A DNA stretch of 54,664 nucleotides, from assembly GCA_019695175.1 (NCBI GenBank), contig JAIBAM010000016.1, positions 1 through 54,664 on the forward strand. Direction: 5' to 3'. The position numbers were made by a program, and so were the translations under genes. The notes below the pieces were generated by a model that worked only from the letters and a program-made list of their open reading frames with translations, was not told the DNA's origin and made no database searches. Source of the stretch: Bdellovibrionales bacterium. Its GTDB lineage: Bacteria; Bdellovibrionota; Bdellovibrionia; Bdellovibrionales; UBA1609. Positions 1 to 54,664 of the stretch are shown here, piece by piece (position 1 is the first letter of the stretch; the number at the start of each line of letters is the position of its first letter).

Positions 1-321
1 ACTTGATTAGTTTGATTTCGAAACAACAGAAAAAAAATTCAATCCACCCTCATCAAGACTCAGAACTAGAAATTTTTTGTTCCAAAACGGAACTCCTGAA
101 AAAACTCCCCCAATTTCCCACTCCGAACCTATTTCACCATTTTCATCGATAAGACAAATATAGTTTAATTTACAGTAAAAAAGAATTCTTTCATTATTTA
201 GACTATCAAAAAGTACAATGGGGCTACTTATTTGATTAAAATTATTTTTTAAATCAAATTTTTTTTTCCAGCGAAGCTTCCCTGTCGTAAGATCCAATGC
301 ATACAATATGTTTTCTGAGTC
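1..321. repeat. Duplication copy A, left block (partner 5577-5896)
   Basis: Window bases 1-321 match 5577-5896. The first 125 or so bases are identical; the rest carries scattered substitutions and small indels, around 92% by eye. The block is the 3' part of the PQQ-propeller gene. The match starts at base 1, so the duplication may extend further left than this window shows. Confidence 0.9.
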
Positions 322-1320
322 AGCTCCAATAAGTAAATTTTTCCTTTGAAAAACCACGGGACTGACTTGTGACTTAGAGTCCATTTTAAAGTTCCAGCGT
401 GTCACCCCTGAACCTATCTTTAATGATACAATCTCACCGCCCCAAGTTGTAAAATAAATATGATCCCTTTCAATCACAGGGGTAGATTTAATTTCTCCTT
501 TTACCGGTATAAAAAAAACCCTCCGCCCTGTTTCAAAATCAAAAGCTTGAATGGAAGAATTATTAGCACCTATATAAATAAGATTTGATTTATTATCATA
601 AGCAGGTGACGAATGTGATTGCTCCCCAATAAGTTCACTTTTCCAAATAATTTCTCCAGTATTTTTGTTAATCTTTACAAGATAACCGTTACGATTTCGC
701 ATTTCTTCTGAAATAATGATGTGCTCTCCTGCACTTAAAGGTGAGGCTCCGATGGTCTGACCCAAAATACGTGACCAAATTAAGACACCATTTCGTTTGT
801 TTATTTTATAAAAAGCGCCACTATAGGAACCTATATAAACCGCTTCTTGATCAATAAGTGCAGTGCTATGAATTCCACGATCAGAATTGGCAAAATAAAA
901 TTTCCACTTTATTTTTCCTAAAATATCAAAACAATAAAACCAAGAGGCATCCGAACCTACAAAAATAAGTTCTCCATCACTTACTGGAGAGGCTTTGGAT
1001 GCACCATGAATGCCTACATTCAATTTTTCAGAGGACCATGTTTTTTTTAAATCAAATTTCAAGTTGTCAACATAAAATCGAGCCGATCGGCTTTGATCCT
1101 GCCGATAGTAAATATCATTAAAGTCATTTGTTTTGTTATTTTTATTTTCTTCTTTTTTTAAGGCATTTTTTTGATATGAATTTAAACTCCAAATCTCATA
1201 ATTACTGCTAATATTTAAGTTTGTTGATGCCTCAATTAATAACTTAGAATTTATTTTGTAGATCACTAAACTTACAATGAAAAATGAAAGAAGTGTTATC
1301 GATAGTTTAAACTTATTCAT
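7..1320 (-). CDS. PQQ-type beta-propeller protein, membrane anchored (BamB-like fold)
   Basis: The 437-residue product starts with a hydrophobic stretch (about residues 8-24) that looks like a signal anchor, so the rest is probably periplasmic. From about residue 110 to 430 it has at least five repeats ending in a G-x-x-x-W pattern (for example TGEIIWKS, TGKLRWKKKF), each preceded by a YIGS- or IGAD-type strand. This is the signature of PQQ/quinoprotein-like propeller blades, as in BamB and many binding proteins. No PQQ ligands or catalytic residues can be assigned, so a scaffold or binding role is more likely than an enzyme. Its start overlaps the end of the upstream membrane gene by 8 bp, which suggests one transcript for the three minus-strand genes here. 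A decayed partial copy lies at 5583-5896. Confidence 0.75.
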   Translation of the reverse strand: MNKFKLSITLLSFFIVSLVIYKINSKLLIEASTNLNISSNYEIWSLNSYQKNALKKEENKNNKTNDFNDIYYRQDQSRSARFYVDNLKFDLKKTWSSEKLNVGIHGASKASPVSDGELIFVGSDASWFYCFDILGKIKWKFYFANSDRGIHSTALIDQEAVYIGSYSGAFYKINKRNGVLIWSRILGQTIGASPLSAGEHIIISEEMRNRNGYLVKINKNTGEIIWKSELIGEQSHSSPAYDNKSNLIYIGANNSSIQAFDFETGRRVFFIPVKGEIKSTPVIERDHIYFTTWGGEIVSLKIGSGVTRWNFKMDSKSQVSPVVFQRKNLLIGADSENILYALDLTTGKLRWKKKFDLKNNFNQISSPIVLFDSLNNERILFYCKLNYICLIDENGEIGSEWEIGGVFSGVPFWNKKFLVLSLDEGGLNFFSVVSKSN

Positions 1321-2467
1321 CTTGAGATATCTTTCCTAAAAATGAGATTCGAAGTTTCTTACTGCAAATATCACTAAAGGAGTATTGCAGAGTTAAGTTT
1401 TTCTGAGATTGATCAGAAATTTGCAAACTCATATCAATATCAATAAAGTTTTTTTGTTTTAAAAAGTTTTCACAAGTTAATTCTGCCTGGCGAAGAGTAA
1501 CTAAGGGATCACATTGTATGCGAACAGAAAAATTATTGATCGGATAATACTCAATCGTTTCATTTTTGAGTTTTATGAGTAATTGGGTTTGACATGTGGA
1601 GTAAGCATCTAACATGTTTAAAGAAAGAATTCGTCCCTCTCCACTTAATCTTGAATTTGGGAATAAAAAAAACACACTGAATTGAATTCCCATAAAGATA
1701 AATATTAACATTAAAAAATAATAAATATTCTTTTTAGATAAGACCAAACCAATTGGTGAAAAAATAAAAATGGAAAGAAGGCCAAACATAATTAATGGAT
1801 AAAAATAACCTACAATATGCCATGAAAAAATGTGAAAAATAATAAAGTTTAAAAAAACGAGCCAAAAAATTTTTTTATTCTTTGATAAAATGAGAAAAAA
1901 AGATCCAATGAATTCTAAAAAAATAACATAAATGCAGCTTATTTGAAGAATTTTTCCGCTAAGAATCGCCGGCCTAATCAAGTTTTGACCATTGATCCAT
2001 TGAATATTAAACTTTAATAAGCTTGCTGAAAAATAAAACATGACAATAAACAGTTTTATAGTTCCTTCTTTGTAGGGAAGTAACAAAAATGAGAAATTAA
2101 TAATATTTGTCATGTAATGATAATTACCCATCAATCTATAATCTGAAATATGAATCAGATACTTAACTAAAGTAGCCACTAAAAAGAAACCGTAGGCCAG
2201 AGAAATTCTATTTAGAAGAAATAGAATCGCTGATGTAATAGAGATGAGAAAGTAAAAATAAATAACCACCAATTCGTAGCCGTGAAGTTGACCATAAAAT
2301 GACTGGCAATTTGTTAAGAAACTCCAACAGATCATGTCTTGATCAAAATCAAGACCGTGCCTCCAAAAAAATGCGGTTAAGACATGAAGTAATGATAAAA
2401 TAAACCCAAACCAAATTAGGTTTTTATTGTTTGAAATTTCGTCAATGGATTTCTTAAATACATTCAT
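1313..2467 (-). CDS. Multi-pass membrane protein, HTTM/gamma-carboxylase-like
   Basis: The 384-residue protein has about eight to nine hydrophobic segments in residues 15-265, then a soluble C-terminal tail of about 115 residues with three cysteines. A segment near residues 145-165 (YFSASLLKFNIQWINGQ) resembles the signature around the conserved Lys and Trp of HTTM (horizontally transferred transmembrane) proteins, relatives of vitamin K-dependent gamma-carboxylase. That assignment is by motif resemblance only. It overlaps the propeller gene by 8 bp and begins 2 bp before the end of the pentapeptide-like gene, so the three genes look like an operon transcribed toward position 1. No trace of it survives in copy B of the duplication. 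The function is unknown. Confidence 0.6.
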   Translation of the reverse strand: MNVFKKSIDEISNNKNLIWFGFILSLLHVLTAFFWRHGLDFDQDMICWSFLTNCQSFYGQLHGYELVVIYFYFLISITSAILFLLNRISLAYGFFLVATLVKYLIHISDYRLMGNYHYMTNIINFSFLLLPYKEGTIKLFIVMFYFSASLLKFNIQWINGQNLIRPAILSGKILQISCIYVIFLEFIGSFFLILSKNKKIFWLVFLNFIIFHIFSWHIVGYFYPLIMFGLLSIFIFSPIGLVLSKKNIYYFLMLIFIFMGIQFSVFFLFPNSRLSGEGRILSLNMLDAYSTCQTQLLIKLKNETIEYYPINNFSVRIQCDPLVTLRQAELTCENFLKQKNFIDIDMSLQISDQSQKNLTLQYSFSDICSKKLRISFLGKISQDE

Positions 2468-2469
2468 TT

Positions 2470-3054
2470 TTATATAATTTCATGACAATTGATAAATCGA
2501 ACATTAATAAGAATAACTCCCTTAAAGAGATCTTTCGAGTAGCTGCAATTTTCAAAAACAGAGTCCGCAATGTAAGCAGAGTTGAAGTCTGAATTAATTA
2601 TTTTAAATTCTTTCCAGTGCGATTTTATAATTTTAGCCCCAGAAAAGTTTACTTTCGAAAATGTAACATTTTTTATGTTGAAATTTAGACCCATGATTCC
2701 ACGAAAATCTACATAAGCTATTGTCGACTGTTCCAAACTCAAATGAACCAATCGACTTTGTTTAAAACTAAATTGACTGCCATAAATACCTCTAACTGAA
2801 ACATTAAAGAAATTTGCCAAAAAAAAAGTGGAATTAGTTAAATCTAAATTTTCTAGTTTTATATTTCTAAATTGGGTTTTATTTCCATCAAAACGAGGCC
2901 CGATGCTATTTTTTTGAGTTTTAAAACAAGTGGTCCCGCTTGCCTTTAAGTTCATACTCAGAAAAGTAATGATTTGAACGATGACAAAAATGGAGACTCT
3001 ACAAAAATAAATGAATCTATTTCCAGAGATCTTCTTCCCTTCAGATATTCCCAT
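2470..3054 (-). CDS. Exported pentapeptide-repeat-like protein
   Basis: With the ATG at 3054 the product is 194 residues. A hydrophobic segment (about residues 17-35) is followed by a region of degenerate five-residue repeats with Leu/Phe at the centre and N/S/D before it (for example LENLDLTNSTF and VTFSKVNFSGAKI). This is the pattern of pentapeptide repeats that build a right-handed beta-helix. Two Cys lie near the C terminus and one just after the hydrophobic segment. An upstream in-frame TTG at 3099 would add 15 residues; neither start has a clear ribosome binding site, and I prefer the ATG because it is also kept in the duplicated copy (ATG at 5995). It is first in the three-gene minus-strand group. 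The function is unknown. Confidence 0.6.
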   Translation of the reverse strand: MGISEGKKISGNRFIYFCRVSIFVIVQIITFLSMNLKASGTTCFKTQKNSIGPRFDGNKTQFRNIKLENLDLTNSTFFLANFFNVSVRGIYGSQFSFKQSRLVHLSLEQSTIAYVDFRGIMGLNFNIKNVTFSKVNFSGAKIIKSHWKEFKIINSDFNSAYIADSVFENCSYSKDLFKGVILINVRFINCHEII

Positions 3055-3660
3055 GACTAAATTATCGTGATTTGCAATTCGCAGGTCAATTGTAAGCAAA
3101 AATTATTTGTTAAAAAAAGTGTCTACAAAGTATTGATCGGTCTAAACCCTATCAAAAAAAATTGATCGAACTTTATCCAGTTTCTACGAGATTTACCTTA
3201 ATATGTATTCCTTTGAGAATAGGGGTTTGCAAAATAGTTTTAGCAAGTTAGAGTGAAATTGCGTTGATAAATATCAATTGGATGCATCTTATTCTAAGCG
3301 TTGAGATTACAGCTTGGATAGACCAACTAAAGAAATAAAGATGTTTTCAGTTTATTTTATTCCAACCGAACGGGAGATTTTTTATGGGTCGCTCCACTAC
3401 TGTAGTTGTTTTTTATGAACTCAAACCCTTTATCTGCACAGCTCTTGGCCTTTATGCCAGCGCCGCGCTTTCCACTGATTTTTTTGGTAAAATGGCAGGA
3501 TTCTTACTGGTTTTGAGTGGCACCCTCATTTTTTACATGAGAGCTCGTCACCGAGGAGTCTTTCATTAATTGAGAGCTATGGTGGACCCCCTTTGTCTAG
3601 ACCATGAGGTCCACTATATGTATTGGTTGATTTTACAAGGCACTTTAACATGGGGACGAC
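3031..3660. repeat. Duplication copy A, near-identical 630-bp block (partner 5972-6601)
   Basis: Bases 3031-3660 match 5972-6601 at a constant offset of 2941 with only two differences seen (3057 C/T and 3588 C/T). The block holds the start of the pentapeptide-like gene, about 300 bp of non-coding DNA and the whole 61-codon gene. The non-coding part is as well conserved as the gene, so the similarity reflects recent duplication or gene conversion, not protein-level selection. Confidence 0.95.
3384..3569 (+). CDS. Small inner-membrane protein, 61 aa (copy A)
   Basis: The ATG follows a GGGAG ribosome binding site about 8 bases upstream (cgggagattttttATG). The product has two hydrophobic stretches, about residues 8-29 and 34-52, and a basic C-terminal tail (MRARHRGVFH). 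This fits a two-pass inner-membrane protein with positively charged cytoplasmic ends. It is identical at the protein level to the ORF at 6325-6510. I do not recognise the family. The good ribosome binding site, the sensible topology and its survival in both copies argue that it is a real gene. Confidence 0.65.
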   Translation: MGRSTTVVVFYELKPFICTALGLYASAALSTDFFGKMAGFLLVLSGTLIFYMRARHRGVFH

Positions 3661-3678
3661 CCCCTGAACAGTGCCTTG
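3636..3678. repeat. Inverted repeat CAAGGCACT / AGTGCCTTG at the deletion junction
   Basis: Perfect 9-bp arms at 3636-3644 and 3670-3678 enclose a further GGGG/CCCC pairing (3652-3655 with 3660-3663), giving a strong hairpin. The same arms sit 2.3 kb apart in copy B (6577-6585 and 8907-8915). The hairpin was therefore created by the deletion joining them. Confidence 0.75.
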
Positions 3679-3780
3679 ATGAGAGGATGGCCTTACGAAC
3701 CTGACTTATTTTTGACAGAATAGGATGTGATAAAGTTTTTAAATAAACCTCAAGAATATTTTTGCGCATTTTGTGGGTCC
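3661..3780. repeat. Deletion scar: fused fragments of 8897-8923 and 9202-9290
   Basis: After the 630-bp block, copy A jumps. Bases 3661-3687 match 8897-8923 (inside the beta-barrel gene) and bases 3692-3780 match 9202-9290 (start of the zinc-ribbon gene) at about 94%. Copy A therefore once continued through the genes now found only at 6686-9290, and lost them by two deletions. Confidence 0.85.
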
Positions 3781-3870
3781 AAATCAACCTTAACCAGAAG
3801 TATCACTTCTTTTCCCTTAGCCAAACCATCATCTATTCGTGTAATGGAGAAGTGCATGATAAAATCTTGA
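3727..3870 (+). pseudogene. 5' remnant of the zinc-ribbon protein gene
   Basis: From the GTG at 3727 the reading frame matches the first 18 codons of the gene at 9237 (IKFLNKPQEYFCAFCGS against IKFLSKPQECFCAFCGS). It then diverges and stops at 3868-3870 after 47 codons. Only the first CxxC half of the zinc ribbon is left and the first of the three clustered Cys is now Tyr, so it cannot be a working copy. Confidence 0.7.
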
Positions 3871-4029
3871 TCCATATTTTTTAAATCCAGTCACTGCATA
3901 ATAAAGTTTGCTTAGCTCCAAAGTGACGTAGTTAAGGACTCCCACAAATGCAATCACTGAAACAACGACCAAAGCATTTCCTCTGCAGTTTAAGTCTTTA
4001 ATTAAATTGTAAATTAAAATCTCAAACAT
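3829..4029 (-). CDS. Possible small membrane protein, doubtful
   Basis: A 66-codon ORF with one hydrophobic stretch (about residues 19-36) starts at an ATG preceded by AAGGGGG, though that is only one base from the start codon. It overlaps the zinc-ribbon remnant on the other strand and has no recognisable family. It may be chance in decayed DNA. Confidence 0.2.
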   Translation of the reverse strand: MFEILIYNLIKDLNCRGNALVVVSVIAFVGVLNYVTLELSKLYYAVTGFKKYGSRFYHALLHYTNR

Positions 4030-4105
4030 GCCCCCTTATAAAATGGCAAAAATAACGAATTTAAATCAATTTCCATCCCCATCGCCGCTGCAACCATAGG
4101 GAAAG

Positions 4106-5278
4106 TCACAAATCGCCATCTTCAGTGTAAAAAGAGGAAAAACTTTCACCAAAGGGTAAATCACCATTAAAGTTTTCATTATAATATCCATAATATCCAT
4201 AATATCCATAATATCTAATATAAAAGTCATATCCTCGACATGAACCTGATGTACTCCACTGGCATACATTTTGGGCGTTTAAACAGACCGTCTCTCTGAC
4301 AAAATTATAAGTGTAAAAACCATTTACCAAATTACCGCCTATACAATTGGGTTGATTAAAGTTTTGAACCAACACCGTCTCGCACGAACCGCCACTCTGG
4401 ATGAAATTTCCATACCCATTGCAACTATAAGAAAGACTCCCTCGCCAAACACTATTAGCGGGCGGTGTTCCCAATACAGAGCAACTGCTTACTGTGGTCT
4501 GTCCCTCTGTTAGATTTGGCAACGGGGCATTTCCAGTATATCCGCCATAAGGAAATCTAAAAGTTTGAGCCCGACATGTGGCCGGCAAATCATTGCAACT
4601 TAATTGTGAAAGTTTCCATTCACCAGACACACACTTAAAAGAAGCCGATCCCTTGACCACTTTTCCTGGAATATCAAATGCCGTTCCATTAAGGCGTTTA
4701 AATTGTGAACAACTTACATCCGTCAATCCAACACTTGGGTTAGAGGTGGAGTAAGAATCAGATTCTGGAAGTTGTACGATTATTGTTTCTTGCACCTCCA
4801 CATTAGCTCCAGTCTTATAATTAATGGTAAACTGAGTTTGTTTTTCAAAACATTTAGCCCCATCAGAAAATCTGGGTTCAGGGCCGCTAATATAGGGAAC
4901 TATGGAACTGGTTGCAGAGCAATTTCCCCTATAAATACTTGTTAATGGAAATGATAAACAGTTAGGACCAGATGGATTCAGTGAAACTGGTCCTCTCTCG
5001 GCTGGTATAGAACTTAGGGGAACAGGTCGTGAAGGGAGCGTCGTCTCCGTCCAAGTTCCCAAAGCTTCCCAAGTAAAGGTGGATGGTGTCGTAGAAAACG
5101 AAGAATAAAATAATCTGGTATACATCTCAGTAAAGTGTCTTCCTCTATGTCGTGTTCGATCTGTATTCCAACGATTTTGATCATTATTGTTTCCACTTTG
5201 ACCATTATTATTACTACTTTGAGCTTCTTGAAAAGGTAAAATAACCAGCACGAATATCATCAGCATTTTAATTTTCAT
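4106..5278 (-). CDS. Secreted Cys-rich protein, unknown function
   Basis: The 390-residue product starts with a clean signal peptide (MKIKMLMIFVLVILPFQEAQS, cleavage near residue 21). An Asn/Gln/Arg-rich linker follows (about 22-50), and then a Cys-rich body from about residue 110 to 350. The stretch near residues 205-230 (KGSASFKCVSGEWKLSQLSC) has the Cys, Gly-x-Trp and Cys spacing of a sushi-like module, and related Cys-pair modules follow. These resemblances are weak and give no function. Near the C terminus a YYG triplet is repeated by a 9-bp tandem repeat. The ribosome binding site is a GGGGGG run 6 bases before the ATG. It is not part of the duplicated blocks on either side. An extracellular or surface binding role is a guess. 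Confidence 0.7.
   Translation of the reverse strand: MKIKMLMIFVLVILPFQEAQSSNNNGQSGNNNDQNRWNTDRTRHRGRHFTEMYTRLFYSSFSTTPSTFTWEALGTWTETTLPSRPVPLSSIPAERGPVSLNPSGPNCLSFPLTSIYRGNCSATSSIVPYISGPEPRFSDGAKCFEKQTQFTINYKTGANVEVQETIIVQLPESDSYSTSNPSVGLTDVSCSQFKRLNGTAFDIPGKVVKGSASFKCVSGEWKLSQLSCNDLPATCRAQTFRFPYGGYTGNAPLPNLTEGQTTVSSCSVLGTPPANSVWRGSLSYSCNGYGNFIQSGGSCETVLVQNFNQPNCIGGNLVNGFYTYNFVRETVCLNAQNVCQWSTSGSCRGYDFYIRYYGYYGYYGYYNENFNGDLPFGESFSSFYTEDGDL
4181..4216. repeat. 9-bp tandem repeat (ATAATATCC, three perfect and one imperfect unit)
   Basis: Three perfect units at 4181-4207 and a fourth with one mismatch (to 4216) encode Gly-Tyr-Tyr triplets on the minus strand. Because the unit is 9 bp, gain or loss of units keeps the frame. 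Confidence 0.9.
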
Positions 5279-5576
5279 CTCATCCCCCCAAAATTAAAAC
5301 CCTTTAAATAAATACGCTGATGTAAAAATCAATTGTCTGCTTTCAATGTAGATGTCGTTTACCCTAGTCGTGCAGAAATTTTACTATATTTCCCTCGTCA
5401 CTTCTTTTCGGCGTTAAAACCTACTTAATAAAGACAAATGTTAGTTTTTTGTTTAATTTTTACTAAAAACTGGTTTTTTATAAAACAAATGAGTCAATAT
5501 TGGATTTAAATGTTTCTTATTAAGAAAGATTATTTTATTGATACAGAATTAAAATAAATTTTATTTTAACAAAAGT
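5279..5576. other. AT-rich intergenic region before copy B
   Basis: This is 298 bp between the Cys-rich gene and the start of copy B. It presumably carries the promoter of the minus-strand gene at 4106-5278, but I see no convincing -35/-10 pair, RNA gene or conserved ORF. The left edge of the duplicated unit lies at or before its right end (5577). Confidence 0.5.
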
Positions 5577-5582
5577 ACTTGA

Positions 5583-5896
5583 TTAGTTTGATTTCGAAAC
5601 AACAGAAAAAAAATTCAATCCACCCTCATCAAGACTCAGAACTAGAAATTTTTTGTTCCAAAACGGAACTCCTGAAAAAACTCCCCCAATTTCCCACTCC
5701 GAATCTATTTCTCCATTTTCATCGATAAGACAAATATAGTTTAATTTACAGTAAAAAAGAATTCTTCCATTGTTTATGACTATTAAAAAGTACAATGGGG
5801 CTACTTATATGATTAAAATTATTTTTTAAATCATTTTTTTTCCAGAGAAACTTCCCTATCGTAAGATCCAATGCATATAATATGTTTTCTGAGCCA
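5583..5896 (-). pseudogene. 3' remnant of the PQQ-propeller gene (copy B)
   Basis: This is the counterpart of 7-321. It keeps the stop codon and about the last 65 codons in frame. A frameshift near 5780-5795 then moves the rest of the match into another frame, and the sequence ends abruptly at about 5896. The corresponding deletion removed copy-A positions of about 322-2953, that is, most of this gene, all of the membrane gene and most of the pentapeptide-like gene. Confidence 0.85.
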
Positions 5897-5898
5897 TA

Positions 5899-5995
5899 AT
5901 CAGAAAAGTAATGACTTGAATGATGATAAAAAAGCAAACCCAACTAAAAAAAGTAATCTATTTTTAAAGGCCTTCTTCCCTTCAGATATTCCCAT
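5899..5995 (-). pseudogene. 5' remnant of the pentapeptide-like gene (copy B)
   Basis: From the ATG at 5995 the first eight codons match the gene starting at 3054 (MGISEGKK). The signal-anchor part is altered by substitutions and a frame change, and the frame stops after about 31 codons. It is joined directly to the propeller remnant. Confidence 0.75.
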
Positions 5996-6601
5996 GATTA
6001 AATTATCGTGATTTGCAATTCGCAGGTCAATTGTAAGCAAAAATTATTTGTTAAAAAAAGTGTCTACAAAGTATTGATCGGTCTAAACCCTATCAAAAAA
6101 AATTGATCGAACTTTATCCAGTTTCTACGAGATTTACCTTAATATGTATTCCTTTGAGAATAGGGGTTTGCAAAATAGTTTTAGCAAGTTAGAGTGAAAT
6201 TGCGTTGATAAATATCAATTGGATGCATCTTATTCTAAGCGTTGAGATTACAGCTTGGATAGACCAACTAAAGAAATAAAGATGTTTTCAGTTTATTTTA
6301 TTCCAACCGAACGGGAGATTTTTTATGGGTCGCTCCACTACTGTAGTTGTTTTTTATGAACTCAAACCCTTTATCTGCACAGCTCTTGGCCTTTATGCCA
6401 GCGCCGCGCTTTCCACTGATTTTTTTGGTAAAATGGCAGGATTCTTACTGGTTTTGAGTGGCACCCTCATTTTTTACATGAGAGCTCGTCACCGAGGAGT
6501 CTTTCATTAATTGAGAGCTATGGTGGACTCCCTTTGTCTAGACCATGAGGTCCACTATATGTATTGGTTGATTTTACAAGGCACTTTAACATGGGGACGA
6601 C
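5972..6601. repeat. Duplication copy B, near-identical 630-bp block
   Basis: Partner of 3031-3660, with two mismatches seen. The non-coding 5996-6324 is identical to 3055-3383 except at one base. It holds no ORF, only the leader of the 61-codon gene. Confidence 0.95.
6325..6510 (+). CDS. Small inner-membrane protein, 61 aa (copy B)
   Basis: This is the same 61 residues, ribosome binding site (GGGAG) and upstream DNA as the gene at 3384-3569. It has two hydrophobic segments and a basic C-terminal tail. In this copy the downstream genes are intact, so this is probably the ancestral context. The family is not recognised. Confidence 0.65.
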   Translation: MGRSTTVVVFYELKPFICTALGLYASAALSTDFFGKMAGFLLVLSGTLIFYMRARHRGVFH

Positions 6602-6685
6602 TAGCATTTAACTCACAACTCCTGATACATTAAAAGGAACATTTATAATTTTTTCCACCGGCAAATCGAAGGACAACTAAAGAAA

Positions 6686-7792
6686 ATGACTTCACCTGGA
6701 TTTATTGCAAAAGGCTTCAAATGGTCTGAAAATTTCTCATCAAAATATAATAAGTACTTTCCTGTAAGCCTATTTTTAATTGGATTTTTATTTGATATTT
6801 TAACTTTAGGTCGAATTGATGCCCTTTTTTCAATATTAAAACAGTCGCTTTATTTGACGATAATTGGCTTTCTACTTTGTCAATGGCTTATCGAGTCCTT
6901 TCGCAGCCCTACTTTTGGTTCCCATTGGATGTGGTTTAAAAAAATCCGATTATTTCTGCTTCATTTTCTGTTTGGGTCCTTACTGAGCGAATATATGTTA
7001 TTTTATTTTAAAAGCTCTTCATTTTCATTAGCCTTTATTTTTATATTTTTGCTGGCAACCTTATTGCTATTAAATGAATGGCATCGCTTTCAAAAGTTGG
7101 GCCTAATTATTAAATTTGCTTTGTTTACTTTTTGCTCTATGAGTTTTTTTTCTTATTTAGTCCCCATTGCATTAGGACAAACAGGAAAATCCATTTTTCT
7201 AGGATCGCTAGTTATGGGCCTAGCTCCTCTCTTAATCATCTCTCATGTATGTCTCCGTTGCGGACTTAAAAAAACCATTATTCGGCAACAGTCTTTGATC
7301 CCAGGACTCTTCGTCATGGTGGTCTTATTTTTTTTATACACTCTGCGATGGATTCCTCCTGTACCACTTTCCATTCAATACATCGGAGTTTTCCATACGC
7401 TCAATAAAGTGGAAGGAAAATTTCAGTTGGGCCACGAACGCCCTTGGTGGCGGTTTTGGCACCACGGAGATCAAGTTTTCTTAGCACAACCCGGGGATAA
7501 AATAGTGATTTTTTTTCGACTCTTTTCACCCACTCACTTTAAGGATGAAGTTCGAGTCAAGTGGTACCTTGATAACTCTCAACATGGCTGGGTGATGCAA
7601 GATGAAATCCCAATAAGAATTATTGGTGGACGCGAAGAGGGATTTAGAGGTTATGCTCAAAAATCCCATTTCACCGAAGGACAGTGGAAGGTTGCCATAG
7701 AAACTTTGGATGAGCGAGAAATTGGAAGAATTTATTTGCAAACAAAATTTACAACTTCGAAACTCAGGTCCTTACAGTTCGAGATCCAATAA
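6686..7792 (+). CDS. Membrane protein with C-terminal DUF2914-like domain
   Basis: The 368-residue product has about seven to eight hydrophobic segments in residues 20-235. A soluble C-terminal domain of about 120 residues follows. That part contains the run of aromatic and charged positions, a strand of the type VRVKWYLDNSQHGW, a Gly-rich turn (IRIIGGREEGFRG) and the ending GQWKVAIETLDEREIGRIY. These match the DUF2914 pattern, where a G-x-W-x-V strand is followed by a G-x-x-x motif. The N-terminal membrane portion plus DUF2914 is a common architecture; its role is not known. It is lost from copy A of the duplication. It converges with the Yip1-like gene, 10 bp away. Confidence 0.7.
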   Translation: MTSPGFIAKGFKWSENFSSKYNKYFPVSLFLIGFLFDILTLGRIDALFSILKQSLYLTIIGFLLCQWLIESFRSPTFGSHWMWFKKIRLFLLHFLFGSLLSEYMLFYFKSSSFSLAFIFIFLLATLLLLNEWHRFQKLGLIIKFALFTFCSMSFFSYLVPIALGQTGKSIFLGSLVMGLAPLLIISHVCLRCGLKKTIIRQQSLIPGLFVMVVLFFLYTLRWIPPVPLSIQYIGVFHTLNKVEGKFQLGHERPWWRFWHHGDQVFLAQPGDKIVIFFRLFSPTHFKDEVRVKWYLDNSQHGWVMQDEIPIRIIGGREEGFRGYAQKSHFTEGQWKVAIETLDEREIGRIYLQTKFTTSKLRSLQFEIQ

Positions 7793-7802
7793 TTTCAAAT
7801 AA

Positions 7803-8453
7803 CTACTTTTGCTCTTTAAGTTCATTCTCCAAAATATCAAGGCTCTCTGGTGTTGCACGGTCCCTCATCAATCGATCTACTTGGTGACGATTTTGCAAAT
7901 TATTGAAAACCCACAAAATGACAAAAACTATATACAGTAAACCCAGTGTTTTTTGAATCTTGAGTCGCTCGACTTGGAAATTATAGACGAACCCCACAGT
8001 CAATAGCCACAGCGAAGCTAAAGGGCCTAAAAGCATTAAGTGTGGCAATAATGGTGAAAGCATAAAAATCACTAGAGCAGGAAGTTGGGCAAAAACAAGT
8101 TGCGTGTAAATTTTTATAAAGGGAACTGTTTTTTTAAAATTAAACAGAAGCAAATAATAAAAAACGCCACTCAGAACAAATGAAATCAATGCATTACTTA
8201 AAGGAACAAAAACTAAGCCGGTCACACAGGCAATGACACTTTTGCTCACAACCCCGGAAAGAAAACCTGCACCTGCGGCAAAAAGCCCTTGGCAAATCAG
8301 TAAAAAAGCCCAATCCCATTCTGGAAGATTTCGCATTCCTTCCACTGGATTGTAGGAATACTGCAGTAGTACACGTCCGGCTTCTTTAAGCCTTTTTTGC
8401 CAAAGAATCCTGTTGTTGATTGAAGTTTGATTCATTTGCATCCATGGGAACAT
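7803..8453 (-). CDS. Yip1-like integral membrane protein
   Basis: The 216-residue protein has about five hydrophobic segments between residues 48 and 185. It begins with an NPVEGMRNLPEWDW region, and the hydrophobic core and spacing resemble bacterial Yip1-domain proteins. The C-terminal tail is charged. Alternative starts exist at the Met residues 5 and 7; none has a strong ribosome binding site. It lies 21 bp before the end of the beta-barrel gene on the same strand and is likely co-transcribed with it. The function is unknown. Confidence 0.5.
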   Translation of the reverse strand: MFPWMQMNQTSINNRILWQKRLKEAGRVLLQYSYNPVEGMRNLPEWDWAFLLICQGLFAAGAGFLSGVVSKSVIACVTGLVFVPLSNALISFVLSGVFYYLLLFNFKKTVPFIKIYTQLVFAQLPALVIFMLSPLLPHLMLLGPLASLWLLTVGFVYNFQVERLKIQKTLGLLYIVFVILWVFNNLQNRHQVDRLMRDRATPESLDILENELKEQK

Positions 8454-8474
8454 ATTTGCAAGTAAGGACGCAAG

Positions 8475-9158
8475 TTAAAAGTGGGTTTCAACTTTTATAC
8501 TTCCATTTAAGGCCATATGGTCCACAGTTTCTTTGATTAAACTTTTTCTTAATGATAATTCCGTTCCAATGGAAAAATTTTTAGAAAAAGGAAAGCTAAG
8601 TCCCATTCCAAAAATGGAGGCTGGAGTCCTATAACTTCCAGAAAGTGATTGATGCCCTGGGATTGAATTTGAATTATTTGAATCTCGGGATTCAACGAGA
8701 AGGTAACGTGCTGCCAACCCAAGACTACAATGCATTTCTAAGTTGTATAAAATATTTTGTGAAAAGATCAGTCTCAGATCAAATTCCTTTAATTTGACGG
8801 CATAATAGGCATCCAAGTTATGGGGATCAAACCCTCGAATACTTCCTTCGGCTTGCCAATGGGGAGAAAACAAATCAATGCCCAAATTGGCTTCAACCCC
8901 CTGAACAGTGCCTTGATGAGAAGATCCCCCCTGATCTGATTTAACCTGCAAGAAAGATGAAATCAGCCCCACACTGGTATGAATTTTAACATCTGCGAAA
9001 GGATCATACATCCTCTCTTCAGATTTATGGGATGAAGAGAGTTGAGTTACAACGGCATCAAATCCCATCACCTCGTTATCTTCTGCCCGAGCAAAAATTC
9101 CCGACAGGAAATTCATTGCGACCATAGTCCAGAAAAAAAGAAATCTTATTTTAATCAT
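8475..9158 (-). CDS. Small outer-membrane beta-barrel protein
   Basis: The 227-residue product has a signal peptide (hydrophobic about residues 5-20, cleavage after IFARA near 25). It then shows alternating hydrophobic/polar strands, with Gly/Ser-rich turns, ending in Phe (VETHF), the usual C-terminal signature for Bam-mediated insertion. The length suggests an 8-stranded barrel. No catalytic motif is visible. Copy A of the duplication keeps only a 27-bp scrap of this gene (3661-3687). Confidence 0.65.
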   Translation of the reverse strand: MIKIRFLFFWTMVAMNFLSGIFARAEDNEVMGFDAVVTQLSSSHKSEERMYDPFADVKIHTSVGLISSFLQVKSDQGGSSHQGTVQGVEANLGIDLFSPHWQAEGSIRGFDPHNLDAYYAVKLKEFDLRLIFSQNILYNLEMHCSLGLAARYLLVESRDSNNSNSIPGHQSLSGSYRTPASIFGMGLSFPFSKNFSIGTELSLRKSLIKETVDHMALNGSIKVETHF

Positions 9159-9236
9159 AGAATAAATTTAACAACAAAAATTGTTTTTGTAAAAACTTGG
9201 TCTTACGAACCCGACTTATTTTTGACAGAATAGGGT

Positions 9237-9683
9237 GTGATAAAGTTCTTAAGTAAACCTCAAGAATGTTTTTGCGCATTTTGTGGGTCCACCAGAAAGG
9301 TCCTTCGTCGACGCCAACCTCTAGGAATCCATTTTTTTGGCAGCGCAATTCTAACGGCAATTATAACTTTACTTGTTTGGGAAGAGCTTCACCCCAAAGG
9401 GTTGGTTCTTTGGGGTATTATATTCTCCCTTTTAGAAACTTCTAATCTTTGGCTTTGGAGAATTGGCATCATCTGCCCCCATTGTGGTTTTGACCCCATT
9501 CTTTATTTAAAAAATCCTCAACAAGCCGCCAAACGGGTGCGAAACTTGTTTGATAGAAAAAAACAAAAGGAAGACTTTTTGTTTACCGGACAAGCTTTAA
9601 TTGCCGTTCAAAAAAGAATAACCCGGGAAAAAAAATCCACAGAGCGACGCTCAAGCTTGTCTCATAACGTTACCAAAATGTAA
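9237..9683 (+). CDS. Membrane-associated zinc-ribbon protein
   Basis: From the GTG at 9237 the product is 148 residues. It has CxxC at residues 11-16 (CFCAFC), two hydrophobic segments (about 31-68), a second CxxC (CPHCGFDP, near residues 80-87) and a Lys/Arg-rich tail. The two CxxC pairs could bind zinc on the cytoplasmic face of a membrane hairpin. No ATG lies upstream in frame, and the AGGG just before the GTG may serve as ribosome binding site. It faces away from the barrel gene and precedes the SH3-barrel gene by 21 bp. A 5' remnant of it lies at 3727-3870. The function is unknown. Confidence 0.6.
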   Translation: MIKFLSKPQECFCAFCGSTRKVLRRRQPLGIHFFGSAILTAIITLLVWEELHPKGLVLWGIIFSLLETSNLWLWRIGIICPHCGFDPILYLKNPQQAAKRVRNLFDRKKQKEDFLFTGQALIAVQKRITREKKSTERRSSLSHNVTKM

Positions 9684-9704
9684 CAATGAGAATCGTGGGG
9701 AAAT

Positions 9705-10610
9705 ATGAAAAAAAGTGGATTGCTGGTTTGTTTTGTTTGGATTGTTTTCAGTGTTTTTTTAATTGCAATTTCATCAGGAGATGAAATTCTTCCCAAATCT
9801 GAAAAGCAAAAAGGGCAGAGTGCTTTGGTGGGGGAAGAGGGTGCCACAATTTATGAAAAACCTGATTTTGATTCTAAAATTCTAGGCCAAGTGAATCCTG
9901 AAACCAAGGTGCGAATTTCCCTAAAACCACGTCCCGCGAAATCAGGTCTCGGTTCCTTTTATCAAATTAAATCAAAGACAGGTCAAATTGGTTACGTAGT
10001 CGATACAGAAGTCATCCCCGAATTTCAAAACCTTAAAAAAGGGCCCAGTGGAAAAAAAAACCCAGGATATAAATCTGCCGTCATTGAAAAAGAAAAAAGT
10101 CGTTCCAAACAAGACTCGATTTATTTCACGCGTTACGCAGGGGCCGGATTGGGTTTGCTTGGCTTTACCGAAAAATTTAGAGGAACTGAGCTTTCAGACC
10201 AAGTTGTGATGTACAACTTACGTTTTACCGGACCTGGGGTCTTATTTGACGGACCTCCATTAGACGTTAACTTTTCCTTTTCTCTTAACCCACCCCAATA
10301 TTATGACGGCATTTCACGAACCCCAGCCAGTGGCTTTTTTATATTTACAGACATTTTATTACTTTTGCCCTTTTGGGAATGGAACCATGATTTGATCTAT
10401 TATGGTATTGGCCCCATGGTCACCTACACCAAATTTCAAGTCCAAAGTACATTCAACTATATAGATTCTCAGGAATTTCGCCTTGGGATTGTGGGCAGCC
10501 TAGGTTACGGCCATCGGTTTAAAAAGTGGATCGCAAGGTTGGATGGTAAATATTATTTTGAAACAACAAGGTACTTTGGTTATTGGGCTTCGGTACAATA
10601 TGAGTTTTAA
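9705..10610 (+). CDS. Outer-membrane protein with SH3-like domain and beta-barrel
   Basis: The 301-residue product has a signal peptide (hydrophobic about residues 5-23). Residues 40-105 look like a bacterial SH3 domain (EGATIYEKPDFDSKILGQV, then IKSKTGQIGYV). The rest is a run of amphipathic strands ending in WASVQYEF, with a terminal Phe, fitting a beta-barrel. SH3b domains often bind peptidoglycan or envelope partners. A GGGGA ribosome binding site precedes the ATG. Its stop codon shares one base with the most upstream mutL start (TAATG), so mutL is probably translated from the same message. Confidence 0.65.
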   Translation: MKKSGLLVCFVWIVFSVFLIAISSGDEILPKSEKQKGQSALVGEEGATIYEKPDFDSKILGQVNPETKVRISLKPRPAKSGLGSFYQIKSKTGQIGYVVDTEVIPEFQNLKKGPSGKKNPGYKSAVIEKEKSRSKQDSIYFTRYAGAGLGLLGFTEKFRGTELSDQVVMYNLRFTGPGVLFDGPPLDVNFSFSLNPPQYYDGISRTPASGFFIFTDILLLLPFWEWNHDLIYYGIGPMVTYTKFQVQSTFNYIDSQEFRLGIVGSLGYGHRFKKWIARLDGKYYFETTRYFGYWASVQYEF

Positions 10611-12577
10611 TGAGTTTGCAACGCCAACTCTTTCAGGCTATGCCAAAAGGGATGAACTCAAATCCCGAAAAAAACCCAGTGTCCTCCATACAACTTTTAC
10701 CCTCCTCGGTCGTGGATCAAATTGCCGCAGGCGAGGTAGTGGAACGCCCCTCCCATTTAGTTAAAGAGTTGGTGGAAAACAGTCTTGATGCTGGAGCCAC
10801 AGAAATTGAAGTCGATTTTGATCATGGTGGTCGTTGGGTCAAAGTCAAAGACAATGGCAAAGGAATCGGCTCCTCAGATTTAAAGCTAGCAGTAGCTCGT
10901 CATGCTACCAGCAAAATTCACTCTGCTTCAGATATATGGAACCTTTTTACCTATGGGTTTAGAGGGGAAGCGTTGGCCTCCATCAGTTCAGTCAGTCGGT
11001 TGGAGCTTCTTTCTCGCCCCCCCCAACAAGCCCAGGCAGGATTTATAAAAGTAGAATTTGGGATAACCTCAGACCCCGTTCCACAAGGGGGAGATTTCGG
11101 TACTACAATTACAATAGATGAGTTGTTCGGAAATATACCCGCGCGCTTGAAATTTTTAAAATCTGATGGGGCCGAGTCTATCCATATAAAACAATGTCTT
11201 AAAGCTCTCGCCCTGATCAACCCCAAAATCACCTTCAGAATTCGTCAACAGGGTAAACTTATCCATTACTGGTCAGGCCAAGAGACACCCTTATCCAGAG
11301 TCGAACAAGTGCTTCAGGTTCGTCCCTTATATCAAGGACATTACCAAGAGGGCGTTTATCAAACCGATATTTTTGTATCTTCACCCAAACAAGTGGAAAA
11401 AAGCTCACGCCAAATCTGGCTTTTTGTGCAAGGAAGATGGGTCCAAGATCGTGGAATGCAGGCTGCAGTTATGGAGGCCTACCGCAATTTACTGATGCAT
11501 GGTGAATATCCTATCGCTGTGGTTAACTTACGTTGCCACCCCACAGAGGTGGACATTAATATCCACCCTGCAAAGTCAGCGATAAAGTTTCAAAATCCCT
11601 CTTTGGCTTTTCGAGTCGTCCAAAAAAATATTCGCCAAATTTTAGAAAAAGCTCCTTGGATTGAAAGTCCCTCTAAAATAAATTCTAAATCCCAAGCAGA
11701 AGACACAATTTCATTCCAGGAGTTTGGGAATCCAACTCCATCACTAATAACTGTCCAAGAAAATAAAACACGACCTCCTTATAACTTTCCTCAGGGAGTT
11801 TCTGAGGAAGCTAATAGCTATACTTTAGCGGATTCATCAAAAGTAGAGATTTTATCCCAAAATTTTGTTCCGAAAAAGAAGCCCATTAAAGAAATGTTGC
11901 CAGGAATTTCTTTTAACACGCCTACAGAAATGAATTTTGTTGAAACTAAGCCCTGGGTTGAACAAAACAATTTTGAACTCGTCCCCTCTACTTTTTGGCA
12001 AAGTCTCTTAGTCATAGGTCAAGCCCACCAAACTTACATAGTCACTCAAAATGAAAAGCATCTTATCCTTATCGATCAACATGCGGCCCATGAACGCATC
12101 GTCTTTGAAAGGCTTATGCATTCCTGGACGCTAAATAAGCCCCAAGCTCAACAATGTTTAATTCCACTCACTTTGGATCTGGAGCCCCATGAAATCGATG
12201 TTCTCAAAGAGCAATCTTCAAATTTACAAAAGATGGGGTTATCTTTTGATTTTAGTGAATCTGAGGGAGTCACTCTTACCGCGTTGCCTTTAGACTTAAA
12301 AGAGGCGGCCATCGTCAAGGCTTTAAAAAAAATGCTTCAGGAGATTTACGATTTGGGGGGATCTTTTGCAATGGAACGACTCCGCGCAGACTTTTGTGCC
12401 ACCCTCGCCTGCCATTCGGTCGTTCGCGCTGGACAAAATCTTTCATTAGAGCAAATGAAACACCTCTTGATACAGATGGATGAGTTCCCTCTTTCCAGTT
12501 TTTGCCCCCATGGTCGACCCGTTTCTTTAGAATTGTCATGGACCTACCTGGAAAAGGAGTTGGGGCGTATTCCATGA
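10610..12577 (+). CDS. mutL: DNA mismatch repair protein MutL, endonuclease type
   Basis: The N-terminal GHKL ATPase motifs are complete: ELVENSLDAGA (about residue 50), DNGKGIG (about 83), RHATSKI and GFRGEALASIS (about 113). The C-terminal domain carries DQHAAHERIVFE at residue 489 (metal site DQHAx2Ex4E). It also has the accessory motifs CHSVVRAGQ (about 600) and CPHGRP (about 632). These mark MutL proteins that nick DNA themselves, as in bacteria without MutH. The true start may be a later Met (residue 11 or 15), since family members usually begin a few residues before the IxxLPxxV strand. A C8 run lies at 11017-11024. The stop overlaps the miaA start (ATGA). It likely forms an operon with miaA, yicC and gmk. 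Confidence 0.95.
   Translation: MSLQRQLFQAMPKGMNSNPEKNPVSSIQLLPSSVVDQIAAGEVVERPSHLVKELVENSLDAGATEIEVDFDHGGRWVKVKDNGKGIGSSDLKLAVARHATSKIHSASDIWNLFTYGFRGEALASISSVSRLELLSRPPQQAQAGFIKVEFGITSDPVPQGGDFGTTITIDELFGNIPARLKFLKSDGAESIHIKQCLKALALINPKITFRIRQQGKLIHYWSGQETPLSRVEQVLQVRPLYQGHYQEGVYQTDIFVSSPKQVEKSSRQIWLFVQGRWVQDRGMQAAVMEAYRNLLMHGEYPIAVVNLRCHPTEVDINIHPAKSAIKFQNPSLAFRVVQKNIRQILEKAPWIESPSKINSKSQAEDTISFQEFGNPTPSLITVQENKTRPPYNFPQGVSEEANSYTLADSSKVEILSQNFVPKKKPIKEMLPGISFNTPTEMNFVETKPWVEQNNFELVPSTFWQSLLVIGQAHQTYIVTQNEKHLILIDQHAAHERIVFERLMHSWTLNKPQAQQCLIPLTLDLEPHEIDVLKEQSSNLQKMGLSFDFSESEGVTLTALPLDLKEAAIVKALKKMLQEIYDLGGSFAMERLRADFCATLACHSVVRAGQNLSLEQMKHLLIQMDEFPLSSFCPHGRPVSLELSWTYLEKELGRIP
11017..11024. 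repeat. C8 homopolymer inside mutL
   Basis: Eight consecutive C within codons Arg-Pro-Pro-Gln of the ATPase domain. A one-base slip here would truncate MutL. Confidence 0.95.
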
Positions 12578-13560
12578 GTCGATCTCATAAAGTGATTTTT
12601 ATCGTAGGCCCAACAGCTGTGGGAAAAACTGATTTTGCGGTTGAGGTGGCACAAAAAATCCAAGGCTCCATCATGAATTGCGATAGCATCCAGTGTTATT
12701 CTCACGTTACGATTGGTGCGGCAAAACCCACAGAGCTGCAAAGACAAAAAGTAAAACATTTTTTATTTGATTGGGTTCACCCTCCCAATCAAATAACCGC
12801 CGCAGAATTTCGTCGTCAGGCACTTCTTGAGCTCCCAGAACAATTAAAACAAGGTCCGGTTATTATTGTGGGCGGAAGTGGTTTTTATGTTCGCGCTTTG
12901 GAAAAAGGGTTCTTAAATGTGGCTCCAGTTTCAAAAGAAATCAGCAACAAATGGCAAAAACTTTTGGATCAAGAAGGATCCTATTATTTGCACCACCTTC
13001 TTCGTAGAGAAGATCCAGAGTATAGTGCTAAAATTCACCCCAAAGATGGTTACCGAGCCTTTCGAGCCTTATCCCTTATGGAAAGCGAGAGTCGTTCCAT
13101 GACCCAAATAGCAAGGGACTCAAACCAACAAAATCAGTGGACTTTCCCTACTCTCAAAATGGGCTTAACCTTAAGTAAAAGTGAACTCCTGGTTTTAGTT
13201 AAAAAAAGAGTCCATACCATGTTGGAGTTGGGTTTGATTGAAGAAGTTCAATCCTTACTCAAAGAGGGTTTAAAAGATTGGCCTCCTTTAAAAAGTGTAG
13301 GTTACAAAGAAGTGGTCGAATATTTGACCTCACTCACCAATCCGAAGAATCAGGACATGGATTTAACCTTAAACCCAGAAATCAATCTTCAGGGTGAACT
13401 ATTTTTACAAAATGAATTACACAATCAAATTGTGAAAAGCACACTTTCCCTTATCAAAAAACAAAACACTTGGTTTCAAATGGATCCAAACATAAAATGG
13501 TTCCAAGCCAAAAAACCAGATTTGTTAGATGCAATGGAGTGGATAAACTTAAATTTATGA
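12574..13560 (+). CDS. miaA: tRNA dimethylallyltransferase MiaA
   Basis: The enzyme adds a dimethylallyl group to A37 of tRNAs that read U-starting codons. From the ATG at 12574 the product is 328 residues, the normal size; a longer in-frame ORF reaches into mutL but adds no conserved residues. The P-loop GPTAVGKT is at residues 11-18. It is followed by DSIQCYSHVTIGAAKPT (family: DSxQxYxxxxIGTAKP) and VGGSGFYVRAL (family: GGTGLY), then the PKDGYRAFRAL region. The Thr-to-Ala change in GAAKP and Thr-to-Ser in GGSG are mild departures from the consensus. Start and stop each overlap neighbours by 4 bp (ATGA), which indicates translational coupling with mutL and yicC. Confidence 0.93.
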   Translation: MSRSHKVIFIVGPTAVGKTDFAVEVAQKIQGSIMNCDSIQCYSHVTIGAAKPTELQRQKVKHFLFDWVHPPNQITAAEFRRQALLELPEQLKQGPVIIVGGSGFYVRALEKGFLNVAPVSKEISNKWQKLLDQEGSYYLHHLLRREDPEYSAKIHPKDGYRAFRALSLMESESRSMTQIARDSNQQNQWTFPTLKMGLTLSKSELLVLVKKRVHTMLELGLIEEVQSLLKEGLKDWPPLKSVGYKEVVEYLTSLTNPKNQDMDLTLNPEINLQGELFLQNELHNQIVKSTLSLIKKQNTWFQMDPNIKWFQAKKPDLLDAMEWINLNL

Positions 13561-14477
13561 AACAACAAAAAATATTTAGTATGACGGGTTTTGGTTCTGC
13601 CCAAGGGTCCACTCGCCATATATCAATTGAAGCCTCACTAAAGTCAGTCAACGGAAGGTTTCTTGAAGTTCGCTTCCACCTTCCAAAAGAATACATTGAG
13701 TGGGAACCAGAGATTAGGTCTTTGCTCAGTCAAAGTTTAATTCGCGGCACAGTGGATTTGTATGTTCATCGACAAATCAAACCCCAAGTACAACTGCAAC
13801 CCAAAATCAATTTAAAGCTGGCGGAAGGCTTAGTTAAAGCTTATCGCCAATTAGCCAAGATAAATCATTTAGATGATCAACCCAATTTAAGTCACTTGAT
13901 TCAAAATTCAGCTCTTTTAAGTTGGGAACCATTACCATTGGAAAAATTAGAGAAAAATAAATTGTTTCAGGTGATTCAGACGGCTCTTAAGTCCTGTCTT
14001 GAACAAAAAAAGCGGGAAGGTTGCTCCCTTTATCTCTACCTAGAACAACTTTTAAGCTCACTGGATCAATGTCTCGAAAAGATGAAATCATTGGCCCAAC
14101 AAAACCAGGAGTTATTACAAAAACGAATCACACTCCGATTGGAACAATATCCTCCTCCCCAAAGGGAAACAATTTCCCAAATAAAAAGTTTATCTCCTTC
14201 GGAGTCGCAGCGAATGATTCAAGAGTTAGCCTTTTATCTGGATCGATCGGATGTCACTGAAGAATTACATCGTCTCGGTGAACATTTAAAACATTTTCGA
14301 AATCTCCTTTCCACCCAAAGTGTTGTGGGAAAAAAAATGGATTTTTATTGCCAAGAACTTCTTCGTGAGGTCAATACTGTGGGATCCAAAGCCTCTCTCG
14401 CCCAACTTACGGAAGTTGTTGTTGAGGGTAAGTCGATCATTGAGAAAATTAAAGAACAGGTACAAAATGTAGTATGA
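13557..14477 (+). CDS. yicC: YicC/YloC family endoribonuclease-type protein
   Basis: Starting at the ATG that overlaps the miaA stop (ATGA, 13557-13560), the product is 306 residues. It begins with the family hallmark SMTGFGSAQG. It ends with the DUF1732-type region KMDFYCQELLREVNTVGSKA (family: QEMxREANTxGSK). The charged middle part is predicted helical. YicC proteins act as endoribonucleases or RNase regulators in other bacteria; the role here is inferred from family. The yicC-gmk-rpoZ-spoT gene order is common in bacteria, which supports the call. Its stop overlaps gmk by 4 bp. Confidence 0.9.
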   Translation: MKQQKIFSMTGFGSAQGSTRHISIEASLKSVNGRFLEVRFHLPKEYIEWEPEIRSLLSQSLIRGTVDLYVHRQIKPQVQLQPKINLKLAEGLVKAYRQLAKINHLDDQPNLSHLIQNSALLSWEPLPLEKLEKNKLFQVIQTALKSCLEQKKREGCSLYLYLEQLLSSLDQCLEKMKSLAQQNQELLQKRITLRLEQYPPPQRETISQIKSLSPSESQRMIQELAFYLDRSDVTEELHRLGEHLKHFRNLLSTQSVVGKKMDFYCQELLREVNTVGSKASLAQLTEVVVEGKSIIEKIKEQVQNVV

Positions 14478-15043
14478 TAAAAAAACAGCCCATGATTATT
14501 TTAATTGGCCCAAGTGGTGTTGGTAAATCCAGTTTTCTAGATTGCCTTCTTAAGGATTATCCCCAAAGTCGAGATATCATTACTTACACCACCAGGTCCA
14601 TGCGCCAAGGCGAGTCTGAAGGAAATCCCTATCACTTTGTGACCTCGGCTCAATTTGAGCGACTTAAATCGCAAGGCTTCTTCGTGGAGTACGCCACCGT
14701 CCATAACAATAACTACGGCACTCCACTGGATCAAATAGAACAGGCGTGGAAACAAAATCAAATCGTGGTCATGGATATTGATATTCAAGGTGCAAAAACC
14801 CTTAAATCTAAATTCCCTCAAGCCCTCTCCATCTTCATTTTGCCTCCCAATTTAGATGCATTGCGCAATAGAGTTTTAAAACGTGAAGGAAACGAACCTA
14901 AAGATATGAATCTCAGAATGAGAAATGCTGAAATTGAGATGGCCCAGGCTAGTAAGTTTGATCATCAAATTATTAATGACCATTTTGAAGTCGCCTATAG
15001 CTCTTTAAAGAAAATAATTGATCAGTTCCTAAGAAATGGGTAG
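14474..15043 (+). CDS. gmk: Guanylate kinase
   Basis: It phosphorylates GMP to GDP, feeding GTP and (p)ppGpp synthesis. The 189-residue length is typical. The P-loop GPSGVGKSS is at about residues 12-20. The GMP-binding segment YTTRSMRQGE (family TTRxxRxGE) and the GxxxEYAxVxxNxYGTP-like stretch (FFVEYATVHNNNYGTP) follow. The DIDIQGAKTLK motif is also present. The ATG overlaps the yicC stop. Confidence 0.95.
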   Translation: MIKKQPMIILIGPSGVGKSSFLDCLLKDYPQSRDIITYTTRSMRQGESEGNPYHFVTSAQFERLKSQGFFVEYATVHNNNYGTPLDQIEQAWKQNQIVVMDIDIQGAKTLKSKFPQALSIFILPPNLDALRNRVLKREGNEPKDMNLRMRNAEIEMAQASKFDHQIINDHFEVAYSSLKKIIDQFLRNG

Positions 15044-15128
15044 TTTGGCCCTTGCTGTCAAATTTTTTAACAATGAAGCGTTGGTCAAGTTTCCCCCCGC
15101 TGGGACTTAAGAACGAAGGAGCCTGTCT

Positions 15129-15359
15129 GTGGCTAGAATTACCGTAGAAGATTGTTTGGATCGAGTGGACAACCGTTTTGCCTTGGTTTTGTTGGTAGCT
15201 AAAAGAGCCAAGCAATTACTAAAAGGTGATCAATCCACTGTCACCATCAAAGAAAACAAATATATTGTTACATCTCTACGGGAAGTTGCAGCAGGACATG
15301 TTTACTTTGAGACAGACAGCACCTTGAATCGTGAAGTGGAAAAGGACTTAAATCGCTAA
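15129..15359 (+). CDS. rpoZ: RNA polymerase omega subunit
   Basis: The 76-residue product starts at a GTG 8 bases after a strong AAGGAG (15115-15120). It has the omega signature [19 protein letters not shown], then VAKRAKQL and the Ile-Val-x-Ser-Leu-Arg-Glu helix. Omega stabilises the RNA polymerase and is part of the ppGpp response in many bacteria. It sits between gmk and the ppGpp synthetase/hydrolase gene, the usual arrangement. The 85-bp gap after gmk shows no clear promoter. Confidence 0.93.
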
Positions 15360-15440
15360 TCTCATAGTCTTCCCATTCAGACAGTTGTGAAATTTCGCTT
15401 TTACCGATAAAGTCATGAAGGCGTTGGGGTAAAGAAATAA

Positions 15441-17693
15441 ATGACTGAATTGGAAACAAGTGAAATCACAAACGAAGAAAAAGTCGTTGAAACCGTTGAT
15501 GATTTAATTCTTTTAGCCCAGAACTACCTTCCTGCACCCAGCCTTAACATTGTTCGAAAAGCTTACGAATTTTCTGAAAAAGCCCACGCTGGACAAATTA
15601 GAAGAAGTGGTGAGCCCTATATTTCCCACCCCTTGGGAGTGGCTGCCATATTGGCAGAATTAAAATTGGATATGCCGACTCTTGTAGCGGCCCTGTTGCA
15701 TGATACTGTTGAAGATACCTCAGTCACATTGGAAGAGATTGATAAAATTTTTGGAGTTTTGATTTCACGTCTTGTGGATGGGGTCACAAAAATTTCTCGA
15801 ATTAAATTTCGCAACACTCACGAAAAGCAAGGTGAAAACATCCGCAAAATGATTGTAGCCATGGGCAAAGATGTCCGTGTGGTCTTGGTTAAATTAGCGG
15901 ATCGATTGCACAACATGAGAACTTTGAGCCACATGCCCCCCTCTAAACAAGCATTAATTGCCCAAGAAACCTTGGACATTTATTCCCCTCTGGCTTCTCG
16001 ATTGGGTATCAACACCATGAAAATTGAACTGGAGGATTTAAGTTTTCGCTACTCCCAACCCACGGCCTATTACGAGTTGGCACAAAAGGTAGCCAAAAAA
16101 AAGAAGGAACGGGAAAAGTACATCGGCGATGTGAAGAAAATTTTATTTGCAGAAATTTCCAAAAGAACCCAAGTTCAGGTCGAAGTCCAAGGTAGACCTA
16201 AGCATTTATTTTCAATTTACAAAAAAATGCAAACCCGAAACATTAGCTACGAACAGGTCTATGATATTTTAGCTTTTAGGGCGTGTGTGCAAACGGTTCA
16301 AGAATGCTATGAAATTCTAGGTATTGTTCACACTCTTTGGAAACCCATACCAGGACGTTTCAAAGACTTTATCGCCATGCCAAAGAAAAATAATTACCAA
16401 AGCCTACATACCACAGTCATTGGTCCTGGTGCTGAAAGAATAGAAATTCAAATTCGCACTTTCGACATGCACCAAGTTGCAGAAAGGGGTATTGCCGCCC
16501 ATTGGGCCTACAAAGAAAGTGATGATGACGATAGTGATGCTAAGGACGCGGGCGATAGCTCACAGGCACAAAAATTTAATTGGCTTCGAGATCTTGTAGC
16601 CATGCATCAGCAAACAAATAGTTCTGATGAATTTTTGGAAAATATCAAATCAGATTTATTTGAATCGGAAATTTACGTTTTTACTCCAAAAGGTGAGGTG
16701 AAAGAATTCCCTGATGGCGCCACCCCAATAGATTTTGCTTTTTCCGTTCACACCGATGTGGGCACCCATTTAGTGGCGGCTCGAGTGAACGGAAAACTTG
16801 TAACCTTAAAACACAGACTTAAAAACGGTGATACCGTCGAGATTATGACCTCAAAAAGTCAACAGCCTTCCAAGGACTGGTTGAAATTTTGTGTCACCAC
16901 TAAGGCCAAATCAAAAATTAGAGCCCATGTTAAAGCTGAGCAAAGAAAGAAAGCCCTTATTTTGGGTCGTGAATTGGTAGAAAAAAGCTTAAGAAAAATT
17001 GGCACCTCCCCCAACCGACTTTTTACTGGCCCGGAGTATGAGAAGCTAATTAAAGAATTGGGTTGTTCAGACCAAGACGATCTCTTTGTCAAAGTGGGTT
17101 TTGGCACAGTGACCGCACAAAATATTATTGAAAAATTACAACCCCAAGGAATTCCCCCCTCCTTGGAAAAAGAAAATGAAGAGAACTTCTTACAAAAAGC
17201 TTTTAAGGCAGCGGTACAGCGAACCAAAAAAACTTCCTCACTCATTCGCGTGGACGGAATGGACGATGTCTTGGTTCGATTCGCGCGTTGTTGCACGCCC
17301 ATTCCTGGGGACTCCATTGTGGGTTACATCACCCTGGGTCGAGGGATTATTATCCATCGTGCTGACTGCAGTAAGGCATTTGAAATGGACCAAGGTCGTC
17401 GTATTGATGTGGAGTGGAATACCAACTATCCAAAAACATCCTCGGGACGACTGGTGCGAATTCGAGTGGTGGGTGAAGACGTCCCTGGATTATTAAAAGA
17501 TATGAGTGAAGTATTCACCAGTCACGGAGTGAACATCCACAATGCCCAAGTGCGAACGACAAAGGATTTAAAAGCCATATGTTCTTTTGATGTATTGATC
17601 CGCGACACTCAACAATTAGCGGAAATCATGACGGGGCTGTCAAAACTCAAAGGGGTGATTGGCGTAACAAGGGTTGCCCACTCTACCTTATGA
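15441..17693 (+). CDS. spoT: Bifunctional (p)ppGpp synthetase/hydrolase (RelA/SpoT family)
   Basis: The 750-residue protein has all Rsh domains in order. The HD hydrolase domain lies at about residues 48-150 (HAGQIRRSGEPYISHP, LLHDTVEDT). The synthetase domain is at about 240-350 (GRFKDFIAMPKKNNYQSLHT, EIQIRTFDMH). The TGS domain is at about 405-465, and a C-terminal ACT domain covers about 675-750. The intact HD motif and the RFKD form of the synthetase loop (residues 306-309) mark a bifunctional enzyme, not a synthetase-only RelA. No second Rsh is seen in the window. A conserved Cys pair region (ARCCTPIPGD) is also present. It follows rpoZ by 81 bp. Confidence 0.95.
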   Translation: MTELETSEITNEEKVVETVDDLILLAQNYLPAPSLNIVRKAYEFSEKAHAGQIRRSGEPYISHPLGVAAILAELKLDMPTLVAALLHDTVEDTSVTLEEIDKIFGVLISRLVDGVTKISRIKFRNTHEKQGENIRKMIVAMGKDVRVVLVKLADRLHNMRTLSHMPPSKQALIAQETLDIYSPLASRLGINTMKIELEDLSFRYSQPTAYYELAQKVAKKKKEREKYIGDVKKILFAEISKRTQVQVEVQGRPKHLFSIYKKMQTRNISYEQVYDILAFRACVQTVQECYEILGIVHTLWKPIPGRFKDFIAMPKKNNYQSLHTTVIGPGAERIEIQIRTFDMHQVAERGIAAHWAYKESDDDDSDAKDAGDSSQAQKFNWLRDLVAMHQQTNSSDEFLENIKSDLFESEIYVFTPKGEVKEFPDGATPIDFAFSVHTDVGTHLVAARVNGKLVTLKHRLKNGDTVEIMTSKSQQPSKDWLKFCVTTKAKSKIRAHVKAEQRKKALILGRELVEKSLRKIGTSPNRLFTGPEYEKLIKELGCSDQDDLFVKVGFGTVTAQNIIEKLQPQGIPPSLEKENEENFLQKAFKAAVQRTKKTSSLIRVDGMDDVLVRFARCCTPIPGDSIVGYITLGRGIIIHRADCSKAFEMDQGRRIDVEWNTNYPKTSSGRLVRIRVVGEDVPGLLKDMSEVFTSHGVNIHNAQVRTTKDLKAICSFDVLIRDTQQLAEIMTGLSKLKGVIGVTRVAHSTL

Positions 17694-17721
17694 CCACTGA
17701 AGTAAACATTAGAGGGAAAGA

Positions 17722-18573
17722 TCAGGGGGATGAGGCATCCGAACCCAAGCCTTCATCACATGAAATCCCAATCGGTGTTGAAGTTTTCTCGGGCAAACAA
17801 ACTTCATCGTAAGAAAAAGTTGTATATTCTCCTCTCCTAGTAGTTGCTATTTTACTACCACCAGTATCTGGGGGTATTTTTTTAGTTTCGGCTTGAGGGT
17901 CTGAATAAGTGGGTACACAACGAAGAGTCTTCCCGGGAGGAACAGGAATTTTTTGAATTATTTCAATGGTGGTACCATCGTATTGGCAGCGCATTTCATA
18001 AGTGGCTACACCAGGAGTAGCTTTATTGGACCTATCACCACTTAACTCATAGTAAAGTTCTTTCTGATATCCCGAACCTTCAGCTTCAAGAACTTCAACT
18101 GAAGAAACGACCGCAAACGCAGAAGTTGTATTGTTGCTTTGATTCTTAAAAGATTTGCGTGATTCAGTAGGAGGCGACAAGGTTTTTTTAATTTCAAAAG
18201 TGTTAAAACAATTAGAACTGATTCGGGGTGAAGAGACTCTCCAGTCGCCAGAATCAGGTTGATACTCATTTGTTGTTAAATCAATAGATTTAGTATGTAT
18301 CCCGGGATTTCTCATTTTTTTAAATTCTGACACAATAACTTCTTGCCTGGTTTGCAGATGTAAGGGGCAGGTCATTTTTATTTCGATTGCATAACTTGCT
18401 TGAAAAAAAAATAAGATATCACCCATCAAGAAAAATAAGATGATTTTACTACCAACCCTCACAAACCATTGGTTTACAAAATATTGGTTTGCAAAATAAT
18501 ATCTGTATGTCTGAAGAGAACAGTCATATAAAAAATCAAACACTCTCTTTATTAATTGAACAAAATTGGACAA
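17722..18573 (-). CDS. Orphan exported protein, unknown function
   Basis: The open frame extends to a TTG at 18594, but the TTG at 18573 has a ribosome binding site (AAAAGG, 6-9 bases upstream), giving 283 residues. A hydrophobic stretch (IILFFLMGDILFFFQASYA) ends like a signal peptidase site. A GTG just before it could give a normal 25-residue signal peptide, so the start is uncertain. The mature part is Ser/Thr/Pro-rich, with about six Cys spread over it. Codons are AT-rich compared with spoT. A 15-bp tandem repeat (ATTGGTTTRCAAAAT) lies in the N-terminal part, 18471-18500. No family is recognised. It converges with spoT. Confidence 0.5.
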   Translation of the reverse strand: MSNFVQLIKRVFDFLYDCSLQTYRYYFANQYFVNQWFVRVGSKIILFFLMGDILFFFQASYAIEIKMTCPLHLQTRQEVIVSEFKKMRNPGIHTKSIDLTTNEYQPDSGDWRVSSPRISSNCFNTFEIKKTLSPPTESRKSFKNQSNNTTSAFAVVSSVEVLEAEGSGYQKELYYELSGDRSNKATPGVATYEMRCQYDGTTIEIIQKIPVPPGKTLRCVPTYSDPQAETKKIPPDTGGSKIATTRRGEYTTFSYDEVCLPEKTSTPIGISCDEGLGSDASSP

Positions 18574-18594
18574 TGAATCACCTTTTAAACTCAA

Positions 18595-18944
18595 AAAACA
18601 GTACTGACAGAACTACACTTACCAATAGTGTGAATAGTTAATGTCAATAGTTTCTTGTTGCACTAACCCTGTTCTTTCTGCTTCTTTTTTGTGTGTAATG
18701 GAGACTGAATGTATAAATAAAACATATTTTTATAAAGGAAAATTAATAAAAACCCCTCTGTTGAGGAAATAGTACAAAGTTGACTTGATTTTTTACAGGC
18801 TTCATCCTCAAAAACAGGGAAGTTCCATCATCTTGTAACCAATGCTTGTCTCAAAAATAAAAAAAGAATAGTGTCCCCGCTTCAATTTTAGATCACTTTT
18901 TTTAATTAAAGACTCAACCTGGGGGGGGGGACCCTATATTTGGA
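18595..18944. other. 350-bp AT-rich divergent intergenic region
   Basis: It separates the orphan minus-strand gene from the PHB depolymerase gene and must hold promoters for both. A TTGACT at 18780-18785 could be a -35 box for the plus strand, but no good -10 follows. The G10 run (18921-18930) is the striking element. No ORF or RNA gene is seen. Confidence 0.5.
18921..18930. promoter_or_regulatory. G10 homopolymer just upstream of the depolymerase start
   Basis: Ten consecutive G end 14 bases before the TTG start codon. The tract lies in the ribosome-binding or leader zone, and its length could change by slippage. No in-frame start codon lies upstream (stop at 18903), so any switching would act on initiation or transcription, not by a frameshift. 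Confidence 0.6.
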
Positions 18945-20035
18945 TTGACGACAACAAAAACTAAATACTTTTTAGTTATATTAATAGGATTTGGGGTTAT
19001 TTTTTCCATTTATGGGGAGGCCCCTCCTCCTGCTTTACCACACCCTGTCAGTGTCTCTGGTGTTTCATCTGGTGGGATAATGGCCCAGCATTTAGCTGCG
19101 ACTCACCCAGATAGGATTAACGGCGTTGGCTTATTTGTTTCCGGAATTATCCAACAAACAGCTGGAGTTTCAGCTACTCCCTGGGACCCACTTGCCGCAC
19201 TTTTCGGATTCAATCATAATGCCTGTAAGGCCCTTCTCTCTATGAAAGTTGGTGTGGAGGACCATGAAGCAGTTTTAAGGGCCATACGTCAAATCCTTGA
19301 TCAAACAGCAGGTGGTAGTGAATTATTTAAGAACATTAGATTTTTCGTTGTTTCAGGAAAAGCTGACCAAGTACTTCATGCTTCTCTACACTCGAGTTTA
19401 CTTGATGTTTTGAGTCAATTGGGTGTTCCTCAAAATAACATTTTTGCACATGTTGTCCCAAATATGGGCCACGCCATGCCTATTCGAATCACACCCGGGG
19501 CCGTCCTTGGTGAAAAAGATTTTTTACATCCTGGAGATTTTGACGGAGTTGGTACGATGTTCAAATTCTTTTTAAACCCTAGCGCTAGTAATCACCTTCT
19601 CAATGCCAATTTAGAAGTGCTAGCAAGTGAATTTTTAATATTAAATCAACAGGACTTTGTTCCCACTGGTCTAACGGCAAAATCCATTTCCATGGGAACA
19701 GAAGCCTATATTTATATTCCCAAAGCTTGCAGAGAAAATAAAAACAACTGCCAAAAAATCCACGTGGCTCTACATGGTTGTGAACAAACCATTGAAAAAA
19801 TAAGTCGGCGTTTTATGACTGCCACGGGCTATTTGAAATGGGCAGAAGCTTTCAATGTTGTGGTAATCTTTCCCCAAGTAGTTAAGTCACACTCAAACCC
19901 CATGGGATGCTGGGACTGGTGGGGATACACGGGCCAAAATTATGCCACAAAAAACGCTCCCCAAATTCAGACGATTATGAATATGGTTGATTTTGTTCAA
20001 AAAAAACTGATGTCAAACGACGGGACTCTCTCACC

Positions 20036-20039
<4 letters not shown>
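18945..20039 (+). CDS. phaZ: Extracellular polyhydroxybutyrate depolymerase-type esterase
   Basis: The 364-residue product starts at a TTG and has a signal peptide (hydrophobic about residues 8-23, cleavage near GEA). The lipase box G-V-S-S-G gives nucleophile Ser41. Asp141 (SGKADQ) and His176 (NMGHAMP) complete a triad. The order and spacing match the circularly permuted PHB depolymerase of Penicillium funiculosum type (Ser39, Asp121, His155). The C-terminal signature GCWDWWGYTGQNYATKNAPQ is also typical of that family. It should hydrolyse PHB or a related polyester outside the cytoplasm. Its stop overlaps queA by 4 bp, an unexpected partner. Confidence 0.82.
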
Positions 20040-22254
<2,215 letters not shown>

Positions 22255-22283
22255 GAATTTTACATAGAAAGAAGTAGCTGACG

Positions 22284-22332
22284 CAGCATCTCAGAATAAA
22301 ACCTTAGATGTTGTTTTGCGTTGATTTTTTTT
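22284..22332 (+). terminator. Possible terminator between tgt and yajC
   Basis: CAGCATCT (22284-22291) can pair with AGATGTTG (22306-22313) with one G-U pair. A T8 run follows at 22325-22332. The 12 bases between stem and T-run make it weak. Confidence 0.3.
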
Positions 22333-22402
22333 AATAGCAATGCTGAATGATGAACCACATCTTTTTTATCTCTTTATCACCAATCTTTATGAGGAGACCT
22401 AC

Positions 22403-22744
22403 ATGCTTTGGATCTTTCTAATGGACGTAGCCCATGCGCAAGAAGCTGCATCTTCCGCCGCAAAACCCAACTTACTTGAAACAATGATGCCTTTTTTAAT
22501 GATGTTTGGGGTGATTTATTTTTTAATTCTCCGTCCCCAGAGTAAACGCAACCAAGCTCAAAAAGTGTTTTTGTCGTCTTTAAAAAAAGGCGATTCGGTT
22601 TTGACTTCTTCCGGAATTCTAGGGAGCATTGAAGGTCTTACCGATAAATTTGTGACTTTGGAAATTGCGAACAACGTTCGGGTTCGAATATTGCGTTCTC
22701 AAATTGCCGGACCCGCTCAACAGCAAGAGGATCAAAAATCATGA
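22403..22744 (+). CDS. yajC: Preprotein translocase accessory subunit YajC
   Basis: The ATG at 22403 has a GGAG ribosome binding site 7 bases upstream and gives 113 residues, the normal size. An in-frame upstream start at 22340 adds non-conserved residues. The single membrane helix (MMPFLMMFGVIYFLIL) is followed by the family hallmark RPQSKRNQAQK. The GDSVLTSSGILGSIEGL motif comes next. YajC associates with SecDF at the Sec translocon. Its stop overlaps the secD start by 4 bp. Confidence 0.93.
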   Translation: MLWIFLMDVAHAQEAASSAAKPNLLETMMPFLMMFGVIYFLILRPQSKRNQAQKVFLSSLKKGDSVLTSSGILGSIEGLTDKFVTLEIANNVRVRILRSQIAGPAQQQEDQKS

Positions 22745-24447
22745 GTCTAAAGTGGCGTTTAGTAATTGCATCGATACTGGTGTTAAGTGCATTGATTAAA
22801 ATAGCTCCGAATTTTTTTAATTTGGAGGGTAAATGGTGGCCAGCCGAAGGCAAAATTACCTATGGGTTGGATATTCAAGGCGGCGTTCACCTTGTCATGG
22901 GTGTGGATATCGATGCTGTCATGAAAGAAAAAATGACACGCACCAGTCGTTCCTTGCTGGAAGAACTTAAGTCAGCTGATATAAAAGTGAAGGATGTGAA
23001 TGTTTCCAATGAAACTCTCCATGAAATTAAAGTGACTTTAGAAAACCCAAACGAACTCAGCAAGAGTGTCGAGCTGATCGAAAAAAATCATAAAAATTAT
23101 CTGCAAATTCTCTCCTCCGGTAATGTCGAAATTCTAGTTAAAATCTACGATACCCAGGTGGCTGAAATTAAAAAGTTAACTTTGGATCAGGCCATCGGAG
23201 TTATTCGCAATCGCATAGATGAGTTTGGAGTCTCTGAACCCAGTATTTCAGCCCAAGGGGAGAACCGCATTCTCGTGCAACTTCCAGGAATCAAAGATTC
23301 CGCACGAGCTAAAGAATTGATCAACCGCACGGCTCACTTGGAATTTAGGATTGTAAGCCATGAACTTTCCCCCTCTGGAAATTTTGACGAAAACTCAAAA
23401 AAATTACTGGAATTGGTTCAGGAGGCCGAAAAGAAATCTAATTACAGCCTGGGAAAAGACGGCCTTAATTATGTAACTTATGTAAAACGCATCAATAACG
23501 ATCTTAAAGAAAAGTTACCTCCTAATACCATGATAGCTTTTACCAAAGCCCCTGAAGCTCGAACGATGGAGGCTGGAAAACTCCCCCAACTACTTCGCAC
23601 TGACACAAATATTGCGGGAGATCTTTTAGAAGATGCTTTTGTCACTTATGATGAAAGAGGCCAACCTCAGGTGGGATTTAAGTTTGGCCCAGAAGGATCC
23701 CGGCGTTTTGGAGAGTTAACCTCAAAAAACATCAATAAACAACTAGCTATCGTATTGGATGAAGTCATTCAATCCAGTCCTGTAATTCAAAGTAAAATCA
23801 CTTCCACTGGAGTGATTTCTTTAAATCGCGGGTCTCAAGAAGATGCGTTTAATGAGGCTAAATTAATCGTAGCCACACTTAGAGCTGGCGCTTTACCAGC
23901 CGCCTTGGAACAACTTGAAGAACGATCCGTTGGACCTACACTAGGCTCCGACGCCATTGAAAAAGCAAAACTAGCTGGTTTGGTCGCATACGCTTTTATA
24001 GCTGGGTTTATGATGCTTTATTACGGTGTTATGGGAGTTATCGCCAGTATCGCCTTAGCTCTTAATGTGGTTTGCCTTATTGCTGTTCTTACGGGCCTTG
24101 GCGCTACCTTAACTCTACCAGGTGTTGCAGGAATTATCTTAACGATGGGCGTGGCTGTCGACGCCAATGTGATTATCTTTGAACGAATTAAAGAAGAGTT
24201 TAGAAAGGGTAGCAGTTTAAAACTTTCCATACATGATGGATTTAACAATGCCTACTCTGCCATTATTGACTCCAATGTGGTGGCAGTTAGTGTAGCTCTT
24301 ATTTTATTCTACTATGGTACGGGACCCGTACGAGGTTTTGCAGTGACACTTATCTCAGGAATTGTGACCTCTGTCTTTACTGCGATTTTTCTTTCCAGAG
24401 TCATGATTGATTTAATTAATGAGCGCTTGGGTTTGAAAAGAGCTTAA
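22741..24447 (+). CDS. secD: Protein translocase subunit SecD
   Basis: With SecF it forms the proton-driven pump that completes Sec-dependent export. The 568-residue product has an N-terminal membrane helix and the D1 motif YGLDIQGGVHLVMGVD (about residue 40). The large periplasmic P1 domain follows, including AIGVIRNRIDEFGVSEPSI. Five membrane helices from about residue 400 begin at SVGPTLGSDAI and contain TMGVAVDANVIIFERIKEE (D4/D5). Translation is coupled to yajC (ATGA), and secF follows after 22 bp. Confidence 0.95.
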   Translation: MSLKWRLVIASILVLSALIKIAPNFFNLEGKWWPAEGKITYGLDIQGGVHLVMGVDIDAVMKEKMTRTSRSLLEELKSADIKVKDVNVSNETLHEIKVTLENPNELSKSVELIEKNHKNYLQILSSGNVEILVKIYDTQVAEIKKLTLDQAIGVIRNRIDEFGVSEPSISAQGENRILVQLPGIKDSARAKELINRTAHLEFRIVSHELSPSGNFDENSKKLLELVQEAEKKSNYSLGKDGLNYVTYVKRINNDLKEKLPPNTMIAFTKAPEARTMEAGKLPQLLRTDTNIAGDLLEDAFVTYDERGQPQVGFKFGPEGSRRFGELTSKNINKQLAIVLDEVIQSSPVIQSKITSTGVISLNRGSQEDAFNEAKLIVATLRAGALPAALEQLEERSVGPTLGSDAIEKAKLAGLVAYAFIAGFMMLYYGVMGVIASIALALNVVCLIAVLTGLGATLTLPGVAGIILTMGVAVDANVIIFERIKEEFRKGSSLKLSIHDGFNNAYSAIIDSNVVAVSVALILFYYGTGPVRGFAVTLISGIVTSVFTAIFLSRVMIDLINERLGLKRA

Positions 24448-24469
24448 CCTTTTAAGGACGACAACTTTT

Positions 24470-25474
24470 ATGATAAAAAAAAATGACAATACCATGACTC
24501 CTTCCACAAATAAAAACCAGAAGGTAGCCACGCGCTCCCCCCATTCACAATCCAAAAATCAACCTGGCAAGATAGACTTTATGAAAATGGCTAAATTTTT
24601 TGTGCCATTTTCAATCTTAGGTACACTTCTTTCTTTTGTTTTGATTTTCAGTAAAGATTTTAAATATGGGGTGGATTTTTCCGGCGGAACTGAAATACAA
24701 GTTTTATTCAAAAAGCCTGTGGAGGGCGGCCGGGTCAGAAAATTTATGAGTGATGTGGGTCATGAAAATGCTTCCATCCAAGCTTTTGAAAAAGGCAACG
24801 AGTACTTAGTAAGAATTGAACCCATCAAGGCTTCATCTGAAAAACAAGCCAACCTATTACTCAATGAGTCCATTAAAAAAATTACCGATGGATTTAACAC
24901 CAGTTTCCACGAAGAAGGTATTTCCATTGAAAGAGTGGACACCGTGGGACCACAAGTAGGATCTGAGCTTAAACGCAATGGTATTCTTGCGGCTTTCTAC
25001 AGTCTCTTAATGATTCTTATTTATATAGGACTGCGATTTGATTATAAATATGCCCCTGGAGCTGTATTCTGCCTGTTCCATGACGCGCTTATGATCTTGG
25101 GTGTCTACGCCCTTTTCCAATGGGAAATGAATGTTCAAATTATGGCCGCTATCCTCACTATTATTGGATATTCGCTGAATGACACCATTGTGGTTTTTGA
25201 TAGAATTCGTGAAAATGAAAAGCTCTACCATGGAGAATCTTTCCGTTGGATTTGCAATCGTTCCATGAATGATGTTTTTGTTAGATCTTTATTAACTTCT
25301 TTGACCACTTTTATTTCTGTCGTTGTAATGTGGTTGTTGGCTGGTGGGGTCATTAAAGATTTTGCATTAACTATGGCCATTGGAATTATCTTTGGCACTT
25401 ACTCTTCCATTTATGTGGCCACACCCTTAGTTATTTTTGTAGATAATCTGGAAAAAAATAAATCAAAGGTTTAA
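24470..25474 (+). CDS. secF: Protein translocase subunit SecF
   Basis: The 334-residue protein has a cytoplasmic N-terminal extension rich in Lys, Asn and Ser (about 35 residues). It then has the first membrane helix and the motif YGVDFSGGTEIQVLF. VGPQVGSEL precedes a block of five helices containing GYSLNDTIVVFDRIREN. Length and motif order are standard. An AAGGA ribosome binding site lies about 11 bases before the ATG; a second ATG 24 bp downstream is possible. It follows secD in the same operon. Confidence 0.95.
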   Translation: MIKKNDNTMTPSTNKNQKVATRSPHSQSKNQPGKIDFMKMAKFFVPFSILGTLLSFVLIFSKDFKYGVDFSGGTEIQVLFKKPVEGGRVRKFMSDVGHENASIQAFEKGNEYLVRIEPIKASSEKQANLLLNESIKKITDGFNTSFHEEGISIERVDTVGPQVGSELKRNGILAAFYSLLMILIYIGLRFDYKYAPGAVFCLFHDALMILGVYALFQWEMNVQIMAAILTIIGYSLNDTIVVFDRIRENEKLYHGESFRWICNRSMNDVFVRSLLTSLTTFISVVVMWLLAGGVIKDFALTMAIGIIFGTYSSIYVATPLVIFVDNLEKNKSKV

Positions 25475-25498
25475 GTAGAATAAATTAACGATTTAGAA

Positions 25499-27268
25499 AT
25501 GAGGTCTCATTTGTCGGATCCACTGCTCTGGGTTCCTAGGGTTGAAGATCTCCCGCCATCACCATTGCCTCTGCCCCATATGGTATGGTCTGTACTTTAT
25601 GGTCGCGGGTACTCCACACCCGACGCCCTTCAAAAGTGTTTAAAGTCCACGCTTCATGATCTTCGCAATCCATTTTCTCTCGACGGTATGGAAAGTGCCG
25701 TTTCCCGTTTGGTCACAGCTTTTAAAAAAAAAGAAACTGTTTGTGTTTATGCAGACTTTGACTTGGATGGAACCTCAGGATTAGCACTCTTGATGACGGG
25801 GCTTCAAGGTCTGGGTTTCGAAAAATTAATTCCTTGTCAGCCTCGCCGACTGGAAGAAGGCTACGGCGTTCATGTAAATCTGATTGAGAACATTCGTCAG
25901 ACAGCCCAAGTCCTGGTTACTGTGGATGTGGGAACCTCTGCAGTCGAAGTCCTCACTCAAGCACAAAATCAGGGTCTTGATGTCATTGTGACAGATCATC
26001 ATTTACCAGGAAAAACATTGCCCGAAGTGCTTGCCTTAATTAATCCCAATAAAGGTCATTGCCCCTCGGGCCTCCATCATCTTGCGGGTGTGGGAGTGGC
26101 CTTTTACTTATTTTTAGCGGTACGACGGGCTCTTTTAGAACAAGATCTGATAAAAGATCCGATAAATCCCAAAAGCCTTTTGGATTTTTTTGTTATAGGC
26201 ACCATTACAGATATGGTGGATTTACGTGATGAAAATCGCATCCTCACCCAACATGGGCTATGGCAGTTAACTCACACTCAAAGACCGGGATTTCGGGCCC
26301 TGTTGGAAAAATTGGATTTGGCTGAGCGACCACTAACCAGTCAAGATGTGGCACTGAGAATTGCCCCCAAATTAAATGCCCTGAGTCGTTTGGAAACAAA
26401 TCTTAGACCCATAGATATTTTATTGGAAACTGAACAAAGTCGCGCCTATGAAATGGTCGACCAAGTTCTAGCTCTAAATGCAGAAAGAGTCCGCCTGCAA
26501 AAATCTGCCGAAAGTGAAGCCATGGAAACTCTTCTCCAAAAAAAACCAAAAAATTTTGTGTGGGTTCGGTCCAATAATTTTCATCGGGGAGTTATCGGTC
26601 TGGTGGCAACTAAACTCTCACAACAATGGAATCTTCCTGCTTTTGTAGGTTCACTAGACTCCACGGGTAGAATTGTAGGTAGTTCCCGAGTCCCCTCTTT
26701 AAGTAATATAAACTTAGTTGAAGCTTTAACAGCGGCAAACGTGGCACTGGAACGTTTTGGAGGACATAAACAAGCTGCAGGATTTGAACTCAATACCACC
26801 AAGGAGGAAGAATTTAGCCATTTACTCACAAAACATTTTTCTGATTTACCGCCAAATCCTCCTTCACAATTTATCTATGATGCCGAAGGTGAATTGGAGG
26901 ATATTTCAGCAGAGCTCATGGGCTGGCATGAACATTTAGGTCCTTTTGGAGCTAAGTTTGAAAATCCCATTTATCGACTTAAAAACTTACAACTCAGTCA
27001 GTGTAAAGAAATGCGAGGGGGGCACTTACGACTTTCTTTTTCTTCCGCTAAAGGTCATAAACGAATAGGGGTTTGGTTTTCACCCCAACAAAACCAAGAC
27101 CAGGTGAGAGAATTTTTACATTCAAAAAAAAAGGTGGAAGCCCTGGTTGAGCTTGAATGGAACCACTACCAAGGAAACAAAACTTTGCAACTACAAATCA
27201 AAGACTTAAGAGCTTGTTCGGAGAGATGCAGTAGAGAACAAACTGCAAATTTCTTAAATTCGGACTAA
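25499..27268 (+). CDS. recJ: Single-stranded-DNA-specific exonuclease RecJ
   Basis: RecJ degrades single-stranded DNA 5' to 3' in recombination and mismatch repair. The 589-residue protein has the DHH-family motif I as DFDLDGTSG (about residue 83; consensus DYDxDGxTS), followed by VTVDVGTS. Motif III is VTDHHLPG, then ALINPN. The DHHA1 region has HRGVIGLVATKL and FGGHKQAAGF, and a C-terminal OB-fold region follows. The metal-binding Asp and His residues are present. The ribosome binding site is poor, and a TTG four codons later is an alternative start. It follows secF by 24 bp and overlaps the convergent DUF3108 gene by 4 bp. Confidence 0.93.
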   Translation: MRSHLSDPLLWVPRVEDLPPSPLPLPHMVWSVLYGRGYSTPDALQKCLKSTLHDLRNPFSLDGMESAVSRLVTAFKKKETVCVYADFDLDGTSGLALLMTGLQGLGFEKLIPCQPRRLEEGYGVHVNLIENIRQTAQVLVTVDVGTSAVEVLTQAQNQGLDVIVTDHHLPGKTLPEVLALINPNKGHCPSGLHHLAGVGVAFYLFLAVRRALLEQDLIKDPINPKSLLDFFVIGTITDMVDLRDENRILTQHGLWQLTHTQRPGFRALLEKLDLAERPLTSQDVALRIAPKLNALSRLETNLRPIDILLETEQSRAYEMVDQVLALNAERVRLQKSAESEAMETLLQKKPKNFVWVRSNNFHRGVIGLVATKLSQQWNLPAFVGSLDSTGRIVGSSRVPSLSNINLVEALTAANVALERFGGHKQAAGFELNTTKEEEFSHLLTKHFSDLPPNPPSQFIYDAEGELEDISAELMGWHEHLGPFGAKFENPIYRLKNLQLSQCKEMRGGHLRLSFSSAKGHKRIGVWFSPQQNQDQVREFLHSKKKVEALVELEWNHYQGNKTLQLQIKDLRACSERCSREQTANFLNSD

Positions 27269-28413
27269 AGACCACGATCAATGGACTTCAACTTTCCAAC
27301 AACTGTTCCTATTTTGATTTTGGATTCAATTCTCACAATAAACTTTCGGTCATCATCAGTTAACCACATCAGAATTTCACCGACGGGTTTAAAAATACCA
27401 TCCACCTGAAACTGAGGTCGGACAACTACGGTGTTAAGCACACCAATTTCAGTACTCAATTTTTCTTTCCTTAAAACATCACCCTCAAAAAGTATATTTT
27501 TCCCATCATCAGCAACATAAAATGAAAGTTTTTTCCCGGGTTTTAAAGTAAAAGTTCGTAAATAAAAAGCAGCGCTAATGACATTTTGTGAAAAATCTTT
27601 CACACTCCACACTTTACTTTTATTTTCCTCATCGCCTCCCTTGCGAACTCTTTTTTCCCAATAACTGCAGGTTAATTTTTGCCAATCAAATAAACTACGT
27701 ACATCGGCTAATTGCTTGGATTCTTTAACTGTCATAGTAAAATTGAAGGGACGCATTTTTTCATAATCAACAAAGGTTTCTGCAAAATCATCTACGGAAT
27801 AAAACTTTGAAAATAAAGCATTGGAACGGGCTGATATTTTAAATTTATAGGATTTAACCCCATTCACTTCTACCAAGGGTAGCACTTCCAAATCCATGGT
27901 ACCGGCTGTTACTTTAAAGTAGGAAAGGGCCAAAGTCACTTTTTCCCCAACGCGAAATGGATCGACCACAGGTCGTCGCCCTGAAAATCCTTCACTGTCT
28001 TCAAGAGTTGGTTGTCGCGGTTCTGGCATAACTAGCTTTCCTTTTTGCAACGTTTTATTACTGAGTTTTACCTCTTTCGTCATGGATTTCTTATTTTGTT
28101 TTTTGTGAAGGGATTTTTTATCTTTAATTGGCGTAAGATCTTTTTCTAAAGGCTTCACTTCTTTTTCAGAAGAGGTTGAAGGTGTAAGGGTGACGGAAGG
28201 GGTCTCCTTAGGAGGAAGAGGAAGTTCCTTGACGTGAATTTTTTTATCATAAATTTCATTGGTGAGTAGTTGATCGACTTTATCATATTCCAGGACGCGT
28301 GAAGCACATTGGTTTAAAACCAGTAAAAGAAACAACAACACTATAAATGTTTGGATGTTTCTCCTGCCCTCGCGATATCTAAGAATTTTCCTCTTGATCT
28401 TATTTAAATACAT
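27265..28413 (-). CDS. DUF3108 domain protein, membrane anchored
   Basis: From the ATG at 28413 (GGA 6 bases upstream) the product is 382 residues; the open frame reaches a TTG at 28497. A hydrophobic segment (TFIVLLFLLLVLNQC, ending near residue 38) could be a signal anchor or a non-canonical lipobox. A Lys/Pro/Thr-rich linker runs to about residue 150. The C-terminal 220 residues fit DUF3108: FRVGEKVTLALSYFKVTAGT, a Phe-Ser-Lys-Phe-Tyr-Ser-Val-Asp-Asp turn, and the end strand GEILMWLTDDDRKFIVRIES. Such proteins are periplasmic with an unproven role, possibly envelope lipid or polysaccharide handling. It overlaps the recJ end by 4 bp tail to tail. Confidence 0.75.
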   Translation of the reverse strand: MYLNKIKRKILRYREGRRNIQTFIVLLFLLLVLNQCASRVLEYDKVDQLLTNEIYDKKIHVKELPLPPKETPSVTLTPSTSSEKEVKPLEKDLTPIKDKKSLHKKQNKKSMTKEVKLSNKTLQKGKLVMPEPRQPTLEDSEGFSGRRPVVDPFRVGEKVTLALSYFKVTAGTMDLEVLPLVEVNGVKSYKFKISARSNALFSKFYSVDDFAETFVDYEKMRPFNFTMTVKESKQLADVRSLFDWQKLTCSYWEKRVRKGGDEENKSKVWSVKDFSQNVISAAFYLRTFTLKPGKKLSFYVADDGKNILFEGDVLRKEKLSTEIGVLNTVVVRPQFQVDGIFKPVGEILMWLTDDDRKFIVRIESKIKIGTVVGKLKSIDRGL

Positions 28414-28578
28414 TAATTCCGACCCGACTCTGAGTTGTTGGATTAAAAAGTGAACTGAATCGATAGAAACAGATATGATGTTATCCTTGACTGACAAATT
28501 TTGTCACGAAATGAATCTTCTTCACAATCTAATTATTCTTTAATTATTTAAAGGAATATTTCTGCACGAAAATTGAAA

Positions 28579-28598
28579 CCAATAATATTTTCTATTGG
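28579..28598. promoter_or_regulatory. Small inverted repeat CCAATA / TATTGG in a divergent leader
   Basis: A 6-bp palindromic pair with an 8-base spacer lies in the 246-bp gap between divergent genes (ATG at 28413 and TTG at 28660). A TAAAAT box follows at 28601. It could be an operator or chance. Confidence 0.25.
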
Positions 28599-28659
28599 CA
28601 TAAAATATGCTCGTAATTACTGTGAGGGATTTTTTCTCAATCATATTTGAGGTCAATTC

Positions 28660-29865
28660 TTGAAGTCATTTTTTAAGTCATTTTTTGAAAATTTTTTGAA
28701 AATTTCTAAATTCAAATTTTTTTGTTTTCTCGGACTGCTGATCTTTACTCCAAAAAATAGCTTCTCAATGGGAAATAATCATCAAGAGTCCCTAAGAAGA
28801 TCCTCTAGGGAAGACGTTTGCCAAACTTGCTCAGCACAAGATTTAATTGAAGTATTTTTATTACAATCTTTTATCAATGCACCTAACCCTATTATTGGAG
28901 TTTTATTATCCCAGGTACGTCAAGACTCAAGTCTAGATACATATCCATTTGCTTATTTAAACTCTTTAAGTTTAGGAAGAACAAGCCATTCTTCCTTTTA
29001 TACAACTTTTCCTCTAGCCACTATTTTAAACTTAATAAGTGGACAATCTGGAACGCCAGATGGATTGACCACCAGTCGAACAGCAAATTTTGCTTTAAAA
29101 ATAGGAACTGTTGCTTTAGAACAATTCCTTCTCCCATCCCGACAAACCTATTGGGCACAAAAATGTTTTCATTCTAGACGCGAACAAAAACTCATTGCGC
29201 CTTTATTAATCGCAAATTCTAAACCAGAAGCTAGAAATTTTTGTCTCACTCTAAACATCAACACTTCTAATCCTGATAAATTATTTACTTTGTTAAAATT
29301 CGCCGGGGACAACCCAATAGATTCTGCTCCTTCACTTTCTTCAATAAAACTCAAGCCAGGTTTTTGTCCTTATGTAGCAAAACGCCTGGTTTATTTACGT
29401 AGTATTGTGATTCAAAACACCTCATTATCTACTATCATCGGAAACTGCAACTCCGGATTTGAGGTGTTTGTATCAGGAAAGTCAGTTAGTAAAATTACGA
29501 AAACAGATGACAGTCTCAGGTTATGGACGATGAATTTTTCAATAAATAATTCAACACCAGAAAGTATTTCTTTAACTTTTTCTTCCAAAAAACCTTTAAA
29601 GTGGAAATCAATCAGATGTATTTCTGGCTCTTGTCCCCATTTAGCCCTAGCTAGTTTGAGTGTTAATTACGTTAATGGTCTATCCCTTTTAGAGGAAAGA
29701 GAAATGCCTTTCCCTAAAGGATCTTTTCAACCCAACATGGCTTGTAATAATCACTCAGGAAGAATAAACAGTGCAATTGCTTCAATGTGTTATTTTTTTA
29801 TAAGTAATTACTTGTTAGCTCTCAACTATGAGAAAATAGCTTCCTGTATGAACCCGACGATTTAA
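28660..29865 (+). CDS. Orphan secreted protein, unknown function
   Basis: The TTG start has GAGG 7-10 bases upstream. The first 33 or so residues form a Lys/Phe-rich signal peptide (FFCFLGLLIFTPKNSFS). The 401-residue product has a CQTC pair at about residues 54-57 and several more scattered Cys, including FCPYVAKR and SGSCPHLALA. It is Ser- and Leu-rich with AT-rich codons. No domain is recognised. It stands alone, divergent from the DUF3108 gene and convergent with the nuclease-like gene. It resembles the other orphan exported genes here (17722, 45267, 46782) in style but not in sequence that I can see. Confidence 0.6.
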   Translation: MKSFFKSFFENFLKISKFKFFCFLGLLIFTPKNSFSMGNNHQESLRRSSREDVCQTCSAQDLIEVFLLQSFINAPNPIIGVLLSQVRQDSSLDTYPFAYLNSLSLGRTSHSSFYTTFPLATILNLISGQSGTPDGLTTSRTANFALKIGTVALEQFLLPSRQTYWAQKCFHSRREQKLIAPLLIANSKPEARNFCLTLNINTSNPDKLFTLLKFAGDNPIDSAPSLSSIKLKPGFCPYVAKRLVYLRSIVIQNTSLSTIIGNCNSGFEVFVSGKSVSKITKTDDSLRLWTMNFSINNSTPESISLTFSSKKPLKWKSIRCISGSCPHLALASLSVNYVNGLSLLEEREMPFPKGSFQPNMACNNHSGRINSAIASMCYFFISNYLLALNYEKIASCMNPTI

Positions 29866-29880
29866 TTACTTTAGTGCACC

Positions 29881-30636
29881 TCATGAAGGCCAAATGAAGT
29901 CTGCAATCAAGGCCTGATGATCTGAAATATTTTGCCACTTTTTTTCATTAAATACTTGGGCTTTATTGAGTTTAAGTCCTCTAAAATAAATCCGATCCAA
30001 TGGCAACAAAGGCAACCAAGCAGGAAACGTCTTCAAGTGTTTCCCATTTGTCTCCAAACCCACTTCACTAAGATTTAATTGCTCCCGAAGTTGTCGAGTT
30101 GCAAGTTCACGCCAATCATTAAAATCACCCGCCACTAACAAAGGCTCATTTTTTGAAATCATACTTTGAATAAGATCAATAAGCCGCGTGAGTTGAACCT
30201 TCCTTCCTCTTTCAAAAAGATCTAAGTGTAAACAGATTATATGAATATTTTTTTTGTGGTATTGAATCACACCATGAAGCAATCCTCTTTTTTCAAAGCG
30301 AGAGTTCGAGATATCGATATTTGTCCAAGAATCGAAAGGGAATTTACTTAAAATTGCATTGCCATGATGCCCATTGGTATATATCGCATTTTTCCCATAA
30401 GCCGAATGAGTCCATACTGAGTCGGCGAGAAATTCCAGATGATCGCCACCAAGACCGGCTTTGGCGTGAATCGATTTTTGCGAATGACCCATAACTTCCT
30501 GCAAAAAAACAATGTCCGCAGTAACATGGCGAAGTGCCTCTCGAATTTGTTTTAAATTCACATTAAGACCGCTAGCCCCAAGGCCCTTACGGATGTTAAA
30601 GGTCATAACGCGAAATTGCTTTAGTTCTTTAACCAC
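29881..30636 (-). CDS. Endonuclease/exonuclease/phosphatase (EEP) family hydrolase
   Basis: The 251-residue protein has the EEP motif series. These are MTFNIRKGLG (Asn of motif 1), FLQEV (metal-binding Glu, about residue 46), HGNAILSKFP, HLDLFERGRKVQL, VAGDFNDW (Asp and Asn), LDRIYFRG and the terminal SDHQALIADF (catalytic Asp-His). The family splits phosphodiesters in DNA, lipids or nucleotides; the substrate cannot be told. There is no signal peptide, so it is probably cytoplasmic. The start is a GTG. It follows the 142-codon secreted gene by 12 bp and is likely co-transcribed with it. Confidence 0.85.
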   Translation of the reverse strand: MVKELKQFRVMTFNIRKGLGASGLNVNLKQIREALRHVTADIVFLQEVMGHSQKSIHAKAGLGGDHLEFLADSVWTHSAYGKNAIYTNGHHGNAILSKFPFDSWTNIDISNSRFEKRGLLHGVIQYHKKNIHIICLHLDLFERGRKVQLTRLIDLIQSMISKNEPLLVAGDFNDWRELATRQLREQLNLSEVGLETNGKHLKTFPAWLPLLPLDRIYFRGLKLNKAQVFNEKKWQNISDHQALIADFIWPS

Positions 30637-30648
30637 AGTTTTAAAGAC

Positions 30649-31077
30649 CTATTTCTGAGGTTTCACATCAGGTCGATTGATTTTTTCAGCCAGCTCTTTG
30701 AGCTTGGATTTTTGCTCTGGACTCCATTTGTTAACAAAAGTTGCAGGATCACGTTTAAACTTTTCCATTAATTCTTGCATTTTTTTGGCGTCTCCATTGG
30801 ATTCACGAACCACTTGCGCAAAGACCTCAGCCGCTAAATTATAGGCCCCATCAACAGCTTTGGGATCTCCGCCGAACATCTCTTTAACCATGGCGTCCGA
30901 GGCTTTAGCCTTACTATCTTTCTGGATCGCAGCATCCCTTTCTTTTTGATTACGAAGCAACTCCTGAGTCTGTTGTAAAGCCTGTTCATTGTATTTATCA
31001 AGGCCTTCTTGGGTAAAGGCGGAAGTTGATAAAAAAAATAACCCTGCAATAAATAAATACCTAGATTTTATAAGCAT
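30649..31077 (-). CDS. Small exported helical protein, unknown function
   Basis: From the ATG at 31077 the product is 142 residues. It has a signal peptide (SRYLFIAGLFFLSTSAFT, cleavage near residue 22). The rest is Lys/Gln/Glu-rich, likely helical, with no Cys after cleavage. A GTG two codons upstream is the other possible start. No family is recognised. It is the first gene of a likely two-gene unit with the EEP hydrolase. Confidence 0.6.
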   Translation of the reverse strand: MLIKSRYLFIAGLFFLSTSAFTQEGLDKYNEQALQQTQELLRNQKERDAAIQKDSKAKASDAMVKEMFGGDPKAVDGAYNLAAEVFAQVVRESNGDAKKMQELMEKFKRDPATFVNKWSPEQKSKLKELAEKINRPDVKPQK

Positions 31078-31133
31078 GAACACTTATCGGTGTTTTGAAT
31101 TGATATTTAATGGCTGTAGATAAAAAAATAAAT

Positions 31134-32342
31134 TTACCAAAAATATCTTAAAATAAGACTCAAATCTGAGTAGAGAATTTCACGAGATCCTTCCACATTT
31201 TGTTGCAAAATAGGGTCATAAAATGAGATTTGATTTTTAAACCAAGCTCCGGACCACTCTGCACCTAAACTTAAATTTTTATTTAGCTTACGACTTAAAT
31301 TTAAGGAACCAGAAACAGCGGACTGGGTTTTGTTATTTATGGTTCGATCTGAGGCACTTTGTTGAATAATGTACTCTGGTCCAAAACGAATTAATAATAT
31401 CCATTCCGATAGTGGCAAACAGATCACTCCTTGCAAGAGGACTGTATTTAGGGTTTGGGAATTGAGTGTGACTTGATCATCATCTATTGCTGTGAGCAGT
31501 GGAATTTTATGTCGTTTGAAACCTCCGTTGATCCCCCAGGTGATCCATTGCTTTTGCGCTAAGGGCTTCATCCACTCTGTTTCCAAGGACCAAACTGTCC
31601 ATCGGTAATTTGGATTCCCTACAAAATCAGTGGAATTGGATTTTACCACGCCAGGAATGGAAAAATATTTCAATTTTGCTTTGATTTCTGGTGCCCATTG
31701 CCAACCCAAACCCAATCGATAAGAAAGGCCGCCTAAGGAAGCATATTGGGCATCTGTCACATCAGTAAACTTATGTTGATATTGGGAAAAGCTTGTACCC
31801 AGACCCAGCTCTACGTTCCAAACTTTCTTTTTCTTTTTCGCAATTTTGGGAGTTTGAATTTTGGAAACCTTGTTCACTTGTGTTTTCTCTGAATCGTTGT
31901 GAACAGTTTGATTTTCTAACTTTTCAGATTCATTTCCTTGAGTTGTAAAATTTTCTGTATTCAACTCTTTTTCATTTTGTTTTGCAGTTTCCTCGATGAT
32001 TTCTATTTTATCCTGTGGAGCCATCAAACCCCAAGGATAAATCTTTTTTCCTAGAGCTCGATTCATTTCATCAAAAACATATAAAGATCTACCGGATTGA
32101 ATATAATTAGGATTTTTTATTTTTGGGTTAAGCGAAAGGTTTTGGGACAGACTCCCTTTTTTTCCATATATGGGTCGATTTGAAAAAAAATGACTGATTT
32201 CTGAAAGGGTGTCCCCATGATGAATTTGATATTCAACGATGGGTACGGGATCAGCCAAACAAAATATGGCAAAACCCCAAACAGAAAAACTGAGGGTTGA
32301 ATAAAAAAATGCTTTTCTAAAAAGTGCTCTTTGAGAACGCAT
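31134..32342 (-). CDS. LysM-like domain plus outer-membrane beta-barrel protein
   Basis: The 402-residue product has a signal peptide (hydrophobic about residues 10-29). Residues 34-90 resemble a LysM domain (YQIHHGDTLSEISHFF, then NPNYIQSGRSLYVF), which binds peptidoglycan sugar chains. A Glu/Lys/Asn-rich linker runs to about residue 170. The last 230 residues show alternating strands and end in SLILRYFW, with an aromatic last residue as in outer-membrane barrels. A protein that bridges the outer membrane and the wall is a reasonable inference. It shares its plan with the SH3-barrel protein at 9705. Confidence 0.65.
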   Translation of the reverse strand: MRSQRALFRKAFFYSTLSFSVWGFAIFCLADPVPIVEYQIHHGDTLSEISHFFSNRPIYGKKGSLSQNLSLNPKIKNPNYIQSGRSLYVFDEMNRALGKKIYPWGLMAPQDKIEIIEETAKQNEKELNTENFTTQGNESEKLENQTVHNDSEKTQVNKVSKIQTPKIAKKKKKVWNVELGLGTSFSQYQHKFTDVTDAQYASLGGLSYRLGLGWQWAPEIKAKLKYFSIPGVVKSNSTDFVGNPNYRWTVWSLETEWMKPLAQKQWITWGINGGFKRHKIPLLTAIDDDQVTLNSQTLNTVLLQGVICLPLSEWILLIRFGPEYIIQQSASDRTINNKTQSAVSGSLNLSRKLNKNLSLGAEWSGAWFKNQISFYDPILQQNVEGSREILYSDLSLILRYFW

Positions 32343-32441
32343 TCCATCTTATTATCTATTTGATCCACAAAAATTTAAAGATCTGGTCCAGTGTTTTCAT
32401 TTGTGACCTAAGGCCGAATCTAGGAATACTCTCTTAGAGTT

Positions 32442-32465
32442 GGGTCGTATTTACGAATACGACCC
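32442..32465. terminator. Perfect 10-bp hairpin between two minus-strand genes
   Basis: GGGTCGTATT (32442-32451) pairs perfectly with AATACGACCC (32456-32465) across a TACG loop. It lies 17 bp past the stop of the zinc-ribbon/TPR gene. There is no U-run on either strand, so it may be a Rho-assisted terminator, an mRNA 3'-end stabiliser or a protein-binding site. Confidence 0.45.
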
Positions 32466-32482
32466 TCAAATAAATTAAGTAA

Positions 32483-33211
32483 CTATTTAACAGCTGCTTG
32501 AACCAAAGTTTTATATTCGTCCTCCATAAACAAAGAGGCGGATGGAGAAGAACTGCGCACTGTTTTTATAAGATTCAAGGCCTGATCATTTCTCTTGTTA
32601 TTGACCAGCATTTTAACGTAATTTTGTGTGACAGTAATTTGAAGTGCTTCTGGGCGGGCCTTAAGAACCTGATCGTAGTAATTGGAAGCAAGATCCACCT
32701 CACCTAACTCACCCAACGCTTTTGCAAATTGATAACTGGCTTCCAAATCTAGCCCCCCTTGCTTGAAATAATGATTAAAGGATTGGGTAGCTAACTTGGT
32801 TTTTTTTAATTTCATTTGGTATTTACCCAATTCCGCCAGAGCTTCTAAATTTCCCTTTTCAGCCATTTGGGATAAACTGGACTCCACACATTCATGTTTG
32901 AGTCTTTCTTTACAAATGCCAATAATTTGAGTCAAATCTTCCATGGATGCTGTATGAGTCATCTGTTTGATCTTTAATGGTATAATGCTAAGAGCAAATT
33001 TATCCCAACTGGCCGATTGCAACAGACCCACAGTAAATAAAAACGCAACAAGTATGGCTACTTTAATAAACCGCTTTTCAAATCGAATATCCTCTCGGAT
33101 ATCCGTCGCATTGTCGGTAAACCCACATTGGGAACAAATCACTGGATTAAAACCCAACCTTTCTGAATCAATTTGTTCTTGGCAGCGGGGACAAACTCCG
33201 AATTGAAGCAT
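32483..33211 (-). CDS. Zinc-ribbon membrane protein with TPR-like repeats
   Basis: The ATG at 33211 has GAGG 6-9 bases upstream and gives 242 residues. Two Cys pairs (CPRCQE at about residue 8 and CSQCGF at about 28) form a short N-terminal zinc ribbon. One membrane helix follows (about residues 49-66), and then helical repeats with TPR-like spacing (ALAELGKYQMKLKKTKLATQ; ASYQFAKALGELGEVDLASN). This layout suggests a cytoplasmic ribbon and a periplasmic repeat scaffold for protein contacts. No named family is recognised. A strong hairpin lies just after the stop. Confidence 0.6.
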   Translation of the reverse strand: MLQFGVCPRCQEQIDSERLGFNPVICSQCGFTDNATDIREDIRFEKRFIKVAILVAFLFTVGLLQSASWDKFALSIIPLKIKQMTHTASMEDLTQIIGICKERLKHECVESSLSQMAEKGNLEALAELGKYQMKLKKTKLATQSFNHYFKQGGLDLEASYQFAKALGELGEVDLASNYYDQVLKARPEALQITVTQNYVKMLVNNKRNDQALNLIKTVRSSSPSASLFMEDEYKTLVQAAVK

Positions 33212-33420
33212 ATTAGACCTCACCTTTTAAACCCCCCAAGGATCCATAAAGCAAAGTTCAGACCTAGACTTAATTGCAAAATAAAATGAGCCTAGAGAAC
33301 TTCAAACTCATCCAGTATGAAAAAAAGTGATTTGTAGGGACAAATTCTGTAACTTTGCTTTGAACCAGTTCAGAAATAGCTTAAATGGTGAACGATTAAG
33401 TGAGAGAGGGGGAGAATCCA

Positions 33421-34218
33421 TTGATAAGAGGCTTAAGATCTAACTTAAATTTATTTACTAAAACCATTTGGATTTTTTTTGTTTTGACGGCAATAACCTT
33501 GAATAATCTACCGCAAAAAGCTATGGCTTCTGGGGACTTACAGATGGGATTGAGTGGCCGCACCTATCCCCTTGGAGGAACCTTAAACCTGGAATCAGGT
33601 TATAAAATTTTAATTTGGGGGTCCGATAACAACCAAAGCCCTTTGCAGGGTTACCTACGTCCCTCTCTTCAATATAAAAATGCAGGCCAGTACAATGCGG
33701 GAACCCTTAAATTGGAGTTTTTTCCCGTTTCAATTCTTGGTATTGCTGGAGGCGGGGAAAGTGTCTCTAACAACACCAAATATAAACCATTTAATTGCCA
33801 AACCTACCAATGTTTAGGGAAAACCTGGCGCACCTTTGTGGAAACCACACTAAAAGTAGGTTACGGTCCCTGGTTTGTTTTAGGACGAGGGCGCTTGGAA
33901 GATTGGCATCAGGAACCAGGACACAGTAAGGATTTTATTGAACCCAATTCCGGTCTGGCCGCAAAGTTTGATGGGGATCGCTTGAAAAATTTATTGGTTG
34001 CCACTGGATGGAAACTCAATGACCATTGGACCCTTCTTTATACCGGCATTTTTGCACAAATGATGATAACCCGAGGAAAATCAGAAACCCAACTGGGGTT
34101 GGTCAAATGGAACCACGAAGGCTGGGAAATATACCTGGGCGCTGGCACCTATCGCTCTGAACTAAAGCCAATAGCCGTGACAGCTGTGTTGGACATCAAC
34201 TATAAGTTTGTTTTCTAA
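33421..34218 (+). CDS. Exported beta-rich (probable outer-membrane) protein
   Basis: The open frame begins with a GTG at 33400, but the TTG at 33421 follows a GAGAGGGGGAG ribosome binding site and is preferred, giving 265 residues. A signal peptide (hydrophobic about residues 15-32, cleavage after KAMAS) is followed by Gly- and aromatic-rich strands with short turns, ending DINYKFVF with a terminal Phe. This fits an outer-membrane barrel. One Cys pair (NCQTYQC) could form a disulfide. No family is recognised. It lies 30 bp before trpS and may share its message. Confidence 0.6.
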   Translation: MIRGLRSNLNLFTKTIWIFFVLTAITLNNLPQKAMASGDLQMGLSGRTYPLGGTLNLESGYKILIWGSDNNQSPLQGYLRPSLQYKNAGQYNAGTLKLEFFPVSILGIAGGGESVSNNTKYKPFNCQTYQCLGKTWRTFVETTLKVGYGPWFVLGRGRLEDWHQEPGHSKDFIEPNSGLAAKFDGDRLKNLLVATGWKLNDHWTLLYTGIFAQMMITRGKSETQLGLVKWNHEGWEIYLGAGTYRSELKPIAVTAVLDINYKFVF

Positions 34219-34248
34219 TTTAATTTTGAAAGGACCAAGGAATTATCC

Positions 34249-35250
34249 ATGTCACAAAAAACAATTCTTACCGGAGTGAAACCCACAGGCCAACCCCACT
34301 TGGGAAATTACCTTGGTGCGATGAAACCAGCCATAGAACTATCAAAACAGCCCAAGACCCAGACCTATTTGTTCATCGCAGACTATCACTCCCTGATCAC
34401 CGTTCACAAAAGAGACGAACTCAATCATATGATTTATGAAGTGGCTGCCACCTGGCTCGCTTGTGGTTTAGATCCAAGCCGTACCTGCTTTTACAAACAA
34501 TCTTCGATTCCTGAAATTTTTGAATTAAATTGGATTCTTTCCTGCTTCACCCCAAAAGGTTTATTAAACAGAGCCCATGCCTATAAAGCCAAAATACAAG
34601 AGAATCAAGAACTGGGACGAACTGATTTGGATACTGGAGTCAGCATGGGTCTCTTTAATTATCCTGTTCTCATGGCAGCTGACATCGTCATTTTCAATGC
34701 TGATGAAATTCCTGTGGGAGAGGATCAAATCCAACATTTGGAAATGGCACGGGACATGGTACAAAAGTTTAACCGACAATATGGCGAAGTTTTGAGGCTT
34801 CCCCAGTTTAGTCTTAAAAGGCAAAAATTAATCCCAGGACTGGACGGTCGAAAAATGTCGAAAAGCTATGACAACCACATCTTTCTTTTTTTGGAAGAAA
34901 AGAAATTACGAAAACAAATTATGAAAATTAAAACTGACTCTTTGCCTCCAGAAGCACCAAAGGACCCAAACCAGTCTACAATTTTTGAATTATATCAATT
35001 TTTTGCCTCGGAATCCCAAATCGAAGCTCTTCGTCAACGATATCTGAACGGTATTGGTTGGGGAGAAGCTAAAGAAGAACTCTTCCAACTCTTAAATAGC
35101 CACTTGGCAAAACCAAGGGAAGAATATCGGCGCTGGATGAATGAAAAAGCTGAACTTGAAAAGCTGCTGATTGCTGGCGCTGATCGCGCTCGACAGGAAG
35201 CTCAACAGCTCTTAAAAAAAGTAAGGCAAGCCATCGGCGTGGAATCTTAA
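34249..35250 (+). CDS. trpS: Tryptophanyl-tRNA synthetase
   Basis: This class I synthetase charges tRNA-Trp. The 333-residue length is typical. The HIGH motif appears as PTGQPHLGNYLGA (residues 11-23) and the KMSKS motif as GRKMSKSYDN (about residue 203). LMAADIVIFNADEIPVGEDQ and QHLEMARDM match the Trp-specific core. A strong AAGGA ribosome binding site precedes the ATG. I see no leader peptide or T-box upstream. Confidence 0.96.
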   Translation: MSQKTILTGVKPTGQPHLGNYLGAMKPAIELSKQPKTQTYLFIADYHSLITVHKRDELNHMIYEVAATWLACGLDPSRTCFYKQSSIPEIFELNWILSCFTPKGLLNRAHAYKAKIQENQELGRTDLDTGVSMGLFNYPVLMAADIVIFNADEIPVGEDQIQHLEMARDMVQKFNRQYGEVLRLPQFSLKRQKLIPGLDGRKMSKSYDNHIFLFLEEKKLRKQIMKIKTDSLPPEAPKDPNQSTIFELYQFFASESQIEALRQRYLNGIGWGEAKEELFQLLNSHLAKPREEYRRWMNEKAELEKLLIAGADRARQEAQQLLKKVRQAIGVES

Positions 35251-35299
35251 AGCCCGGTTCGCGCGACACAACACCCTGACTCTTTTATTAAGCCCTTTA

Positions 35300-36721
35300 T
35301 TAAGCTTGCCTTGCCCGTCCATCCACAGCAAGAGCGGCTTCTCGTATGACTTCAGAAAGGGTCGGATGGGCGTGAAAACTTCGCGCTAAATCTTCACTAC
35401 TACCACCAAACTCCATAGCCACCACAGCCTCAGCAATCATATCGGAAGCTCTTGGCCCTAGGATGTGCACTCCCAAAATCCTGTCCGATGGAGCCGACTC
35501 AGCCAGGATTTTGACCTGACCCTCTGTAAATCCCATAGCCTTGGCACGACCATTGGCAGTGAAATTAAAAGTTCCAGAGCGATAAGCAATTCCTTTACTT
35601 TTAAGCTGCTCCTCCGTGGCCCCCACAGAAGCCATTTCTGGCCATGTATAGATGACCCCAGGAACTGTTTCATAATTCACATGACCGGGTTTGCCCGCTA
35701 AAATTTCAGCCAGAGCTACGCCTTCTTCTTCTGCTTTATGAGCCAACATAGGACCGCGGATTAAGTCACCTATAGCATAAATATTATTTATATTAGTTTG
35801 AAAATGATCGTCCACAAGAACTCGCCCTTGTGGATCACAGGAAATACCTAGGGTCTCCAAACCTAAACCTTCTGAGTAAGGTCGACGGCCTGTAGCCACC
35901 AAAACAAAATCGCCGTCTATACTTTGTTTTTGCTGATCTTTGACTGATTCAAAGTGAACTTGTAAGGGCGATTGAGAAGATTGCGTCGGTTCAACTCCGG
36001 TGACTTTACTTTCTAAATAAAACTTCATCCCTTGTTTTTTAAGCAACTGCAAAAGTCTCTTGCTCATGGATTGATCCATACCGGCACATATATACGGAGA
36101 ATATTCAATCACAGAAACCTGTGCTCCCAATCTCAGCCAAACAGAACCCAGTTCCAATCCAATCACTCCACCCCCAACAACGATGAGATGATTGGGAACT
36201 GACGAGAGTGTTAAAGCTTCAGTACTGGTGATGACTCTTTGTCGATCTATTTTTATTCCTGGAAGCGAATTAGGAACGCTTCCTGTGGCTAAAACAATGA
36301 AACGTGCCAAAAAGGTCTTCTTCATCCCAGCACTGTCAGTAACTTCGACTTGCTCTTTTGAAATCAAACGACCTGTACCTGAAATCCGGGTGATTTGGTT
36401 TTTTTTAAATAAAAACTCGATACCCAAGGTCAACTCTTTCACAATTTTTTCTTTTCTGCCCATCATCGTCGGCAGATCTAAAGCAACTTGGGATACCCGA
36501 ACCCCATGTTGGGACAACTCATGTTGAGTAAATGAATAGTGTTCACTTGAATCCAAAAGAGCTTTTGAAGGGATACATCCCACGTTCAAGCAGGTACCAC
36601 CCAACGTTTTTTCTTTTTCCACAACACCCACTTTAAATCCCAATTGTGCTGCACGCACAGCACCTACGTACCCACCCGGACCCGAACCAATAATGATAAT
36701 GTCAAATTGTTCAGAACTCAT
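35300..36721 (-). CDS. lpdA: Dihydrolipoamide dehydrogenase (E3)
   Basis: It reoxidises the lipoyl groups of the 2-oxoacid dehydrogenase complex with NAD+. The ATG at 36721 has AAGGA 8-12 bases upstream and gives 473 residues; the open frame runs six codons further. The FAD site is IIGSGPGGYVGA, the redox-active disulfide GGTCLNVGCIPSKAL. The NAD site is VVGGGVIGLELGSVW, with YAIGDLIRGPMLAHKAEEEG later. The C-terminal catalytic HAHPTLSEV is intact. It is the last gene of the sucA-sucB-lpd operon, 96 bp after sucB. Confidence 0.95.
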   Translation of the reverse strand: MSSEQFDIIIIGSGPGGYVGAVRAAQLGFKVGVVEKEKTLGGTCLNVGCIPSKALLDSSEHYSFTQHELSQHGVRVSQVALDLPTMMGRKEKIVKELTLGIEFLFKKNQITRISGTGRLISKEQVEVTDSAGMKKTFLARFIVLATGSVPNSLPGIKIDRQRVITSTEALTLSSVPNHLIVVGGGVIGLELGSVWLRLGAQVSVIEYSPYICAGMDQSMSKRLLQLLKKQGMKFYLESKVTGVEPTQSSQSPLQVHFESVKDQQKQSIDGDFVLVATGRRPYSEGLGLETLGISCDPQGRVLVDDHFQTNINNIYAIGDLIRGPMLAHKAEEEGVALAEILAGKPGHVNYETVPGVIYTWPEMASVGATEEQLKSKGIAYRSGTFNFTANGRAKAMGFTEGQVKILAESAPSDRILGVHILGPRASDMIAEAVVAMEFGGSSEDLARSFHAHPTLSEVIREAALAVDGRARQA

Positions 36722-36817
36722 GAATTTTCCTTTATTCAAACTGTCTTTGATTGATGATTCTTCAAAACTTTTTTTGTTCCGCCCCGCTTTTGGACGGTAA
36801 CCCCTCGGACTCAGAAC

Positions 36818-38134
36818 TTAGATTTCCAAAAACACTCGAGTGGGATCCTCAATACAATCTTTAACTCGCACTAAAAAACTCACAGATTCTCCTCCGTCAA
36901 TCATGCGATGATCATAGGATAAGGCCACATACATCATTGGACGAGCTACAATTTGACCTCCAACAACAATAGGTCTTTCTTCAATTTTGTGCATACCTAA
37001 TATTCCACTTTGGGGAGGATTTAAAATGGGAGTGGACATCAGCGACCCATAAACTCCACCATTACTAATGGTGAAGGTACCACCACTTAAATCATCCACA
37101 CTAATCTTTCCGTCCCGAGCTTTAAGAGCAAAGTTTTTAATTGCCAATTCAATCTCAAACAAAGACATTTGATCCGCATGACGAAGGACCGGAACCAAAA
37201 GACCTTTTTCTGTGCCCACAGCAATACCAATATGGTAGTGGTTGTTATAAATAATATCCTGTCCATCAATAAATGCATTTACTTTAGGGAAAGCCTTCAA
37301 AGCCTCAATAACAGCTTTTACAAAAAATCCCATAAAACCAAGAGAGACATTGTATTTTTCTTTGAATTTATCTTTGTATTGGTTGCGAATTTGACTCACT
37401 TTAGACATATCAATTTCATTGAAAGTGGTCAAAATAGCCGCCGTATGTTGGGCTTGTACCAAGCGCTCAGCAATTCGTTTGCGGATGGTCGTCATCGGCA
37501 CCCGTTGTGTTGCATTCCCATTTTGTAATGGTTTTTTTGCAGTAACTGGCGCCTGGATGGGGGAAGACGGTGTCGCTGGCGGAACCATCACCGGAGAAGA
37601 AGAAACTGTGGCACCTGCCCCCTGAACCGCTTCAAGAACATCCCCTTTCGTAAGACGACCCTCACGACCTGTTCCTATCACTGTTTTAGGATCCACATTA
37701 AATTCATGAACCGCACGACGAACCGCAGGACTAAATAAATTTGATTTATCACCATCGGAAGACTTTGTGGGTGCTGAACCAGTTGATTTTACTTCGGAAG
37801 ATTTTGTCTCAGAAGACCTTGGGTTCGTCACACCAGAGTTTGCCGACGAATTTGGATGCGTCGTCGTATTTGTAGAACTGGTGCCGGCACTTTTGGCAGT
37901 TGTATCTATCCGACCAATCTCTGCACCCACTTTTACCACATCACCCTCTTTGGCAAGAAGTTGGATCACCCCTGAATGTTCAGCCACCACTTCCACGCTG
38001 GCCTTATCAGTTTCAAGAGAAAGTAAAACTTCATCACGATTTACATATTCACCATTTTTTTTATTCCAACTGGCAATTGTTGCTTCGGTAATGGATTCTC
38101 CCACCGCAGGAACTTTAATACTCACTTTATCCAT
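36818..38134 (-). CDS. sucB: 2-oxoglutarate dehydrogenase E2, dihydrolipoyl succinyltransferase
   Basis: The ATG at 38134 has a perfect AGGAGG 6 bases upstream and gives 438 residues. An N-terminal lipoyl domain has the attachment Lys in ETDKASVEV (about residue 43). A Ser/Thr/Pro-rich linker follows. The E3-binding domain is [15 protein letters not shown] (about 140), with [11 protein letters not shown] after it. The catalytic acyltransferase domain ends with [16 protein letters not shown], containing the His and Asp of the active site. The GESITEA start and its place after sucA support succinyltransferase over acetyltransferase. Confidence 0.95.
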
Positions 38135-38195
38135 TTCATCCTCCTTCACCATTTATTAAGTGAATGTGTCATTGAAAGACTCATCTATCTATCGA

Positions 38196-40967
38196 TTAAC
38201 TAAAACAACTTTCCACCAAATCACTTTGTTCTTTGTCGTGAATCTTACTCGAACCTACGGCCGGACTGGCTTTTAGCGCTCGACCTTTATATTCCAAATT
38301 AATTTTTCGACCCAAAACCGCAATTAAATCGAGTAAATGGGGTTGAATGTACGTCCACGCACCCATGTTTTGGGGCTCTTCTTGGGCCCAAATTATTTTT
38401 TTGAGTTTTGGCAGCCCATTAACGATAGGATTGAGCTGAGTTAATGGAAAAGGATAAAGCTGTTCCACTCGCACGAGGGCAATGTGATCCAGATTTTGGT
38501 ATTTTTCGCCACGCATCTTTTCCAAGTCATAGAATAATTTACCTGAACACAGGACCAGAGTTTCAATTTTTTTTGTTTGATACTGAGAAGGGTCAAATAA
38601 AACTTCTTGAAAAAATCCTTCTGACAACTCCTTAATATCCGAAATGACCTGGGGGTGCCTTAATAAGGACTTAGGTGACATGACTACCAGTGGTTTTCTA
38701 AAGTCACGACGAACTTGACGTCGCAATACATGGAAAAAATTAGCAGGAGTCGTTATATTCACCACTTGCATATTCGCCTGGGCACAGAGCTGCAAAAATC
38801 TTTCAAGACGAGCACTGGAGTGCTCTGGCCCTCCGCCCTCATAACCATGGGGTAACAGCATGGTAAGCCCGGAACCTCGAACCCATTTTTCTTCACCACT
38901 GGAAACAAATTGGTCGATGATAATTTGTGCCCCGTTGGCGAAGTCACCAAACTGAGCTTCCCAAACGGTTAGATAAGTGGGGTCGGAACAGGAGTTACCA
39001 TATTCAAAACCCAGCACTGCCATTTCGGAAAGAGAAGAGTTATAAACCACAAACTCCCCTTGATCCGGGTTGAGCATGGCAATGGGGCAATATTCTTTTC
39101 CAGACTTTGTATCAAAGTAAACCGACTGTCTATGGGTAAAGGTTCCTCTTTTACAATCTTGTCCTGAAAGTCGAACGGGGGTTCCCTCCGCACAAAGAGT
39201 TCCGTAAGCTAAAAGCTCACCAAGCGCCCAGTCAATTTTTCCCGAGGCAATCATTTCATGTCGAGAGTGGATTAGTTTTGCAATTTTGGGATGCAAGTTA
39301 AAGTCAGAAGGTTCTGAGGTTAACAAATGACCCACTTTTGCCACCACATCAGAACTCACTTTGGTAAGAGCTTTGTCATTAAAATCTTCCAAAAGCCCCC
39401 TTCTTAAACCTTTCCAAGCACCTTCGAAGGCATTGGGTTTAATAACAGGTGGCTTTTTTCGAGTTTGCTCCAAAAGACTTTGTAAGTTGTTCATTTTTTC
39501 TTGATAAAACTTTTCAGCCTCAGCCAAAGGCAAAACACCTTCCTGATTTAATTTTTCCGAATAAATCTTCATTAAAGTGGGATGATTTTTTATTTTTTCA
39601 TACATAAGAGGCTGCGTAAATGCGGGTTCATCCCCCTCATTATGTCCAAAACGCCTATAACAGATAATGTCTATGACAATATCCTCTCCAAACTCTTGTC
39701 GAAAGCGCAAAGCCATCTCCATAGCTCTTACGCAGGCTTCCACATCGTCTCCGTTCACTAGAAGAATAGGAGCTTTAATTGTTTTAGAAACATCCGAAGA
39801 ATAAATCGAAGTTCTTGAATCTTTCGGATCTGTAGTGAACCCAATTTGATTATTGATAATCAAATGTAAAGTTCCACCCACACGGTAACCAGGCAATTGG
39901 GAAAGTTGCAAAGTTTCACTCACTACCCCTTGTCCGGCAAAGGCCGCATCCCCGTGGATCAAAATAGGAAGCACCTTTTTTCGTTGAACTGTGTCTTTTC
40001 TACGTCGTTGTTTCGCTCGTGTCATACCTAAAACTACAGGATTCACTGCCTCTAAGTGAGAGGGATTAAAAGCCAAACTGACGTGACATGGCCCACGATT
40101 GGTCAACTTATCAGTGGAGTATCCCAAGTGGTATTTCACATCTCCATCATAGCCAAAATCGTTACGATTCAAGCCATCAAATTCCGTAAAAATAATTTCC
40201 AACGCCTTGTTCATGAAGTTAGCTAGAACATTAATACGACCCCTGTGGGCCATACCAATCACAATCTCCTCAACATCAATGGGGGGACCATATTTAACCA
40301 CAGCTTCGAGCATGGGAATCAGAGCATCTCCCCCTTCAATGGAAAATCGTTTGGCTCCCACATAACGGGTGTGGATAAATTTTTCCAAACACTCCGTCCG
40401 AGTTAACTGTTGTAGAATCTCTTTACGATCCTCTGCGCTAAGCTGCAATTGAGACTGGTTTTGTTCCAATTCCTTGCGAAACCAGTCTCGAACTTCCAGA
40501 CGGCACTCCCCCAGTTGAGCGGTCAGAGTTTGACAATAACTTTTCTCTAGAAATTGGATGATTTCAGCCAAGGTGGCTTCTGGTAATCCTAAAACTTTAC
40601 CCACCTGAAACCTTTCCTGAAGATGGCTTTCATTTAAGTGAAAGTTTTTCAGTTCAAAAAAGTTTTTATGGGAATTCGTTTTGAACTGAAGAGGGTCTAA
40701 GTTCGCCTTGAGATGACCATAAGTTCGATATGTTTCAATCAAATTGTAAACATTCAATTCATCACTGGAAAAGGATGCCCCCTTGTTGGGAATCGATTGG
40801 TTGTTTGCAAACTCCATCCCCGCAAAAAACATCTTCCATTCCTCAGAGAGAGTGTCAGGTTGTTGCTGAAATTGTTGAAACAAACCTTCAATATATTCTA
40901 AATTGGGTCGATTTAAATAACTGAATTTTTCCAAGCAGTTGCCTCGTTTTAGACCGGAGCTCATCAA
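38196..40967 (-). CDS. sucA: 2-oxoglutarate dehydrogenase E1 component
   Basis: This thiamine-diphosphate enzyme decarboxylates 2-oxoglutarate in the TCA cycle. The 923-residue protein has the E2-binding N terminus (RPNLEYIEGLFQQF). VGMAHRGRINVLAN-type motifs (IGMAHRGRINVLANFMNK) and YHLGYS follow. The ThDP/Mg site region contains HGDAAFAGQGVVSETLQLSQ and INNQIGFTTDP. The Glu-rich stretch RFGHNEGDEPAFTQP and the C-terminal transketolase-like domain (FEYGNSCSDP, WEAQFGDFANGAQ) are present. It is the first gene of sucA-sucB-lpd, with its promoter presumably in 40968-41208 shared with the divergent AsmA-like gene. Confidence 0.96.
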   Translation of the reverse strand: MMSSGLKRGNCLEKFSYLNRPNLEYIEGLFQQFQQQPDTLSEEWKMFFAGMEFANNQSIPNKGASFSSDELNVYNLIETYRTYGHLKANLDPLQFKTNSHKNFFELKNFHLNESHLQERFQVGKVLGLPEATLAEIIQFLEKSYCQTLTAQLGECRLEVRDWFRKELEQNQSQLQLSAEDRKEILQQLTRTECLEKFIHTRYVGAKRFSIEGGDALIPMLEAVVKYGPPIDVEEIVIGMAHRGRINVLANFMNKALEIIFTEFDGLNRNDFGYDGDVKYHLGYSTDKLTNRGPCHVSLAFNPSHLEAVNPVVLGMTRAKQRRRKDTVQRKKVLPILIHGDAAFAGQGVVSETLQLSQLPGYRVGGTLHLIINNQIGFTTDPKDSRTSIYSSDVSKTIKAPILLVNGDDVEACVRAMEMALRFRQEFGEDIVIDIICYRRFGHNEGDEPAFTQPLMYEKIKNHPTLMKIYSEKLNQEGVLPLAEAEKFYQEKMNNLQSLLEQTRKKPPVIKPNAFEGAWKGLRRGLLEDFNDKALTKVSSDVVAKVGHLLTSEPSDFNLHPKIAKLIHSRHEMIASGKIDWALGELLAYGTLCAEGTPVRLSGQDCKRGTFTHRQSVYFDTKSGKEYCPIAMLNPDQGEFVVYNSSLSEMAVLGFEYGNSCSDPTYLTVWEAQFGDFANGAQIIIDQFVSSGEEKWVRGSGLTMLLPHGYEGGGPEHSSARLERFLQLCAQANMQVVNITTPANFFHVLRRQVRRDFRKPLVVMSPKSLLRHPQVISDIKELSEGFFQEVLFDPSQYQTKKIETLVLCSGKLFYDLEKMRGEKYQNLDHIALVRVEQLYPFPLTQLNPIVNGLPKLKKIIWAQEEPQNMGAWTYIQPHLLDLIAVLGRKINLEYKGRALKASPAVGSSKIHDKEQSDLVESCFS

Positions 40968-41208
40968 AAGTTTGATTTCAACTTTAGTGACCTCTGGATA
41001 GAAAATTATTTTATTGAATGTTCAGTAAACTATAACAAGAATTAGGTGTAACTGACATCAAAGTAATGCAACGCGCTGTTGATTTATACTTCTATAGAAC
41101 CAGTTCAGAAAGGACACTTTAGCAACAACTGGCTCTTGGACCAACGACGTGAAGCACGGTTTTTTTAAATAAAATTTGGCCCAAAAGCAAACAAGGAAAT
41201 TATTCATC

Positions 41209-44193
41209 ATGAGAATATTCATATTTATTTTCAAAAAAACCTTAAAATTATTCTTATTTAATCTCATCCTTAGCGGTGTCGTTTTAGGTTTTTTATTTTT
41301 AGCTCCCGACCTTTGGGCTCCGCCTTTAGTCAAAAAACTCACCAACAAATGCAGTCAGTGGGTCGCAGGTCAATGTTCCATTTCATCCCTGCGTCTGGTT
41401 CATATTCTTCCTCTCACTTTGCGGGCTGAAATGGTTAAAATACAACCTGAAAATCCCGCTCACGGATCGATAGCATCTGATGCTTTAGAGTTGGGAGTAT
41501 CCATTGCCAATCTTAAAAAGGACTGGCACAGGCCCCGTTTGGATTTCACTGTGCAGTTGATAAAGCCAAGTTTTCACTTCTTGGGAGGTGAAAAAAAAGA
41601 TTCGACCGAAGAATCATCACCTTCATCTGGGCTCAAAATTCCCTTTCTTCGTTGGCCCAAAGAGGTGAAGCCTCAACTCATCATCTGGGATGCCTCGTTT
41701 CATTTGAAAGTCCAGGAGGGTGAACTTCAAATTCAAAAAGAAGCACAAAAATATTTGGCCTCAGATTTTTCGTTGGATTTCGAAATCCATTCTTTTCGTC
41801 AAATGGAATATAAACCCAAAGTTTTCCTAAAGGGCCTGATCTCTACTCAAGGGTCTTCAATGTCCGTTCCAATACAGCTTGGAGCTGAAGATCTGACCGT
41901 CAATGTTGAAGGAATAAAAGTAAATAAAAGTAGTTTAATTATTGCGGGGTTCCAATCCACCTTGGATGGGTCCTACGTTTGGGTCAATGGAGACAGTCAG
42001 TTTCTTTTGAAGATTTTACCCACAAAAGTGAATGAATTGCCCGAAGAATTCAAACCTCCAGGAAATTGGAAGGGTCATTTTGCTGGTGAATTCCAAGCTC
42101 AACATCGCAACGATCTGGGCTGGCAAGTCAATGGTGCCCTCCAAAGCCATGAGCTCACCGCCGCCCTAGATATAAATAAGAATAATTTAAAAATAAAGGG
42201 CGAATTCAAAACAGAATGGCGCTTTCGAATGCATTATGCCCAAGAAGTTCCTGGCATCACTACCGGAGAATTCCAAATTGAAGAAGTGGCTTTGAACGCT
42301 GACCTGTCCCCAGTTAGTCTCGAGTACAGTACTTGGTTCAGCAAAAAAGCGGGGTTACCCCTGTGGGTAGACCTCGTGGGAGTGGGCACAGAAAAAAAAT
42401 TGGAGATTAAAAAAGGCAACATCCGCTTAGATCATTTAGGTTTGGATTATTCGGGTCAAATAAATTGGGCCAAAGCCTCCCCTGAAATTCTATTAAACTG
42501 GAGTCTAAAGGAAACCTCACTGGCGGGACTGGATCGCCTTATCCCTCAATTTCAAGGCAAAACTATACTGGGTTCTGTACAATCTTATGGTGAGGTTCGC
42601 GGCTCTTCTTTGAAAATAAGTGACCTCATCACAAAAGTTAACTCTTTAAAACTTTCCCTCAACCAATCGGAATTCCATTGGCCCAACAAAAACCCCGCAG
42701 AAAAAACTTTTTTCGGAGATGGTAAACTTAATTTAAACACTGAATTAAAAGGACAATTCAAAGGCACTGAAGTACAAAACATCCTCGGCACTGGAACCAT
42801 GGATTTGACCAACTTGAAACTCAATTTTTCTGCTGATGTCGATAAACCTAAATATTGGCCACTCCAACTCAATTACCAATTCAATTTCACCCCTGAAAAA
42901 CTCCAAATTTCTGCTTTAAAAATAAAAACTCAAAATTCCTTGCTCTCAACAAAAGGAGTTGTGGTCTTTGAGAAACTAAAATGGAAACCCCAATTACAAC
43001 TTCATTTAAATCCACTAGATCTCAATGAAACAAAAAAAATATTTTTCGCGGATAAATCGTTCGACTTTAAAGGTCAGGGTCAGGGTCAAATAAACTTAAT
43101 TGGTGATTATCTCGTAGAGGAAGGATTCCCCAACAGTCCCCTTGCGCTACAAGGAAAATTAGATTTTGCAAAATTAATACTTATTAAGAAGAAGATTCCG
43201 TCCCCCCCTGATGATAAAATGGCTCACAAAAAACCAGAGGATCTTAAAAATGAAATCCAAAAAAATCTATTGCCTACTTGGCCCCTATTTCAACTGACAA
43301 ATTTAGACATCAACTGGCAAGTTGAAAAAATACTTTTTGAAGATTTTTATTTAGGAACAGGTTTAATCAAAAGCCAACTTCATGAAAGTTATTTGGATTT
43401 TTCAGGCTCCTTAAACCACTTTCTGGGAGGACGTTTAGATATACAAAAAACCAGAATCACCCCTTTAGTTTCACCTCCAGGTCTTACTTTAGAAGTGAAG
43501 TGGGATCACATCCAAGCCAATTCACTTTTGACCTTGATATCCCCTGCACAAAAGGACCTTTTGCAAGGTTCTATATCGGGTCAAATCAATGCCATGGGCC
43601 CCCTTATACCCGATGAAAAGAGAAATCTGAAATACTCTAACATATCCATTTCAGGTTTTGGTAAAATCGATCCGGGTGAATTTATTCCCTGGAATTTGTC
43701 AAAAAAATTCAGTGAAGCCCTTATGGGTATCGGACTGTTTAAGGGTTCTCAAAACAAAAGTTCAACCCTTGGGTTTTCTGGAGACCTGAATTTCCAAACC
43801 CAAGATGGAAATCTGTTGTTAAAAAGGGCTTTGCTTTTAATGAAAAATCAAAATCTTTTGGACTTAAAAGGACAAATCTCCTCTCAAGAAGAACTCACCC
43901 TAGATGGGTCGGCCCATATTGCCAGTCTTAATTTAGGTACCCTTATCCCCCAATCTGCCAAAGACCCTAACGGGAGGCTGGTGTTACCTTTAAGCATCCG
44001 GGGAAAACTGCGTCAGCCCCAGTTCGTATTAAAAAATACGATTCAAGGTTTCATCAAAAATGCCTTAACCAACGAAGCGCAACAGCAACTCAATAATATT
44101 AAAGAAAAGGCTAAGAACCAAATCAGTGAAGAGCTCGAAAAAGGAAAAAATAAATATTTAGATGAACTCAAAAAAAGGGTACAAGGCTTGTAG
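41209..44193 (+). CDS. Large AsmA/TamB-like envelope protein
   Basis: The ATG at 41209 has AAGGAA about 10 bases upstream and gives 994 residues. An N-terminal membrane helix (about residues 13-35) anchors a very long beta-rich periplasmic body with repeated LxLxxxxLxG strand patterns. The C-terminal 250 residues resemble an AsmA-type C-terminal domain (SGDLNFQTQDGNLLLKRALL, then LDLKGQISSQEELTLDGSAH). The protein ends in a charged helix rich in Lys and Glu. AsmA-like proteins are thought to form grooves that carry phospholipid from inner to outer membrane. The family call is based on architecture and style; the substrate is unknown. It is divergent from sucA. Confidence 0.75.
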   Translation: MRIFIFIFKKTLKLFLFNLILSGVVLGFLFLAPDLWAPPLVKKLTNKCSQWVAGQCSISSLRLVHILPLTLRAEMVKIQPENPAHGSIASDALELGVSIANLKKDWHRPRLDFTVQLIKPSFHFLGGEKKDSTEESSPSSGLKIPFLRWPKEVKPQLIIWDASFHLKVQEGELQIQKEAQKYLASDFSLDFEIHSFRQMEYKPKVFLKGLISTQGSSMSVPIQLGAEDLTVNVEGIKVNKSSLIIAGFQSTLDGSYVWVNGDSQFLLKILPTKVNELPEEFKPPGNWKGHFAGEFQAQHRNDLGWQVNGALQSHELTAALDINKNNLKIKGEFKTEWRFRMHYAQEVPGITTGEFQIEEVALNADLSPVSLEYSTWFSKKAGLPLWVDLVGVGTEKKLEIKKGNIRLDHLGLDYSGQINWAKASPEILLNWSLKETSLAGLDRLIPQFQGKTILGSVQSYGEVRGSSLKISDLITKVNSLKLSLNQSEFHWPNKNPAEKTFFGDGKLNLNTELKGQFKGTEVQNILGTGTMDLTNLKLNFSADVDKPKYWPLQLNYQFNFTPEKLQISALKIKTQNSLLSTKGVVVFEKLKWKPQLQLHLNPLDLNETKKIFFADKSFDFKGQGQGQINLIGDYLVEEGFPNSPLALQGKLDFAKLILIKKKIPSPPDDKMAHKKPEDLKNEIQKNLLPTWPLFQLTNLDINWQVEKILFEDFYLGTGLIKSQLHESYLDFSGSLNHFLGGRLDIQKTRITPLVSPPGLTLEVKWDHIQANSLLTLISPAQKDLLQGSISGQINAMGPLIPDEKRNLKYSNISISGFGKIDPGEFIPWNLSKKFSEALMGIGLFKGSQNKSSTLGFSGDLNFQTQDGNLLLKRALLLMKNQNLLDLKGQISSQEELTLDGSAHIASLNLGTLIPQSAKDPNGRLVLPLSIRGKLRQPQFVLKNTIQGFIKNALTNEAQQQLNNIKEKAKNQISEELEKGKNKYLDELKKRVQGL

Positions 44194-44240
44194 CCCATAA
44201 AATAATTATGTTAAAACAGGTCCAAACAGGTAATACAAAA

Positions 44241-45176
44241 ATGCCCTCACAAAAAAATAATAAAAATTTAGACATTGCCACACAAGCCTCAGCTGAAACT
44301 GTGGACTTTTTAAATTGGGTAGGTATGGAAAAGGTAGAGCTTCCTTTTTTATGGAAAACCCAAACCGGGGAAGAGTTTTTAATTCCCGCCCACTGGGATG
44401 TGGGAGTTTCATTGAACAAACCTGTTCGCGGCATTCATATGTCAAGAATTTATACTAGCTTGCAAGATAGGCTTTTTTCCCAAGCTTTATCCTTTAATCT
44501 ATTACAAGACATTTTAGAAAAAATCATCCGTGAACAAGAAGGCCTGAGTAGTTCCGGTCAAATACTAACTAAATTTAATTTACCTTTAAAAGTGCCTTCT
44601 TTACTGAGTCAGAATAACGGGTGGCGATACTACCCCGTACAGTTTTTGGTAAGTAAATCATTAAATAACACCGAGACCTCAAAGGAAATTATCTCCTCAC
44701 GACTGCAATTTGAATTATTATATTCCAGCACCTGTCCCTGCTCCGCTGAACTAGCTAAACAAACAATAATGAATCAGTTCACCACAGACTTTTCCAAAAA
44801 AAATGAGATTCACAAAATAGAATTCCCAAATTGGCTCGAGAAAAATATGCAAATAGCCACACCCCATGCCCAAAGGAGTCGAGCTCAAATATCAGTTGGC
44901 ATTCGCGATCACAAAAACCTTGTGAGCGTAGAAAAGCTTATCTCACTGTGCGAAAAAGCTTTGGGCACCCCCGTTCAGGCAGTAGTAAAACGGATGGATG
45001 AGCAAGAATTCGCTCGACTTAATGGATCCAATAAAATGTTTTGTGAGGATGCCGCACGTAGACTCAGTGGAGTTCTCAAACACCAAAAAAATTTAACCGA
45101 CTGCTCAATCAAAGTGGAACATCAAGAAAGCTTGCATGCGCACAACGCCGTTGCAAAAATCAAATTTAAATTTTGA
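44241..45176 (+). CDS. folE2: GTP cyclohydrolase FolE2 (type IB)
   Basis: It converts GTP to dihydroneopterin triphosphate, the first step to folate and to the preQ1 precursor of queuosine. The ATG at 44241 (AGG 11-13 bases upstream) gives 311 residues; an ATG at 44208 without a ribosome binding site would add 11. Family marks are the VSLNKPVRGIHMSRIY segment, the active-site cysteine stretch SSTCPCSAELAKQ, HAQRSRAQISV, and the Glu/Phe-Cys-Glu-Asp-Ala-Ala-Arg stretch near the end. FolE2 uses varied metals and often serves where zinc is scarce. It fits with queA and tgt at 20-22 kb. Confidence 0.93.
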   Translation: MPSQKNNKNLDIATQASAETVDFLNWVGMEKVELPFLWKTQTGEEFLIPAHWDVGVSLNKPVRGIHMSRIYTSLQDRLFSQALSFNLLQDILEKIIREQEGLSSSGQILTKFNLPLKVPSLLSQNNGWRYYPVQFLVSKSLNNTETSKEIISSRLQFELLYSSTCPCSAELAKQTIMNQFTTDFSKKNEIHKIEFPNWLEKNMQIATPHAQRSRAQISVGIRDHKNLVSVEKLISLCEKALGTPVQAVVKRMDEQEFARLNGSNKMFCEDAARRLSGVLKHQKNLTDCSIKVEHQESLHAHNAVAKIKFKF

Positions 45177-45266
45177 AGCATGTTTTTTACAACTTTGGTT
45201 CTTTTTACAAAATTTTTTTTAATTCAATGAAATCTTAAAAGAATTGAACCCGTCGATCCTAATTTC

Positions 45267-46472
45267 TCATGGCTTAGTAATCCAACGATGCTCACTCTTG
45301 TTGTAAGTATAACCGAATTGAGTTAATGCCGAAAAGACAAGTTCTTCGAGCCCAGAACTACCTACAGCATCAGACACTAGATTAAATTTTCCCAGTCCCC
45401 ATGTTTGTTCAAATTGTTCCCGGGGTATAAGCCCTTTCGGATAATTTAAAAATTTTATTTTTTTCTTTCCGGCATCAATCCATTCTCTAACGGCACTTGA
45501 ATTGGGGTGGATAAAAACTAAGTCCCTCTGCTGCAGCACAAGAAGGGCTGCAATAAATTGAATTTCAGGATCAGAAAGCTCCAACCTCGAATGAACGCTT
45601 GATTGAACAACTCCTTCCCAATCGCCATCACCTAAATCGAATAAAAAATTTAGGTCTACAGCACCTGGATTTAAAGGATCTCTTACTGTTTTATTTTGAT
45701 CCCTCGGACTCAGCGTTAATCTACCTAAAAGTCGCTCGAACAAACCAAACGTAGTGCCAATTCTATTCTCTGTAACCGACTTGTAGCCCAGTTTTTTAGC
45801 GATTGCTGTAATAAAATCTAATATCTCACTATTCATAGTTGTTTCCAGTGGTAGAATCTTTACCAAAAGTTGACTTATAGAAATAAAGTCAATGTAATTT
45901 GAAAAAAAACTTGATTCACTTTTAACAAGAACCGTAGCAGATAAACGAACCGAAGGTGCCCCCTCACTAATAATTTCAAATTCGCCAAAATTCCCTTTCG
46001 GTGGTGTTACATCTTTAATAATAAACTTTATGTTTTTCCATGGTGGCAAAAAATTCGGTCTAGATAAGGGGGCTTGAGACTGCTCCCCAAAGATATCAAC
46101 TGTAATGGTTGGTATATAATGGATCCAGGCATATTCTCCCCCTACAAATTGACTGATTAAATTTAAACCTGAACGTACTAATTCGGGGGTACCCCCCAAA
46201 ATAGAAGCCCTCAATATTAAATTGCCTCTAATTTCAGACGTCGCAACCCACTCTTCCCTTGTTCCTTCAAGTTGAAAACGTACATTTCCAATAATAGTTG
46301 AAGATCTGGGTTCCTCCTGAATGCTTATCCACTCTAATAACTTTGCAAGATCACTTTCTGCGCTGCTTGGGGGTGGTAAAAGAACTGCGCAATCCCAAAC
46401 GGTGTTCGCAAATGAGGACCATACAATAAAAAGAAACAGTTTCAATGCTAGTAATGATCTAAAATTTTTCAT
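45267..46472 (-). CDS. Orphan exported protein, unknown function
   Basis: The 401-residue product has a signal peptide (LALKLFLFIVWSSFANT, cleavage near residue 24) and a Cys soon after it (WDCAVL). The body mixes strands and helices with no recognised domain. The ribosome binding site is weak. It is AT-rich and divergent from another orphan exported gene (46782). The two share a short start after cleavage (a Cys followed by a hydrophobic pair), which is too little to call them related. Confidence 0.6.
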   Translation of the reverse strand: MKNFRSLLALKLFLFIVWSSFANTVWDCAVLLPPPSSAESDLAKLLEWISIQEEPRSSTIIGNVRFQLEGTREEWVATSEIRGNLILRASILGGTPELVRSGLNLISQFVGGEYAWIHYIPTITVDIFGEQSQAPLSRPNFLPPWKNIKFIIKDVTPPKGNFGEFEIISEGAPSVRLSATVLVKSESSFFSNYIDFISISQLLVKILPLETTMNSEILDFITAIAKKLGYKSVTENRIGTTFGLFERLLGRLTLSPRDQNKTVRDPLNPGAVDLNFLFDLGDGDWEGVVQSSVHSRLELSDPEIQFIAALLVLQQRDLVFIHPNSSAVREWIDAGKKKIKFLNYPKGLIPREQFEQTWGLGKFNLVSDAVGSSGLEELVFSALTQFGYTYNKSEHRWITKP

Positions 46473-46781
46473 AGCTCAATTCTCGCTTTGACCCTGTTCA
46501 GGAACTAAATCATCTGGACAAAGAAGTCCTGAATGAGCTCTTAAAAATGGAAATACAAAATCCTATTGAAAGAATAATACCCATCTCAAAAACTGATTTT
46601 TCTGTCGAAATCCTTTAAATCAATGTCTTACTGGCAAGATAATTGCCGTTTAACGTCATAAAATTACAAATTAAGTTTTCTTGAGGAAAGCTTTCTGAAA
46701 AGCCATGTAATAAAGCATGGTTTATCAAGAAACTATTTGGATTGTTAGAGTGGGCTCGTAAAACTGAATAGTTGTTAAGAT
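46473..46781. other. Intergenic region with a possible coding remnant
   Basis: The 309 bp separate two divergent orphan genes and should hold both promoters; I see no convincing boxes. On the plus strand, 46488-46618 is an open frame without a start codon, reading FDPVQELNHLDKEVLNELLK and on to a TAA. Its helical, Glu/Leu-rich composition looks coding, so it may be the 3' stub of a lost gene. Confidence 0.35.
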
Positions 46782-47959
46782 ATGAAAAGAATCCTTTGCA
46801 TGAAAAACTTATCAAAAACTCTAAAAGTATTTCGAATTTTTTTTATTCCAATAGTGTGTCTACAAATCTTTTCATTCAGAGATGAAGCCTATGGTGTCGA
46901 GACGTGTAGCCTCCTGGTGAGAGATCCAACTCTAAATATCTATCTAAAAAGCTTGGCAAACGATGTAATAGATTCACAACATTTAAGTAAAATTAGAACA
47001 TTAATACAGGATTTCAAAATTCTCAGAGCAAATGTAAATGTTTCATCAGTTTTTTAGATGCCCTACAGTACTATGAAGCCGTCTTAGAATATACCCTCAA
47101 CGGCAGCAGTTTGGACAACTTTAAACATCCTAATTTCTCTGCAATACTAGAAAAAATGAATGAAGAAGTACCGTTGTTTAACAATAAACAGGATGTCCCC
47201 ATAGATAAGAATGACAGTCAAGATTTAGATAAAATTACCTTTAAAGAATTAAAAGATTTAATTGTTAAATACACTCATTTAATTGTTCCAAATTACACAA
47301 TCTCTGTTGATCCAACCTTATCCAATCCAATTATTCTTTATTTTCAAACCCAGTCATTAACCATACTCGATCTTCTTCACACCAGAGCAATACAACATTT
47401 GTGTCTTTTGGAGCTTGAAATTCCATATCAATCAAAATTATATCCTAACTTAATAGACTTCATTAGGCATGACCTAGGTCATTTTTATTTGCGCTTTTTT
47501 GAAGGCACGGCTTATCCACTCCCCATAAATAACCCTCTTCTGTTTGGGGACCCCATTAAAAATTCATTTGTAGAATCTTTATGGATTACAATCTCACAGT
47601 TGGAGTTTCTAAAAAAAATTCTTATTTGGACTTCTCAACAGACACCACTCCATCAGGAAATGATTACCTACATATTGTTCTTCATAACTCATGAAATATT
47701 TGTTTCTGATGTTAATCCCAGTTCCCACCTCTTCATAGATGGACGCCTTCAAGCTCTCACAAACGAGGCAAATCGATTACCAAAAAAATCTACTTACTTA
47801 CAGTTCGGTGCTGTTTTTTCAGTTGATAATGGCATTCATATTTATAATATTTTAGTTTCTTCTTCAACAGATACACCTCTATTCAATAGTGATATCATAA
47901 CCTACCAAGGTAGAGTTTCGCTCATAGAAATGGTTCGAAATTTACTTATTGAATTTTAA
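46782..47959 (+). pseudogene. Orphan exported protein gene, split by a frameshift in a T6 run
   Basis: The first frame (ATG at 46782) has a signal peptide and runs 91 codons to a TAG at 47055-47057. The next frame continues directly: from 47058 the codons read DALQYYEAVLEYTLNG and go on to the stop at 47959 with no start codon needed. One extra T in the T6 run (47050-47055) would give a single protein of about 392 residues. The second part contains HDLGHFYLRFFEG, an HD-x-x-H-like motif. No family is recognised. The break may be a real mutation, a sequencing error or -1 slippage at T-TTT-TAG. Confidence 0.65.
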
Positions 47960-48031
47960 AACAAAATTCCGATTGAAAAAAATTGAAAACTCCAAAATTT
48001 CTATATTTCTAAATGAAGATTGAAGGGCTTA

Positions 48032-48805
48032 TCATTGGTGGCGATAGGCGTACAGGGCAATACTGGTGGCAACAACCGCATTCAAGGATTCCACCTGGGG
48101 AACGATTGGAATTCGTATCAAACGTTGCGCAAGTAAATGCTGTTGAAGCTTGACGGGCAACCCTTGACCTTCTTCCCCCATCAAAATTCGTGGATTTTGA
48201 GGCCAACAAAATTTGTTAATATCAGTTCCTTCAGAATCCAAAGCCACCAAATTTGGAGTTTCAAGAGGCAATTCATGAATGCTCGGCCCCTGGTAAAATT
48301 CCATATGAAAAACCGCTCCTGAAGAGGCCTTAATGGCTTTAAGGTGAAAAGGAAAAGCAGATTCCTTAAGTAGAATTATTTTTTTGATTCCAAAGGCCAA
48401 AGCGGTTCGAGCTAAAGCACCTACATTTTGTGGGTCACTTAAACTGGATAAAATTTCCACCTCTTGAGGCGGTGGATCACTTTCGAAAAGGGGAAACGTA
48501 GGAGTTTGAGCGAGCAAAATAGGAAAATTTGTCCCCAAGATATCTAATTGGCGAAACAATGGCGGAGACAAAGTGAATTTGGCAAGCGGATAAGCAACAG
48601 GAAGAGAAAGGTCTACGTGATTTGTGCTTTTTATCATTCCGATTAGTTTTAAAGGTTTTGTTTTTAAAACCTCTGGAACAATTTTTCTCCCACTAATCAA
48701 AAATTCACCTTGTTTTTTTATGGCCTGACTTGAGTCAAGCTTCTTCCAGCTTAAGAATTTTGCATTGGACTCAGAGGTAATGGTAAGAGAAAAGTCTGAA
48801 GTCAT
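48032..48805 (-). CDS. SpoU/TrmH-family RNA 2'-O-methyltransferase
   Basis: From the ATG at 48805 the product is 257 residues; an upstream ATG at 48850 would overlap rsmG by 32 bp. The C-terminal SPOUT knot shows the three family motifs: LSDPQNVGALARTALAFG, then PRILMGEEGQGLP, then IRIPIVPQVESLNAVVATSI. These bind S-adenosylmethionine and form the trefoil knot. The N-terminal 100 residues resemble the substrate-binding domain of rRNA enzymes such as RlmB, but the target (rRNA or tRNA) cannot be fixed from sequence. It lies directly after rsmG. Confidence 0.88.
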   Translation of the reverse strand: MTSDFSLTITSESNAKFLSWKKLDSSQAIKKQGEFLISGRKIVPEVLKTKPLKLIGMIKSTNHVDLSLPVAYPLAKFTLSPPLFRQLDILGTNFPILLAQTPTFPLFESDPPPQEVEILSSLSDPQNVGALARTALAFGIKKIILLKESAFPFHLKAIKASSGAVFHMEFYQGPSIHELPLETPNLVALDSEGTDINKFCWPQNPRILMGEEGQGLPVKLQQHLLAQRLIRIPIVPQVESLNAVVATSIALYAYRHQ

Positions 48806-48818
48806 TTTAATGATCCTA

Positions 48819-49580
48819 CTAAAATTGTTTTGATATAGAAAGGGTTTCATTTTTAGAGGATTCTCTGATTTTTTGATAAACTAAAAGTCTCCGTTGGTGG
48901 GGGGTTTGGGGGATGCAATAAGCAATATCTTCAACTAACGCAAAAGTTTCACCCCAATTTTTTTTTGCCTCAGCTATTTCTGGATCTACATTGGGTCCCT
49001 TCATAAGAAAGAGTTTCCCACCCGGCTTCAAACACTGGGACACATTTTTGAGTGAGCGACTCACAAGCTCCACCGCACGGGTGATGACCCCTTCCACAGG
49101 ATAATCGAAGGAGGGATCGATATTTCGACCTATGATGTCTAATTCTTTAAACTGCATTTGAATTCGAACTTCCTTAAGAAAATCCACTCGGCGTTTGACG
49201 CCTTCTGCCAAGATCATTTTTTTTTCAGGAAAGACCACTTTAAGCGGAATGCCGGGAAATCCGGCCCCTGTCCCCATATCCAAAAGGGGAAAACTCAATT
49301 GAAGCAGCTTTGGTACAAGTAAACTGTCGATGAAATGCTTAATGGCAATGTCTCTGAACTTGGTCAACCGAGTCACATTGTCCGTCAGTTGGTGGGTCAT
49401 AAGAAGACGATAAAACTGGGCTAGTTCTAACCGTTGGCTGTGGGGAAAGTCCTCAAAACCGTGGTGACGAAAGATATCATAAAGTCGATCGTTGGCCTCC
49501 TGAAGGGTGTAGATGACTTCGGGTTGGCGGTGTTTTTTGGAAGGGAATCGTCCACCTCCATTTGCCTTTTTATTATTCAC
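48819..49580 (-). CDS. rsmG: 16S rRNA m7G527 methyltransferase RsmG
   Basis: The 253-residue protein has the RsmG pattern. TRLTKFRDIAIKHFIDSLL is followed by the SAM-binding LLDMGTGAGFPGIPLKVVFP (about residue 100), then LAEGVKRRVDFLKEV. VITRAVELVS and GGKLFLMKGP complete it. The typical N-terminal Asn-Leu-Thr before the helix appears as DNVTRLTKF. The GTG at 49580 begins a basic Lys/Gly/Arg-rich extension of about 25 residues. RsmG loss gives low-level streptomycin resistance in other bacteria. It is usually near gidA; here it pairs with a SpoU methylase. Confidence 0.92.
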   Translation of the reverse strand: MNNKKANGGGRFPSKKHRQPEVIYTLQEANDRLYDIFRHHGFEDFPHSQRLELAQFYRLLMTHQLTDNVTRLTKFRDIAIKHFIDSLLVPKLLQLSFPLLDMGTGAGFPGIPLKVVFPEKKMILAEGVKRRVDFLKEVRIQMQFKELDIIGRNIDPSFDYPVEGVITRAVELVSRSLKNVSQCLKPGGKLFLMKGPNVDPEIAEAKKNWGETFALVEDIAYCIPQTPHQRRLLVYQKIRESSKNETLSISKQF

Positions 49581-49666
49581 TAGTTAAAACCTCATTATTA
49601 TCAGTGCAATAACTAATGCAATACCAGTACATGGGTGTGAATTAAAAGGAAATTTTTTAGGAGCTT

Positions 49667-50692
49667 ATGGTGCAGAATAAATTGGCGCAACTCACCGACT
49701 TGGCAATTGAAGAATTTAAACAGGCCAAGGGTCGTCGTGAGCTTTATGATATCAAGGTCAAATACTTAGGTAAACAGGGACAGTTTTCAGTCATTATGAA
49801 AGACATGGCTCAGCTTCCTAAAGAGGAAAGACCTGTTTTTGGTAAAGTTGTAAATGAGAAAAAAAATCTCTTGGAACAATTCTACTCCGAACAAGAAGCT
49901 CATCTCAAAAAAATAGAATTGGAACAAAAAATTTCCTCAGAACGAGTGGATTTAACTTTACCCGGCCCCAAACGCACTACGGGAGGACACCATCCCATTG
50001 CTCTTGTTATCAACGATATTGTAATGATTTTATCTCGAATTGGTTATTCGGTCCGCTTGGGTCCACAGATTGAACAAGACTGGTACAACTTTAGTGCCCT
50101 AAATATTCCAGCGGATCATCCAGCCCGAGATCTACAAGATACTTTTTATATTGATCCTTCCCATGTCCTTCGAACTCACACTTCTCCTATTCAAATTCAC
50201 ACTCTTGAAAATGAAAAACTCCCTTTAAGAATTTTAGCCCCTGGTGCAGTCTACCGTTGTGATAGTGATATTTCCCACTCGCCCAACTTTCACCAAATAG
50301 AAGGAATGTTAGTTGATAAGAAAGTTTCCATGGCGGACCTTAAAGGAACCATTGTTTTTTTGTTACAAAATTTATTTAGTACCCAAATTCAAGTCCGCTT
50401 TCGCCCCAGTTATTTTCCCTTCACAGAACCCTCCGCTGAATTTGATTGTACTTGCCCGCTGTGCAAGGGAAAAGGTTGTCGCATGTGTAAACAAACTGGA
50501 TGGATTGAAATTGGAGGTTGTGGTTTGATAAATCCCAAGGTCTTGGAGGCCACAAAAGTGGATGGAGAAGAGTGGCAAGGTTTTGCTTTCGGCCTAGGCA
50601 TCGAAAGAATGGCTATCATTCGTTATGGGATTGAAGATATTCGTTGGTTTACCGAAAACGATGTTAGATTTTTGGAGCAGTTTACATCATGA
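49667..50692 (+). CDS. pheS: Phenylalanyl-tRNA synthetase alpha subunit
   Basis: This is the catalytic subunit of the heterotetrameric enzyme. The 341-residue product has an N-terminal coiled-coil (about 1-90) that contacts tRNA. The class II core follows: [61 protein letters not shown] and [18 protein letters not shown] Cys cluster ([17 protein letters not shown]) of the type found in many bacterial PheS precedes GGCGLINP. A good AGGAG ribosome binding site is present. The stop overlaps the pheT start by 4 bp (ATGA). Confidence 0.96.
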
Positions 50693-53169
50693 AAATATCA
50701 TTAAAATGGTTGCAAGATTTTGTCGACGTGAGTGATTTTTTAACCCAACCCCAAGTTTTAGCCGATCGCCTAACCCAGGTGGGCTTGGAAGTGGAAAGCA
50801 TTCACGATTTATCTCGAGATTTAAACCAGGTTGTTATTGGTAAAATTGTGGAACTGGAAAAACACCCTCAGTCTGAAAGGCTCACCGTTTGTAAAGTTGA
50901 TGTGGCTCAGGGACCCTTAAGACAGATTGTCTGCGGGGCCACCAACCACCGTTCAGGAGACTTTGTCGTAGTGGCCTTACCTGGGGCTGTACTCCCACAA
51001 AACTTCGCTATTAAAGAATCCAAAATAAGAGAAGTGGAAAGCCAAGGTATGCTCTGCTCAGAATCAGAGCTTGGACTTAAGGAAACCAGTGAAGGAATTT
51101 TAATTTTACCTCCCCAAGTGACTCTGGGACAATCTTTTGCAACATATGCTGCTTTGGATGATGTGGTTTTTGAAATCAACGTAACCCCCAATCGTGCCGA
51201 TTGTTTAAGCCATTTCGGATTGGCCAGAGAAGTGGGTTGCCTCTTGGGAAGACCCGTCCAAAAACTTTCTCCCAAACTAAAGCTTTCCAATAGACAAATT
51301 AAAGATAAATTGAGCCTGCAGGTGAAAGCCCCCAAATCCTGCCCAAGATATGCCGGACGAGGTGTCTTTGGTATTAAAGTTGGCCCTTCGCCCCAGTGGT
51401 TAAAACAAAGACTTGCTGCCATGGATATTAACTCCATCAACAACGTAGTAGATGTGACCAATTACGTTATGATGGAGTTGGGTCAACCCTTACACGCGTT
51501 CGATCTTAATTTTTTATCACAAGGTAAGATTGTAGTAGAGGCCGCCACAGCCAATGAAGAATTTATAAGTTTAGATGGAAGCTCACTCAACCTCTCAGAA
51601 ACAGATCTAACCATTCGTGATGGTCACCGTGCAATCGCTCTTGCGGGTGTGGTCGGAGGTAAAAATTCTGGGGTGCAAGAAAACACAGTCCAACTCTTTA
51701 TTGAGTCGGCACATTTTGTGGCTGAGGGAGTACGTCGAACCGCACGCCGCCTAGGAGTACAAACAGATTCTTCCTATCGATTTTCCAGAGGAACGGATCC
51801 TGAACTCGTCACTCTCGCTTTGAACCGAGCCTGTGAACTTATTCAGCAGTTGGCAGGCGGTGATATCTCCTCTGATTTTTATGATGAATACCCCAACAAA
51901 TTGCCTCAATCAACAATTAATATTTATTTGTCTTATGTGTCTGAAAGATTAGGTTACCGTGTTCTATCTGAAGAATTTGAGTCTTGGATGAACCGTTTAG
52001 GATGTGAAGTCACTGTATGTGAAAGAATAAATGATTCAAATTCAACGTCTTCTTCTCTTGCTAAGGATGTTCATTACAAAATCTGCCCACCCGTTTATCG
52101 TTGGGATCTCCAACACAAATCTGATTTAGTGGAGGAGTTTGGGCGATTAAAAGGTTATCATGAAATCCCTGAACACTTCCCCGCACTTCAACAAATGCCT
52201 ACTCCGCACACAACCGATTTCATACTTGAGAACCTCTTGGCTGAAGCTGTCACAGCTGCTGGTTACCGCCAAGCTATCAACTATGGATTTACCAGTGACT
52301 CTTTTCAGAGAGAAATTTTAGGAGAGGTTCAAGATTTCTCAAGTTCTGGACTTACCGTGAGTCCTTCTGCCGTCACACTCCAAAATCCCATGAGCGAAGA
52401 TTTAAATGTGATGCGGGTGAGTTTACTTCCGGGACTAGTCAAAAACCTGCTCCACAATTGCCGTCACAACAACGAATTCGGTCGTCTCTTTGAAATTGGC
52501 AGTGTTTTTAAAAAATCTGAAGACTCCTCTTACACTCAAAACCTGCGCCTGGGTCTTATTGCCTGGGGACACTTGACCGGTCTTTGGACACAAAACAATA
52601 AAACCTATCCACTTGTTTTTGACTTGAAAGAAGCCCTCTCCATCGTTTTAAATAAATTAAATTTACGCAATGTACTCTGGCAAACTCCAAAGGTTGTTCC
52701 CCAGTTGTTTCACCCAACTCAGACAGCCGCTTTATTTTGCGAAGGCCGTCAGATTGGACTTGTTGGTTCTCTTCACCCAGAAAAGGCTGAGCAATACAAG
52801 ATTCGCCCCGGCGTTGCTTTAAGTGAAATTGACTTTGCCTCCCTTATGAGAGGTCAACCACGACTGGTCAAAATACAATCCCATGGTAAATTTCCCAGTG
52901 TTGAAAGAGATATGACATTGTTAGTCCCTGTGGAGCTCGCAATGGGCGAGGTTCTAAAAGAACTTAAAAAAACAGCAGGGACTCTATTACAACGAATGGA
53001 TGTGGTGGATCTCTTTACCGGAGAAGGAGTCCCATCAGGTTTCCGTGCCATTACTTGCAAATATTTTTTGCAAGATAATCAGGCTACTTTGGATGAAACC
53101 AAAATCCTCTCCATTCATAATTCTTTGATTCAGACTCTTCAGACTAAATTTAAGATCCAACTTAAATAA
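50689..53169 (+). CDS. pheT: Phenylalanyl-tRNA synthetase beta subunit
   Basis: The 826-residue product has all the usual domains. The EMAP-type tRNA-binding domain is at about residues 40-150 ([33 protein letters not shown]). The B3/4 editing domain is at about 200-390 ([20 protein letters not shown]). The B5 domain is at about 400-475. A catalytic-like core with [20 protein letters not shown] follows at about 560, and the C-terminal FDX-ACB domain is at about 730-826 ([13 protein letters not shown]). It is coupled to pheS and followed by ihfA, as in enterobacteria. Confidence 0.96.
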
Positions 53170-53472
53170 AGTTATTTTATTTATTTTCCCCTGGATCAAC
53201 AATGCTGATCAGCGGCAGCAGGCTGCAAAATTGTTATGACTATGACATCGTGGTCCTCTTGTCGGGCTATTGATGTCTAACTTCTGGACAAGTACTAAGA
53301 CCCTCTACTTGTTGAGAGAGTTAGAACACAGCAATGATGCCATGAGTTAATGTTCGTGCACGATCTTACTAGAAATTAATTGCAAGTTTTAAACGTCTTG
53401 TTAACCTTTTAACAAGTGGGGGTCGACTCCAATAATTTTTTTAAGAGTTTCAACTTAAACGAAGGGATTCAC
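53170..53472. promoter_or_regulatory. Leader region of ihfA with inverted repeats
   Basis: This 303-bp gap after pheT holds two structures. At 53200-53238, AACAAT/ATTGTT arms enclose a GCTGATCAGC palindrome and a GCAG/CTGC stem. At 53397-53416, CTTGTTAA and TTAACAAG form an 8-bp stem with a CCTT loop, 57 bp before the ihfA ATG. A TTGCAA at 53380 could be a -35 box, placing the second repeat over the -10 zone like an operator. Self-regulation of ihfA is known in enterobacteria; its use here is inference. Confidence 0.35.
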
Positions 53473-53814
53473 ATGGCACCTGAAAATCTAAGCAAGTCAA
53501 CAATGACCAAAGCTGATATCGTTGAACTTGTTTATACAAAAATTGGATTTTCCAAAAAGGAAGCTTCCGAACTGGTTGAGCTTGTCTTTGATCAATTAAA
53601 AGATGTGCTGTGCTCTGGCGATAAAGTTAAAATCTCTGGATTTGGTAATTTTGTGGTTCGAGAAAAAAAGGAAAGGGTGGGCAGAAACCCACAAACTGGA
53701 GGGCAAATAAAGATAAGTGCTCGTCGAGTTCTGACTTTTAGACCCAGCCAAGTATTAAAAGCGGTTTTAAACGGTGAAGATGCTTCCCTGTTAACCGAAA
53801 ATGATGAGGATTAA
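53473..53814 (+). CDS. ihfA: Integration host factor alpha subunit
   Basis: This DNA-bending protein of the HU/IHF family starts at ATG 53473 (AAGGG about 7 bases upstream) and has 113 residues. The TMTKADIVELVYTKIGFSKK start and the SGDKVKISGFGNFVVREKK core are typical. The DNA-contacting arm RVGRNPQTGGQIKISARRV follows, and FRPSQVLKAVLN ends the fold. An acidic tail of about 12 residues is extra. Its place after pheT matches ihfA, not hupB. Confidence 0.9.
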   Translation: MAPENLSKSTMTKADIVELVYTKIGFSKKEASELVELVFDQLKDVLCSGDKVKISGFGNFVVREKKERVGRNPQTGGQIKISARRVLTFRPSQVLKAVLNGEDASLLTENDED

Positions 53815-53906
53815 TCCAAATTAAGCTCACTAACGCAAAGCATCTGTGATTGCCTCAGAACAGCAGAACCCTTTAACTTGCATGTTTCATTTTAGGTTCA
53901 ATCCGT

Positions 53907-53983
53907 CGGACCGTGGCGCAGCCTGGTAGCGCACAACCTTGGGGTGGTTGGGGTCGCTGGTTCGAATCCAGTCGGTCCGACCA
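53907..53983 (+). tRNA. tRNA-Pro (anticodon GGG)
   Basis: This is a 77-nt cloverleaf. The acceptor stem CGGACCG/CGGTCCG is a perfect 7 bp. The D-arm is GCGCAGCCTGGTAGCGC. The anticodon stem CAACC/GGTTG has loop TTGGGGT (anticodon GGG), and the T-arm has GGTTCGAATCC. CCA is encoded (53981-53983). The fold reads proline codon CCC (and CCU by wobble). A terminator follows directly. Confidence 0.95.
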
Positions 53984-53986
53984 AAT

Positions 53987-54016
53987 AAAAAAGCTCACCA
54001 CACGGTGGGCTTTTTT
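53987..54016 (+). terminator. Rho-independent terminator of tRNA-Pro
   Basis: A6 then GCTCACC (53993-53999), loop ACAC, GGTGGGC (54004-54010) and T6. The stem is 7 bp with one G-T pair and is extended by the A/T runs. Confidence 0.85.
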
Positions 54017-54175
54017 ATTTTGGGGGGTTGACTGGTATGAGAAGCGAATCGACCGGCTGCCATTAGGCAGTTGAACGAGCCGGATGCGAGTGAAAGGTCG
54101 ATGAGGGTGGTCAGGCGAAGACGCAGCCTGATGCTGCGACGTGCGCTTGGCCGAATCCAGTCGGTCCGACCAAAT

Positions 54176-54205
54176 AAAAAAGCTCACCACACGGTGGGCT
54201 TTTTT
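54176..54205 (+). terminator. Second copy of the tRNA-Pro terminator
   Basis: Same sequence as 53987-54016, shifted by 189 bp inside the second repeat unit. Not known to have its own promoter. Confidence 0.7.
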
Positions 54206-54511
54206 ATTTTGGGGGGTTGACTGGTATGAGAAGCGAATCGACCGGCTGCCATTAGGCAGCTGAACGAGCCGGATGCGAGTGAAAGGTCGATGAGGGTGGT
54301 CAGGCGAAGACGCAGCCTGATGCTGCGACGTGCGCTTGGCCGAATCCAGTCGGTCCGACCAATTTTTTTCCTGACTTCGTCGATTTAAAAAAGTCATTTT
54401 TGTAGAAAGGTCTGAACCGATCTTTAATCGAAGAATAAGTCTTAATTTTTTTAAACTGCCCTTGTAGGGACCTAGCGTTTTTTTGATTTATTTTGCCTTT
54501 TAGGAATTTTT

Positions 54512-54541
54512 AATTGTCCAATCCCAGCAGATTGGACAATT
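54512..54541. terminator. Perfect 12-bp hairpin before the transposase gene
   Basis: AATTGTCCAATC (54512-54523), loop CCAGCA, GATTGGACAATT (54530-54541), then more T (TTTTT from 54540). It may stop read-through into the insertion element or belong to the element's own leader. No terminal inverted repeat of the element could be fixed. Confidence 0.55.
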
Positions 54542-54560
54542 TTTAATTTCAATTGGGGCT

Positions 54561-54664
54561 ATGTTTGTAAAACAAATTAAAAAACCCCATGGTAAAACCA
54601 GCGTACTTATTGTGAAATCCATTCGAAAAAATGGAAAACCCACCCATAAAACCATTCGTAGTCT
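54561..54664 (+). mobile_element. 5' end of an IS1634-like transposase gene (cut by window end)
   Basis: Only 34 codons from the ATG at 54561 are in the window, reading MFVKQIKKPHGKTSVLIVKS and then RKNGKPTHKTIRS. A start of MFV or MFI, basic residues, a Lys-Thr-Ser strand and a second basic strand is typical of IS1634-family DDE transposases. The catalytic residues lie outside the window. The position just after the tRNA repeats suggests a mobile element next to a tRNA gene. Confidence 0.6.

Follow-up and report, generated by a model that had tools for sequence, protein, structure and literature searches.

The left end of the window, the 54,664-nucleotide stretch of DNA analysed here, carries a real, well-bounded and partly decayed tandem duplication; the process is an ordinary one left unusually legible, and no principle is changed by it. 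In the account that we favour and consider probable as a whole, a segment of about 8.4 kb was duplicated in tandem, the two copies lost genes by complementary deletions and the remainder was homogenised. An earlier note, made from the sequence alone, had proposed one tandem duplication followed by reciprocal gene loss, and this history stands in outline; the unit is larger, two genes rather than one are kept double, and reciprocal loss is subject to a caveat about the phase of the copies.

Comparison of the window with itself by self-BLAST and a repeat search gave four pairs of blocks, all direct and collinear, with E values (1e-7 to 0) far beyond chance. These are 1-322 and 5577-5896 (95.4% identity), 2953-3660 and 5895-6601 (97.2%), 3659-3688 and 8896-8925 (29 of 30 positions), and 3688-3781 and 9198-9291 (93.6%). 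They thus form two collinear direct copies of one segment, as expected of a tandem duplication. The blocks listed in the earlier note were recovered in the same order and orientation, except that its start for the second block, 3031, misses a diverged scrap at 2953-3030. The features of the two copies, A on the left and B on the right, are:

7-1320, minus strand: 437-aa beta-propeller gene (PQQ_2 / Beta-prop_ACSF4 match), intact; its 3′ end is the copy A block 1-322
1-127: terminal k-mer in the copy A block, common to 5577-5703
1313-2467, minus strand: 384-aa membrane protein gene, intact, copy A only; beside the 437-aa gene in relatives too
2470-3099, minus strand: 209-aa pentapeptide-repeat gene, intact, copy A only; likely start near 3054
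3031-3660, plus strand: copy A block, putatively homogenised, with the 61-aa gene at 3384-3569; 2 differences in 630 bp from 5972-6601
3659-3688, minus strand: copy A scrap of the 227-aa gene, between two deletions with AC and T microhomology
3688-3781, plus strand: copy A, first codons of the 148-aa gene with the region upstream of them, truncated at the duplication joint
3778-3781: tandem-duplication joint with TCCA microhomology, from the 148-aa gene (parent 9288-9291) to the 899-aa gene (parent C10:930-927)
3778-4086, minus strand: copy B scrap, 5′ part of the 899-aa pilin-operon gene and preceding spacer, broken in frame and lacking about 0.3 kb internally; the intact parent is C10 374-3073
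4106-5278, minus strand: 390-aa gene, intact, copy B, orphan; the 3′ end of a second copy is at C10:1-333
4324-5703: two-copy assembly-graph node of 1380 bp, within which C10 ends and C2 begins, with 127-nt overlaps
5577-5896, minus strand: copy B scrap of the 437-aa gene 3′ end, frame broken by indels
5895-5971, minus strand: copy B, diverged remnant of the 209-aa gene left by a deletion of about 2.6 kb, with CA microhomology at 5895
5972-6601, plus strand: copy B block, putatively homogenised, with the 61-aa gene at 6325-6510
6686-7792, plus strand: 368-aa gene, intact, copy B only, with a DUF2914 C-terminal domain; in relatives it immediately follows the 61-aa gene
7803-8453, minus strand: 216-aa Yip1-domain gene, intact, copy B only
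8475-9158, minus strand: 227-aa gene, intact, copy B only
9237-9683, plus strand: 148-aa gene, intact; the right edge of the duplicated unit lies inside it, at about 9291

The open reading frames agree with the gene content that had been read from the sequence: copy A holds the 437-, 384- and 209-aa genes intact and only scraps of the 227- and 148-aa genes downstream, and copy B holds the 368-, 216-, 227- and 148-aa genes intact and only scraps of the 437- and 209-aa genes. Both copies carry the complete 61-aa gene, in identical form.

The window spans all of contig C2 in a 2.6-Mb draft genome of 56 contigs, and its position 1 is the contig start, so the DNA to its left is absent from it. A search of the same genome with window 1-9300 yielded a single additional substantial match, to the end of contig C10, which when reversed aligns with window 3778-4450 in three pieces at 88-95% identity. 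C10 carries an intact 899-aa gene (374-3073) in a pilin-type operon, a label based on the hydrophobic N-terminal ends of the two proteins that follow, not on a family match. The match to C10 makes window 3781-5576 the left part of the second unit, not a unique spacer. Moreover, the 61-codon gene is not, as had been stated, the sole gene kept twice: the 390-aa gene is probably also double, with the 3′ end of its second copy on C10 and the rest presumably in a repeat that collapsed between C10 and C2. The two 390-aa genes have diverged completely in their C-terminal tails (window 4087-4323 against C10:312-128 of G000), with a switch of reading frame; the tail has Tyr-Gly repeats in the window copy and is Gly-rich in the C10 copy.

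The joint itself lies at 3778-3781, where the start of the 148-aa gene runs directly into the scrap of the 899-aa gene. At this site the window has GTGGG|TCCA|AATC; GTGGG|TCCA is present at 9288 in the right parent and TCCA|AATC at C10:930 in the left. The right end of the unit is therefore fused to its left end while both outer parents are intact, which is what a single tandem duplication of C10:930 to window 9291 has to produce. The pieces sum to a duplicated unit of about 8.4 kb, with its left edge in the 899-aa gene and its right edge in the 148-aa gene; a tandem event involving at least about 3.7-9 kb had been suggested, and the recovery of both edges and the joint upholds the event and fixes its extent, 3781-5576 included. 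No insertion sequence or long repeat was found at the unit edges, which have only 4 bp in common. Three later large deletions have CA, AC and T at their joints (2, 2 and 1 shared bases). Overlaps this short mean that insertion sequences or long repeats are not needed; overlaps of one or two bases are also expected by chance.

The contig ends bear on whether the copies are adjacent. C10 ends with exactly 127 nt shared with window 4324-4450, and C2 starts with exactly 127 nt shared with window 5577-5703. When all 112 contig ends were compared, 23 other pairs also had exactly 127 nt in common, which identifies a k=127 assembly in which C10 and C2 abut one two-copy repeat. This 1380-bp repeat is on no other contig of the draft. 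The ends thus overlap the repeat by 127 nt and the link itself is unassembled; the simplest path would run from C10 through the repeat to the start of C2, and later through the repeat again to the rest of C2, crossing an unassembled repeat copy.

Neighbour sets in related genomes bear on which arrangement is older. The 61- and 368-aa genes are neighbours in three relatives (G001, G005, G023) and the 437- and 384-aa genes in six (G013, G028, G034, G035, G037, G054). The 216-227-148 set is kept in G001, G008, G023 and the Bdellovibrionaceae genome L067, where the 301-aa gene, mutL, miaA and yicC come next on the same side. The 899-aa gene and the next three operon genes are kept together in G037, G028 and G009. 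Since relatives keep these sets, it is the intact gene neighbourhoods of the two units that represent the ancestral state, and the scraps are derived. No one relative among the 40-60 searched, all of them distant, has the full ancestral order, and none of those searched matches the 390-aa gene. The relatives include a single genus-mate, whose 368-aa protein is 49% identical, and a MutL scan of genome contigs returned one distant Bdellovibrionaceae genome, at 47% identity. No close relative that lacks the duplication was among them. In G013 (L082, G013:C9 9867-16834) yicC and miaA are found within 7 kb of the 437-384 pair; in the window the pair is also near mutL-miaA-yicC, but in an orientation that differs from that in G013.

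These observations provide the basis for a model of how the locus arose. We propose that the segment that starts within the 899-aa gene, takes in the 390-, 437-, 384-, 209-, 61-, 368-, 216- and 227-aa genes and ends within the 148-aa gene would have been duplicated head to tail by illegitimate joining at the 4-bp TCCA microhomology. With both edges intragenic, each edge gene would remain intact once, on the outer side, and a scrap would be left at the joint. The left unit would then have lost the 368-aa gene, the 216-aa gene and most of the 227-aa gene through two short-homology deletions, and the right unit most of the 437-aa gene, all of the 384-aa gene and most of the 209-aa gene through one. 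The predicted outcome is that no gene is lost altogether and gene order is unchanged, the 61-aa gene and, probably, the 390-aa gene remaining double.

The two copies have diverged unevenly. The 61-aa blocks (3031-3660 and 5972-6601) have 2 mismatches in 630 bp and the scraps 53 in 698 (p = 2e-13), and about 70% of the 630-bp block lies outside the 61-aa gene. The scrap at 2953-3030 differs from 5895-5971 by 17 mismatches in 77, or 22%, compared with 5.8% in the other scraps (p = 1e-5); we have no good account of this higher divergence, which a single date and simple drift do not explain well. The 1380-bp repeat is identical as assembled, which may partly reflect collapse by the assembler. A near-identical patch that includes silent and non-coding sites, between diverged duplicate flanks, is the pattern left by gene conversion. 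Because the identity extends to such sites, selection on the protein is insufficient, recombinational homogenisation is the best account, and we read both double segments as probably homogenised by gene conversion. Homogenisation requires long unbroken identity, which is present in just the 630-bp block and the 1380-bp repeat; the idea of a minimal segment for recombination is summarised in PMC3924818. Long unbroken stretches would have been kept near-identical by gene conversion or repeated unequal exchange, and the short scraps would have drifted.

The rival that bears most directly on this model keeps the same tandem duplication and changes the phase. An identical stretch of 530 bp surrounds the 61-aa gene (3058-3587 and 5999-6528), and in a k=127 short-read assembly the phase across it is set by the assembler alone. 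Each gene is lost from one copy or the other in the assembly as given, with this phase, so the complementary deletion described in the earlier note is borne out as assembled and falls short of proof, and reciprocal loss is probable rather than proven. If the assembler had swapped the segments, the right copy would begin with the 899 scrap and carry the 390-, 437-, 384-, 209-, 61-, 368-, 216-, 227- and 148-aa genes intact, the left copy would be decayed with only the 390- and 61-aa genes whole, and there would be no reciprocal loss. Both identical stretches, 4324-5703 (1380 bp) and the 530 bp, exceed k, so the graph can be walked either way, and the swapped phase confines all decay to one copy, the commoner fate of a duplicate. 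Against it, the contig runs unbroken across the 530-bp stretch, so that read pairs presumably supported the assembler's pairing, and the observed C10 and C2 ends are those that this pairing yields, whereas the other pairing would make a contig begin at the scrap of the 437-aa gene. We therefore clearly favour the phase as assembled, and consider the swapped phase unlikely, if worth keeping in mind.

It is much harder to credit that two independent or dispersed duplications, or a transposed 630-bp unit carrying the 61-aa gene, met here by chance, and we regard this as very improbable. The 61-aa block is indeed far more alike than its flanks, and short dispersed palindromes lie near its right end. 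Yet all four blocks retain order and orientation, the genes fused at the joint are exactly the two at the outer edges, which is what a single tandem event would give, the parent on C10 also speaks against it, and short palindrome copies elsewhere lack the 61-aa gene. A mobile-element origin of the 61-aa block was also considered and rejected: its right bound is a deletion joint, and the genome has no further copy of the gene. That a single locus was assembled twice is hardly believable, even in a 56-contig draft that breaks at repeats, since outside the homogenised stretches the copies are 3-22% divergent, and their deletions are not the same, which misassembly of one locus cannot yield; barring a two-strain mixture, these sequence differences rule out an artefact.

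The duplication and its decay by complementary loss are explained without need of an adaptive function. A single crossover between the 61-aa blocks would restore the ancestral order with the loss of only a redundant 2.9 kb; with a crossover between the 1380-bp repeats, the 437-, 384- and 209-aa genes would go. The arrangement may persist because having the 61- or 390-aa gene twice is useful, or it may simply not yet have been lost. A stronger reading is that the locus is locked in, both by complementary loss, with recombination at the 1380-bp repeat deleting unique genes, and by selection for double, homogenised 61-aa and/or 390-aa genes; we think this improbable. A Pfam search gave no family for the 61-, 384-, 390-, 227-, 148- or 899-aa proteins, so the search offered no functional grounds for retaining both copies, and an Rfam search of window 1-10000 found no RNA.

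Bacterial tandem duplications usually collapse or reduce quickly to one copy, so halfway states are seldom legible. Because the edges, the joint, three deletions and the homogenised remainder are all still readable here, the locus serves well as a worked example of how a duplication decays; it also illustrates that calls of reciprocal loss from short-read contigs depend on phase across identical stretches. Among spontaneous rearrangements in Salmonella, tandem duplications form at short homologies, and experimentally confirmed junctions mostly share at least 8 bp (PMC3411829). The present case is similar in its head-to-tail copy at a few shared bases and in deletions of the same kind, and differs in its 4-bp joint, its deletions at 1-2 bp and its persistence for long enough to diverge. 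As in tandem duplication-random loss in mitochondrial gene orders (PMC3283314), a multigene duplication appears to have been followed by loss of one copy of each gene, but here the loss, as assembled, is complementary by position, gene order is unchanged, two genes are double and the setting is a bacterial chromosome. As in the concerted evolution of prokaryotic paralogues (PMC6053082), the double genes are near-identical and their neighbours diverged; unlike there, what appears homogenised is a small gene and an orphan gene with intergenic DNA, and the orthologues are too distant for dating.

Short dispersed repeats lie near the 61-aa gene. A near-perfect palindrome of the TATAGTGGACCCCATTGTCTAGACAATGGGGTCCACTATA type was found at 8 other sites in the genome (G000 C28:5236, C37:213834, C37:214076, C50:63349, C33:60642, C19:6913, C17:4100 and C47:33712) and in none of the 39 relatives searched. 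A degenerate copy of it lies 3′ of the 61-aa gene in both duplicates (3578-3620 and 6519-6561). Beside the palindrome is a second short dispersed repeat, beginning TATTGGTTGATTTTACAAGGCACTTT (3619-3646 and 6560-6587), which also occurs in L008, L076 and G000 C37:910-942 and at other sites extends as TTTGATGGTCTAGTTTAACTTTATAAGTCATCAG.
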